Source: Lacrimispora amygdalina (GTDB lineage Bacteria > Bacillota > Clostridia > Lachnospirales > Lachnospiraceae). From it: a stretch of 34,973 bases of DNA. Both the position numbers and the translations under genes were made by a program. Position 1 is the first letter of the stretch, and each line of letters starts with the position of its first letter. Shown in pieces: positions 1 through 34,973 of this stretch. The notes under the pieces are model-generated. The model was not told where the DNA came from, made no database searches, and saw only the letters and a list, made by a program, of their open reading frames with translations. The stretch lies in assembly GCF_003432035.1 (NCBI RefSeq), contig NZ_QOHO01000087.1:1-34973 (forward strand). The letters are read 5' to 3'.

Positions 1-187
1 TAGACATTGACAGCAGAACATGTAATTTTGAGTGAATACAGGGATTTTATACCCTTTTTTAGAAGAAAATACAATTACATGAGATGCTTAAAAGTTCAAA
101 AAACAGAAACCTGAATTTTTAGGGAGAATTGCCCTCTCATGAATAATTCGGGTTAAGTTTGAGTACTTTGGTTTAACAACGTCTGAA

Positions 188-400
188 ATGGAAATAGAAC
201 AAACTCTCGGAGAGAAAACCATTGTTTACACATTCGAGTTTGATTCAGAAATCTTTATAAAATACCTTAAAAATTATCTCGACAAACATATTTCTCAATG
301 GGATAGCGAGTATGCGTTTAACGGAGAAGACGTTGTTATAAATTTCTTTAATGAAGTAATTGAAAAAGGTGATATAACGGAAAGAATTTTTTCAAAATAG
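188..400 (+). CDS. Small hypothetical phage protein, probably frameshifted near its 5' end
   Basis: A 70-residue acidic protein of unknown function; I do not recognise a family. The ATG at 188 has no Shine-Dalgarno sequence in front of it. The same frame stays open upstream to 143 and the upstream codons look coding (for example YFGLTTSEMEIEQ). A purine-rich site (AGGGAG, 121-126) precedes an ATG at 139 that runs only five codons to a TAA at 154. Removing one T at about 153-154 would join that start to the 188 frame and give a protein of about 86 residues. The AGGG of the ribosome site can pair with CCCT at 132-135. I infer a 1-nt frameshift in the original gene, but initiation at 188 cannot be excluded. 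The 187 bases before it hold no other gene I can support. Confidence 0.45.
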   Translation: MEIEQTLGEKTIVYTFEFDSEIFIKYLKNYLDKHISQWDSEYAFNGEDVVINFFNEVIEKGDITERIFSK

Positions 401-510
401 CGATTGGCAGGTCGTAAATAGATACACATACTTTGCAAATATTACATAAAAATCACAAAATGTAACTAAATTTTAGCATTGAAACTCCGCTTTCATGCGG
501 AAAATAAAAA

Positions 511-564
511 CAGGAGGAAAAGAGGTTTGTCCGGACAATAAATCATGATTTACTCCTGATTAAA
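511..564 (+). promoter_or_regulatory. SD-sequestering double-palindrome leader, element 1
   Basis: The outer stem pairs CAGGAG (511-516, carrying the only Shine-Dalgarno sequence) with CTCCTG (553-558). Inside it lie two perfect palindromes: TTGTCCGGACAA (527-538) and TAAATCATGATTTA (539-552). The second directly abuts the 3' arm. The ATG of the methyltransferase follows 6 nt after the stem and has no ribosome site of its own. A small GC hairpin (CCGC/GCGG, 487-500) sits just upstream. The same layout recurs before four more genes in this window with different sequences, so the pairing co-varies. Function is inferred: translational control of the downstream gene, or a DNA-level protein site. 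Confidence 0.7.
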
Positions 565-1284
565 ATGAAAATATTAGTAGCTTGCGAGGAAAGCCAAGCG
601 GTAACAAAAGAGTTGAGAAAGTTGGGTCACGAAGCATATTCGTGTGATATAGAAGAGTGCAGCGGAGGACATCCTGAGTGGCATATACAAGAAAATGTTC
701 TGCCGTTGCTAAATGGTAATTGTGAATTTCAAACTGTCGATGGAGTGTCGCATGAAATTCATGGTAAATGGGATATGTTAATCGCTTTTCCACCATGTAC
801 ATATTTAACATCTGCCGGTACACGCCATTACAGCTTAAGAATTAATCCAACTGAGAAAGTTGAAGCAAGAATAAAAGAAAGAGAGAAAGCCGTAGAATTC
901 TTTTTATCGTTTGCAAATGCAGATTGCGATAAAATTGCAATTGAAAATCCAGTTGGATATATGAATACTAATTGGAGAAAACCAAATCAGATTATTCACC
1001 CGTATTATTTTGCAGATAGTACTGATGATAAACAAAATTATTTTCAGAAAAGAACATGTCTGTGGATCAAGGGGCTTCCAATATTAGAAAATAAAAAGAA
1101 TTTACCGAAGCCTGAACCTATGTATATTTGTCAAGGAGAAAAATGTAACGGCAAGGCTATAGGTTGGTGTGAGGGCATTAAAAACACCACAGGCGGACAG
1201 AAAGGTAGAGCTAAAGCTAGAAGTAAAACGTTCCCAGGTATTGCAAGAGCAATGGCAGAACAATGGGCTGGATTAAATACATAA
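565..1284 (+). CDS. Cytosine-C5 DNA methyltransferase-like phage protein
   Basis: A 239-residue protein related to short phage-encoded cytosine DNA methyltransferases. It starts MKILVACEESQ and has a Pro-Cys motif in FPPCTYLTSAGTRHY (about residues 75-90, the place of catalytic motif IV), an IENPVG segment (about 130) resembling the ENV/ENP motif, and a C-terminal SKTFPGIARAMAEQW block typical of the family. It is shorter than classical Dcm enzymes, as is usual for this phage group. It is the first of five modification genes here and the only one of the five palindrome-leader genes without a coding lesion. Its likely role is to methylate phage DNA against host restriction. The start at 565 fits the family N-terminus but has no adjacent ribosome site; the only one lies in the preceding structured leader. 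Confidence 0.8.
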   Translation: MKILVACEESQAVTKELRKLGHEAYSCDIEECSGGHPEWHIQENVLPLLNGNCEFQTVDGVSHEIHGKWDMLIAFPPCTYLTSAGTRHYSLRINPTEKVEARIKEREKAVEFFLSFANADCDKIAIENPVGYMNTNWRKPNQIIHPYYFADSTDDKQNYFQKRTCLWIKGLPILENKKNLPKPEPMYICQGEKCNGKAIGWCEGIKNTTGGQKGRAKARSKTFPGIARAMAEQWAGLNT

Positions 1285-1357
1285 GGCATTGAAATTAAAG
1301 TTTTAAATAGAGAATTAAAACTAACAAGCACATGATTGCAACATGTGAAAAAAAAGA

Positions 1358-1398
1358 AAGGGTAATGGTTTCTCGCGAGGTAACAGTACTGTACCCTT
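1358..1398 (+). promoter_or_regulatory. SD-sequestering double-palindrome leader, element 2
   Basis: The outer stem is AAGGGTA (1358-1364) with TACCCTT (1392-1398). Internal palindromes are CTCGCGAG (1372-1379) and ACAGTACTGT (1383-1392), the second abutting the 3' arm. The start codon is 4 or 8 nt after the stem (ATG at 1403, which stops after four codons, or ATG at 1407, which opens the gene). The purine-rich ribosome-site candidate lies only in the 5' arm. A separate inverted repeat CACATG/CATGTG followed by eight A's (1329-1355) precedes it. The layout matches element 1 although the sequence differs. Confidence 0.65.
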
Positions 1399-1406
1399 AA
1401 TTATGA

Positions 1407-2247
1407 ATGAAAAATAATATTAACGAAAATACAAGAAGACCAGTAAAATGTGAGATATATCGTGACTCAATGCAGAATTACAAAAAGTATGGAATCAGAC
1501 CTGCACAGTTAATCATTGCAGATGTTCCATACAATGTGGGGAATAACTTTTATGGATCAAATCCTATGTGGTACAAGAATGGAGACAGTTCAAACGGAGA
1601 AAGTAAACTTGCAGGAAAGGCAGCTTTCAATTCGGACTTCAATTTTAATCTTTATGAATACTTTCACTTTTGTTCCAGGATGTTAAAGAAGGATGATATT
1701 AAGCCAGTTCCAAGAGGAAGAAGTTCGGATAGTCCTTGTATGATTGTATTCTGCTCCTTTGAGCAGATACAGACATTGATTGATGCAGCTAAGAAACATG
1801 GATTCGTAAATTACATACCATTGGTTTTTGTTAAGAATTATAGTCCACAGGTTTTGAAAGCAAATATGAGAGTAGTGGGAGCAACTGAATATGCTTTACT
1901 GTTTTTACCGTAACAAACTTCCAAAGTTTAGAAATGGATTACAGATTGATGAAAATGGTAAGAACATTCGTGGAACGGGACATATGGTTTTCAATTGGTT
2001 TACATGGGAGAAAGACGGAAAGAACATTCCTAAAATCCATCCAGCACAGAAGCCCGTAAATGTTTTGAAGAAATTAATTGAAACATTTACTGATCCAGGA
2101 GATGTTGTGATTGATCCGTGTTGTGGCTCAGGAACAACACTAAGGGCAGCTCATGAATTAGGAAGATCGGCATATGGATTTGAGATTGACAGAAACTTCT
2201 TTACCAGAGCCAAAGATGAAATGCTTGCGTTTAGTGGCGGAGAATAA
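1407..2247 (+). pseudogene. Beta-class (N4-cytosine/N6-adenine) DNA methyltransferase, frameshifted
   Basis: The N-terminal part (1407-1913) carries the catalytic motif as ADVPYNVGNNF (a DPPY variant, about residues 40-50). The C-terminal part carries the SAM-binding motif DPCCGSGTTLRAA and the HPAQKPVNVLKKLI block. This motif order is that of the beta-type amino-methyltransferases. The two parts lie in different frames. Translation reaches TAA at 1911-1913, while the continuation (YRNKLPKFRNG...) needs one T fewer in the T5 run at 1902-1906. With that T removed a complete enzyme of about 280 residues results, so the lesion is recent or is a sequencing error. The gene follows palindrome leader 2 and sits between two other methyltransferases. 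As read, the product would lack the SAM-binding half. Confidence 0.8.
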
Positions 2248-2285
2248 TACATAAAATGAAAATTTTAAGGTAAAAAAAAAGAAAA

Positions 2286-2328
2286 GGAGAAACGAGTTCC
2301 TGCAGGACTAAAACACATGTGTTTCTCT
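2286..2328 (+). promoter_or_regulatory. SD-sequestering double-palindrome leader, element 3
   Basis: The outer stem is GGAGAAAC (2286-2293) with GTTTCTCT (2321-2328). Internal palindromes are TCCTGCAGGA (2298-2307) and AAACACATGTGTTT (2311-2324), the latter overlapping the 3' arm, so the outer stem and the second hairpin compete for a few bases. The linker between palindromes is A-rich (CTAA), as in elements 1, 2 and 4. The Dam-like gene starts at ATG 2338, 9 nt past the stem, without another ribosome site. Confidence 0.65.
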
Positions 2329-2337
2329 AGTGAATTA

Positions 2338-3034
2338 ATGCAATATTTTGGAGGGAAGCAAAGAATAGCTAACGAAATAATCAAAACACTTACCGAGTAT
2401 GCCGATAAAGACCAGACTCTGGTTGAGCCGTTTGTGGGCGGTTGCAATGTTATATCAAAAATGCGTGGTGAAAGATATTGTTATGATATTAATGAATATT
2501 TGATTGAAATGTATAAAGCAATTCAAAACGGATGGATTCCACCGAAGTGTATCACTAAAGAACAGTATGACCACATAAAAGAAAATAAAGATTATGACAA
2601 AGCGTTAACCGGCTTTGTAGGAATTGGCTGCAGTTATTCAGGTAAATGGTTTGGTGGCTATGCTAAAAATAACACTGGAAGAAATTACTGCTTAAACGCT
2701 CACAATTCAATTATGAAGCAAAAAGATGATATTATGGGCATTAATTTTCTGGCTTGTGATTACAGAGATTTAGTCCATAATTCATGCTTGATTTATTGCG
2801 ATCCGCCATATAAAGGAACTACACAGTACTCAATTTCTGGGAAATTTGATACGAGCGAATTTTGGGACACTATTCGAAAATGGTCTAAAAACAATACTGT
2901 AATTGTATCGGAATACACAGCACCAGATGATTTTAGATGTATTAAAAAAAATACATACTAAAACAGATATTAGAAACAAAAGTAATAAGCAAGAAGAACG
3001 AGTTGAGAAATTATTTACATATAAAAAGCTTTGA
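2338..3034 (+). pseudogene. Dam-like N6-adenine DNA methyltransferase, 3' frameshifted
   Basis: An alpha-class D12/Dam-type methyltransferase. It begins MQYFGGKQRIA (the FGGK SAM motif), continues VEPFVGGCNV, and has the catalytic DPPY motif in IYCDPPYKGTTQYS (about residues 155-170), followed by TVIVSEYTAPDDF. Translation ends early at TAA 2959-2961. The frame that should continue (CIKK, then TKTDIRNKSNKQEERVEKLFTYKKL) is reached if one A is removed from the A8 run at 2944-2951, and it stops at TGA 3032-3034. The loss removes only about 25 C-terminal residues, after all catalytic motifs, so activity may persist. The start at 2338 is chosen because the family begins MQYxGGK; it has no adjacent ribosome site, only palindrome leader 3. 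Confidence 0.8.
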
Positions 3035-3049
3035 AGAGAGGTTTCATAG

Positions 3050-3220
3050 ATGTTTTATAAGATAATCCAATGGATCAAAAACAAATTCCGCAATCGTAAA
3101 ATGAAGAAATTAGTTAGATATTATCGTAGCAGACCTGATGAATTTTGTGAAGAATTTCTCGGAATTAAATTATTTGAACATCAGAAAGAAATGCTAAAAA
3201 AGATGATGAATAATGAATAA
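3050..3220 (+). CDS. Small basic protein resembling a terminase N-terminus
   Basis: A 56-residue protein starting at ATG 3050 (GAGAGG 10 nt upstream). The segment RPDEFCEEFLGIKLFEHQKEM (quoted in part: EEFLGIKLFEHQKEML) resembles the N-terminal region of phage terminase large subunits, where a short helix and a Q-type 'xYQK' motif precede the Walker A box. Nothing of the ATPase domain follows, so this is either a stand-alone small phage protein that shares the motif or a terminase remnant. The preceding 200 bases are the tail of the Dam-like gene. Function unknown. Confidence 0.45.
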   Translation: MFYKIIQWIKNKFRNRKMKKLVRYYRSRPDEFCEEFLGIKLFEHQKEMLKKMMNNE

Positions 3221-3241
3221 ATATTTAGAGGAGAAAAATAG

Positions 3242-3583
3242 ATGAAAAAACTTGATAACATTTTAAAGGTACTAGAAGAATTTAGAAGAAATCTGATTGA
3301 TGAACTTAGATTGATTAACAGAGATATTAGAAACATACAGAGTAGAGATAGTATTATTTCAGACCAGGCTGATACAATTAAGCGACAAAATAAGATTATT
3401 GATGACTTAATAAACAATATTTATACTCAAGATACTTCATTAGAGGCAGTGATGATTAAACCCTATCGTGGAGCTCCTAAGATTTTTAAAAATGGTAAAC
3501 GATTAGATTCTGAAAACATGACAAGTTTTGATATCGATTGGAATTATGATTCAAGAATAGATATCTCAGTAAGAAATGAATAA
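3242..3583 (+). CDS. Hypothetical phage protein with N-terminal coiled coil
   Basis: A 113-residue protein with a normal ribosome site (GAGGAG, 10 nt before ATG 3242). Residues about 1-60 are highly charged with a heptad-like pattern (LDNILKVLEEFRRNLIDEL, then RNIQSRDSI) and probably form a coiled coil. The C-terminal 50 residues are a small basic/acidic mix with no motif I recognise. It sits between the Dam-like gene and the PAPS-reductase-like gene. Unlike its modification-gene neighbours it has an ordinary leader. Function unknown. Confidence 0.6.
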   Translation: MKKLDNILKVLEEFRRNLIDELRLINRDIRNIQSRDSIISDQADTIKRQNKIIDDLINNIYTQDTSLEAVMIKPYRGAPKIFKNGKRLDSENMTSFDIDWNYDSRIDISVRNE

Positions 3584-3638
3584 GAATGAAAGTAACGTTT
3601 CAACGGAGAATTAAATATGTAGACATTAAAATAAACAG

Positions 3639-3689
3639 TTAGGAGGTAAGGTGATTTGACCGGTCAGTAAAAGTATACTTTGCTCCTAA
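3639..3689 (+). promoter_or_regulatory. SD-sequestering double-palindrome leader, element 4
   Basis: The outer stem is a perfect 7 bp: TTAGGAG (3639-3645) with CTCCTAA (3683-3689). Internal palindromes are TGACCGGTCA (3657-3666) and AAAGTATACTTT (3670-3681), one base from the 3' arm. It is the closest relative of element 1: both have AGGAGG in the 5' arm, a CCGG-centred first palindrome and a TAAA linker. Both also contain a four-codon frame after the SD (TTG-NCC-GGN-CAR-TAA). The gene's TTG start (3696) is 6 nt past the stem. Confidence 0.7.
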
Positions 3690-3695
3690 TACATA

Positions 3696-4712
3696 TTGCA
3701 AGAAAGCAAATTTAGTAAGGAAGATTTAGTAAGACTTCAAAATGAAGATGCAAGCAGAAAAATTCAGATTACCACAACAAGAATAATAGAAACATATAGA
3801 AAGTTTGATAATCAATGTTACATATCATTTTCTGGCGGAAAAGACAGTACTGTATTAGCATACCTTGCAGCACAAGTTTGTGATTTCCTTCAATGCAAAT
3901 TGATTCTTTGGTTTTGTGATACAGGTCTTGAATTTCCAGAGGTGAGAGTACATGTTAAGAAATATGAAAAGTGGTTGAAAAGTAAATTTCCTAAATTAGA
4001 GATTGAGTTAATTATAGATCACCCGACTGACAAAACTGGAAAAAGAATATTATTTAAAGATGTACTATTATCGGAGGGCTATCCTTTAATCAGCAAAGAG
4101 GTCGCCCTGAAGGTAAAAGATGCTGTTAAGAATCCTAATGGGTATTCAGCCCAAAGTTTTTATGAAGGAACTCCTAAAAATATCAAATATCCAAAATTTA
4201 AGCTTATAAAATATGAATACCTTCTTCGTGCAGATTTTTCGATTTCCCATAAATGTTGCGATATTATGAAGAAGCGTCCCGCGAAGAAGTTTGAAAAAGA
4301 AAGACATTTGACACCAATAATCGGGACTATGGCTTGTGAAAGCAATGTTAGAAGGACGGAGTGGTTGAAGAATGGTTGTAATGCCTTTGATAATGGTCGT
4401 CCCATTTCCAGACCAATAAGTTTTTGGTTAGAACAGGATGTACTAAAGGCATTAGTTTTATATGATATACCCCACCCTACAGTATATTGAGAAATAAAAT
4501 TATGTGATAATGGGTTGTATTATACAACAGGATATGATCGTACAGGTTGTATGTTTTGTGGATTTGGTTGTCATTTGGAGAAAGAGCCAAACAGATTTCA
4601 AAGGCTTAAAAAAACGCATCCAAAGATTTGGGAGTATTGTATGAAACCAGTATCAAAGGGCGGGCTTGGTATGAGGAAGGTCTTAAAATATATAGGTGTA
4701 AAAATAGAATAA
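3696..4712 (+). pseudogene. PAPS-reductase-family protein with one in-frame UGA
   Basis: A phage phosphoadenosine-phosphosulfate-reductase-like (adenine nucleotide alpha hydrolase) protein. The PP-loop is SFSGGKDSTVLAY (about residues 43-55), followed by LWFCDTGLEFPEV, a CCDIMKK cysteine pair and a C-terminal cluster CMFCGFGCHLE that probably binds an iron-sulfur cluster. The frame is interrupted once by TGA at 4488-4490 and resumes in the same frame at 4491 through 4712. Related proteins usually have a glycine here (VYGEIKL), so a single GGA-to-TGA change explains it. If the stop is not read through, the product loses the C-terminal cysteine cluster. PP-loop proteins of this kind take part in sulfur transfer (for example DndC in DNA phosphorothioation) or oxidise/reduce sulfur compounds. 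Placement among methyltransferases suggests DNA modification, but this is inference. TTG 3696 is the start. Confidence 0.75.
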
Positions 4713-4754
4713 CACTTGAAATAATACTTTCAAATGTGGGAAAGGGGGAAGTCC

Positions 4755-5183
4755 ATGCAAATAAAAGAGAGAATAAAGAAGTGGTTGTTCGCCGACGAAA
4801 TGAACAGAATTCAAAAGCTTGAAAATGATTATAGTGATTTAGATAGTTCGTTCAAGAGAGCGGTTGACTTGTTAGACAAAGCATATGGTAGCTACACTAA
4901 GGCTGAAATCTTAGCAGAAAACACGTCAAAGATCGCTGATGACTGTAGAAAGATGATGAACGAAATTTGCGATGTTGGTGTAGACGTAGGTTCCCGTGAT
5001 AATTATCATAGTTGGGCAGTGGTTTGTATTCACGGTAAAATGGATTTTATGAAGTTTGTTCCTTTAAATTATTCTGATGTAAGAGAGGTTGGAAGATTCT
5101 TAAAACAATTTGAGTATTCAAAACGAGTAGTAGATAGTCCTTTTGCTCATGGTATGATAGATGATTTAATTACAAGATTTTAG
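4755..5183 (+). CDS. Hypothetical phage protein, helical
   Basis: A 142-residue protein. ATG 4755 is chosen because AAAGGGGG stands 7 nt upstream; an in-frame ATG at 4734 precedes that site. The N-terminal half is helical and charged (KERIKKWLFADEMNRIQKLEN) with possible coiled coil. The C-terminal half contains HSWAVVCIHGKMDFMKFVPL, a compact beta-rich stretch. I do not recognise a family. It follows the PAPS-reductase-like gene by 42 bases in the same direction and is probably co-transcribed. Confidence 0.6.
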   Translation: MQIKERIKKWLFADEMNRIQKLENDYSDLDSSFKRAVDLLDKAYGSYTKAEILAENTSKIADDCRKMMNEICDVGVDVGSRDNYHSWAVVCIHGKMDFMKFVPLNYSDVREVGRFLKQFEYSKRVVDSPFAHGMIDDLITRF

Positions 5184-5228
5184 TGGAATAAAACAACCTT
5201 TCATTAAACAGGGAGATAAATACAATAT

Positions 5229-5393
5229 ATGAAATTAATAAAAGCAATAGACATTGTAAATTATTATAGTAAATTGATTTTATCAGATGACTCCATGAAA
5301 TGGGTTAAGCTACAAGATATGGATGAATCTGAAAGAGACGATCTTGAAGAAGCTGTTGAAGAAGTAGAGGCTTTTATTATAGAAATGAGGTGA
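5229..5393 (+). CDS. Small acidic hypothetical protein
   Basis: A 54-residue protein (MKLIKAIDIVNYYSKLILSD...), strongly acidic at its C-terminus (EEAVEEVEAFIIEMR). A GGGAG site at 5211-5215 lies about 13 nt before ATG 5229. Its stop overlaps the beginning of the next reading frame by four bases, which suggests translational coupling. Small acidic proteins of this size are common in phage early regions. No function can be assigned. Confidence 0.55.
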   Translation: MKLIKAIDIVNYYSKLILSDDSMKWVKLQDMDESERDDLEEAVEEVEAFIIEMR

Positions 5394-5725
5394 TTAATAT
5401 ATACGGGAATGTTGGTGAAACATGGGTACTGATAAAGGAGTTAAAACTGGAAGCCTTATCACTCACGGATGTTGGAAGTGAATTTAAAATAAAGGATTAT
5501 TATTCGATACCACACGGGTACGCATCTATCGAATATAATGGGATTTTGTTATTCATTCCAGATCGTGTTTTTGAGGAACACTTTATCAGGCTAAGTGAAT
5601 ACAAAAAGTATTATCAGCTTGGAGATAGAATAATGATAAATGCTAATGGCAATTTCAGTACATATCTTATTGAAAACATAACAGGTGCTGGGCATTATGT
5701 GACGTTGGAGCTTGAACAGGATTGA
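5390..5725 (+). CDS. Hypothetical phage protein with uncertain, possibly AUA, start
   Basis: About 108-111 residues (NVGETWVLIKELKLEAL...), beta-rich, no recognised domain. The first conventional start is GTG 5390, but it overlaps the Shine-Dalgarno-like GAGGTG (5387-5392). With that ribosome site, the codon at the right distance (6 nt) is ATA at 5399, giving a protein beginning with YGNVGETW. Two other genes in this island (9558 and 16558) show ATT or ATA at the exact start distance, so this may be a lost or non-canonical start. The 3' end is followed 8 bases later by the Lar-like gene. Confidence 0.55.
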   Translation: MINIYGNVGETWVLIKELKLEALSLTDVGSEFKIKDYYSIPHGYASIEYNGILLFIPDRVFEEHFIRLSEYKKYYQLGDRIMINANGNFSTYLIENITGAGHYVTLELEQD

Positions 5726-5733
5726 GGAATTTG

Positions 5734-5934
5734 ATGAATAGAAAATATCAGAGAAGAATTGAAGCTAGAGAATGCCCGTTCTGTGGAGATAAATGGATTG
5801 AAGTGTATGAAAGCAGATACGGAGGATTCTTTGTAGGGTGTCAGAACTGTGGTGCCGAGATTGGAAATCCTGATCGTGAAGAATGGGCAATTGAGAGTTG
5901 GAACGACAGATGGGAGTGTGATTGTGAAAATTGA
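5734..5934 (+). CDS. Lar-like restriction-alleviation zinc protein
   Basis: A 66-residue protein with the Lar-family pattern: CPFCG (about residues 14-18), then CQNCGAEIG about 22 residues later, then the AIESWNDR ending that matches the family's AixxWNxR. The four cysteines probably bind zinc. In Rac prophage, Lar modulates host type I restriction and so protects unmethylated phage DNA. Many Lar-like small proteins in phages are only presumed to do this. ATG 5734 is taken as start (TGAGGA upstream); a TTG at 5722 is also in frame. Location inside the methyltransferase cluster fits an anti-restriction role. Confidence 0.6.
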   Translation: MNRKYQRRIEARECPFCGDKWIEVYESRYGGFFVGCQNCGAEIGNPDREEWAIESWNDRWECDCEN

Positions 5935-6148
5935 ATTAGAAAATGGAAGTACTATAGAAACCTTGGAATCAGAATATACACCAATTCGTAGTAGACGGGC
6001 AAGACTATATGATTTACTGAATGCGCAATACGAGCGTGAATTAACAGAAGATGAGAAGAAAGTTATTGAATCGTTTATGGTAAAGGAACCGCCTGATTTT
6101 AAGCAGGAATATAATTGTATTTGGTGTTCGTCGAAAGAGGGAATATAA
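5918..6148 (+). CDS. Small hypothetical phage protein
   Basis: About 76 residues from GTG 5918 (a second GTG at 5924 has the better distance from GGGAG at 5912-5916). It overlaps the end of the Lar-like gene by 17 bases in another frame, consistent with translational coupling. The protein is charged (RSRRARLYDLLNAQYERELT, then EDEKKVIESF) and ends with a CIWCSS motif. An upstream ATG at 5849 in the same frame is rejected because it would overlap most of the Lar-like zinc domain. No function recognised. Confidence 0.5.
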   Translation: MIVKIELENGSTIETLESEYTPIRSRRARLYDLLNAQYERELTEDEKKVIESFMVKEPPDFKQEYNCIWCSSKEGI

Positions 6149-6178
6149 AATCTACATTTCAAAAGGAGGAATTACGTC

Positions 6179-6445
6179 ATGGAACTAAATGAATATTGGT
6201 CGGCACAAGCTGTAGAAGAATATAAGAGCATGTTATATGAGCAAAAAATGCAAAATTATTCATTAGCTTGTGAATTGCAAGCACCGCACGTCATTCATAA
6301 AGCAGAAGTTAAACAAGATGGTGATATGTGGTGTTGCATTTTAGGAGATTTACCAACAGGCGTTGTTGGATTCGGTAAAACGCCAAAAGAAGCGTGTGAC
6401 GAGTTTGATGCAGTTTGGGTAAATGGATATAAAACAAATAGTTGA
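6179..6445 (+). CDS. Conserved hypothetical phage protein
   Basis: An 88-residue protein with an excellent ribosome site (AAAGGAGG, 8 nt before ATG 6179). The core HKAEVKQDGDMWCCILGD, followed by VVGFGKTPKEACDEFD, matches a small phage protein pattern I recognise (DGDxWCxLxGDxLxxGVxGFGxSPxxAxxxFD) but for which I know no function. Start and length agree with that pattern. It has an ordinary leader, in contrast to the modification genes nearby. Confidence 0.65.
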   Translation: MELNEYWSAQAVEEYKSMLYEQKMQNYSLACELQAPHVIHKAEVKQDGDMWCCILGDLPTGVVGFGKTPKEACDEFDAVWVNGYKTNS

Positions 6446-6466
6446 TAAATTAAGGAGAAAAACAAT

Positions 6467-6730
6467 ATGAGATATATTTCAGATGACAACAAGGTATTTA
6501 ATTTAGAATAGGAATGTTTAGAACATGAAAAAGTTTTAAATGAAGAAAAGACTAAAAGAGAAAAGTTGATTGCCGAAAAGAACAAGCGTAAAGATGAAGT
6601 TTTGGTAGCCTATGATAATTTTACAAAGTTACTGAAAAAATTTAATGACGACTATGATGAACCAATGGCACTAAATGACTTTTCATATTTAGCAAACAGT
6701 TTATTCACTAGAGGAGTTTGGCATCTTTAA
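6467..6730 (+). pseudogene. Small hypothetical protein with in-frame UAG
   Basis: ATG 6467 follows AAGGAG by 9 nt. The frame reads MRYISDDNKVFNLE, then TAG at 6509-6511, then continues open for 72 codons (CLEHEKVLNEEKTKREKLI..., ending NSLFTRGVWHL) to TAA at 6728. A single substitution in the stop (for example to AAG or GAG) would give an 87-residue, coiled-coil-like protein. I read it as a recently inactivated gene. Re-initiation after the stop has no obvious ribosome site. Function unknown. Confidence 0.5.
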
Positions 6731-6777
6731 ATAAAAGTTGAAACGGAAGTTTTATCTGTAAAACAGGAGGATAAATT

Positions 6778-7083
6778 TTGAAAAAATTAGTAACAACTCC
6801 ACTTAGTGGAACTATTTGGTGGGCAACGGTTGATGACGGAAAAGGGTTAATAACGGGTGATAAAAAAGATGTTACCGATAACGCGATTTCGGCAGTCTTA
6901 GACCATTTTATTATGTCTGACGGATTTAGAGAAAATGGGTTTGCTGGCTATGAATACGATAAAAAAGATGGCGGAATGGTAACTATCTGCGGATTTGACA
7001 ACAATAAACATGTCGCTGTTTCAAAGGCTTTATATGATGAATTGGTCGAAATTAAACAAAAATACGATAACCTGTGTAAATGA
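6778..7083 (+). CDS. Conserved small phage protein (DUF7446-like)
   Basis: A 101-residue protein with CAGGAGG 8 nt before a TTG start. The opening KKLVTTPLSGTIWWATVDD, followed by KKDVTDNAISAVLDHF, resembles a phage family of unknown function (DUF7446-type: SPLTGxIYWG then DVTxxAxxAV). Identity and length agree, but I cannot run a profile search. It ends 25 bases before palindrome leader 5. Likely an early phage accessory protein. Confidence 0.5.
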   Translation: MKKLVTTPLSGTIWWATVDDGKGLITGDKKDVTDNAISAVLDHFIMSDGFRENGFAGYEYDKKDGGMVTICGFDNNKHVAVSKALYDELVEIKQKYDNLCK

Positions 7084-7108
7084 TTTTAAACTATAAATAA
7101 GAAAATAA

Positions 7109-7155
7109 CAGAAAGGAACAAAGGTGTCGCGACCAAAGAGAATTCTACCTTTCTG
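7109..7155 (+). promoter_or_regulatory. SD-sequestering double-palindrome leader, element 5
   Basis: The outer stem is a perfect 8 bp: CAGAAAGG (7109-7116) with CCTTTCTG (7148-7155). Palindromes are GTCGCGAC (7126-7133) and AGAATTCT (7139-7146), one base before the 3' arm. The linker is CAAAG. ATG 7164 follows 8 nt after the stem with no ribosome site of its own; the only purine-rich site (AAAGGA) is in the 5' arm, about 50 nt from the start. The palindromes are shorter than in elements 1-4, but the order and spacing are the same. Confidence 0.65.
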
Positions 7156-7163
7156 GCGAAATA

Positions 7164-7858
7164 ATGGAATTAAACATTATAAAAAATGAAGATTCAATTT
7201 TAGGTATGAAAAGCATGGAGGAAGAATGTGTTGACTTAATCGTAACAGATCCTCCGTATAAAACTATAACTGGTGGAGATAGCAATGGTAAAAATTCAGA
7301 AAGACCGAAAGGTATGCTTTCTGGTAATCGTAAATTATTTAAGCATCAAAACATTAAGATATCTGATTGGATGCCAGAAGTATATAGAATATTAAAATCT
7401 GGCTCTCATGCTTATATCTTTACCAATTCACTAAACTTAACTTAACTGAAATGTTAAACGAATCACAAAGGGTTGGTTTCAAACTACATAACTTGCTTGT
7501 ATGGGAAAAGAATAATTGTACTCCATCGCAGTTTTACATGAAGAATTGTGAATATGTTTTATTCCTTAGAAAAGGAAAAGCAAAGTGGATTAACGATATC
7601 GGGGGGAGTAAAACGGTTCATCAATTTAATAACATCATTGGGAGTAAAACTCACCCATGTGAAAAGCCAGTTGAATTATTGAAATTTTACATAGCAAATT
7701 CGAGCAATATGGGAGATGTGGTATTTGATCCGTTTATCGGTACTGGTTCAACTATGGTTGCCGCCAAAGAACTCGGAAGACAATATTTTGGATTTGAATT
7801 AGAGACACCATATTTTGATGTGGCTACAAATAAACTGCTAGATATAGTTGATAAATAA
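7164..7858 (+). pseudogene. Site-specific DNA methyltransferase (N4/N6 type), frameshifted by 5-bp duplication
   Basis: The N-terminal piece has the catalytic DPPY motif in VDLIVTDPPYKTITGG (about residues 28-43). The C-terminal piece has THPCEKPVELLKFYI and the SAM site FDPFIGTGSTMVAAKELG with RQYFGFELE. This is the beta-type amino-methyltransferase order, as in the gene at 1407 but only distantly similar. Translation stops at TAA 7443. The tandem repeat ACTTA-ACTTA (7435-7444) contains one extra 5-bp copy; deleting it joins NSLNLT directly to EMLNESQRVGF and restores about 230 residues. The lesion is therefore a single slippage-type duplication. As read, the N-terminal product would lack the SAM site. 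It is the fifth gene with the palindrome leader. Confidence 0.8.
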
Positions 7859-7877
7859 AATATAAACACAATATATA

Positions 7878-7936
7878 GATGTAATTTATGCATGAAATTG
7901 GGATTTTAAATCAATTACATCAACAACAATCCCAAT
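7878..7936 (+). other. H-type RNA pseudoknot or DNA double inverted repeat
   Basis: Two interleaved perfect 9-bp pairings: GATGTAATT (7878-7886) with AATTACATC (7913-7921), and ATTGGGATT (7897-7905) with AATCCCAAT (7928-7936). They cross, so both together give an H-type pseudoknot with loops of 10, 7 and 6 nt. It lies 20 nt after the methyltransferase stop and about 110 nt before the HEARO-like RNA. It could be the left boundary structure of the IscB element, a 3' UTR element, or the guide-side part of the omega RNA. The following bases (7937-8040) are plain AT-rich sequence with two TTTTACAA copies and no gene. Confidence 0.5.
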
Positions 7937-8043
7937 AATTTTACAATTTTACAATTAAATATAGGACTTATCAATAAGCAATTAAATTTATACTCAAACA
8001 TACACAAAAGTGGACACTTGTATATTACATATCTTTTGTATAT

Positions 8044-8275
8044 GGCTTATTGGTAGGTTTCAAGCCTAAGTGACTGCATTTATGGAAACATATATTGCAG
8101 ATATGAACTACGTTGTGAGAAAAAGTTAAAGACTTACCTTTAGATGTAATCTTCAGTCTGAAGCTCTAAGAGTGCCAATCAAGAAACTAGTCTAATGTCC
8201 TGATTAGATAACAGAGAAACACACGAACTCCTCATGACATTGGCAAGAAGAAAAATTCTCCGAAAGGAAGGTATC
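8044..8275 (+). ncRNA. HEARO / omega RNA upstream of iscB (approximate limits)
   Basis: Non-coding, highly structured sequence directly upstream of an iscB gene, the known position of HEARO (omega) RNAs that guide IscB. Visible helices are GGCTT/AAGCC (8044-8048, 8062-8066), a hairpin CTGCA/TGCAG enclosing TATG-GAAA-CATA (8074-8100), CTTCA/TGAAG (8151-8155, 8159-8163), and a long-range TGCCAAT/ATTGGCA (8173-8179, 8239-8245) enclosing TCTAAT/ATTAGA (8191-8196, 8203-8208). The guide would lie just 5' of the scaffold, around or before 8044. Identification rests on context plus secondary structure; I cannot run the Rfam model, and the exact ends are guesses. Confidence 0.65.
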
Positions 8276-8280
8276 CAGAA

Positions 8281-9516
8281 ATGGAATATAGTTTTGTAAT
8301 AGATAAAAACAACAAGCCTTTAGCACCAACAAAGGTAAATAAAGCATGGTATTTAATAAGAAAAGGAAGAGCAACACTAAAAAGTAAATATCCTATGGTA
8401 ATCCAACTCAAGAAAGAGATTGAAGCTGGTGAAGACAACGATGAAACGCATATTATGTGTGGTATTGACGATGGATCTGTTCATGTTGGTATCGCAATTG
8501 TACAAAAGTGTTCTACAAAAAACAAAGTGATATTTAAAGGAACGATTGAACAGAGACAAGATGTTAAACATCTTTTAGATGTTAGGCGAGGATATCGTAA
8601 ATATCACAGACAACACAAGAGATACAGAAAACCACGGTTTAATAACCGTTCTGCTTCAAAAAGAAAAGGTAGAATTGCTCCAAGTATTAAACAAAAGAAA
8701 GATGCTATTATAAGAACTATTGTATGGTTAAATAGATGGATTAATATTAGTGCTTATTGTTTGGAAGATGTTGCAATTGATATCAGAGCAATGACAGACG
8801 GATATAAACCTTATAAATGGCAGTATCAGAAATCAAACAGGTTAGATGAAAATTTAAGAAAAGCCACTATTTTACGTGATAAGTGTAAATGTCAAGAGTG
8901 TGGTAAATCGAATTGTTTGTTAGAAGTGCACCATATTAGAGCAAAAAGATATGGGGGTGCAAATACAATAGGAAACTTGATTACATTGTGTGGTAGCTGT
9001 CATCAAAAAACAGAAGGTAAAGAACAATCTTATGAAGAGATATATTTCAAGAAAATCAATTCTAGTCCCGTAAGACTTGATTATGCAATGCATGTTATGC
9101 AAGGAAAGACTTATTTACGTGAACAAATATTACAACTTGGATTTTTACATTTAACGACAGGTGGTGATACTGCTAACAAGCGTATTTTATGGGATATTGA
9201 GAAGTCGCATAGTAATGATGCTATCTGTATTACTGGTTGTAAGCCAGATAATTGCAATATTAAAGAGTGGACTATTAAACCCATGAGAAGAAAGTCTAAA
9301 GCAAAAACAGATAATGTTCTTGGAATAAAACATAGGGACTTGGTTTCTTATACTTATAAAAATGGTGAAACTCATACGGGATATGTTACAGCATTATATC
9401 CAGAATTAAATGCATTAAATTTTCAATCAGATACAAAACATTGTAAAAAAGTAAACGCACGAAAGTGTAAGTTGCTTTGGAAGTATAACAAAATATATTG
9501 GTTGGAATGTGCGTGA
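8281..9516 (+). CDS. iscB: IscB-family RNA-guided HNH/RuvC nuclease
   Basis: A 411-residue protein with the full IscB order. It has an N-terminal PLMP-type domain ([21 protein letters not shown], residues 11-31, with PLAP instead of PLMP), Ruv[15 protein letters not shown] (Asp63), and an Arg-rich bridge helix ([20 protein letters not shown], 101-120). RuvC-II is LEDVAID (Glu162), the HNH domain has [17 protein letters not shown]232 and CGSCH (about 204-241), and RuvC-III is KSHSNDA (His310, Asp313). All expected catalytic residues are present, so it looks active. IscB is the transposon-encoded ancestor of Cas9 and uses a HEARO/omega RNA; a structured RNA lies immediately upstream. No TnpA transposase is nearby, so the element is probably non-autonomous. 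The ribosome site GGAAGG is 9 nt upstream. Location in a phage anti-restriction region suggests phage-borne spread or a role in phage competition (inference). Confidence 0.9.
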
Positions 9517-9557
9517 TTGTACATATATGATTATATTTATGAAGGGAGGCAAAAGCG

Positions 9558-9758
9558 ATTAAAGGAATTATTTATGCTGAAGATTTAGCTATGGAATTAC
9601 TCAAATATCCCAGGGCTTTGGTTTGTGCTGGCAAAATGGGGTCAGATACATATAGAAATGACAGGAAAATAGAGAATGTATTTTTGAGAGATGGTGACAC
9701 CGTTGTCTTAAATGTAGAAAGTTATGATGAAAATGGAGAATTGAAATATTATCGGTAG
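9558..9758 (+). CDS. Small hypothetical phage protein with AUU in start position
   Basis: An open frame of 66 codons (IKGIIYAEDLAMELLKYPRAL...). A strong ribosome site GGGAGG (9544-9549) stands 8 nt before ATT 9558, exactly where ATG is expected. AUU is a rare start (known for infC). Otherwise the start is lost and the first ATG is at 9591 without a ribosome site. The frame ends at TAG 9756, 11 bases before the next gene. The protein is a small mixed alpha/beta type with no family that I recognise. It lies directly downstream of iscB, with only 41 bases between. Confidence 0.5.
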   Translation: MKGIIYAEDLAMELLKYPRALVCAGKMGSDTYRNDRKIENVFLRDGDTVVLNVESYDENGELKYYR

Positions 9759-9769
9759 GAGGATAGCAA

Positions 9770-10351
9770 GTGCAGATTAGTAACGTAAGTGTATATGGAC
9801 TTGAAAATGCAATCAGGGTCAGTAAGTTTCCAAAGGCGGTTAATACAGAAGATTGTACCAAAGAAGTAACGAAAACAACAGCTAAATTGGGATCATGCAA
9901 ATCGGGTACGGGACATGATAATTTCCTTAAGGGGATAGTGGTTCAGTTCGACATGAGGTTTACTAACAAAATGTCCGTGGAGTTGGAGAGATACCACTTC
10001 ATCGACTTCATTTCTAGTCAATCAACAATGCATAGGATTACAAAGTTCAGGCTTGAAGACCAGTGTAACGAATATGTAGATCAAAGAATTATTGATATCG
10101 TTCAGGAAATGATTGATGTCTATAACGGGTTGGAAGATATGGCGACTGAATTTGCCAAGGATTTGTATTTGAGAATCTTATATAATATTCCGTCCGGTTT
10201 TGAGTTGACCGCTGGGTTTACTACAAACTACCAGCAATTAAAAACAATCTATATACAGAGAAAAACGCATCGTCTACCTGAGTGGCGAGAGTTCTGTAAA
10301 TGGGTTGAAACTTTACCGATGTTTGGAGAATTAGTATTGGGAGGTGCTTAA
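9770..10351 (+). CDS. Hypothetical phage protein, distantly ThyX-like
   Basis: A 193-residue protein with GTG start (TAGGAGG, 9 nt upstream). ERYHFIDFISSQSTMHRI (about residues 72-89) could correspond to the ThyX signature region where RHR and serine residues bind FAD/dUMP. The C-terminal TTNYQQLKTIYIQRKTHRL followed by EWREFCKWV resembles the ThyX C-terminal helix in which a long arginine-rich segment contacts the substrate. Flavin-dependent thymidylate synthase makes dTMP from dUMP. The match is only by eye and the RHRxxSxNExSxR motif is not conserved, so an unrelated phage protein remains possible. Its stop codon is followed at once by the guanylate kinase ATG, and the neighbourhood is nucleotide metabolism. 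Confidence 0.45.
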   Translation: MQISNVSVYGLENAIRVSKFPKAVNTEDCTKEVTKTTAKLGSCKSGTGHDNFLKGIVVQFDMRFTNKMSVELERYHFIDFISSQSTMHRITKFRLEDQCNEYVDQRIIDIVQEMIDVYNGLEDMATEFAKDLYLRILYNIPSGFELTAGFTTNYQQLKTIYIQRKTHRLPEWREFCKWVETLPMFGELVLGGA

Positions 10352-10939
10352 ATGACAATTGTGTTAGTAGGAGCTTCTGGATCAGGAAAGTCTACGATAG
10401 AAGATTATTTCGTTTCTAACCTTGGATATGCAAAAATTGTATCTTATACAACCAGACAACCAAGGGCGGGAGAAATTAATGGAAAGGATTATTGGTTTGT
10501 TTCTAATCAAGAATTTGGAGAATTAATTTCTAAAGGGGAACTGGCTGAGTATGAAGAATATTCGCAAGGGAGATTTTACGGAACATCTAAAAGTGAATAT
10601 ACTTCCGGAAATAAAATAGTAGTACTTACTCCTAATGGCTTTCGACAGCTAAAGAGAAATTTAAAACTTTCACAAGATATTCTTACTGTTTATGTAGACG
10701 CAAGTCTTGGAAACAGAATGGTTCGTTACATAAAAAGATGTGGCGTGGATAAGTTCACATATGATGATAAGAATGAAATTTGTTCAAGAGTCGAAAGAGA
10801 TTTTGGAATGTTTTTAGGGATTAAAGACGAGGTCGATTTTGTAGTAGATAGTAATGAAAGTGTTTTGAATGCTGTTAATTCTATTATTGGAGAGGTTAGG
10901 AAGAGAGAAATTATTAAAGAAGATTTAAGCTGGTCATGA
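10352..10939 (+). CDS. Guanylate kinase-like nucleotide kinase
   Basis: A 195-residue protein of the P-loop nucleoside-monophosphate kinase fold. The Walker A motif is GASGSGKST (residues 7-15). It continues with the guanylate-kinase signature VSYTTRQPRAGEINGKDYWFV (parts: YTTRQPRAGE; G-x-D-Y-x-F), where the Arg/Tyr residues bind GMP, and EYEEYSQGRFYGT. It is close to the typical 190-210 residue length. It would phosphorylate GMP/dGMP to the diphosphate for phage DNA synthesis. It directly follows the ThyX-like gene (adjacent stop and start, ribosome site GGGAGG inside the previous gene), so the two are probably co-translated. Confidence 0.8.
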   Translation: MTIVLVGASGSGKSTIEDYFVSNLGYAKIVSYTTRQPRAGEINGKDYWFVSNQEFGELISKGELAEYEEYSQGRFYGTSKSEYTSGNKIVVLTPNGFRQLKRNLKLSQDILTVYVDASLGNRMVRYIKRCGVDKFTYDDKNEICSRVERDFGMFLGIKDEVDFVVDSNESVLNAVNSIIGEVRKREIIKEDLSWS

Positions 10940-10985
10940 AGTATTAGGTAATGAATGATGGTTTTTATCGGAAAGGAGATTAAGC

Positions 10986-11198
10986 ATGGTATTTGACCAG
11001 AATTGTCTTGCTACATATAAGGGTAAGAATAACCCTATGGGATTTATTAAAGGTCATATTTACGAGGTTATTGTTGAACAGAAGAAGCATGGTTGCGAGT
11101 TGTCGGTCTATTATGATACTACGATAGGTCATGATTTTGTAAAAGAGAAAATTCCATATGCAAGCGAAAAGAGCTTACAGTATTTCTGGGAATTTTAA
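10986..11198 (+). CDS. Small hypothetical phage protein
   Basis: A 70-residue protein with ribosome site AAAGGAG 8 nt before ATG 10986. The sequence is beta-rich (GFIKGHIYEVIVEQKKHGCE), resembling an SH3-like small barrel, but I do not recognise a family. It lies in the nucleotide-metabolism operon, two bases before the next gene. Function unknown. Confidence 0.55.
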   Translation: MVFDQNCLATYKGKNNPMGFIKGHIYEVIVEQKKHGCELSVYYDTTIGHDFVKEKIPYASEKSLQYFWEF

Positions 11199-11200
11199 TC

Positions 11201-11389
11201 ATGAATAAATACAGGAGTGTTTGTTGCGAGTCTTGTTATTATCAAAACAGTGCAGACGAATCAATACGCCTGGCTAAGTTGGGAAGATATTTTGAATCTG
11301 AAATAATCAGACCTTGCGATTTGTGCGATGGAGAATTGTGTTGGATATGGAATAAGTGTGATCCGAAAAAAGAATTCAAGGAGGAGTGA
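11201..11389 (+). CDS. Small cysteine-rich, probably zinc-binding phage protein
   Basis: A 62-residue protein with paired cysteines: CCESCYY (about residues 8-14) and CDLCDGELC (about 39-47). This spacing suggests one structural zinc site or rubredoxin-like knuckles. No ribosome site is clear before ATG 11201; the start lies 2 nt after the previous stop, so it is likely translated by coupling. Similar small knuckle proteins are common in phage early operons. No specific role can be assigned. Confidence 0.55.
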   Translation: MNKYRSVCCESCYYQNSADESIRLAKLGRYFESEIIRPCDLCDGELCWIWNKCDPKKEFKEE

Positions 11390-11391
11390 TA

Positions 11392-11859
11392 ATGAAACAT
11401 GTATGGCTATGTGGTGCATCTGAAAAAGTTAGCTTTGAAGAAAGCAACGGTTGGCGCGAAGAGTGCGTGGAGAGGTTCGAAAATAATTCTAAGTATTTTA
11501 GAGCTTGGAATCCAAACGATTATTATAATTACGATGAGCGGCTTCATAAGTCTGACACTGAAATCATTAGATTTTGTTATAACAAAGTTGAACAGGCAGA
11601 TGTGATATTAGTTAATCTTCAGAGCATTAGAAGTTCTGTTGGAAGTCTTATGGAAATTGCATGGGCTTATTTACTTAGAAAACCTATTATCGGATTCCTG
11701 GAAGATGACCACATCGATATTGGAGGTGAAATTTTACCTCTGGATTTAAATAAAGAGTGTCACCCGTGGGTAATCGAATGTTGTGACAGGATTGAAACTG
11801 GAAACAGTGCTATTGAAGATGCTTTGTATTACATAGAAACTTATTATGGTGGAGAATAA
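11392..11859 (+). CDS. Nucleoside 2-deoxyribosyltransferase-like protein
   Basis: A 155-residue protein. ATG 11392 is chosen because AGGAGG is 7 nt upstream; GTG 11386 is also in frame. The Rossmann-like layout fits the deoxyribosyltransferase family: an N-terminal VWLCGASEKVSFE strand/loop, a central ADVILVNLQSIRSSVGSLMEIAWAY (parts: ADVILVN; GSLMEIAWAY) with the family's Asp and Glu nucleophile region, and KPIIGFLEDD. These enzymes exchange or hydrolyse bases on 2'-deoxynucleosides, salvaging precursors for DNA. Phage members often act on dNMPs. It lies with guanylate kinase and ribonucleotide reductase genes, consistent with dNTP supply. Confidence 0.6.
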   Translation: MKHVWLCGASEKVSFEESNGWREECVERFENNSKYFRAWNPNDYYNYDERLHKSDTEIIRFCYNKVEQADVILVNLQSIRSSVGSLMEIAWAYLLRKPIIGFLEDDHIDIGGEILPLDLNKECHPWVIECCDRIETGNSAIEDALYYIETYYGGE

Positions 11860-11862
11860 TTC

Positions 11863-12024
11863 ATGAGAAAAGATGCGTTTAAAAATAAGAGTCAATCTAA
11901 TATGACGGCGTGGGATTTAGACTGTCCTCAACTATATAAGCCAAGTTGGAGAGGCAAGGCAAAAAGATTATTTAGAAGAATTGCAAGAAGGAAACTAAAA
12001 AGGGAAATTGAGGAGGAAGAATGA
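11863..12024 (+). CDS. Small basic hypothetical protein
   Basis: A 53-residue protein. The first half is neutral (KNKSQSNMTAWDLDCPQLY) and the second half is Arg/Lys-rich (WRGKAKRLFRRIARRKLKR) with an acidic tail, which could bind nucleic acid. GGAG at 11851-11854 stands 8 nt before ATG 11863. Its stop overlaps the next ATG (ATGA overlap at 12021-12024), and it supplies the GAGGAGG ribosome site for that gene. Function unknown. Confidence 0.55.
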   Translation: MRKDAFKNKSQSNMTAWDLDCPQLYKPSWRGKAKRLFRRIARRKLKREIEEEE

Positions 12025-12197
12025 AGGGATATTGCGATTTGGTAAAACGCGCAACATTAATTGGACTAGCCTTTTTAATCTTATATAAGATGGGACAGTT
12101 TGACATTATGAATAGCAATTCATTACTTTTTACAATATTATTTTTTATTGCATATATACTCGTCACATTAGCCATAAGGATAAAGGACAGGAGGTAG
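12021..12197 (+). CDS. Small two-segment membrane protein
   Basis: A 58-residue protein with two predicted membrane helices (about residues 10-23, LIGLAFLILYKMG, and about 33-52, LLFTILFFIAYILVTLAI) and a basic C-terminus. It overlaps the preceding gene by 4 bases and ends one base before the next membrane-protein gene. It may act with that neighbour, but no function is recognisable; small membrane proteins of phages include superinfection-exclusion and lysis-control factors. Confidence 0.55.
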   Translation: MKGYCDLVKRATLIGLAFLILYKMGQFDIMNSNSLLFTILFFIAYILVTLAIRIKDRR

Positions 12198-12198
12198 A

Positions 12199-12639
12199 AT
12201 GACAACAATTTTATTGGTGTGTATTGTAATGCTTTTTATTTCAAGAATCAAGGAAACTCCATCTATGTTAAGCGAAAATCGATACTACGAAAAAGTAAGA
12301 GAAGTTATTAAGAGTAACCAGGAGCTTCTAAATAATTTAACATACGATAAAAGAATATTTGTTGAGAATTTCGCAAAGTTTGCAGTATATCCATATTCAC
12401 TATTCATGTGTTTAATTTACGCTAGCATTGGAGCAAGAGTAGATTCACTGGCGATTCTTTTCTTATCTGTTATGCAGATATGGACAGTAATGATTACTAT
12501 GTATTTACAAAGAAATGTAAGCTACGTAAGTTTGTATGTAGATGATTTTAAATTCTATAGATGGCATTTCTTATTTAATGTAATTTTGGATTATATTTAT
12601 TATCCATTGACGTTTGTTGCGTTGTTGATGGGTTATTAA
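12199..12639 (+). CDS. Hypothetical multi-pass membrane protein
   Basis: A 146-residue protein with hydrophobic segments at about residues 1-14, 63-83, 84-103 and 120-143, so three to four membrane passes, and a soluble charged segment at about 15-60 (SENRYYEKVREVIKSNQ). The ribosome site AGGAGG lies inside the end of the previous gene, 6 nt upstream. It directly precedes the phage nrdD. I do not recognise a family. Confidence 0.55.
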   Translation: MTTILLVCIVMLFISRIKETPSMLSENRYYEKVREVIKSNQELLNNLTYDKRIFVENFAKFAVYPYSLFMCLIYASIGARVDSLAILFLSVMQIWTVMITMYLQRNVSYVSLYVDDFKFYRWHFLFNVILDYIYYPLTFVALLMGY

Positions 12640-12655
12640 AAGGAGGAATGATGTA

Positions 12656-14863
12656 TTGTTAAAGGTAATTAAAAGAGATTGTACAGAAGTAGATTTTGAT
12701 GAGTCTAAGATTTCAAATGCCATTATAAAGGCAATGAAAAATGGTAGCGGTATTTTAAATAGAAGAATTGCATTTACAATTGCGAGTGAAATACATGAAG
12801 AAAATAAGGATAAAGATGAGTTAAGCATTTCTGAAATTGAGTCTATGGTATACGATAAGTTGATTACAAAAAAGCAAAGATTAACTGCTAAAGCATATGA
12901 GGGATATCGCAGCGTCAGAGAATTTCAAAGGGATAATTGCAATACTATTGATGGAGAAATTGATGAATTGCTTAATGGTTCAAGTGAATATTGGGCAAGT
13001 GAAAACTCCAACAAAGACGAGAAACTTGTAACTACACAAAGGGATTACATGGCCGGTATTGTAAGCAAAGATATGTGCAAACGATATTTACTCCCACCAG
13101 AGATTGTCCAGGCGAACGACGATGGGATTATTCACTTTCATGATATGGATTATTTTGGACAGCGAACACTCCACAACTGTGATCTTATCAATCTCGAAGA
13201 TATGTTACAAAATGGAACCGTTATTAGCGGAACGATGATTGAAAAACCACATAGTTTCTCAACTGCTTGCAACATTGCAACGCAAATCATAGCCCAAGTA
13301 GCGAGCAGTCAGTATGGGGGTCAGACAATTACACTATCTCACCTTGCCCCATTTGTAGATGTAAGCAGACAAAAAATACGCAAAGAGGTAATCACAGAGC
13401 GTATTAAACATGGAGACTCTTTAGAAGATAGTGTTGTTAACGATGTTGTCCAAGAGAGACTTAAAAATGAAATAAGTCGTGGTGTACAAACAATCCAATA
13501 TCAGGTAATCACGCTCCTAACGACGAACGGACAAGCACCCTTTTTATCAATCTGTATGTATTTAAATGAGGTAGAAGATAAGCAGACAAAAGAAGATTTG
13601 GCTCTAATTATTGAAGAAGTTCTCACACAAAGGATACAGGGAGTTAAAAATGAAGTAGGGGTTTGGATCACACCTGCTTTCCCAAAGCTTCTTTATGTCC
13701 TTGAAGAAGATAATATTTATGAAAATAGTCCATATTGGCATTTAACTGAATTAGCGGCCAGATGTACTGCTAAAAGAATGGTTCCAGATTACATATCTGA
13801 AAAGAAAATGCTAGAATACAAGATCGATAAAAATGGAAACGGGAATTGCTATCCGTGTATGGGCTGCAGAAGTTTCCTAACCCCATACATAAATAAAAAT
13901 GGCGAACCACAGTATTACGGCAGATTTAATCAGGGAGTTGTGACGATTTCACTTCCAGATATTGCATTATCCTCTGATGGAGATGTTGATACTTTTTGGA
14001 CAATTTTTGACGAAAGAATGGAATTGTGTCATAAGGCATTACAGTGTAGGCATGAAAGACTTGAAGGAACTTCTTCTGATGTAGCACCGATATTATGGCA
14101 AAATGGGGCATTAGGCAGATTAAAAAAAGGAGAAAAAATTGACGGATTACTTCATAACGGATATTCTACTCTTTCTCTTGGCTATGCTGGACTGTACGAA
14201 TGCGTAAAATATATGACCGGTAATTCTCACACCGATGGAGATGTCGGAACTGAATTTGCTATAGAAGTAATGCAGAAGTTAAATGACTACTGTAATAAAT
14301 GGAAAGCAGAAGAAAATATTGATTACAGTGTTTATGGATCTCCAATTGAGTCAACTACGTATAAATTTGCAAAGTGTTTAAAGAAACGTTTTGGTATAGT
14401 TGAGGGGATCACAGATAGAGACTACATAACGAATTCTTATCATATTCCGGTATTTGAAGAAATTGATCCGTTTGAAAAGTTGGAAATTGAAAGTAGGTTT
14501 CAAAAGCTTAGTCCAGGAGGAGCTATTAGTTACATTGAGTGTGCCGACTTGACGAAGAATATTTCTGCCGTGTTAGAAGTCATGAAGTTTATATATGACC
14601 ATATTATGTATGCTGAATTAAATACTAAGAGTGATTATTGTCAGATGTGTGGATTCGATGGAGAAATAAAAATTGTTGAAGAAAACGGAGAATTAATTTG
14701 GGAGTGTCCAAGTTGTAAAAACAGAGATAAATCTAAAATGAACGTGACGAGACGGACATGTGGATATATTGGAACTAATTTCTGGAATCCTGGGCGAACT
14801 GAAGAAATAGCCGAGAGATATGTCCATTTAGACGATCATAAGTTAGAAGGTGATAAAAATTAA
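12656..14863 (+). CDS. nrdD: Phage anaerobic (class III) ribonucleoside-triphosphate reductase
   Basis: A 735-residue class III ribonucleotide reductase. It has an N-terminal ATP-cone (VIKRDCTEVDFDESKISNAI, residues 3-22, for allosteric control), catalytic-barrel segments such as DGIIHFHDMDYFGQRTLHNC and PHSFSTACNIATQI, and a C-terminal zinc site CQMCGF ... CPSCKN. The glycyl-radical motif RRTCGYIGTNFWNPGR follows near residue 715. It reduces NTPs to dNTPs under anaerobic conditions with formate and needs activation by NrdG, encoded next with a 14-base overlap. The start is TTG 12656, 9 nt after AGGAGG. It is only distantly similar to the host copy at 32479. This is the core of the phage dNTP-supply module. 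Confidence 0.95.
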   Translation: MLKVIKRDCTEVDFDESKISNAIIKAMKNGSGILNRRIAFTIASEIHEENKDKDELSISEIESMVYDKLITKKQRLTAKAYEGYRSVREFQRDNCNTIDGEIDELLNGSSEYWASENSNKDEKLVTTQRDYMAGIVSKDMCKRYLLPPEIVQANDDGIIHFHDMDYFGQRTLHNCDLINLEDMLQNGTVISGTMIEKPHSFSTACNIATQIIAQVASSQYGGQTITLSHLAPFVDVSRQKIRKEVITERIKHGDSLEDSVVNDVVQERLKNEISRGVQTIQYQVITLLTTNGQAPFLSICMYLNEVEDKQTKEDLALIIEEVLTQRIQGVKNEVGVWITPAFPKLLYVLEEDNIYENSPYWHLTELAARCTAKRMVPDYISEKKMLEYKIDKNGNGNCYPCMGCRSFLTPYINKNGEPQYYGRFNQGVVTISLPDIALSSDGDVDTFWTIFDERMELCHKALQCRHERLEGTSSDVAPILWQNGALGRLKKGEKIDGLLHNGYSTLSLGYAGLYECVKYMTGNSHTDGDVGTEFAIEVMQKLNDYCNKWKAEENIDYSVYGSPIESTTYKFAKCLKKRFGIVEGITDRDYITNSYHIPVFEEIDPFEKLEIESRFQKLSPGGAISYIECADLTKNISAVLEVMKFIYDHIMYAELNTKSDYCQMCGFDGEIKIVEENGELIWECPSCKNRDKSKMNVTRRTCGYIGTNFWNPGRTEEIAERYVHLDDHKLEGDKN

Positions 14864-15395
14864 ATATGCTCAAATAAGAAAAATGGATATCAGCAACGGA
14901 GAGGGAATCGGCATCTCTCTCTTCGTTCAAGGTTGCCATTTTCATTGCAAGAACTGCTTTAACTCATCAACATGGGATTTTGATGGTGGTAAAGACTGGA
15001 CGGAAGAGGTAAGGGAAAGGTTTTTAGCCTTAGTAAGTAGGGCGCAAATAAAGAGAGTATCTATTCTTGGCGGAGAGCCACTTGCAAATGAGAACCTTAT
15101 TGATGTACTAGATTTGGTAAATGAAATCAAACATTCATATCCAGAGAAAACCATTTGGTTATATACAGGATATACATGGGAAGAAATATGGAAATCAAAA
15201 ACAGAGAAATTTAAATACTTTAAAAATAGAGTATTGCGTTGGGAAATAATCTCTATGTGCGATGTGATGGTTGACGGGCGTTATGTAGATGAATTAAGAG
15301 ACATTAGCCTTGCGTGGCGTGGTAGTAGTAATCAAAGAGTAATAAATGTAAAGGAGTCATTAAAACAAGAAAGGCTAGTTTTGTATTGTGATTAA
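14850..15395 (+). CDS. nrdG: Anaerobic ribonucleotide reductase activase (radical SAM)
   Basis: A 181-residue radical-SAM enzyme. The iron-sulfur ligands are in CHFHCKNC (the CxxxCxxC motif, about residues 30-37), followed by the SAM contact region ILGGEPLANENL (about 75-86) and IWLYTGYTWEE. It generates the glycyl radical on NrdD. GTG 14850 lies within the end of nrdD (14-base overlap) behind AGAAGG, so the pair is translationally coupled. Length is slightly longer than E. coli NrdG (154). All key residues look intact. Confidence 0.92.
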   Translation: MIKIKYAQIRKMDISNGEGIGISLFVQGCHFHCKNCFNSSTWDFDGGKDWTEEVRERFLALVSRAQIKRVSILGGEPLANENLIDVLDLVNEIKHSYPEKTIWLYTGYTWEEIWKSKTEKFKYFKNRVLRWEIISMCDVMVDGRYVDELRDISLAWRGSSNQRVINVKESLKQERLVLYCD

Positions 15396-15567
15396 AAGAA
15401 AAGAATTGGAAATGTCTATTAAATTTTTTGAAGATGAAATATATCAATTTAACATAGCACTTGGTGGAATACTAAATGAAGATTACAAAGAGTATCTAAA
15501 GAACAAAAAGGCATATTACGAACTAGCGGCAAAAGCAATTATAAACTTAAGTGGAGAAATAGTTTAG
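15388..15567 (+). CDS. Small hypothetical phage protein
   Basis: A 59-residue protein (IKRKELEMSIKFFEDEIYQFN...), helical and charged, overlapping the end of nrdG by 8 bases. It starts GTG 15388 with only a weak purine site upstream (AAGGCTAG), so translation is probably coupled to nrdG. No family recognised. Confidence 0.45.
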   Translation: MIKRKELEMSIKFFEDEIYQFNIALGGILNEDYKEYLKNKKAYYELAAKAIINLSGEIV

Positions 15568-15580
15568 AGAGAGGTAATAT

Positions 15581-15697
15581 ATGGGGTTTGTTTCAGGAAT
15601 TATTATAGGATTATTTATTGGTACATTAATAGGTTTAATCTTAACATCTTTGTGTGTAGCTAGTTCTAGAAATTGGGAGGAAGAAAAAGACGAATAA
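15581..15697 (+). CDS. DUF3789-like single-pass membrane peptide
   Basis: A 38-residue peptide: Gly/Ile/Leu-rich membrane helix (GFVSGIIIGLFIGTLIGLIL, residues 2-21), then LCVASSRNWEEEKDE. It matches the pattern of the tiny phage family DUF3789 (MGFxxGxxxGxxxGxxxMCLxxAxxxxE). GAGAGG precedes ATG 15581 by 7 nt. Function unknown; a membrane-associated phage peptide. Confidence 0.6.
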   Translation: MGFVSGIIIGLFIGTLIGLILTSLCVASSRNWEEEKDE

Positions 15698-15721
15698 TTG
15701 TTTAGTATATGCAAACAGTAA

Positions 15722-15823
15722 CAGTTGACAATTTACAATGCAAACATCTACGGTTGCAAACGTAGGACTTACATAGATGACAAGGATACCGGTATCCTCT
15801 AAAACTAAAATTTTGGAGGACAT
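15722..15823 (+). promoter_or_regulatory. Structured leader with SD-hiding hairpin before the SleB-like gene
   Basis: Three structures lie in a row: CTACG/CGTAG (15748-15752, 15761-15765) with nearby GCAAAC copies, a perfect 14-bp palindrome GGATACCGGTATCC (15784-15797), and a 9-bp hairpin CCTCTAAAA (15796-15804) with TTTTGGAGG (15811-15819) that contains the gene's Shine-Dalgarno sequence. The last two overlap at 15796-15797, so they are alternative folds: the palindrome hairpin frees GGAGG and the other hides it. TTGACA at 15725-15730 could be a -35 box, but no good -10 follows. Translational control of the hydrolase is inferred. Confidence 0.5.
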
Positions 15824-16510
15824 ATGAGAAAATTATTTACAGTAGGCATGTTGACCGCATGTCTCACCCTTACTATGCCCATGGCAACATGGGCGAATAA
15901 TATAGAAGAAACCGTAACAACGGCACAGTTTGATAAAGCACTACCTTATGTAACAGACATGACACCCAAATATACACAGGCAAATGTGAATATTAGGAAA
16001 GAACCTAACACAGATTCAGAGATTTATGGACAAACACTACTCAATACTACCGTAGACGTAATTGCTGAAATAGGTGGTTGGAGTATGATTTACGCTGAAG
16101 ATTGTGAGTATAATCGTGCTTTTATCAAGAGTGATTATCTCTCGGACTCTGAATTTACATATACAGATGAGGATTTGCTGGTATTCGCCAAAATTGCATG
16201 TGGCGAAGCACAGTATTGCGATGATCAAGAACAGAGATATGTCCTTTCTGTATTTTACAATAGAATTAAGCATAAAGATTATCCAAACTCAGCCATTGGA
16301 GTTGCAGGTGATAAAAGATGGGGAGTCCAATATTCATCATGGTATGATGGAAATGCTAATAGGGAAACTACGAAGAATAATTACGAAAACGCAAGATACA
16401 TATTAGAAAACGGAAGTGAACTACCAGATTATGTGATAGGACAATCTCAGTCGGTACCAAAAGGAAGGAAGTTATATCTAAAAACAAAATATCACTGTTA
16501 TTGGTATTAA
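15824..16510 (+). CDS. Secreted SleB-like cell-wall hydrolase with SH3b domain
   Basis: A 228-residue exported protein. The signal peptide is MRKLFTVGMLTACLTLTMPM followed by ATWA (cleavage about residue 24). An SH3b-type domain covers about residues 50-105 (ANVNIRKEPNTDSEIYGQ...). A hydrolase_2/SleB-type catalytic domain covers about 115-228: LLVFAKIACGEAQYCDDQEQ with the catalytic Glu, and VLSVFYNRIKHKDYPNSAIG. SleB-like enzymes are lytic transglycosylases cutting peptidoglycan. In a phage or integrated element it may serve lysis, cell-wall penetration or host-envelope remodelling. Its ribosome site is sequestered in a hairpin, as described for its leader. It ends 62 bases before the integrase. 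Confidence 0.75.
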   Translation: MRKLFTVGMLTACLTLTMPMATWANNIEETVTTAQFDKALPYVTDMTPKYTQANVNIRKEPNTDSEIYGQTLLNTTVDVIAEIGGWSMIYAEDCEYNRAFIKSDYLSDSEFTYTDEDLLVFAKIACGEAQYCDDQEQRYVLSVFYNRIKHKDYPNSAIGVAGDKRWGVQYSSWYDGNANRETTKNNYENARYILENGSELPDYVIGQSQSVPKGRKLYLKTKYHCYWY

Positions 16511-16511
16511 G

Positions 16512-16540
16512 GTAAGCCGCCACTAGGCGGTATTACTTAC
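16512..16540 (+). other. Hairpin between SleB-like gene and integrase
   Basis: GTAAG-CCGCC-ACTA-GGCGG-TATTA-CTTAC: a 5-bp GC stem with a tetraloop extended by a second 5-bp stem across a bulge. No T-run follows, so it is not a classical terminator. It ends 1 base before the integrase AGGAGG, and may insulate or protect that ribosome site. Confidence 0.4.
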
Positions 16541-16572
16541 TAGGAGGTGTTATCAGAATACAAGATTCAGCG

Positions 16573-17913
16573 ATGAAAGACATGTTGTCAACATTGATAA
16601 ATGGTGGTAATATAACAGTTAGCGATGTTGTTTCTGTTCTTTATGAAAATAAGGAGAAGAAGCAAATGGAAGATAATTTTAAGTTACCCCAAATAGGATA
16701 TAGAAAAGATAGAAATGAATATTATCTTACAGTACCGGTGAAATTTAGCAAAACCGGTAAAAGGTACCCAGTATATGGAAAAACGGAAGAGGAGGCTGTT
16801 TCCAACTTTAAATTAGAAATTGCTCTATTCAATGATCATGTGCATCCAGATGATACAAGCAAGGGAGTTCCAAATTTACATGGTATGATTGAGTATACCA
16901 TGAAAAATTTTATTTATGGTAATGTAAGAGACACCTCTTATTTAAAGTATGAAAATATAGTGAAAAAACACTTATACCCCAATCCGATCTGTAAAAAGCA
17001 AATTGATAATATATCATCTTTGGAATTAACTAAATTTTTTAGGAGTGAAGAAATAGCAACTCTGAATGCTAGTTCACTGTCGACTATTAAGATGGTGCTC
17101 TCCAAAACTTTTTTGAGAACTAAGGAGAAAAATTATCGTAGTGACAATCCAATGGAGTTTGTGGAGGTGTCTTACGTCAAGTGCAAGCGGAAGCAGAGAA
17201 AAAAGCAAATTGTCCTAGACAGTGAAATTGAGACATTGATAAATTACATCTTCTATGCGAGCAGAACGGTTGTCCAATATAGATACGCTCCTATTTTCTT
17301 AGTAATGCTTTATGGTGGACTTAGAATAGGAGAAGCAATGGCACTAAGAGAAGGTGATATTGACTTTGACAACAAACTGATTACTATCGACAAGCAAATA
17401 GCCTATATTCCTAAAAGAGATAAAAATCTTGATAAAATAAAAATGACTCAAGAGGAAGTATCTCCTAAAACAGACTCATCAATAAGGACTATTATGCTCA
17501 CCGATCAAGTGGAATTTTGGATTAATTTCATGATAGAGCAAAATAAGAAACTTCCTAATAGGGATCAAGACTATATTTTTGTAAACAAAAAGGGGATGAT
17601 ACCTGCAAAAAGTTCGGTCAATCTCCTCTGGCACAAGCTGTTAGAGGCTAGTGAAATTCCATTTTGCACACCACATAAATTAAGGAAGACCTTCATTACT
17701 AAGTTACTTAACAGCGGAATAGCATTACCTGACGTTGCTGCTCTAGCTGGACATAAGAATAACTCTTCTGTAACACTGGACTCATATTACGTTAGTTCAT
17801 TAGACAACAAACAGGAAGATGGTCTTGTTGACAACATAGGAAATATATTTAAAATGCATGACAACAAAGACAACACTTTGACAACAGTAGAGATGAATAA
17901 ATTTATTGGCTAG
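16573..17913 (+). CDS. int: Phage-type tyrosine integrase
   Basis: A tyrosine recombinase of 446 residues counted from ATG 16573. It has an N-terminal arm-binding region (GYRKDRNEYYLTVPVKFSKT), a SAM-like core-binding domain (about 100-200), and a catalytic domain with Arg in LYGGLRIGEAMAL, HKLRKTF (H-x-x-R), AGHKNNS (His) and the nucleophile Tyr in LDSYYVSS near residue 412. All catalytic residues are present. AGGAGG (16542-16547) is too far from ATG 16573, but 10 nt from ATA 16558. From there the frame reads IQDSAMKDML, so the original start may have been that codon. It marks the right end of the integrated element; the attachment site should lie in the next about 75 bases. Confidence 0.92.
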   Translation: MKDMLSTLINGGNITVSDVVSVLYENKEKKQMEDNFKLPQIGYRKDRNEYYLTVPVKFSKTGKRYPVYGKTEEEAVSNFKLEIALFNDHVHPDDTSKGVPNLHGMIEYTMKNFIYGNVRDTSYLKYENIVKKHLYPNPICKKQIDNISSLELTKFFRSEEIATLNASSLSTIKMVLSKTFLRTKEKNYRSDNPMEFVEVSYVKCKRKQRKKQIVLDSEIETLINYIFYASRTVVQYRYAPIFLVMLYGGLRIGEAMALREGDIDFDNKLITIDKQIAYIPKRDKNLDKIKMTQEEVSPKTDSSIRTIMLTDQVEFWINFMIEQNKKLPNRDQDYIFVNKKGMIPAKSSVNLLWHKLLEASEIPFCTPHKLRKTFITKLLNSGIALPDVAALAGHKNNSSVTLDSYYVSSLDNKQEDGLVDNIGNIFKMHDNKDNTLTTVEMNKFIG

Positions 17914-17989
17914 AAATTATAGGAAATGGCGTAAATACAAGGTAATTTTAGATAGTGCTATTGGACGTAAAATTTTTCTTTTAATATCT

Positions 17990-18018
17990 GAATAACTCTT
18001 TCACTCTTGGTAAGAATA
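17990..18018 (+). promoter_or_regulatory. Sigma-F/G-type promoter of the SpoIIQ-like gene, at the prophage edge
   Basis: GAATA (17990-17994), 14 bases, then GGTAAGAATA (18009-18018), which fits the forespore sigma-F -10 consensus GGNRANAHTR at every position. The SpoIIQ-like start is 18 nt downstream. The integrase gene ends at 17913, so the prophage/host junction must lie between about 17914 and 17989 and leaves this promoter intact. No att core can be defined because the left end is outside the window. Confidence 0.55.
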
Positions 18019-18035
18019 TTATCGAGGTGATAAAC

Positions 18036-18791
18036 GTGAAGGAGAAAATAAGTCAATTGTTCAAGGATAAAGTATTCCTTGTCCTGTTGGTTCTAGGCCT
18101 GCTGACTATAGTAGCTGCAGCAGGAGTCATTACTGTTCAAAGAGGAAATGGTGGAGGAGAAAGCCCTTATCTGAAAGTACCGGATCAGAGCGATATGATT
18201 GTTGAAGAATCAGTCCCCCAGGATACACAGGTAGCTGTTGCAGGAGATTCCAATGCGACAAAAAATGTTAAAGATGAAATGCAGGCTGTTGATTCATCCA
18301 AAGCCACAGCCCAGAAAGAAACACAGGCAGCAAAAGCCGCAGCAGACAAAAATGCAGCTAAGTCACTGGCACTTAATTTTAACGACTCCACCAAAATGAC
18401 CTGGCCGGTACGCGGAAACGTTATTTTGGACTACAGCATGGATACAACCATCTACTTCCCAACACTGGATCAGTATAAATGCAATCCGGGTGTGGTAATT
18501 CAGGGAGATGTCAGTACGCCGGTAGTCGCACCTGCCAATGCAAAAGTGCAGGAAATCGGTTCCAATGAAGAAATTGGCAACTACGTTGTTTTGAACATGG
18601 GCAACAAGTACACTGCTGTCTGCGGTCAGTTAAAAGAACTGAAAGTAACAGCCAATGAATATGTGAAAGAAGGCCAGGTACTGGGTTATATTGCAGAACC
18701 CACAAAGTATTATTCCGTAGAAGGAGCCAACATATTCTTCGAATTGACCCACGAAGACAAGGCCATTGATCCTCTTGACTATATGCAGTGA
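18036..18791 (+). CDS. SpoIIQ-like membrane-anchored M23-fold protein with degenerate active site
   Basis: A 251-residue protein with a membrane anchor (VFLVLLVLGLLTIVAAAGVI, about residues 10-30), a low-complexity Ala/Lys linker (about 70-110) and a LytM/M23 domain (about 120-250). The zinc ligands of active M23 peptidases are not seen: the H-x-G-x-D position reads NPGVVIQGD, and the final HxH region reads FFELTH. It is thus probably a binding rather than cutting domain, as in B. subtilis SpoIIQ, which bridges forespore and mother cell with SpoIIIAH. A sigma-F-type promoter precedes it, as for spoIIQ. GTG 18036 has GAGG 8 nt upstream; GTG 18027 overlaps that site. SpoIIQ is likely; a general M23 protein is the alternative. 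Confidence 0.6.
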   Translation: MKEKISQLFKDKVFLVLLVLGLLTIVAAAGVITVQRGNGGGESPYLKVPDQSDMIVEESVPQDTQVAVAGDSNATKNVKDEMQAVDSSKATAQKETQAAKAAADKNAAKSLALNFNDSTKMTWPVRGNVILDYSMDTTIYFPTLDQYKCNPGVVIQGDVSTPVVAPANAKVQEIGSNEEIGNYVVLNMGNKYTAVCGQLKELKVTANEYVKEGQVLGYIAEPTKYYSVEGANIFFELTHEDKAIDPLDYMQ

Positions 18792-18901
18792 TCATACTCA
18801 TGAAATATTAGGAAAAAGTTATAAAAAAATAATAATTTGTTCATACGTCATTAAGAGTCATCTGCTATACTAAGTCCGTACATCAAACGGGGAGTGTGGC
18901 T

Positions 18902-19351
18902 ATGAACATATTGTTTTTTTTAACACCTAAGAATGAAGTGGCTTATATTTACGAAGATGATTCTCTGCGTCAGGCGCTGGAGAAGATGGAGTATCACAAA
19001 TACTCCGCCATACCTGTAATCAACAGGAACGGCAAATATGTTGGAACCATAACCGAAGGGGACATGCTCTGGGGAATAAAGAATAAATTCAATTTAAGTC
19101 TGAAGGAAGCGGAGAATGTGACGGTAGCCGCTATTGACAGAAGATCGGATAACCGCCCCGTTTTTGCAGACTCCACGATGGAAGACCTGGTTGATATGGC
19201 TTTGAACCAGAATTTTGTACCGGTGGTGGATGATCAGAAGAATTTTATTGGGTTAGTAACCCGTAAGGATATCATACGCTACTTTTACAAGAAGTCCCAG
19301 GAAGTGAAAAAGTCCGACGAGATTAAGGTCAGGACTATAGTAAGTAATTAA
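18902..19351 (+). CDS. CBS-pair domain protein
   Basis: A 149-residue stand-alone protein with two CBS motifs: residues about 8-55 (DDSLRQALEKMEYHKYSAIPV, in parts; GTITEGDML) and about 82-135 (STMEDLVDMALNQNFVPVVDD; GLVTRKDIIRYF). CBS pairs bind adenine nucleotides and act as energy or redox sensors. ATG 18902 lies 7 nt after GGGGAG. TATACT at 18873-18878 is a likely -10 box. It ends before a strong terminator, so it is a single-gene unit. Target partner unknown. Confidence 0.85.
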   Translation: MNILFFLTPKNEVAYIYEDDSLRQALEKMEYHKYSAIPVINRNGKYVGTITEGDMLWGIKNKFNLSLKEAENVTVAAIDRRSDNRPVFADSTMEDLVDMALNQNFVPVVDDQKNFIGLVTRKDIIRYFYKKSQEVKKSDEIKVRTIVSN

Positions 19352-19366
19352 GCAGATGTAAAAGTA

Positions 19367-19404
19367 AAAGCGTTTCCGGCTTTTGGGCCGGAAGCGCTTT
19401 TTTC
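19367..19404 (+). terminator. Rho-independent terminator
   Basis: GC-rich stem AAAGCGTTTCCGGC with GCCGGAAGCGCTTT (19367-19380, 19387-19400), short loop and a T-run, 16 bases after the CBS gene. It may also serve the convergent EAL gene. Confidence 0.9.
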
Positions 19405-19416
19405 ATCCAGTACTAT

Positions 19417-20769
19417 CTATTGTTCTGAAAGGTAAGAAGTAGATTCTTCCCTGTTCTTACCCAAAATCCGGATCAGATTCTCCTGTTTTAATGCAGGGGA
19501 ATAATAAAAGCCCTGCTGGCAGCTGCACCCGGCTGCAGTTAAGACAGAAACCTGGTTTTCCGTTTCCACGCCTTCTGCAATTATGGACAGATTAAGATCG
19601 TTGGCTATTCGAATCAGTCCCTGTATGATATGTCTGGATTTCTCATTGGTTTCCAGCTGCCAGATAAAGAGGCGTTCCAGCTTCACTGTGTGAACAGGAA
19701 GATCCAGGCTGGCTGAAATACTGGAACATCCGGAGCCGAATTCACTCAGTATCAGTTCCACTCCCATATCAGCCAGCTTCTGAAGCATGATGTTGAAGTT
19801 TAAATATCCCATAGTCAGTGCGCTTTCTTTCAGTTCTAAAGCCAGCGTTCCCTGTGTAATACGGTAAGCCTTTATAACACGTGCAACCTCGTCGATAAAG
19901 TCCTCCTGTAAAAAAAGAACGGGAGATACGGGAAGTGTAATAGATTGAAATTCGCAGCCGGCATCTTCCGCCTGCCTGATGCACTGGCAGACCTTTTCCA
20001 GGGCATAATAAAGTAAAGCCCGGATCTGTCCGGAATCCTCTGCCACAGACATAAATTCACCGGCTCCGATTAACCCCAGTCCCTTAATAAAAATACGCAT
20101 GGATAGTTCTGCTCTGGTAAATGTACCCGTCTCAGTGGAAAAGGTGGGCCGGTAAAGGATCTCCACTTCTTCTTTTTCAAGGGCGGTCTTTAAATACAAA
20201 GCGATGGCCTGGCGGCGAAGAAGCTGGTTCTGTAAGGTGCTGTCAAAAATCACTGCCTGATTGGGGCCGCCCTCACCGGCTCTTGTCACTGCCAGATCCA
20301 GGCACTTAAGCATCTGCTCAGAGGTAACTGCATGACCGGGATAGGCACACAGTCCCATCTGCACAGAACATAAGCAGTCTGTATCGTCAATCTTCCATGC
20401 ATGATCAAATCTTCCCGCGATCTTTTCCGCCAGAGACATGGCCTGGCCCTGGGAAAGATGGTCTAAAACGATCATATATTCCACACCGATATAATGATAG
20501 ACGTAGTTCCCGCAGGTTTCCTTCAAATAGGCAAGAATCTGATTCAGGAGATTTTCGCAGTATTCGTAGCCCAACAACTGGTTGAGCTGTTTAAAATTCT
20601 CTATGTATAGTTTTAAAACAACACCCCGTTCATTGGAGCCGAGTGCATGACTGAGATGCTTTAAGCAGGCATCTCGTTCCAGTTTAACCGTAAAATCACG
20701 ATTCTGATCCGGCTTAAGCGCCAGATTAACATCAGGAATTTTAATCTCTTTTTTTTGAAACCAGTGCAT
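19417..20769 (-). CDS. Degenerate GGDEF-EAL protein
   Basis: A 450-residue protein with GGDEF (about residues 30-180) and EAL (about 190-435) domains and no membrane segment. The GGDEF signature reads IGVEYM, so cyclase activity is not expected. In the EAL domain the ExLxR site reads AELSMR, the metal-binding DDFG reads SEFGSG, and the Lys is in VKLER. ELKES and AEGVETENQ are kept. Loss of the first DDFG aspartate argues against c-di-GMP hydrolysis, so a c-di-GMP sensor or scaffold is more likely. The ATG (20769) is chosen because AGGAGG stands 9 nt before it; an upstream extension of 68 codons lacks this. It is divergent from the FAD/Rieske gene. Confidence 0.8.
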   Translation of the reverse strand: MHWFQKKEIKIPDVNLALKPDQNRDFTVKLERDACLKHLSHALGSNERGVVLKLYIENFKQLNQLLGYEYCENLLNQILAYLKETCGNYVYHYIGVEYMIVLDHLSQGQAMSLAEKIAGRFDHAWKIDDTDCLCSVQMGLCAYPGHAVTSEQMLKCLDLAVTRAGEGGPNQAVIFDSTLQNQLLRRQAIALYLKTALEKEEVEILYRPTFSTETGTFTRAELSMRIFIKGLGLIGAGEFMSVAEDSGQIRALLYYALEKVCQCIRQAEDAGCEFQSITLPVSPVLFLQEDFIDEVARVIKAYRITQGTLALELKESALTMGYLNFNIMLQKLADMGVELILSEFGSGCSSISASLDLPVHTVKLERLFIWQLETNEKSRHIIQGLIRIANDLNLSIIAEGVETENQVSVLTAAGCSCQQGFYYSPALKQENLIRILGKNREESTSYLSEQ

Positions 20770-20941
20770 TGGGCTTGCCTCCTGTTCTTGGCTGTCTGGT
20801 ATTATTTTATTATATATAAGGCAGGAAAGCAAGAAATAATTGGAAACAAAAAAATAGGCATTACTTCTGTCAATTGTGAGAATAATAGGAAATATGTACA
20901 CAGATAGAGCAGTGGAAAGGCAAAAACAGAGGTGAAAATCA

Positions 20942-22276
20942 ATGAATTCAATATGGACGGAAACAGTCCGCATACCGGGGAGAAATCCTCTGCCTGGTAA
21001 CAGGCGGACAGAGGTGGTGGTAATCGGGGCTGGAATGGCAGGGATTTTAACTGCTTTTTATTTACAGAGACATGGTGTTCATGTGATGGTACTGGAGGCA
21101 GACCGGATCGGAAGCGGTCAGACTGGATTTACCACCGCAAAGATCACGTCCCAGCATAATCTGATTTACGCAAAACTGGTAAAAACAGTGGGAGAAGAGA
21201 CTGCAAGGCTTTACGGAAGAGCCAATCAGCTGGCGGTAGAGGAGTATGGAAAGCTGATCAGACGATATGGCATTCAGTGTCATTATGAAGAAACAGATGC
21301 CTATCTTTATTCTGTACAGGAATCAGAAAAACTCTTAAAAGAAGCGGAATGTGCAAAACGGCTTGGCCTTCCGGCATCATTTGTAAGGGAAAGCGGGCTT
21401 CCTTTTCCAGTTTTTGGAGCAGTCCGGTTTACAGGACAGGCGCAGTTTCATCCTCTGGAATTTTTAAGAGATATTTCCTCAGGACTTTCAATTTATGAAA
21501 GAACCAGAGTTTTGAAGGTACAAGGACACGAAGTTGTGACTGACAGAGGAGTGGTCAAAGCGGAGAAGGTAGTATTTGCAACTCATTATCCATTTATCAA
21601 TGTTCCCGGATTTTATTTTGCAAAAATGTATCAGGAGAAAAGCTATGTAATAGAATTGGATTCTGCTCCATCTGTTCACGGGATGTATCTGGGAGTTGAT
21701 TCCAAATCCTATTCCTTCCGGAATGCAGGAGATAAGCTGCTTGTGGGATATGGAAGCCACAGAACCGGAAGTATTCCAAAAGAAAATCCATATATGGTCA
21801 TGAAGCAGACAGCAAAGCATCTGTTCCCGGAAGCAGAAGAAGTTAAAAAATGGTCTGCCCAGGACTGCATGACACTTGATGGAATCCCCTATATAGGCAC
21901 TTATTCCGTTTTCAAGCCTGACTGGTATGTGGCGACCGGATTCGGCAAATGGGGTATGAGCACTTCCATGGCTGCGGCAAAAATACTCAGCATGCAGATT
22001 CTGGGAAAGAAAACTCCTTTCGATGAGGTTTTTACGCCCCGGAGGTATCACATCAGGGCTGGAGCAGGTACACTGGTATCTCACAGTCTTAAGTCTGTAA
22101 AGGGACTTTCCGGCGGAGTTTTAAAAGGCTCCGTTAACTGCCCGCATATGGGCTGCCGTTTAGTCTGGAACCGGCATGACAAGCGCTGGGAATGTCCATG
22201 TCATGGATCTTCTTTTGAAATAAACGGAAAAATATCTTCTAATCCTGCACAACAGAGTATTCCATTCATAGATTGA
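20942..22276 (+). CDS. FAD-dependent oxidoreductase with C-terminal Rieske domain
   Basis: A 444-residue protein. The N-terminal FAD-binding motif is VVVIGAGMAGILTAFYL (about residues 25-41), followed by a DAO-type core (GSGQTGFTTAKITSQHN) and a C-terminal FAD-contact segment GFGKWGMSTSMAAAKIL. Residues about 395-444 form a Rieske 2Fe-2S domain: CPHMGC ... CPCHGSSF (Cys-x-His and Cys-x-x-His ligands). This architecture occurs in Gram-positive amine/amino-acid-type oxidoreductases of unknown substrate. ATG 20942 has GAGG 9 nt upstream. The 170-bp gap to the divergent EAL gene should hold both promoters. It is immediately followed by the cotJ operon, whose promoter lies within its last codons. 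Confidence 0.9.
   Translation: MNSIWTETVRIPGRNPLPGNRRTEVVVIGAGMAGILTAFYLQRHGVHVMVLEADRIGSGQTGFTTAKITSQHNLIYAKLVKTVGEETARLYGRANQLAVEEYGKLIRRYGIQCHYEETDAYLYSVQESEKLLKEAECAKRLGLPASFVRESGLPFPVFGAVRFTGQAQFHPLEFLRDISSGLSIYERTRVLKVQGHEVVTDRGVVKAEKVVFATHYPFINVPGFYFAKMYQEKSYVIELDSAPSVHGMYLGVDSKSYSFRNAGDKLLVGYGSHRTGSIPKENPYMVMKQTAKHLFPEAEEVKKWSAQDCMTLDGIPYIGTYSVFKPDWYVATGFGKWGMSTSMAAAKILSMQILGKKTPFDEVFTPRRYHIRAGAGTLVSHSLKSVKGLSGGVLKGSVNCPHMGCRLVWNRHDKRWECPCHGSSFEINGKISSNPAQQSIPFID
22249..22274 (+). promoter_or_regulatory. Candidate mother-cell (sigma-K/E) promoter of cotJ
   Basis: AC (22249-22250), 16 bases, then CATAGATT (22267-22274), fitting the sigma-K pattern AC-N16-17-CATANNNT. It overlaps the end of the Rieske gene and lies 43 nt before the cotJA start. 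Mother-cell expression is expected for cotJ genes; which sigma factor uses it cannot be told from sequence alone. Confidence 0.45.
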
Positions 22277-22316
22277 TATTAGAAACTTTTCAAGTATGAA
22301 AGGAGTCAAACATCCT

Positions 22317-23492
22317 ATGGATGGTAATACGAAACAACGGTGTTCCGACTGGTCTTCTCCGATGGAACTTGATATGTCCGTGTGTCCGGGGACAGTGATT
22401 CGTCCGGATATGCCTCTGGGTTCCGGTCCTGCAAAGAACTCACAAAACCCGTCAGCGCCGATTCCAATGACACAGCAGGATTTATCCAGATGTCCCTCTT
22501 ACTATGGATCCATGAAATGCCCGGATAATCCCCATTGTCCGGAGCCCGTAAAATGTCCGGAGAAGGCAGCAGCTTCTGCGCCAATGAAATGTCCGGAAAA
22601 ACCGGTATGCCAGATGCCGGTAAAATGCCCGCAGCAGGGCGTTTCTCCTGCGATGATGAGATGCCCGGAGATGCCTCCCAAGCCGATGAAATGTCCGGAC
22701 CAGGAAGTCTCTCCCGCAGTAATGAGATGTCCTAAGATGCCTCCCAAGCCGATGAAATGTCCGGACCAGGCAGTCTCCCCCGCAGTAATGAAATACCCGG
22801 AGATGCCCCCATGCCGAATGAAATGCCCGGATCAGGCAGTCTCTCCCGCAGTAATGAGATGTCCTGAAATGCCTCCCAAGCCGATGAAATGTCCGGACCA
22901 GGCAGTTTCCCCCGCAGTAATGAAATACCCGGAGATGCCCCCATGCCGAATGAAATGTCCGGACCAGGCAGTCTCTCCTGCAGTGATGAGATGTCCGGAG
23001 ATGCCCCCTAAGCCAATGAAATGTCCGGACCAGGCAGTCTCTCCTGCAGTAATGAGATGCCCGGATATGCCCCCCAAGCCAATGAAATGTCCGGACCAGG
23101 CAGTCTCTCCTGCAGTCATGAAATGCCCGGAAAAGCCCCTCAAGCCAATGAAATGTCCGGAAATGCCCACCAAGCCAATGAAATGTCCGGAACAGGCGGT
23201 CTCCCCTTCAGTCATGAGAAGTCCGGAAATGCCTCCATGCCCCAGGATGTATCCGGATATGCCCCCATGTTGTATAAAACCCAATATGCCGATGGGTATG
23301 GCTCCCGGCATGTATACTGATTCAAAGCCAGCTAAATGTTCTGGTGCTGAGAACATTGACCGGTATCCTATAGCCATGGCCTATGTTCCATGGCAGAGAT
23401 GGCAGGAACCTTATTCTGTAGACACAGCAATTGAAATGGGAACTATTTTCCCGGATTTATTTAAACCATTTTTGATGGGAGGGTGCAGGTAA
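22317..23492 (+). CDS. cotJA: CotJA-type spore coat protein fused to a Cys/Pro/Met repeat region
   Basis: A 391-residue protein. The last about 45 residues (MAYVPWQRWQEPYSVDTAIEM, in part, then GTIFPDLFKPF) match CotJA, a small spore-coat protein normally of about 80-100 residues. In front of it is about 300 residues of repeats with unit MKCPDQAVSPAVMRCPEMPP plus two residues (22 residues, 66 bases), about eight full copies plus degenerate flanks, alternating MRCPEMPPKP and MKYPEMPPCR versions. The many Cys residues could cross-link the coat by disulfides. ATG 22317 has AAAGGAG 11 nt upstream; ATG 22296 overlaps it. It is followed by cotJB (one-base overlap) and the split cotJC. The CotJ proteins form an inner-coat complex. 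Confidence 0.85.
   Translation: MDGNTKQRCSDWSSPMELDMSVCPGTVIRPDMPLGSGPAKNSQNPSAPIPMTQQDLSRCPSYYGSMKCPDNPHCPEPVKCPEKAAASAPMKCPEKPVCQMPVKCPQQGVSPAMMRCPEMPPKPMKCPDQEVSPAVMRCPKMPPKPMKCPDQAVSPAVMKYPEMPPCRMKCPDQAVSPAVMRCPEMPPKPMKCPDQAVSPAVMKYPEMPPCRMKCPDQAVSPAVMRCPEMPPKPMKCPDQAVSPAVMRCPDMPPKPMKCPDQAVSPAVMKCPEKPLKPMKCPEMPTKPMKCPEQAVSPSVMRSPEMPPCPRMYPDMPPCCIKPNMPMGMAPGMYTDSKPAKCSGAENIDRYPIAMAYVPWQRWQEPYSVDTAIEMGTIFPDLFKPFLMGGCR
22686..23245 (+). repeat. 66-bp in-frame tandem repeat array in cotJA
   Basis: About eight copies of a 66-bp unit beginning ATGAAATGTCCGGACCAG, highly similar at DNA level, with one shortened copy near 23146-23175. Neighbouring units alternate between two types, which indicates that a 132-bp pair was also duplicated. 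Copy number is expected to vary between strains by slippage or unequal crossover. Confidence 0.9.
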
Positions 23493-23761
23493 TGGGAAAT
23501 TGTAATGTTGTTGATTGCGATATGTTATTAATGCAGATATTTCAGGCCAGTTTCGCAATGGACGATGTAGTCCTGTATCTTGACACCCACCCGTGTGACC
23601 AGGATGCATTGAATTATTACTATTATGTAGTAAATATGCGGAATCAGGCTATGCAAACCTATGAGCAATATTGTGGTCCACTGATGGCAGATGGAGTTAT
23701 GGACGAAAACTACTGGACCTGGGTAAATGATCCATGGCCATGGGAAGGAGTGTGCGGCTAA
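23492..23761 (+). CDS. cotJB: Spore coat peptide CotJB
   Basis: An 89-residue protein matching CotJB over its length: LLMQIFQASFAMDDVVLYLD, then TWVNDPWPWEG at the C-terminus. ATG 23492 overlaps the cotJA stop by one base and has GGAGG 9 nt upstream. Its stop overlaps the cotJC ATG (TAATG), so the three genes are translated together. CotJB is a mother-cell coat protein needed with CotJA and CotJC. Confidence 0.9.
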   Translation: MGNCNVVDCDMLLMQIFQASFAMDDVVLYLDTHPCDQDALNYYYYVVNMRNQAMQTYEQYCGPLMADGVMDENYWTWVNDPWPWEGVCG

Positions 23762-23859
23762 TGTGGAGATATGAGAAAAGGTTGCAGTATCCTGTAAATA
23801 TTAAAACACCTAATCCTAAAATCGCTACCTTCATTATGAGCCAGTATGGCGGGCCTTAA
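23761..23859 (+). pseudogene. cotJC: cotJC 5' fragment (exon-like), split by intervening element
   Basis: The first 32 codons of CotJC, a manganese-catalase-like coat protein: MWRYEKRLQYPVNIKTPNPK, then IATFIMSQYGGP. The frame enters the intervening element at GGCGGGCC and ends at TAA 23857-23859, only four bases inside. The rest of the gene is at 26638-27168. Recombination between the two GGCGG cores would join codons GGP to DGEMGASMRYLSQRY without a frame change, giving about 202 residues, the normal CotJC length. The fragment alone cannot be functional. Confidence 0.9.
23847..23855 (+). other. attL core of the cotJC intervening element
   Basis: TGGCGGGCC. The same 9 bases apart from one purine change (TGGCGGACC) occur at 26646-26654 in the same direction at the other junction of cotJC. 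Both versions encode GGP in the cotJC frame, so crossover anywhere in the core preserves the protein. Confidence 0.75.
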
Positions 23860-25313
23860 GGCAAATGTATATAATAAATGAACTTCATTTCTCCGGACTT
23901 CTTATCATAAATAATCTTTTTTACCACACTGCGCAGTGCCCTTCCTTTGGCTTCACTGCTGACCGACTGATCTGTCAGTATATCGCAGGCGCTGCTTATT
24001 CTGCATAATGATGCGTCCCTGTTGTGAGAGTCCATAGCGTTTTTTGAAGACTCAATGGATTTTATCCTGATTTTCAACTCTGTTTCTGTCTTCTTCAGAC
24101 GTTCTTTTCCAGCGCGGTACTCTTCCAGATCATCAATTCCGTTTTCATAAGCTGCTTTTATTTTAATTTCCCTGGCACGGAGCTTTTCCAGTGCAGATTC
24201 TAACTGCTGCTTTTCCAGATATTGATCCAATACGGCCCGTTTGGTGTATTCACTGGTTCCGGCAGCAGCGGTAACGTGTTGTAAGGACTTAATAATGAGA
24301 GACTCCGCCTTTTTATCAGAGATACAGCAGGATTCCTTATGAAGCCCTTTTGTATAGCGCCAGCACTGAAAATAGCCGGACTGATGTCCGGTTTTGCTGC
24401 CGGCATGATATCCTAAGCTGGCTCCGCAATAGCCGCAGATTAAAAGTCCTGAAGCCCAATGCCTGCAGGCGGAGACTTCCCTGCGGTTTCTGGGTCTGTA
24501 TTCCTGTTTCAGCCGCTGCTGGTTTGCCTTAAATACAGAAGTGACTTCCTTCCTTATTTCATGAGAACCCTGAAACGAGATATTGTTCCAGGTAACGGTT
24601 CCATCATAGAATTTATTTTTTAATATCCGTTCTACCGCTCTTCTGTCAAATGAATTGCCACGTTTGGTACAATACCCATGATTGTTAGCCTCTTTTGCGA
24701 TAGAAGCCAGATCCATCCCATTGAAAAAAGACTGATGTATAAATACAACGGCTTCATATTCTTTTTCTTCTATAATAAAAGGTTTTCCTTCCCCTACTGC
24801 GCGGTATCCTAGACAGGGAGCTGCCTGATAGCCGTTTCTAAGCGCTTTTTCCGTCATTCCCCTTGTAACTTCCCCGGATAAGTTAATGGAATAGTATTCG
24901 TCAAACCATTCAATGATACTCTCGATAAGCCGGCCGAACATGCCTTCCATGATCGGTTCAGAAACACTTTTTATAGTAATACCGCATTTTTTTCGAAGAA
25001 CACTTTTGTAAAACATGCTTTCTTCCTGATTTCGGGCAAAACGGGAAAATTTCCATAAATAGAGGTATTGAAAAGGAGATGGATTTGTTTTTGCAATGGA
25101 AATCATCCGCTGAAACTCTTTCCGGTTATCAGCCCGGCGTCCGCTGATACCTTTTTCTTCAATAAAAATGTACTCGTCAGGGATTGGCACGCCATCAGCA
25201 CTTGCTGCATTTTTAATCTCCCGAAGCTGTGCAGCAGGAGAAAGCTCAGTCTGATCGTTTGTACTTACCCGGACATAAGCTGCACCAATGGGCTTTTTGG
25301 GATTTTTAATCAA
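23856..25313 (-). CDS. Large serine recombinase of the cotJC element
   Basis: A 485-residue serine recombinase. Resolvase domain: GAAYVRVSTNDQTELSPAAQ (part of residues 10-30; catalytic Ser about 17), EKGISGRRADNRKEFQRM, KFSRFARNQEES. A recombinase domain follows (EVTRGMTEKALRNGYQAAP; about 150-260), then a zinc ribbon with LICGYCGASLGYH ... CWRY ... CC (about 300-345) and a coiled-coil region (about 365-440). This is the SpoIVCA/large-serine-integrase architecture. TTG 25313 is the start (AAGGGA 6 nt upstream). The stop codon lies on the attL core edge, a typical placement. Large serine recombinases need a directionality factor for excision; candidates are the small genes at 25407 and 26423. 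Its role is inferred to be excision of the element to rebuild cotJC. Confidence 0.92.
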   Translation of the reverse strand: MIKNPKKPIGAAYVRVSTNDQTELSPAAQLREIKNAASADGVPIPDEYIFIEEKGISGRRADNRKEFQRMISIAKTNPSPFQYLYLWKFSRFARNQEESMFYKSVLRKKCGITIKSVSEPIMEGMFGRLIESIIEWFDEYYSINLSGEVTRGMTEKALRNGYQAAPCLGYRAVGEGKPFIIEEKEYEAVVFIHQSFFNGMDLASIAKEANNHGYCTKRGNSFDRRAVERILKNKFYDGTVTWNNISFQGSHEIRKEVTSVFKANQQRLKQEYRPRNRREVSACRHWASGLLICGYCGASLGYHAGSKTGHQSGYFQCWRYTKGLHKESCCISDKKAESLIIKSLQHVTAAAGTSEYTKRAVLDQYLEKQQLESALEKLRAREIKIKAAYENGIDDLEEYRAGKERLKKTETELKIRIKSIESSKNAMDSHNRDASLCRISSACDILTDQSVSSEAKGRALRSVVKKIIYDKKSGEMKFIYYIHLP

Positions 25314-25348
25314 TAAATTCCCTTCTTTCCGATGATTAAAAGAGAAGA

Positions 25349-25364
25349 TACCTGGAAACAGGTA
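25349..25364. promoter_or_regulatory. Inverted repeat between divergent genes of the element
   Basis: TACCTG-GAAA-CAGGTA: a perfect 6-bp inverted repeat with a GAAA centre, midway between the recombinase start (25313) and the small gene start (25407). It could be an operator controlling both or an RNA hairpin in either leader. Confidence 0.45.
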
Positions 25365-25376
25365 CAATCTGTGTCA

Positions 25377-25384
25377 CATACATT
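25377..25384 (+). promoter_or_regulatory. Candidate sigma-K-type -10 box for the 57-residue gene
   Basis: CATACATT (25377-25384) fits CATANNNT. An AC dinucleotide stands 17 bases upstream (25358-25359), the sigma-K arrangement. The ATG is 22 bases downstream. Short motifs like this occur by chance, so support is limited. Confidence 0.35.
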
Positions 25385-25406
25385 TTACAGGGAAGGAGAT
25401 GGAAAT

Positions 25407-25580
25407 ATGAGTAAAAACATTAGGATTGTAAATTACATAGATTTAAACGGAGAAATGATTTTATTTGATAGTCTGCCGGAGAAGAGGCAAAAGCAAGCCG
25501 GGGAAAAGCTCCGGGATCTGATGATGGAGAATGCAGGCTACGACTTAAAAAGGCCATCAGAAAAACACCGGCCATCTTAG
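25407..25580 (+). CDS. Small element gene, candidate directionality factor
   Basis: A 57-residue protein (MSKNIRIVNYIDLNGEMILFD...SLPEKRQKQAGEKL) with AAGGAG 9 nt before ATG 25407. It is charged, helical in its C-terminal half, and divergent from the recombinase gene, with a small inverted repeat between them. In size and position it resembles SprB, the 58-residue directionality factor of SPbeta, though I see no sequence signature for that. A sigma-K-like -10 motif precedes it. Candidate excision factor or regulator; unproven. Confidence 0.6.
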   Translation: MSKNIRIVNYIDLNGEMILFDSLPEKRQKQAGEKLRDLMMENAGYDLKRPSEKHRPS

Positions 25581-25620
25581 ATGACCGGGCCATTCGTTTA
25601 GACGGGGATGGGCAGGCAGT

Positions 25621-26289
25621 TCAGGAACTGGCAGCATCTTCCGTGCAGTCCTCGAAAGGAAAGAAAAATTCCGGAATACCTGAGGCATATGGAGCAATAT
25701 CGTACTGCTGGTAGTAGATGACCAGGCCGCAGGGCTTTAAGAAAAAGGCGTTCATATCAAAGTTTCCCCGGATCAGATGGGGATAGTCATCAAAGTAGGA
25801 GGCAGGAGCATCTTTCATGCGATTTGAGATATCATTTTCGATCACCTGAAAGATGGTATTATTTAATGCTTTTACGTCGGGAAAAAAATCTGTCAGATTC
25901 AGCTGATCCCCTGTCTGGAAGTCCCAGGTCTGTGACTGTCTCAGTGTATTTCCGTGGGCCCCGCCTAAATAAGAATATTGGTCGGTATAGAGGCTGGTGA
26001 TGCAATCCTCGTTATATGTGACGTCATAATCAGATAAGAATTCATAGCTGTGAAAGGGAAACTCATTATCTTTTGCATACATGGCATTTTCAACAGCCTG
26101 AGGGTATAAAACCTCACGACAGTATTTTTCAGCCTGCCGGGACTGTATCTCATAGAACTGGCTGATGGCGGGGGCAGTAACAGAACTGCAGGTTGATGTA
26201 AAAGAAGGATAATGAATGGTATAGGTAAGTACAGGAACGTCGTTATGAAGGAGGACATCTGCCTTTGTTTTTTTAGAGATTGTCTGCAT
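25621..26289 (-). CDS. DUF3298/DUF4163-type protein carried by the element
   Basis: A 222-residue protein with the two-part pattern of the RsiV/PdaC-type DUF4163-DUF3298 proteins. The N-terminal half is beta-rich (DVPVLTYTIHYPSF). The C-terminal half has SYLGGAHGNTLRQSQTWDF, TGDQLNLTDFF and YDIAPYASGIPEFFFPF. Related domains occur in anti-sigma factors and cell-wall deacetylases and may bind lysozyme or peptidoglycan. This copy has no signal peptide or membrane helix, so it is probably cytoplasmic or incomplete relative to those. ATG 26289 is preceded by GAGG. As cargo of a spore-gene element its function is unknown. Confidence 0.75.
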   Translation of the reverse strand: MQTISKKTKADVLLHNDVPVLTYTIHYPSFTSTCSSVTAPAISQFYEIQSRQAEKYCREVLYPQAVENAMYAKDNEFPFHSYEFLSDYDVTYNEDCITSLYTDQYSYLGGAHGNTLRQSQTWDFQTGDQLNLTDFFPDVKALNNTIFQVIENDISNRMKDAPASYFDDYPHLIRGNFDMNAFFLKPCGLVIYYQQYDIAPYASGIPEFFFPFEDCTEDAASS

Positions 26290-26376
26290 GAGAACCTCAG
26301 GAAAGAAAGCTTTTTATATTATATGAATACTCAGCTTGTTTATTGCCGGAAAATGCACGAATCAGGGATATAATAT

Positions 26377-26406
26377 GTATATTCGAAGCTGTTTATACCA
26401 TACTAT
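26377..26406 (+). promoter_or_regulatory. Candidate sigma-E/K mother-cell promoter inside the element
   Basis: GTATATT (26377-26383), 15 bases, then CATACTAT (26399-26406). The -10 box fits CATANNNT and the -35 box is close to the sigma-E KMATATT type. The ATG of the 53-residue gene is 17 bases further. A mother-cell promoter here would time that gene to sporulation. Confidence 0.5.
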
Positions 26407-26422
26407 CTTTGAGGTGAACGAT

Positions 26423-26584
26423 ATGAAAAACAATAAAAAAGATAATTACAGCTCCAGTGCAAAGGAAGAAAACAAAAAGCCTGAAACATTTCAGGATCAC
26501 TGGGAGACTGGAAAATTCTTAGGTCCCAATACTTTGAGACATGAAGAAAGCATTAAAGTGTATGAAGATAAGGAGGAGGAGTGA
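26423..26584 (+). CDS. Small charged element gene, second directionality-factor candidate
   Basis: A 53-residue, very hydrophilic protein (KKDNYSSSAKEENKKPETF, DHWETGKFLGPNTLRHEES). GAGGTG stands 6 nt before ATG 26423 and a mother-cell-type promoter lies just upstream. It is the last gene before the right core (60 bases away). It has no motif I recognise, and small soluble spore-associated protein is an alternative. Its timing-type promoter and location make it a candidate for the factor that turns the recombinase to excision. Confidence 0.55.
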   Translation: MKNNKKDNYSSSAKEENKKPETFQDHWETGKFLGPNTLRHEESIKVYEDKEEE

Positions 26585-26637
26585 TAAAACACTTCTCTTC
26601 CTTATTTTCATTATTGAGTGAATAAAAGAATCTGTTT

Positions 26638-27168
26638 TTGAAATTTGGCGGACCAGATGGTGAAATGGGCGCTTCCATGCGTTATCTTTCCCAGCGTTAT
26701 GCTATGCCATATAAGGAGGGAAAGGCGATATTAACTGACATTGGAACGGAAGAACTGGCGCATCTTGAAATCGTAGCAACCATTGTTCATCAGCTGACCA
26801 GAAATTTAACTCCGGAGCAGGTTGTAGAATCAGGGTTTGGTCCTTATTATATTGACCATACCACAGGTATATGGCCACAGGCAGCGGGTGGAATTCCTTT
26901 TAATGCATGCGAATTCCAGTCTAAAGGCGACCCAATCACCGACTTGGTAGAGGATATGGCAGCAGAACAAAAAGCCAGGAGTACTTACGACAACATTTTG
27001 CGTGTTATCACAGACCCCGATATCTGTGATCCCATCCGGTTCTTACGGATGCGTGAAGTAGTCCATTTCCAGAGATTCGGTGAAGCTCTTAGAATCACTC
27101 AGGATAATCTGGACAGCAAAAACTTTTATGCATTTAATCCCAGCTTTGATGTCAAAACAAAATGTTAA
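26638..27168 (+). pseudogene. cotJC: cotJC 3' fragment, manganese-catalase-like coat protein
   Basis: Codons from the GGP core onward encode the rest of CotJC: DGEMGASMRYLSQRYAMPYK, DIGTEELAHLEIVATIVHQL with the ExxH metal-binding helix, DMAAEQKARSTYDNILR, and FLRMREVVHFQRFGEAL with the second ExxH. This is the manganese-catalase fold of spore coats. The frame upstream (LKF) comes from element sequence and there is no ribosome site, so this part is not expected to be translated before excision. It is complete to its C-terminus and followed by a terminator. Joined to the 5' fragment it is a normal, intact CotJC. Confidence 0.92.
26646..26654 (+). other. attR core of the cotJC intervening element
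   Basis: TGGCGGACC, the right-hand copy of the 9-bp core, in the same orientation as 23847-23855. Bases flanking the two cores diverge on the element side, and the cotJC reading frame begins to match the family from here on. Confidence 0.75.
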
Positions 27169-27200
27169 CAGGGGTAATTTTTACTCAGACATAATAAAAA

Positions 27201-27237
27201 AGGCGTTGATTCACTTCTCGTGGGTCAGCGCTTTTTT
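27201..27237 (+). terminator. Terminator of the cotJ operon
   Basis: GCGTTGATTCAC with GTGGGTCAGCGC (12 positions, three G-T pairs), then seven T's. The stem sequence is related to the two hairpins at 27330 and 28171. Confidence 0.85.
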
Positions 27238-27329
27238 AGATAACTTTCAGTTGGTTTAGAGCACCAAATATGTAACGGAAATGTCGTTGGCCGAATATAC
27301 GTTAGATTAAGAGAATAGTATAATTTAGA

Positions 27330-27366
27330 GAGGACGTTGGTTCACATTTTGTGGATTAACGTCCTC
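27330..27366. repeat. Hairpin repeat copy A, left of the XRE cassette
   Basis: GAGGACGTTGGTTCAC, loop, GTGGATTAACGTCCTC: a long imperfect inverted repeat. It is nearly identical to the copy at 28171-28206, and its core (CGTTGRYTCAC) recurs in the terminator at 27201. No T-run follows. Confidence 0.75.
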
Positions 27367-27401
27367 ATTAAATGGAGAGGCAGGAAAAAAGTCGTATATA
27401 C

Positions 27402-27430
27402 TTGACATTAGGTAATTTATATAGTAATAT
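27402..27430 (+). promoter_or_regulatory. Sigma-A promoter of the XRE gene
   Basis: TTGACA (27402-27407), 17 bases, TAATAT (27425-27430), then the GTG start 22 bases later. A near-consensus vegetative promoter. Confidence 0.85.
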
Positions 27431-27451
27431 TTGTGTGCGGAGGTGATTACA

Positions 27452-27661
27452 GTGGGTCGAAATATACCAATAAAAGTTGCCCGTGCCCAGCTGGATCTGA
27501 CACAAAAACAACTTGCTGAAAAAGTGGGCATATCACGGCAGACCATGAATGCTATTGAGCAGGGTGAATATAATCCGACGATAAAATTATGCCGGGCAAT
27601 TTGCAGAGTATTAGGAAAAAGTCTTGATGATTTGTTCTGGGAGGAAGAAAGCGATGATTAG
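27452..27661 (+). CDS. XRE-family transcriptional regulator
   Basis: A 69-residue single-domain helix-turn-helix protein of the Xre/YozG type: ARAQLDLTQKQLAEKVGISR (about 10-29), QTMNAIEQGEYNPTIKL. GTG 27452 is chosen for the GGAGGTG 6 nt upstream. It overlaps the next membrane-protein gene by 8 bases, a common regulator plus DUF-membrane-protein pair. It probably represses its own operon. Confidence 0.85.
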   Translation: MGRNIPIKVARAQLDLTQKQLAEKVGISRQTMNAIEQGEYNPTIKLCRAICRVLGKSLDDLFWEEESDD

Positions 27662-28145
27662 AAAAAAGAATAATCTGGATGAGATGCAGGAGCAAAAGTT
27701 ACTAAAGATAGAACACTATGGATTCTGGTTTGTATATTGGGGATTGTTAGCTGCGATTTTGCTGCAGGTTACCCTGGCTGCAGATGTAAAAAATCTATTT
27801 CATAATATTGCTGGTGAATGGCTGGTATTTATGTTTGTTTCCATATATATGTTAATTGCCTGTCTGGTCAATGGCATATGGGACAGGAGACTGAAACCAA
27901 ATGTAAAAACAAATATTATTCTCAGCCTGTTATCAAGCACATTGTGTGGTGTTATTTTCTTCGCATCATCCTATTATAAATATGGTAAGTTAGCGGGTGC
28001 AGCCGCTACAGGAATAGTTACCTTCGCTCAAATTTTTGTATTATCCATTGGTGCATTGACGTTTTGCGTATTCATTTATAAAAAGAGAGTGCGAAAACTT
28101 GAAACAGAGAGTGAATCTGTTTCGGTTGATAATGAAGATAAATAA
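27654..28145 (+). CDS. Four-helix membrane protein paired with XRE regulator (DUF6773-like)
   Basis: A 163-residue membrane protein with helices at about residues 25-43, 57-78, 95-113 and 125-146. The N-terminus (IRKKNNLDEMQEQKLLKIEH) resembles the DUF6773 family of Clostridia (DERQ...LKIEH). ATG 27654 lies behind GAGGAAG and overlaps the regulator gene. Function unknown; such pairs are regulated locally by the XRE partner. Confidence 0.65.
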   Translation: MIRKKNNLDEMQEQKLLKIEHYGFWFVYWGLLAAILLQVTLAADVKNLFHNIAGEWLVFMFVSIYMLIACLVNGIWDRRLKPNVKTNIILSLLSSTLCGVIFFASSYYKYGKLAGAAATGIVTFAQIFVLSIGALTFCVFIYKKRVRKLETESESVSVDNEDK

Positions 28146-28170
28146 AATATGAATAATTAGTTTGTAACCA

Positions 28171-28206
28171 GAGGACGTTGGCTCACTTTTTGTGGATCAG
28201 CGTCCT
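28171..28206. repeat. Hairpin repeat copy B, right of the XRE cassette
   Basis: AGGACGTTGGCTCAC, loop, GTGGATCAGCGTCCT. Compared with copy A, the changes within the stems are largely compatible with G-T/G-C pairing. It may act as a weak terminator or be a dispersed palindromic repeat. Confidence 0.75.
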
Positions 28207-28260
28207 GTTAATTATTCAGGGTAGCTGGAGTACCTCTTTTTTGCCTGAAATAAATAAAAA

Positions 28261-28734
28261 TCATACTGTATTCTTCATGATAAAATAATCTCTTAATTTT
28301 TTTGCATATTTTAAGCGTTCTTCTGGTGTTGTATTTTCCCTGTCTGACTTATATAAATTATCATTTTTATATCTTGGAAATAAATGAAGATGATAATGCC
28401 ATACATCTTGATTTCCACAAGGTTCATTGTGTTGTCTGGAAGAGACTCCGTCACATCTGTAAGTTTCTTTTAAAGCCAGTGCAGTTTCTCTTTCTAAATC
28501 ATGAATTCGGTGTGAAATTTCTGACGGTAAATCATATAAATTCTCAATATGTATATTAGGAATTATAATGACATGGCCTTTATTATTTTTCCACCAACAA
28601 GAGGATATAAATGCAGTAACATAGTTATCTTTATATATTATATCGTCCTGCTTGGTATTTAAATGTTCATTTTCTATGCCCTCTGCAATTTGACAAAAAG
28701 GGCAGACATACCCTAAGGGTGCATGATTGTACAT
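28261..28734 (-). CDS. HIT-family nucleotide hydrolase/transferase
   Basis: A 157-residue HIT protein. CPFCQ near the N-terminus with a later His suggests a structural zinc site. The central GHVIIIPNIHIENLYDL is the HIT strand-helix, and the catalytic triad motif is in WHYHLHLFPRY (HxHxH). HIT enzymes cleave nucleoside phosphoramidates or dinucleoside polyphosphates. It stands alone, convergent with the XRE operon. The start (28734) fits the family. Confidence 0.85.
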   Translation of the reverse strand: MYNHAPLGYVCPFCQIAEGIENEHLNTKQDDIIYKDNYVTAFISSCWWKNNKGHVIIIPNIHIENLYDLPSEISHRIHDLERETALALKETYRCDGVSSRQHNEPCGNQDVWHYHLHLFPRYKNDNLYKSDRENTTPEERLKYAKKLRDYFIMKNTV

Positions 28735-28934
28735 ATCGTTTCTCCAATAAATCTATAAGCTTACATGAATGATTTTTAATGTAAGTATACAAAACTTATA
28801 CAAATATTTCAAATATAACTAAATATAAAATTTTACTTTTGGTAAAATACGGTATAAGATAGAAGTAGTCACTTGTCCCAAGTAATATTATGATGAATAT
28901 AAGGCAAGACCATATTTGTTTTGTCCCCATAATT

Positions 28935-29076
28935 GGAGGAAGCCGACAAGAGGGGGGATCTTGTCGGCTGTATGAAAAAAAGTTTTATTTAAAAGGTTAT
29001 TGGCCTCTTTACATTAATTAATATACCGGAAAAATGTGACGGTATTTTGATGGATCTGTGAAGAGTTTGTGAAAAG
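28935..29076 (+). repeat. Duplicated 140-bp leader, copy 1
   Basis: It begins GGAGGAAGCCGACAAG. It contains a hairpin GCCGACAAG/CTTGTCGGC (28942-28950, 28960-28968), the shared stretch GAAAAAAAGTTTTATTTAAA, and a possible promoter TTATTG-N17-AATATA (28997-29002, 29020-29025). It ends in repeated TGTGAAG-like boxes. About 85% matching to 29514-29652. It lies 64 bases before the VOC gene. The rest of the 28735-29139 gap is AT-rich and holds no gene I can support. Confidence 0.8.
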
Positions 29077-29139
29077 TAAGATGCAGGACTGGTGTGTAAC
29101 AATACAGGAAAATAATACAGAGTTACGAGGTGGGTATGT

Positions 29140-29490
29140 ATGAAAGTCGGAGAAGTATGTTTATTTACAAAAGATGTTATTCAATTATCGAATTTTTATA
29201 AGTCTTTATTAAATATCGATAACGGCAGTGATGATAGTATACATCAATTTATCATTTCAGAGGAAACAACGTTAACTGTCTGCTATGATGAAACAGAGCG
29301 GAAAGAGAATTCACAGAATATTTGTTTAGCTTTTACGGTAGAGGATATAGATTTTCAGTATGAAAGACTGAAAGCACTCGGTATTAAGATTCTTCAACCG
29401 CCAACTGTGAGACCATGGGGAGCAACGAATATGAGTTTTTTAGATCCTGATAATAACTTAATAGTATTTAGATATTTCCCTAAAGAATAG
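29140..29490 (+). CDS. VOC-family (glyoxalase/bleomycin-resistance-like) protein
   Basis: A 116-residue protein of the vicinal-oxygen-chelate superfamily. Two beta-alpha-beta-beta-beta modules are visible: VCLFTKDVIQLSNFYKSLL (about 5-23) and FTVEDIDFQYERLKALGI (about 67-84), ending MSFLDPDNNLIVF with the usual DPDGN/E metal-side motif. Such proteins bind or modify small toxic compounds; substrate unknown. ATG 29140 with GAGG 9 nt upstream. It has the same duplicated leader as the next gene. Confidence 0.8.
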   Translation: MKVGEVCLFTKDVIQLSNFYKSLLNIDNGSDDSIHQFIISEETTLTVCYDETERKENSQNICLAFTVEDIDFQYERLKALGIKILQPPTVRPWGATNMSFLDPDNNLIVFRYFPKE

Positions 29491-29513
29491 AATAATCACG
29501 CTCCCCCATGAAT

Positions 29514-29652
29514 GGGAGGAGCCGACAAGAGGGGAGTCTTGCCGGCTATATGAAAAAAAGTTTTATTTAAAAGGTTATTGACCTCTTTGCATTTAATAAT
29601 ATACTGTGAAAGTGTGACAGGATTTTGACGGATTTGTGAAGAGTCTGTGAAA
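29514..29652 (+). repeat. Duplicated 140-bp leader, copy 2
   Basis: The second copy, with hairpin GCCGACAAG/CTTGCCGGC (29521-29529, 29538-29546), the same A/T stretch, possible promoter TTATTG-N17-AATATA (29575-29580, 29598-29603) and two TGTGAA boxes 11 bp apart (in TTTGTGAAGAGTCTGTGAAA). It starts 24 bases after the VOC gene and ends 37 bases before the GNAT gene. Confidence 0.8.
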
Positions 29653-29689
29653 CAAGAGTAATTAATTACTGAAGAAACGAGGGTTAAAC

Positions 29690-30208
29690 ATGCGCGATTA
29701 TTTTATTAATACAACAAGAATTGGGTTCTCCAGCTGGAGTGACGCCGATTTAAATCTGGCATCACAGCTGTGGGGGGAAAATGAAGTCACCCGGTACATC
29801 TGCTCCACAGGTAAGTTTACACATGAAGATATTGTGAACCGCCTGAATACGGAAATTCATAATTATGAATTGTATCATGTGCAATACTGGCCGATTTTTG
29901 AATTGTCAACAGAAGAACTCATTGGCTGCTGCGGTATCCGCCCTTATAAATCCGAAACTCATTCCTACGAACTGGGGTTTCATCTGCGGGAAAAATACTG
30001 GGGGCAGGGCTATGCCTCTGAGGCAGCAAAAGCGGCTATTGATTACAGCTTTCACATCTTAAAAGCAAAGAAGCTGTATGCAGGCCATCACCCCCAGAAC
30101 AGAGCATCAGAAAAGCTGCTGCTAAAATTAGGGTTTCAATTTACCGGCAGAGAATTTTATACACCAACGGGGCTGTATCATCCTTCGTACGAACTTGTAA
30201 ACCGTTAA
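29690..30208 (+). CDS. GNAT N-acetyltransferase (RimJ/RimL type)
   Basis: A 172-residue acetyltransferase. The acetyl-CoA-binding motif A lies in LREKYWGQGYASEAAKAAID (about residues 97-116; the QGYASE loop), followed by HHPQNRASEKLLLKLGFQF. It resembles N-terminal/ribosomal-protein acetyltransferases, but the substrate may be an antibiotic or metabolite. ATG 29690 with GAGGG 8 nt upstream. Its duplicated leader suggests common control with the VOC gene, which would fit a stress or drug response. Confidence 0.85.
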   Translation: MRDYFINTTRIGFSSWSDADLNLASQLWGENEVTRYICSTGKFTHEDIVNRLNTEIHNYELYHVQYWPIFELSTEELIGCCGIRPYKSETHSYELGFHLREKYWGQGYASEAAKAAIDYSFHILKAKKLYAGHHPQNRASEKLLLKLGFQFTGREFYTPTGLYHPSYELVNR

Positions 30209-30346
30209 TATTACAGGAAACAAATCACTCCGCATGTACAAAATGTTGGCACTTGTTTATGGTAACAAATCCAATGTTTTCAATGCATAAACCAGTTCTT
30301 TTGTATCAAAAATCTTTCTTTTTCAACAAAAGTTTCCTTTATTCGA

Positions 30347-30375
30347 TTGACGGAGCCACCTTATACTAGTAAAAT
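30347..30375 (+). promoter_or_regulatory. Sigma-A promoter of the FtsA-like/nrdD operon
   Basis: TTGACG (30347-30352), 17 bases, TAAAAT (30370-30375). A start codon at 30347 is excluded since it would lie within this promoter. Confidence 0.75.
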
Positions 30376-30409
30376 AAAGACAAATATGAAAGAGGATGGG
30401 GCATTATTT

Positions 30410-32467
30410 ATGGATAACAGAAATAGCATTTTGACAGATACACTTCCGGATCAGGCTATTTTCGCTCTGGATATTGGAACCAGAAGCATCATTGGCATGG
30501 TAGGAATGCCGGATGGAGACAGAATACATATCGTTGCCATAGAGAGAGCCGAGCATACAAAGCGGGCGATGATTGACGGACAGATCGAGGATATTGATCA
30601 GGTTGCAAAAATTGCCGGTCAGGTGAAAGCGAGACTGGAAAAAAAGCTGGGCTGCAAGCTGTTAAAGGTTTGTGTGGCAGCTGCGGGAAGAGCACTGAGA
30701 ACGGAAAGTGTGACCTATGAGATGGAGCTTGCCAGAGCCCAGAAGATTGATGCAGAATCCGTCAGCAGACTGGAAGCCGGAGCCATAAGCGAAGCGGAAA
30801 AACAGTTTATGAACCGGGAAGGCCGGGATAATGACAGGCAGTTTTATCTGGTTGGTTATACCGTAAGCAGATATTTCCTGGATAACTATATGATTTCCAA
30901 TTTAATTGATCACCATGGACGGGTATTGAAGGCTGATATCATTGCTACATTCCTTCCGACGGAGGTTGTTGAAAGCCTTTATTCCGCTATGCATAAGATT
31001 GGTCTGGAGGTTGCAAGCCTCACCCTGGAGCCGATTGCAGCCATCAATGCGGCCATTCCCCAGAACATCCGTCTGTTAAACCTGGCTATGGTGGACATCG
31101 GTGCAGGTACCTCTGATATCGCTGTCTGCCGGGATGGAAGTGTAACCGGCTATACCATGGCCATACTTGCAGGAGATGAGATAACGGAATCCATTATGAA
31201 AGAATATTTAGTGGATTTTACAACCGCGGAAAAAATCAAATCCCAGATTGATGAAGAAGAGGAACTTACATTTACAGATATCCTCGGATTTGAACAGACG
31301 ATTACCAGAGAAGCTGTTTTCGGCAGCATCAAAGAGGCGTCCTCCAGGCTTTGTCAGGAAATCTCTGATAAGATACTGGAAGTTAACGGCGGTATGCCGT
31401 CGGCAGTTTTTCTGGCAGGAGGGGGAAGCAGGCTGTCGGGGCTGAAAGAGGGAATCGTAGAACATTTAAAGATTGATCCCAAGCGTGTGGCCATAGCAGG
31501 CAATAACTTTAAGATTAACGCCTATTCCGATGAATACGATCTGGAGAATCCGGAATATGCGACGCCTCTTGGAATCGTTATCTCTGCCGGATTTAATATT
31601 GTCAATGACGGTTTCCGGGTTATTCTAAATGACCGCCCAGCGAAGCTTTTCCGCGGCGGTACCTTTACCGTTATGGATGTTTTAATGATGAACGGTTATA
31701 ACTACCAGGATATGATCGGACGTTCCGGTCAGAATCTGGTTGTCAGCGTAAACGGAAAAAGAACTGTTTTTTACGGTGAGAAGGCGGAGCCGTCTGTTCT
31801 TACACTCAATGGGGAGGAAGCACAGCTTTCTGACCAGGTAAGTGCGGAGGACTGGATTGTATTTGTGCCTGCCAGCCACGGAAAAAGCGCATTTGCCATG
31901 CTTTCTGATATTGAAAAGCCAGGAGCCGGAAAGAAGATTCTTGTAAACGGCATCGAGGCAAAAGACGATCTTCCGCTGAAATCCGGTGACAGCATTGTAA
32001 TAGAAACACTCCAGGCAGAAGAAGTCCAGCCTGAAGAAACTCCAATAGAGGAAGATCTGTATGATGACGAAGAGGAAGCGCAGAGCTTTTTAAATGAGAC
32101 AGTTCCTGCAACTCAAAACGTTCCCGGAATTTTAACTCCCCCGGCACAGATGACTTCTACCGGCATTAACCTTGATCAGGAATCCCGTTTAAAACTGGAC
32201 GGACATAAGGATGCAGCAGCTTCTTCTGATGCTGCCTTTCATAAAAGCAATGGAAAAATTACATTTTTCTTAAATGACAAACCCATGACGTTTCCCATTA
32301 AGCCGGACCAGCGCCCATATTATCTGATGGACATGCTGGAATATTCCGGACTTGATTTTAAGAATCTTACCGGGAAGGTAATATTGGAGGTCAATGGAGA
32401 AAGCGGATACTTCCAGCAGGAATTAAAAAGCAGAGACCGGATCATGATTTATCAGGTAAATGAATAA
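30410..32467 (+). CDS. FtsA/PilM-like actin-fold ATPase with long C-terminal extension
   Basis: A 685-residue protein from ATG 30410 (GGGG 8 nt upstream; ATG 30386 also in frame). Residues about 15-380 form an FtsA/PilM-type actin-fold ATPase: phosphate-1 IFALDIGTRSIIGMVG, phosphate-2 AMVDIGAGTSDIAV, adenosine motif VFLAGGGSRLSGLKEGI, and an SHS2-like insert (KVCVAAAGRAL). The C-terminal about 300 residues add two weakly similar ubiquitin/SLBB-like modules (VMDVLMMNGYNYQDMIGR, and LMDMLEYSGLDFKNLTGK), each followed by VxVNG. It is not canonical FtsA (about 420 residues). A role in envelope, division or spore morphogenesis is possible. It is 5-11 bases from nrdD, so transcribed with it. Confidence 0.75.
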   Translation: MDNRNSILTDTLPDQAIFALDIGTRSIIGMVGMPDGDRIHIVAIERAEHTKRAMIDGQIEDIDQVAKIAGQVKARLEKKLGCKLLKVCVAAAGRALRTESVTYEMELARAQKIDAESVSRLEAGAISEAEKQFMNREGRDNDRQFYLVGYTVSRYFLDNYMISNLIDHHGRVLKADIIATFLPTEVVESLYSAMHKIGLEVASLTLEPIAAINAAIPQNIRLLNLAMVDIGAGTSDIAVCRDGSVTGYTMAILAGDEITESIMKEYLVDFTTAEKIKSQIDEEEELTFTDILGFEQTITREAVFGSIKEASSRLCQEISDKILEVNGGMPSAVFLAGGGSRLSGLKEGIVEHLKIDPKRVAIAGNNFKINAYSDEYDLENPEYATPLGIVISAGFNIVNDGFRVILNDRPAKLFRGGTFTVMDVLMMNGYNYQDMIGRSGQNLVVSVNGKRTVFYGEKAEPSVLTLNGEEAQLSDQVSAEDWIVFVPASHGKSAFAMLSDIEKPGAGKKILVNGIEAKDDLPLKSGDSIVIETLQAEEVQPEETPIEEDLYDDEEEAQSFLNETVPATQNVPGILTPPAQMTSTGINLDQESRLKLDGHKDAAASSDAAFHKSNGKITFFLNDKPMTFPIKPDQRPYYLMDMLEYSGLDFKNLTGKVILEVNGESGYFQQELKSRDRIMIYQVNE

Positions 32468-32478
32468 AAGAGGTGTAT

Positions 32479-34554
32479 ATGGGCGTGTTGAACGTAGTTA
32501 AAAGGGATGGAACAGTTACGGAATTTGAATTAGTAAAGATTGAGGCTGCGGTTAAAAAAGCCTTTGAGGCAACCGGCAAGTATTATACAGACAGCATCGT
32601 GGAGCTTCTTGCTTTGCGGGTAGCTTCTGATTTTCAGAGTAAGGTTCAGACAGAGAGTATTCCTGTGGAAGACATTCAGGACAGTGTGGAAAAGGTACTG
32701 GAAGAAACGGGATATACAGAAGTGGCAAAGGCTTATATACTCTACCGGAAACAGAGGGAAAAGATCAGAAACTTAGGCAGTACCACACTGGATTACAAAG
32801 ATGTGGTGGATCAGTATGTAAAAGTAGAGGACTGGCATGTGAAAGAAAACTCCACGGTCACCTATTCGGTAGGCGGTCTGATTCTGAATAATTCCGGGGC
32901 AGTTACCACAAATTACTGGCTTTCAGAAATCTATGACAGGGAGATAGCAGACGCTCATAATCATGGTGACATACATATCCATGATCTTTCCATGCTCACA
33001 GGCTACAGCTGCGGATGGTCGTTAAAGCAGCTTCTTTTAGACGGTCTGGGCGGAATCAGCGGAAAGATTACTGCTTCACCGGCGAAACATCTTGCAACGC
33101 TGTGCAATCAGATGGTAAACTTTCTTGGCATCATGCAGAATGAATGGGCGGCATCCCAGTCATTTTCATCCTTTGATACTTATCTGGCACCGTTTGTTAA
33201 AGCAGATCAGCTGAATTATGATAAAGTGAAAAAATGTATGGAGGCCTTTGTATTTGGAGTGAATACTCCAAGCCGCTGGGGTACCCAGGCCCCATTTTCC
33301 CATATTTCCCTTGACTTAACAGTGCCGGAGGATATGAAATCAAAAAAGGCTATTGCAGGCGGAAAATTTATGGATTTCACCTACGGGGACTGTCAGGCAG
33401 AGATGGATATGGTAAACCGTGCATTTTTGGAAACTATGCTGGAAGGAGATGCCGGAGGAATGGGATTTCAGTACCCAATTCCGGTTTTTGAGATAACAAA
33501 GGAGTTTGACTGGTCTGATTCAGAAAGAAACCGTTTGTTATTTACACTGGCTTCCCACTATGGTACTCCCTATTTTTCCAATTATATAAATGGTAACCTT
33601 ACTCCTGGAGACGTACGTGCTTTTACTCCGGAGAGCGTTCCTGATTTAACAAAGCTGCGCAATAAGGCAGGCGGGTTTTTCGGTTATGGGGAACATACAG
33701 GTTCCATAGGGGTCGTTACTCTGAATCTGCCGAGAATTGCATATTCAGCTACTGATGAAGCGGACTTTTACCGCCGGCTGGACCGGGTGGCAGACCTTGC
33801 AGCCAAATCCCTTGATATTAAGCGAAAGGTAATTACCAGCCTTTTGAAAAATGGACTTTACCCCTATACAGCCTGTTATCTGGAAAACTTCAACAATCAT
33901 TTTTCCTCCATCGGCATTGTCGGTATGAATGAGGCCGGAATGAATGCGGACTGGCTGGGTGCAGGAATGGAATCAGAACAGACTCAGGCATTTGCAGTAA
34001 ATGTAATGAAGTATTTAAAAGAAAAGCTCATTGGATATCAGCAACAGTATAAAAGCCTGTTCAGCCTTGAGGCCACTCCCGCAGAATCGGCTGCATACCG
34101 GCTGGCATTGATTGACAGGGAGGAGCTTTCCGGGATTAATTCTGCAAGTAAAAATTCAGACGTTCCCTATTATACCAACAGCACGAAACTGGCAGCAGAC
34201 TGGGGAGGAAGCCTTTCTCAGGCACTGGCCATACAGAATCGGGTTCAGCCTTTGTATACGGCAGGCACTGTATTCTCTGTTTACATGGAAAAGGAAGAAG
34301 AACATTATCAGACTGTCAGGGATGCATTAAGGAGTATGACAGAACAATATGAGATTCCTTATATGACATTCACACCTGTATATTCCGTCTGCCAGAACTG
34401 CGGTTATCTTCCGGGAAGCCAGGAGATCTGTCCAAAATGCGGTAAAAAGACGGATATTTACAGCAGAATTGCCGGGTATTACCGGCCGGTCAGTGACTGG
34501 AATGAAGGAAAAGCCCAGGAGTTTAAAAACAGAAAAATGATGGCTTTGGAGTAA
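32479..34554 (+). CDS. nrdD: Host anaerobic ribonucleoside-triphosphate reductase
   Basis: A 691-residue class III reductase. The ATP-cone is VLNVVKRDGTVTEFELVKIE (about residues 3-22), with barrel motifs DIHIHDLSMLTGYSCGWSL (about 170) and GVNTPSRWGTQAPFSHISLD. The C-terminal zinc site is CQNCGYLPGSQEICPKCGKK, and the glycyl-radical segment is RIAGYYRPVSDWN. It belongs to the group with the 'YRPV' ending rather than the phage-type 'CGYIG' ending at 12656. ATG 32479 with AGAGG 7 nt upstream; GTG 32473 overlaps that site. No nrdG is adjacent in this window; the cognate activase may lie beyond the end. Confidence 0.93.
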   Translation: MGVLNVVKRDGTVTEFELVKIEAAVKKAFEATGKYYTDSIVELLALRVASDFQSKVQTESIPVEDIQDSVEKVLEETGYTEVAKAYILYRKQREKIRNLGSTTLDYKDVVDQYVKVEDWHVKENSTVTYSVGGLILNNSGAVTTNYWLSEIYDREIADAHNHGDIHIHDLSMLTGYSCGWSLKQLLLDGLGGISGKITASPAKHLATLCNQMVNFLGIMQNEWAASQSFSSFDTYLAPFVKADQLNYDKVKKCMEAFVFGVNTPSRWGTQAPFSHISLDLTVPEDMKSKKAIAGGKFMDFTYGDCQAEMDMVNRAFLETMLEGDAGGMGFQYPIPVFEITKEFDWSDSERNRLLFTLASHYGTPYFSNYINGNLTPGDVRAFTPESVPDLTKLRNKAGGFFGYGEHTGSIGVVTLNLPRIAYSATDEADFYRRLDRVADLAAKSLDIKRKVITSLLKNGLYPYTACYLENFNNHFSSIGIVGMNEAGMNADWLGAGMESEQTQAFAVNVMKYLKEKLIGYQQQYKSLFSLEATPAESAAYRLALIDREELSGINSASKNSDVPYYTNSTKLAADWGGSLSQALAIQNRVQPLYTAGTVFSVYMEKEEEHYQTVRDALRSMTEQYEIPYMTFTPVYSVCQNCGYLPGSQEICPKCGKKTDIYSRIAGYYRPVSDWNEGKAQEFKNRKMMALE

Positions 34555-34629
34555 GAAATTTACCTTATTAACTCACATATGTAAGACAGGGGCATAAGAT
34601 ATACTACGAACTGATTAAATTAGGAGTAT

Positions 34630-34902
34630 ATGAAAATGAGTTGTAATAATTGGAATAACGGCTGCAATTGCAGCTGCCCAGGTAATTATGATAATAAGTG
34701 CAGCGTGAAATACAGTGATGTCAGTGATGCATCAACTGGAAACGGCAACATGAATATGTGCTATCGTAAGGGATATGCAGAAGGCTTTAAAGATGGTTAT
34801 GAGACCGGCTTCCGTGATGGATTCTGGACCGCAAGCGGCTGCGGAAGAACCTATGGCGGGAATGTAATGGGATCTACCGATTATGGCTGCGGCTGCAAAT
34901 AA
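34630..34902 (+). CDS. Small Cys/Gly/Asn-rich protein, possible coat-type protein
   Basis: A 90-residue protein with Cys-rich ends (SCNNWNNGCNCSCPGN at 3-18; YGCGCK at the end) and a central Gly/Tyr/Asp segment GYAEGFKDGYETGFRDGFW, i.e. three GxxxGxxDG-like repeats. Composition resembles small spore-coat or exosporium proteins of Clostridia, but I do not recognise a family. TAGGAG stands 5 nt before ATG 34630. A terminator follows at once, so it may form a single-gene unit. Confidence 0.65.
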   Translation: MKMSCNNWNNGCNCSCPGNYDNKCSVKYSDVSDASTGNGNMNMCYRKGYAEGFKDGYETGFRDGFWTASGCGRTYGGNVMGSTDYGCGCK

Positions 34903-34917
34903 TTTTAATCTGATAAG

Positions 34918-34955
34918 AGTTCTGGTTTTCATTTTTTGAAGACCGGAACTTTTTC
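34918..34955 (+). terminator. Rho-independent terminator
   Basis: AGTTCTGG (34918-34925) pairs with CCGGAACT (34943-34950), with inner TTTTC/GAAGA partial pairing, followed by TTTTTC. Ends the Cys-rich gene. Confidence 0.8.
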
Positions 34956-34973
34956 TTGTATCTCGGTACAATA

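Follow-up and report, generated by a model that had tools for sequence, protein, structure and literature searches.

In the 34,973-nt stretch of Lacrimispora amygdalina DNA analysed here (the window), cotJC (23761-27168) is interrupted after codon 32 by 2,799 bp lying between direct cores. The insert is very probably, judging from its sequence, a stripped prophage kept mainly by vertical descent and removed by its own recombinase, rebuilding cotJC in sporulating cells. The split gene is real and more than a chance arrangement, since 17 of 25 genomes of the genus are interrupted at this very codon and the attP dyad is centred on the core; a chance or assembly artefact was ruled out, as the same codon is broken in many separately assembled genomes. 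An excisable element in cotJC had been proposed in a preliminary description of this DNA, and is supported at this level of interpretation by joined relatives, a constrained recombinase, an open joined frame and an attP dimer; what has changed is its scope, now that of a stripped prophage with a multi-site target.

The split cotJC locus and its attachment sites

CotJ proteins have an established role in the spore coat, and the insertion falls at codon 32/33 of cotJC within a cotJA-cotJB-cotJC operon (Table 1). The separation of codons 1-32 from the rest of the gene by 2,799 bp, as previously described, is borne out by the coordinates and by the open frame at 26638-27168. Also as described, the cores GGCGGGCC and GGCGGACC (23848-23855 and 26647-26654) lie in the same orientation, 2,799 bp apart, and differ at one wobble base, the sequence common to both junctions being GGNGGNCC. 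Precise removal of the insert in silico restores the reading frame and yields a 202-codon CotJC of the Mn-catalase type, matching the approximately 202 residues anticipated, with a junction that reads ...SQYGGPDGEMGASMRYLSQRYA.... The recombinase gene does end at the left core, its stop codon (TTA on the + strand, 23856-23858) following directly.

Table 1. Features of the interrupted cotJ operon and of the inserted element (window positions)
Feature	Position	Strand	Remarks
cotJA-like gene	22296..23492	+	398 aa, repeat-rich, CotJA domain C-terminal; PF11007 4.4e-17
cotJB	23492..23761	+	PF12652 7.7e-30
cotJC 5' piece	23761..23859	+	codons 1-32 (23761-23856), then immediate TAA (23857-23859)
attL core GGCGGGCC	23848..23855	+	proposed crossover dinucleotide GG 23851-23852
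Large serine recombinase	23856..25313	-	Resolvase, Recombinase and Zn-ribbon domains; probable TTG start; phrog_95 integrase
34-bp block GAAACAGGTACAATCTGTGTCACATACATTTTAC	25355..25388	+	upstream of 57-aa ORF; strongly conserved in 14 genus genomes compared
57-aa ORF	25407..25580	+	divergent from recombinase; genus-conserved; candidate recombination directionality factor
PdaC/DUF3298 protein (RsiV-like)	25621..26289	-	cargo; PF13739 1.8e-19, PF11738 1.7e-13; RsiV model match below cut-off
53-aa ORF	26423..26584	+	in most, not all, element copies
cotJC 3' piece	26638..27168	+	Mn_catalase domain, PF05067 3.4e-38; CotJC codons resume inside core
attR core GGCGGACC	26647..26654	+	

The window element has only four ORFs, and family searches detected no head, tail, packaging or lysis genes, in agreement with the claimed lack of all phage structural genes. 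A TTG at 25313 is the probable start of the recombinase, giving 485 aa, because the 18 upstream codons of the longest ORF look like leader and not like coding sequence. It has the attributes of a phrog_95 large serine recombinase, that is, three domains and an attP whose dyad arms flank a non-palindromic dinucleotide, and in profile comparisons its nearest solved structure in the PDB is the SPbeta integrase YokA (4.9e-15), which we take to be SprA, with the A118 integrase among the relatives. The Ser and Arg catalytic motifs are present in the examined ORFs and invariant in the 13 aligned. Together with dN/dS values of 0.07-0.11 in seven of eight pairs (the eighth being identical), this indicates that the recombinase is intact and under purifying selection.

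The 57-aa ORF is a candidate directionality factor on account of its position, size and upstream block; its constraint is weak in some pairs (omega 0.46 and 0.82), and a profile search with it retrieved 57 small proteins, none functionally named. Neither this ORF nor the 53-aa ORF has a family match in Pfam, NCBIfam or PHROG. The PdaC/DUF3298 protein, with omega 0-0.17, has no PHROG match.

When the ends of the element are joined in silico, the resulting attP has its dyad centre at the GG of the core; averaged across 14 genomes, several of which are close relatives, the dyad scores 13.07/22, against 5.61 +- 0.82 (maximum 8.00) at other centres. The modelled attB has no clear dyad, with 7.71/22 at the centre against 5.62 +- 1.55 elsewhere and a maximum of 9.07 off centre. 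Within one genome, attL and attR cores differ at positions 3, 6 and 8 only, and never at the GG (4-5) or at positions 1, 2 and 7. The att table comprises 14 genomes, leaving out G001 and G015 (contig-cut) and G005; the modelled joined frame is open, at 202-203 aa, in 12 of them, and in the other two (G014 and G003) it stops at codon 72 owing to a second insert further on. A tandem dimer in Clostridium sp. Marseille-P2415 has an inner junction composed of the attR-left and attL-right halves, which is the predicted attP and locates the crossover rightward of core position 3.

Conservation across the Lacrimispora group

Among the 25 Lacrimispora-group genomes the element occupies codon 32/33 in 17, of which 15 carry cotJC pieces flanking the recombinase on one contig and two (G001 and G015) are contig-cut. 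The uninterrupted cotJC that the preliminary description suggested seeking in relatives occurs in five, joined at the site; one genome (G006) is ambiguous and the copy is missing from two, G013 and G016 (82% completeness). Two fragments with no recombinase, which would have argued against excision, were not found: wherever the site-1 recombinase is absent cotJC is joined or the copy missing, the exceptions being G001 and G015, in which the recombinase is on another contig or cut off, and the ambiguous G006. Contigs C127 and C89 of G006 hold the sole joined-looking assembly data for an element clade, but the join has an extra C that shifts the frame, lies at an error-rich contig end and comes from an assembly with no recombinase at E <= 1e-60, and for these reasons it was set aside as direct evidence of excision. 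A recombinase of 45% identity was also observed in G020, away from cotJC.

Recombinase distances track those of the neighbouring host gene (Mantel rho 0.61, a value reached in 7 of 2000 permutations) over 11 genomes, a set that leaves out G022, a near-copy of G023, and G003 and G018, in which the host gene lies outside the fetched stretch.

A CotJC paralogue with 67-70% identity and an open frame of 207-240 aa is present in 24 of the 25 genomes, so rebuilding of the split copy may matter little. The paralogue, and the absence of copy 1 from G013 and G016, would suit a dead locus, in which copy 1, a pseudogene holding a relic insert, is tolerated thanks to its intact relative. Such a reading is very improbable, since the cotJC C-part (omega 0-0.26 in eight pairs), the recombinase and PdaC are all constrained, and the modelled joins lack a stop except where a second insert intervenes. 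Less probable still is that excision is unneeded, the C-part being translated alone, as a truncated coat catalase beginning at TTG 26638. The window does have an open frame with that start, and the C-part does hold the Pfam Mn_catalase match (model positions 29-197); however, an in-frame TAA directly before the core precludes any C-part start in 5 of 14 genomes (G007, G008, G010, G017 and G018), nothing resembling a ribosome-binding site was seen before TTG 26638, and both the constrained recombinase and the kept attP would go unexplained.

Phage relatives and other interrupted genes

A stripped prophage is the best reading of the window element, because a complete 36-kb prophage with terminase, portal, head protease and capsid genes, found in another genus (G049), uses the same site, with the same core, similar arms and a recombinase 59.9% identical. 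CotJC is in pieces in at least 27 of the 75 matching genomes among 120 Lachnospiraceae, at about four places, and one gene can carry two stacked inserts. In a survey of 84,980 species genomes, 47 of the 79 best loci have a recombinase of this group directly next to cotJC, and 73 of the 79 are located within or next to genes interpreted as spore genes: 51 at cotJC, 18 at a SpoIID/peptidoglycan-binding gene whose own spore role is presumed, 2 at spoVD and 1 each at cwlD and pdaB. On these counts cotJC is hit repeatedly in the family, at several sites, and is not an isolated case.

In an alternative reading, the insert would be an integrated mobile element or prophage remnant excising at low frequency at any time, with no developmental programme, and cotJC would simply be its docking site. 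Full prophages with related recombinases do use the site; of 80 IMG/VR loci whose recombinases are related, 16 include a cotJC piece; the closely related L126 and L133 carry their inserts in different orientations; a tandem array exists; and the feoB element has a related upstream block. Still, this account is unlikely: the genus insert has no phage structural genes and yet keeps an intact, constrained recombinase, recombinase distances follow the host gene, and the concentration of best loci at spore genes is unexpected unless such sites are merely tolerated.

The genome from which the window derives contains three split genes of this kind, cotJC, feoB and sigK, the last resting on paired TIGR02846 matches below cut-off (positions ~24-115 and 109-226, among the matches listed) for a model whose cut-off is reached in none of the 25 genomes. 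There is a modest preference for a broader interpretation, in which Lachnospiraceae and their relatives harbour diversified phage-derived recombinase mini-elements, several per genome, acting like DNA-level introns in spore genes. It would cover cotJC (with about four insertion places and as many as two inserts in one gene), the SpoIID/peptidoglycan-binding gene, spoVD, cwlD, pdaB and sigK, and if true all inserts would need to be spliced from the mother-cell chromosome at each sporulation. Caution is advisable in annotation, as cotJC, spoVD, cwlD and feoB can look broken and yet may be restored in those cells where they are used.

Proposed excision, known counterparts and the upstream block

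From sequence features we infer excision, its timing and cell, the role of the 57-aa protein, and the production and use of joined CotJC. The recombinase would cut both cores at the central GG of GGNGGNCC (bases 1 and 2 of the second Gly codon of Tyr-Gly-Gly-Pro) and swap the ends, producing a circle with attP and a chromosome with in-frame cotJC. The divergently encoded 57-aa protein would act as the directionality factor that permits excision and, if made from a mother-cell promoter of the sigma-E type, would confine excision to the terminal mother cell, the germline retaining the insert.

Several known systems offer parallels. The skin elements in sigK of B. subtilis and C. difficile (skinCd) likewise carry their own large serine recombinase between direct core repeats, and a host spore gene is rebuilt in frame, as predicted here; there the target is sigK and skinCd has 19 genes (PMC5025042), whereas here it is cotJC, with four ORFs and a predicted excision. 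In skinCd (CD1231/CD1234), a 72-aa directionality factor is under sigma-E/SpoIIID control (PMC5025042). With SPbeta in spsM, a spore-envelope gene is rebuilt in the mother cell (PMC4191935), as is proposed here, and the recombinase profile is nearest the SPbeta integrase YokA; in a relative, cotJC site 1 likewise harbours a complete prophage, but the window element lacks phage structural genes and its 57-aa ORF belongs to no family in the databases searched. Gin, in gerE of B. cereus, shares the absence of phage genes, a serine recombinase and a short core repeat (9 bp in gin), but comprises 28.6 kb, 31 genes and three recombinases (PMC5595907), against 2.8 kb and a single serine recombinase here. 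Prophage-like inserts are described in other spore genes, namely vfbin (spoVFB), vrin (spoVR) and yin (yabG) (PMC4191935, PMC10747680), unlike which cotJC is used at about four places and can stack two inserts. The attR of the C. difficile prophage phi027 adjoins a CotJC-like gene (CDR20291_1465 / cotG), which is described as adjacent to the prophage and not as split and rebuilt (PMC11222575, PMC12122855). No report of an interrupted and rebuilt cotJC was recognised among the open-access papers searched, a corpus without bioRxiv and most subscription journals.

If the proposal is true, this is a very small unit of programmed rearrangement, its 2.8 kb holding a single recombinase and one candidate directionality factor. 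Public genomes further supply an evolutionary series comprising a full same-site prophage, reduced but larger forms, mini-elements of 2-3 kb, joined alleles and a tandem array, and the unit and the series together would allow a direct test of how prophages turn into developmental switches.

The 34-bp block contains CATACATT, which resembles a sigma-E type -10. The pattern CATA[CT]ANT occurs upstream of 22 of 84 recombinase ORFs, against 9% of random windows; only 9 of these come from Lacrimispora, the remaining 13 being scattered and mostly of looser form, and a family-wide sigma-E promoter is not claimed for this reason. The extended pattern gives 2 matches in the own genome against 3 for the reversed control, which does not establish the block as a general sigma-E promoter. 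In a second element of the own genome, the one interrupting feoB, a gene not known to be spore-specific, a small ORF divergent from the recombinase is likewise preceded by a closely similar promoter-like block. Across feoB elements the strict form of the block matches the own genome only. In a looser comparison of 13 feoB elements, five have nothing better than 14 letters and G002 has the block elsewhere, while seven carry a similar block in the equivalent place (17-24 of 27 letters).

A split cotJC gene and its recombination site

The cotJ operon in the window encodes CotJA (PF11007), CotJB (PF12652) and CotJC, the gene for the last being broken after codon 32. The left piece of cotJC ends in TAT GGC GGG CCT TAA and the frame restarts 2,799 bp later at GGC GGA CCA GAT GGT; modelled removal of the DNA from core to core yields a CotJC of 202 residues, with SQYGGPDGEMGASMRY spanning the joint. 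The preliminary description had proposed a compact excisable element here, and the window sequence bears out its coordinates, core and length; the first reading was right about the element, and the phenomenon is wider than first thought. The ORFs between the two cores showed no phage structural genes (see table). The element falls, as a new variant, among the sporulation gene-intervening elements, an established class; its excision would take place in the mother cell, and the joined CotJC would presumably be used. Searches of the open literature turned up no account of a cotJC that is interrupted and then rebuilt, the nearest mention being that of the C. difficile prophage phi027 beside a CotJC homologue (PMC11222575, PMC12122855).

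Features of the cotJC element and of other genes adjoined by large serine recombinases
Feature	Location	Remarks
Large serine recombinase	between cores	minus strand; stop codon adjoins left core
57-aa ORF	between cores	divergent from recombinase
PdaC/DUF3298 protein	between cores	
53-aa ORF	between cores	
Split feoB	L178:6304-10542 (own genome G000, contig C95)	cut in G domain after ...GNPNVGKSTVFNQLTGMNQHT; insert about 2.4 kb
SpoIID/peptidoglycan-binding targets	L142:7502-8410; L134:1432-1947	16 further loci among L091-L169

The left and right junctions (attL and attR) share the core GGNGGNCC. Within one genome they differ at core positions 3, 6 and 8 and never at the GG of positions 4-5, and joining the element-side arms as in the predicted circle (attP) gives an inverted repeat whose centre falls exactly between positions 4 and 5. 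In 14 genomes this repeat has a mean of 13.07 of 22 positions paired, against 5.61 ± 0.82 (maximum 8.00) at other centres; no clear dyad was found in the modelled joined chromosomal site, attB (7.71 against 5.62 ± 1.55). Clostridium sp. Marseille-P2415 (G018, locus L091) carries a tandem array of three recombinase copies; where two of these meet, the left side of attR is joined to the right side of attL. This makes an attP, in which the exchange lies to the right of core position 3. The record has an N between two copies, which leaves the outer duplication less secure than the attP junction. The core differences, the centre of the inverted repeat and the tandem junction are therefore three lines that agree on the crossover dinucleotide.

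Occurrence, constraint and descent in the genus

The genus sample comprised 25 genomes, including that of the window. In 15 of them (the window's own, G003, G005, G007, G008, G010, G011, G012, G014, G017, G018, G021, G022, G023 and G024) cotJC pieces flank an intact related recombinase on one contig, with the break at the same codon (site 1), and in G001 and G015 the element is present at a locus cut by contig ends. Recombinase matches also number 17 genomes, a different set that takes in G020, where the enzyme is 45% identical and located away from cotJC, and misses the contig-cut G015. The uninterrupted cotJC that the preliminary description suggested looking for in related genomes does exist, joined at site 1, in 5 of the 25 (G002, G004, G009, G019 and G020). 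Downstream of the intact gene, G002 (L043) has element genes, without the recombinase, that end in a truncated second cotJC piece, and G009 (L042) has at least part of such genes; these look like the fossil of a former insert. G013 and G016 have a CotJC paralogue alone. This paralogue (67-70% identity, open frame of 207-240 aa) occurs in 24 of the 25 genomes, so that the split copy may be partly redundant.

G006 is ambiguous at site 1. Of its contigs C127 and C89 (L041, L040), one has an end that reads as joined cotJC with an extra C and the other begins exactly at the core, the element recombinase being absent from that assembly; a product of excision, mixed or wrongly assembled, may lie behind these contig ends.

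A recombinase mutated at the active site in all copies would have spoken against an excisable element; the ORFs checked have open frames and catalytic Ser/Arg motifs. Recombinase dN/dS is 0.07-0.11 in seven of eight pairs, the eighth being identical, and the enzyme looks alive by these measures. Values are 0-0.17 for PdaC (8 pairs) and 0-0.11 for the 53-aa ORF (5 pairs, one identical), and more variable for the 57-aa ORF (0-0.82, one pair saturated). Recombinase distances track those of the neighbouring host oxidoreductase in 11 genomes (rho 0.61; 7 of 2000 permutations as high), so the element has descended mainly vertically. By profile, the nearest solved structures are the A118 integrase and the SPbeta integrase YokA, which we take to be SprA, the enzyme that rebuilds spsM.

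Prophages at cotJC and other targets of the recombinase group

The best reading of the element is that of a prophage pared down to its switch. In a genome of another Lachnospiraceae genus (G049) the same core (GGGGGCCC), flanked by similar arms, is occupied by a 36-kb prophage. This prophage has genes for terminase, portal, head protease and capsid (PHROGs), and its recombinase is 59.9% identical to that of the window. A 40-kb prophage (portal, capsid, tape measure) lies at site 1 in G035, its left junction being placed from the piece pattern alone, and its recombinase is 39.8% identical. Inserts at site 1 range from 2.1 to 9.0 kb (28 entries on single stretches, including duplicate records and the tandem array). 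Among 80 IMG/VR loci with related recombinases, near-copies included, 16 carry a piece of cotJC and 12 a piece of a SpoIID/peptidoglycan-binding gene.

The gene is a hot spot for such breaks. Of 120 Lachnospiraceae genomes, each from a different genus and at least 90% complete, 75 match CotJC, which is in pieces in at least 27 of these, leaving out the doubtful cases G052 (frameshift-like), G062, G070, G102 and G136. The first piece ends at codon 31-47 in 12 and at codon 64-89 in 11; further breaks occur in G033, G051 and G105 (about codon 137) and G046 (about 178), and G072, G118, G126 and G140 have two breaks each. The DNA between the pieces was examined in G049 and G035; for the other genera the breaks are known from piece patterns, in many cases with the pieces on separate contigs. 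Three Lacrimispora genomes (G003, G005 and G014) have, besides the element at site 1, another insert further on in the gene (site 2), and G004 has an insert at site 2 only. The site-2 insert of G003 (L057:3829 to L058:18871) is a prophage of ~41 kb in the same cotJC as the mini-element, with capsid/head, tail, tape measure, endolysin and integrase genes (all but the middle 6 kb read); those of G004 and G005 are about 6 kb, with an integrase of the same type. Four unannotated human-fecal phage records (H22-H25) contain pieces of cotJC that end at codon 68-73 or begin at 132, close to where the genomes show the second and third breaks.

In 84,980 species genomes at least 535 relatives of the recombinase were confirmed, of which the best 79 loci were classified; these are no census, and some repeat genus genomes. 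The recombinase 3' end adjoins site 1 in 47 (in 24 it is antisense and at the left end, in 23 sense and at the right), and another 4 loci are inside or close to split cotJC. A second recurrent target, in 18 loci, is a gene that combines a SpoIID-like domain, scoring right at the cut-off, with a peptidoglycan-binding domain. Others are spoVD (L152, L160), cwlD (L127) and pdaB (L136), each named by its best NCBIfam match, which falls short of the whole-protein cut-off as a match to a gene piece should; 6 loci have no target class. On a quickly built tree of the recombinases (93 rows) the target labels cluster, with 27 changes where shuffled labels gave 53.5 (0 of 200 as low). Loci L126 and L133 have closely related recombinases (end branches 0.058 and 0.032) at opposite ends of site 1; since a similar recombinase-side arm adjoins the N piece of cotJC at one locus and the C piece at the second, insert orientation seems recently flipped.

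Candidate control of excision and other split genes

In the C. difficile sigK skin element the recombinase CD1231 is constitutive; what permits excision is CD1234, a 72-aa protein under the control of sigma-E and SpoIIID (PMC5025042). By analogy, the divergent 57-aa ORF is a candidate directionality factor, whose product would permit recombinase-driven excision as CD1234 does. Upstream of this ORF the 14 genus genomes compared share a strongly conserved block, GAAACARGTACAATCYRTGTCACATACATTTTAC; within it, CATACATT resembles a sigma-E -10 element, and AAACARGT fits what we take to be the SpoIIID core.

The window's own genome has a second large serine recombinase with a small divergent ORF, which likewise follows a related, promoter-like block; the element that carries them splits feoB, to our knowledge not a recognised spore gene. 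Relatives of this recombinase at E <= 1e-60 occur in 13 of the 25 genus genomes, with broken pieces in G015 and G024; the split feoB motif lies beside it in 12 of the 13, G001 being at a contig edge. Seven of the 13 have a similar block in that position, several reading GGACAA-N9-CATACAAT. The likeness of the blocks supports shared control of the two elements, without proving control by sporulation.

The sigK gene of the window's own genome is apparently split as well (L170:3237-8803, contig C140), by about 7 kb that encode a recombinase together with both subunits, small and large, of a NiFe-hydrogenase, a maturation protease and a cytochrome-b5-like protein. The sigK insert of G011 is much smaller, and paired sigK pieces occur in most genus genomes among the matches listed.
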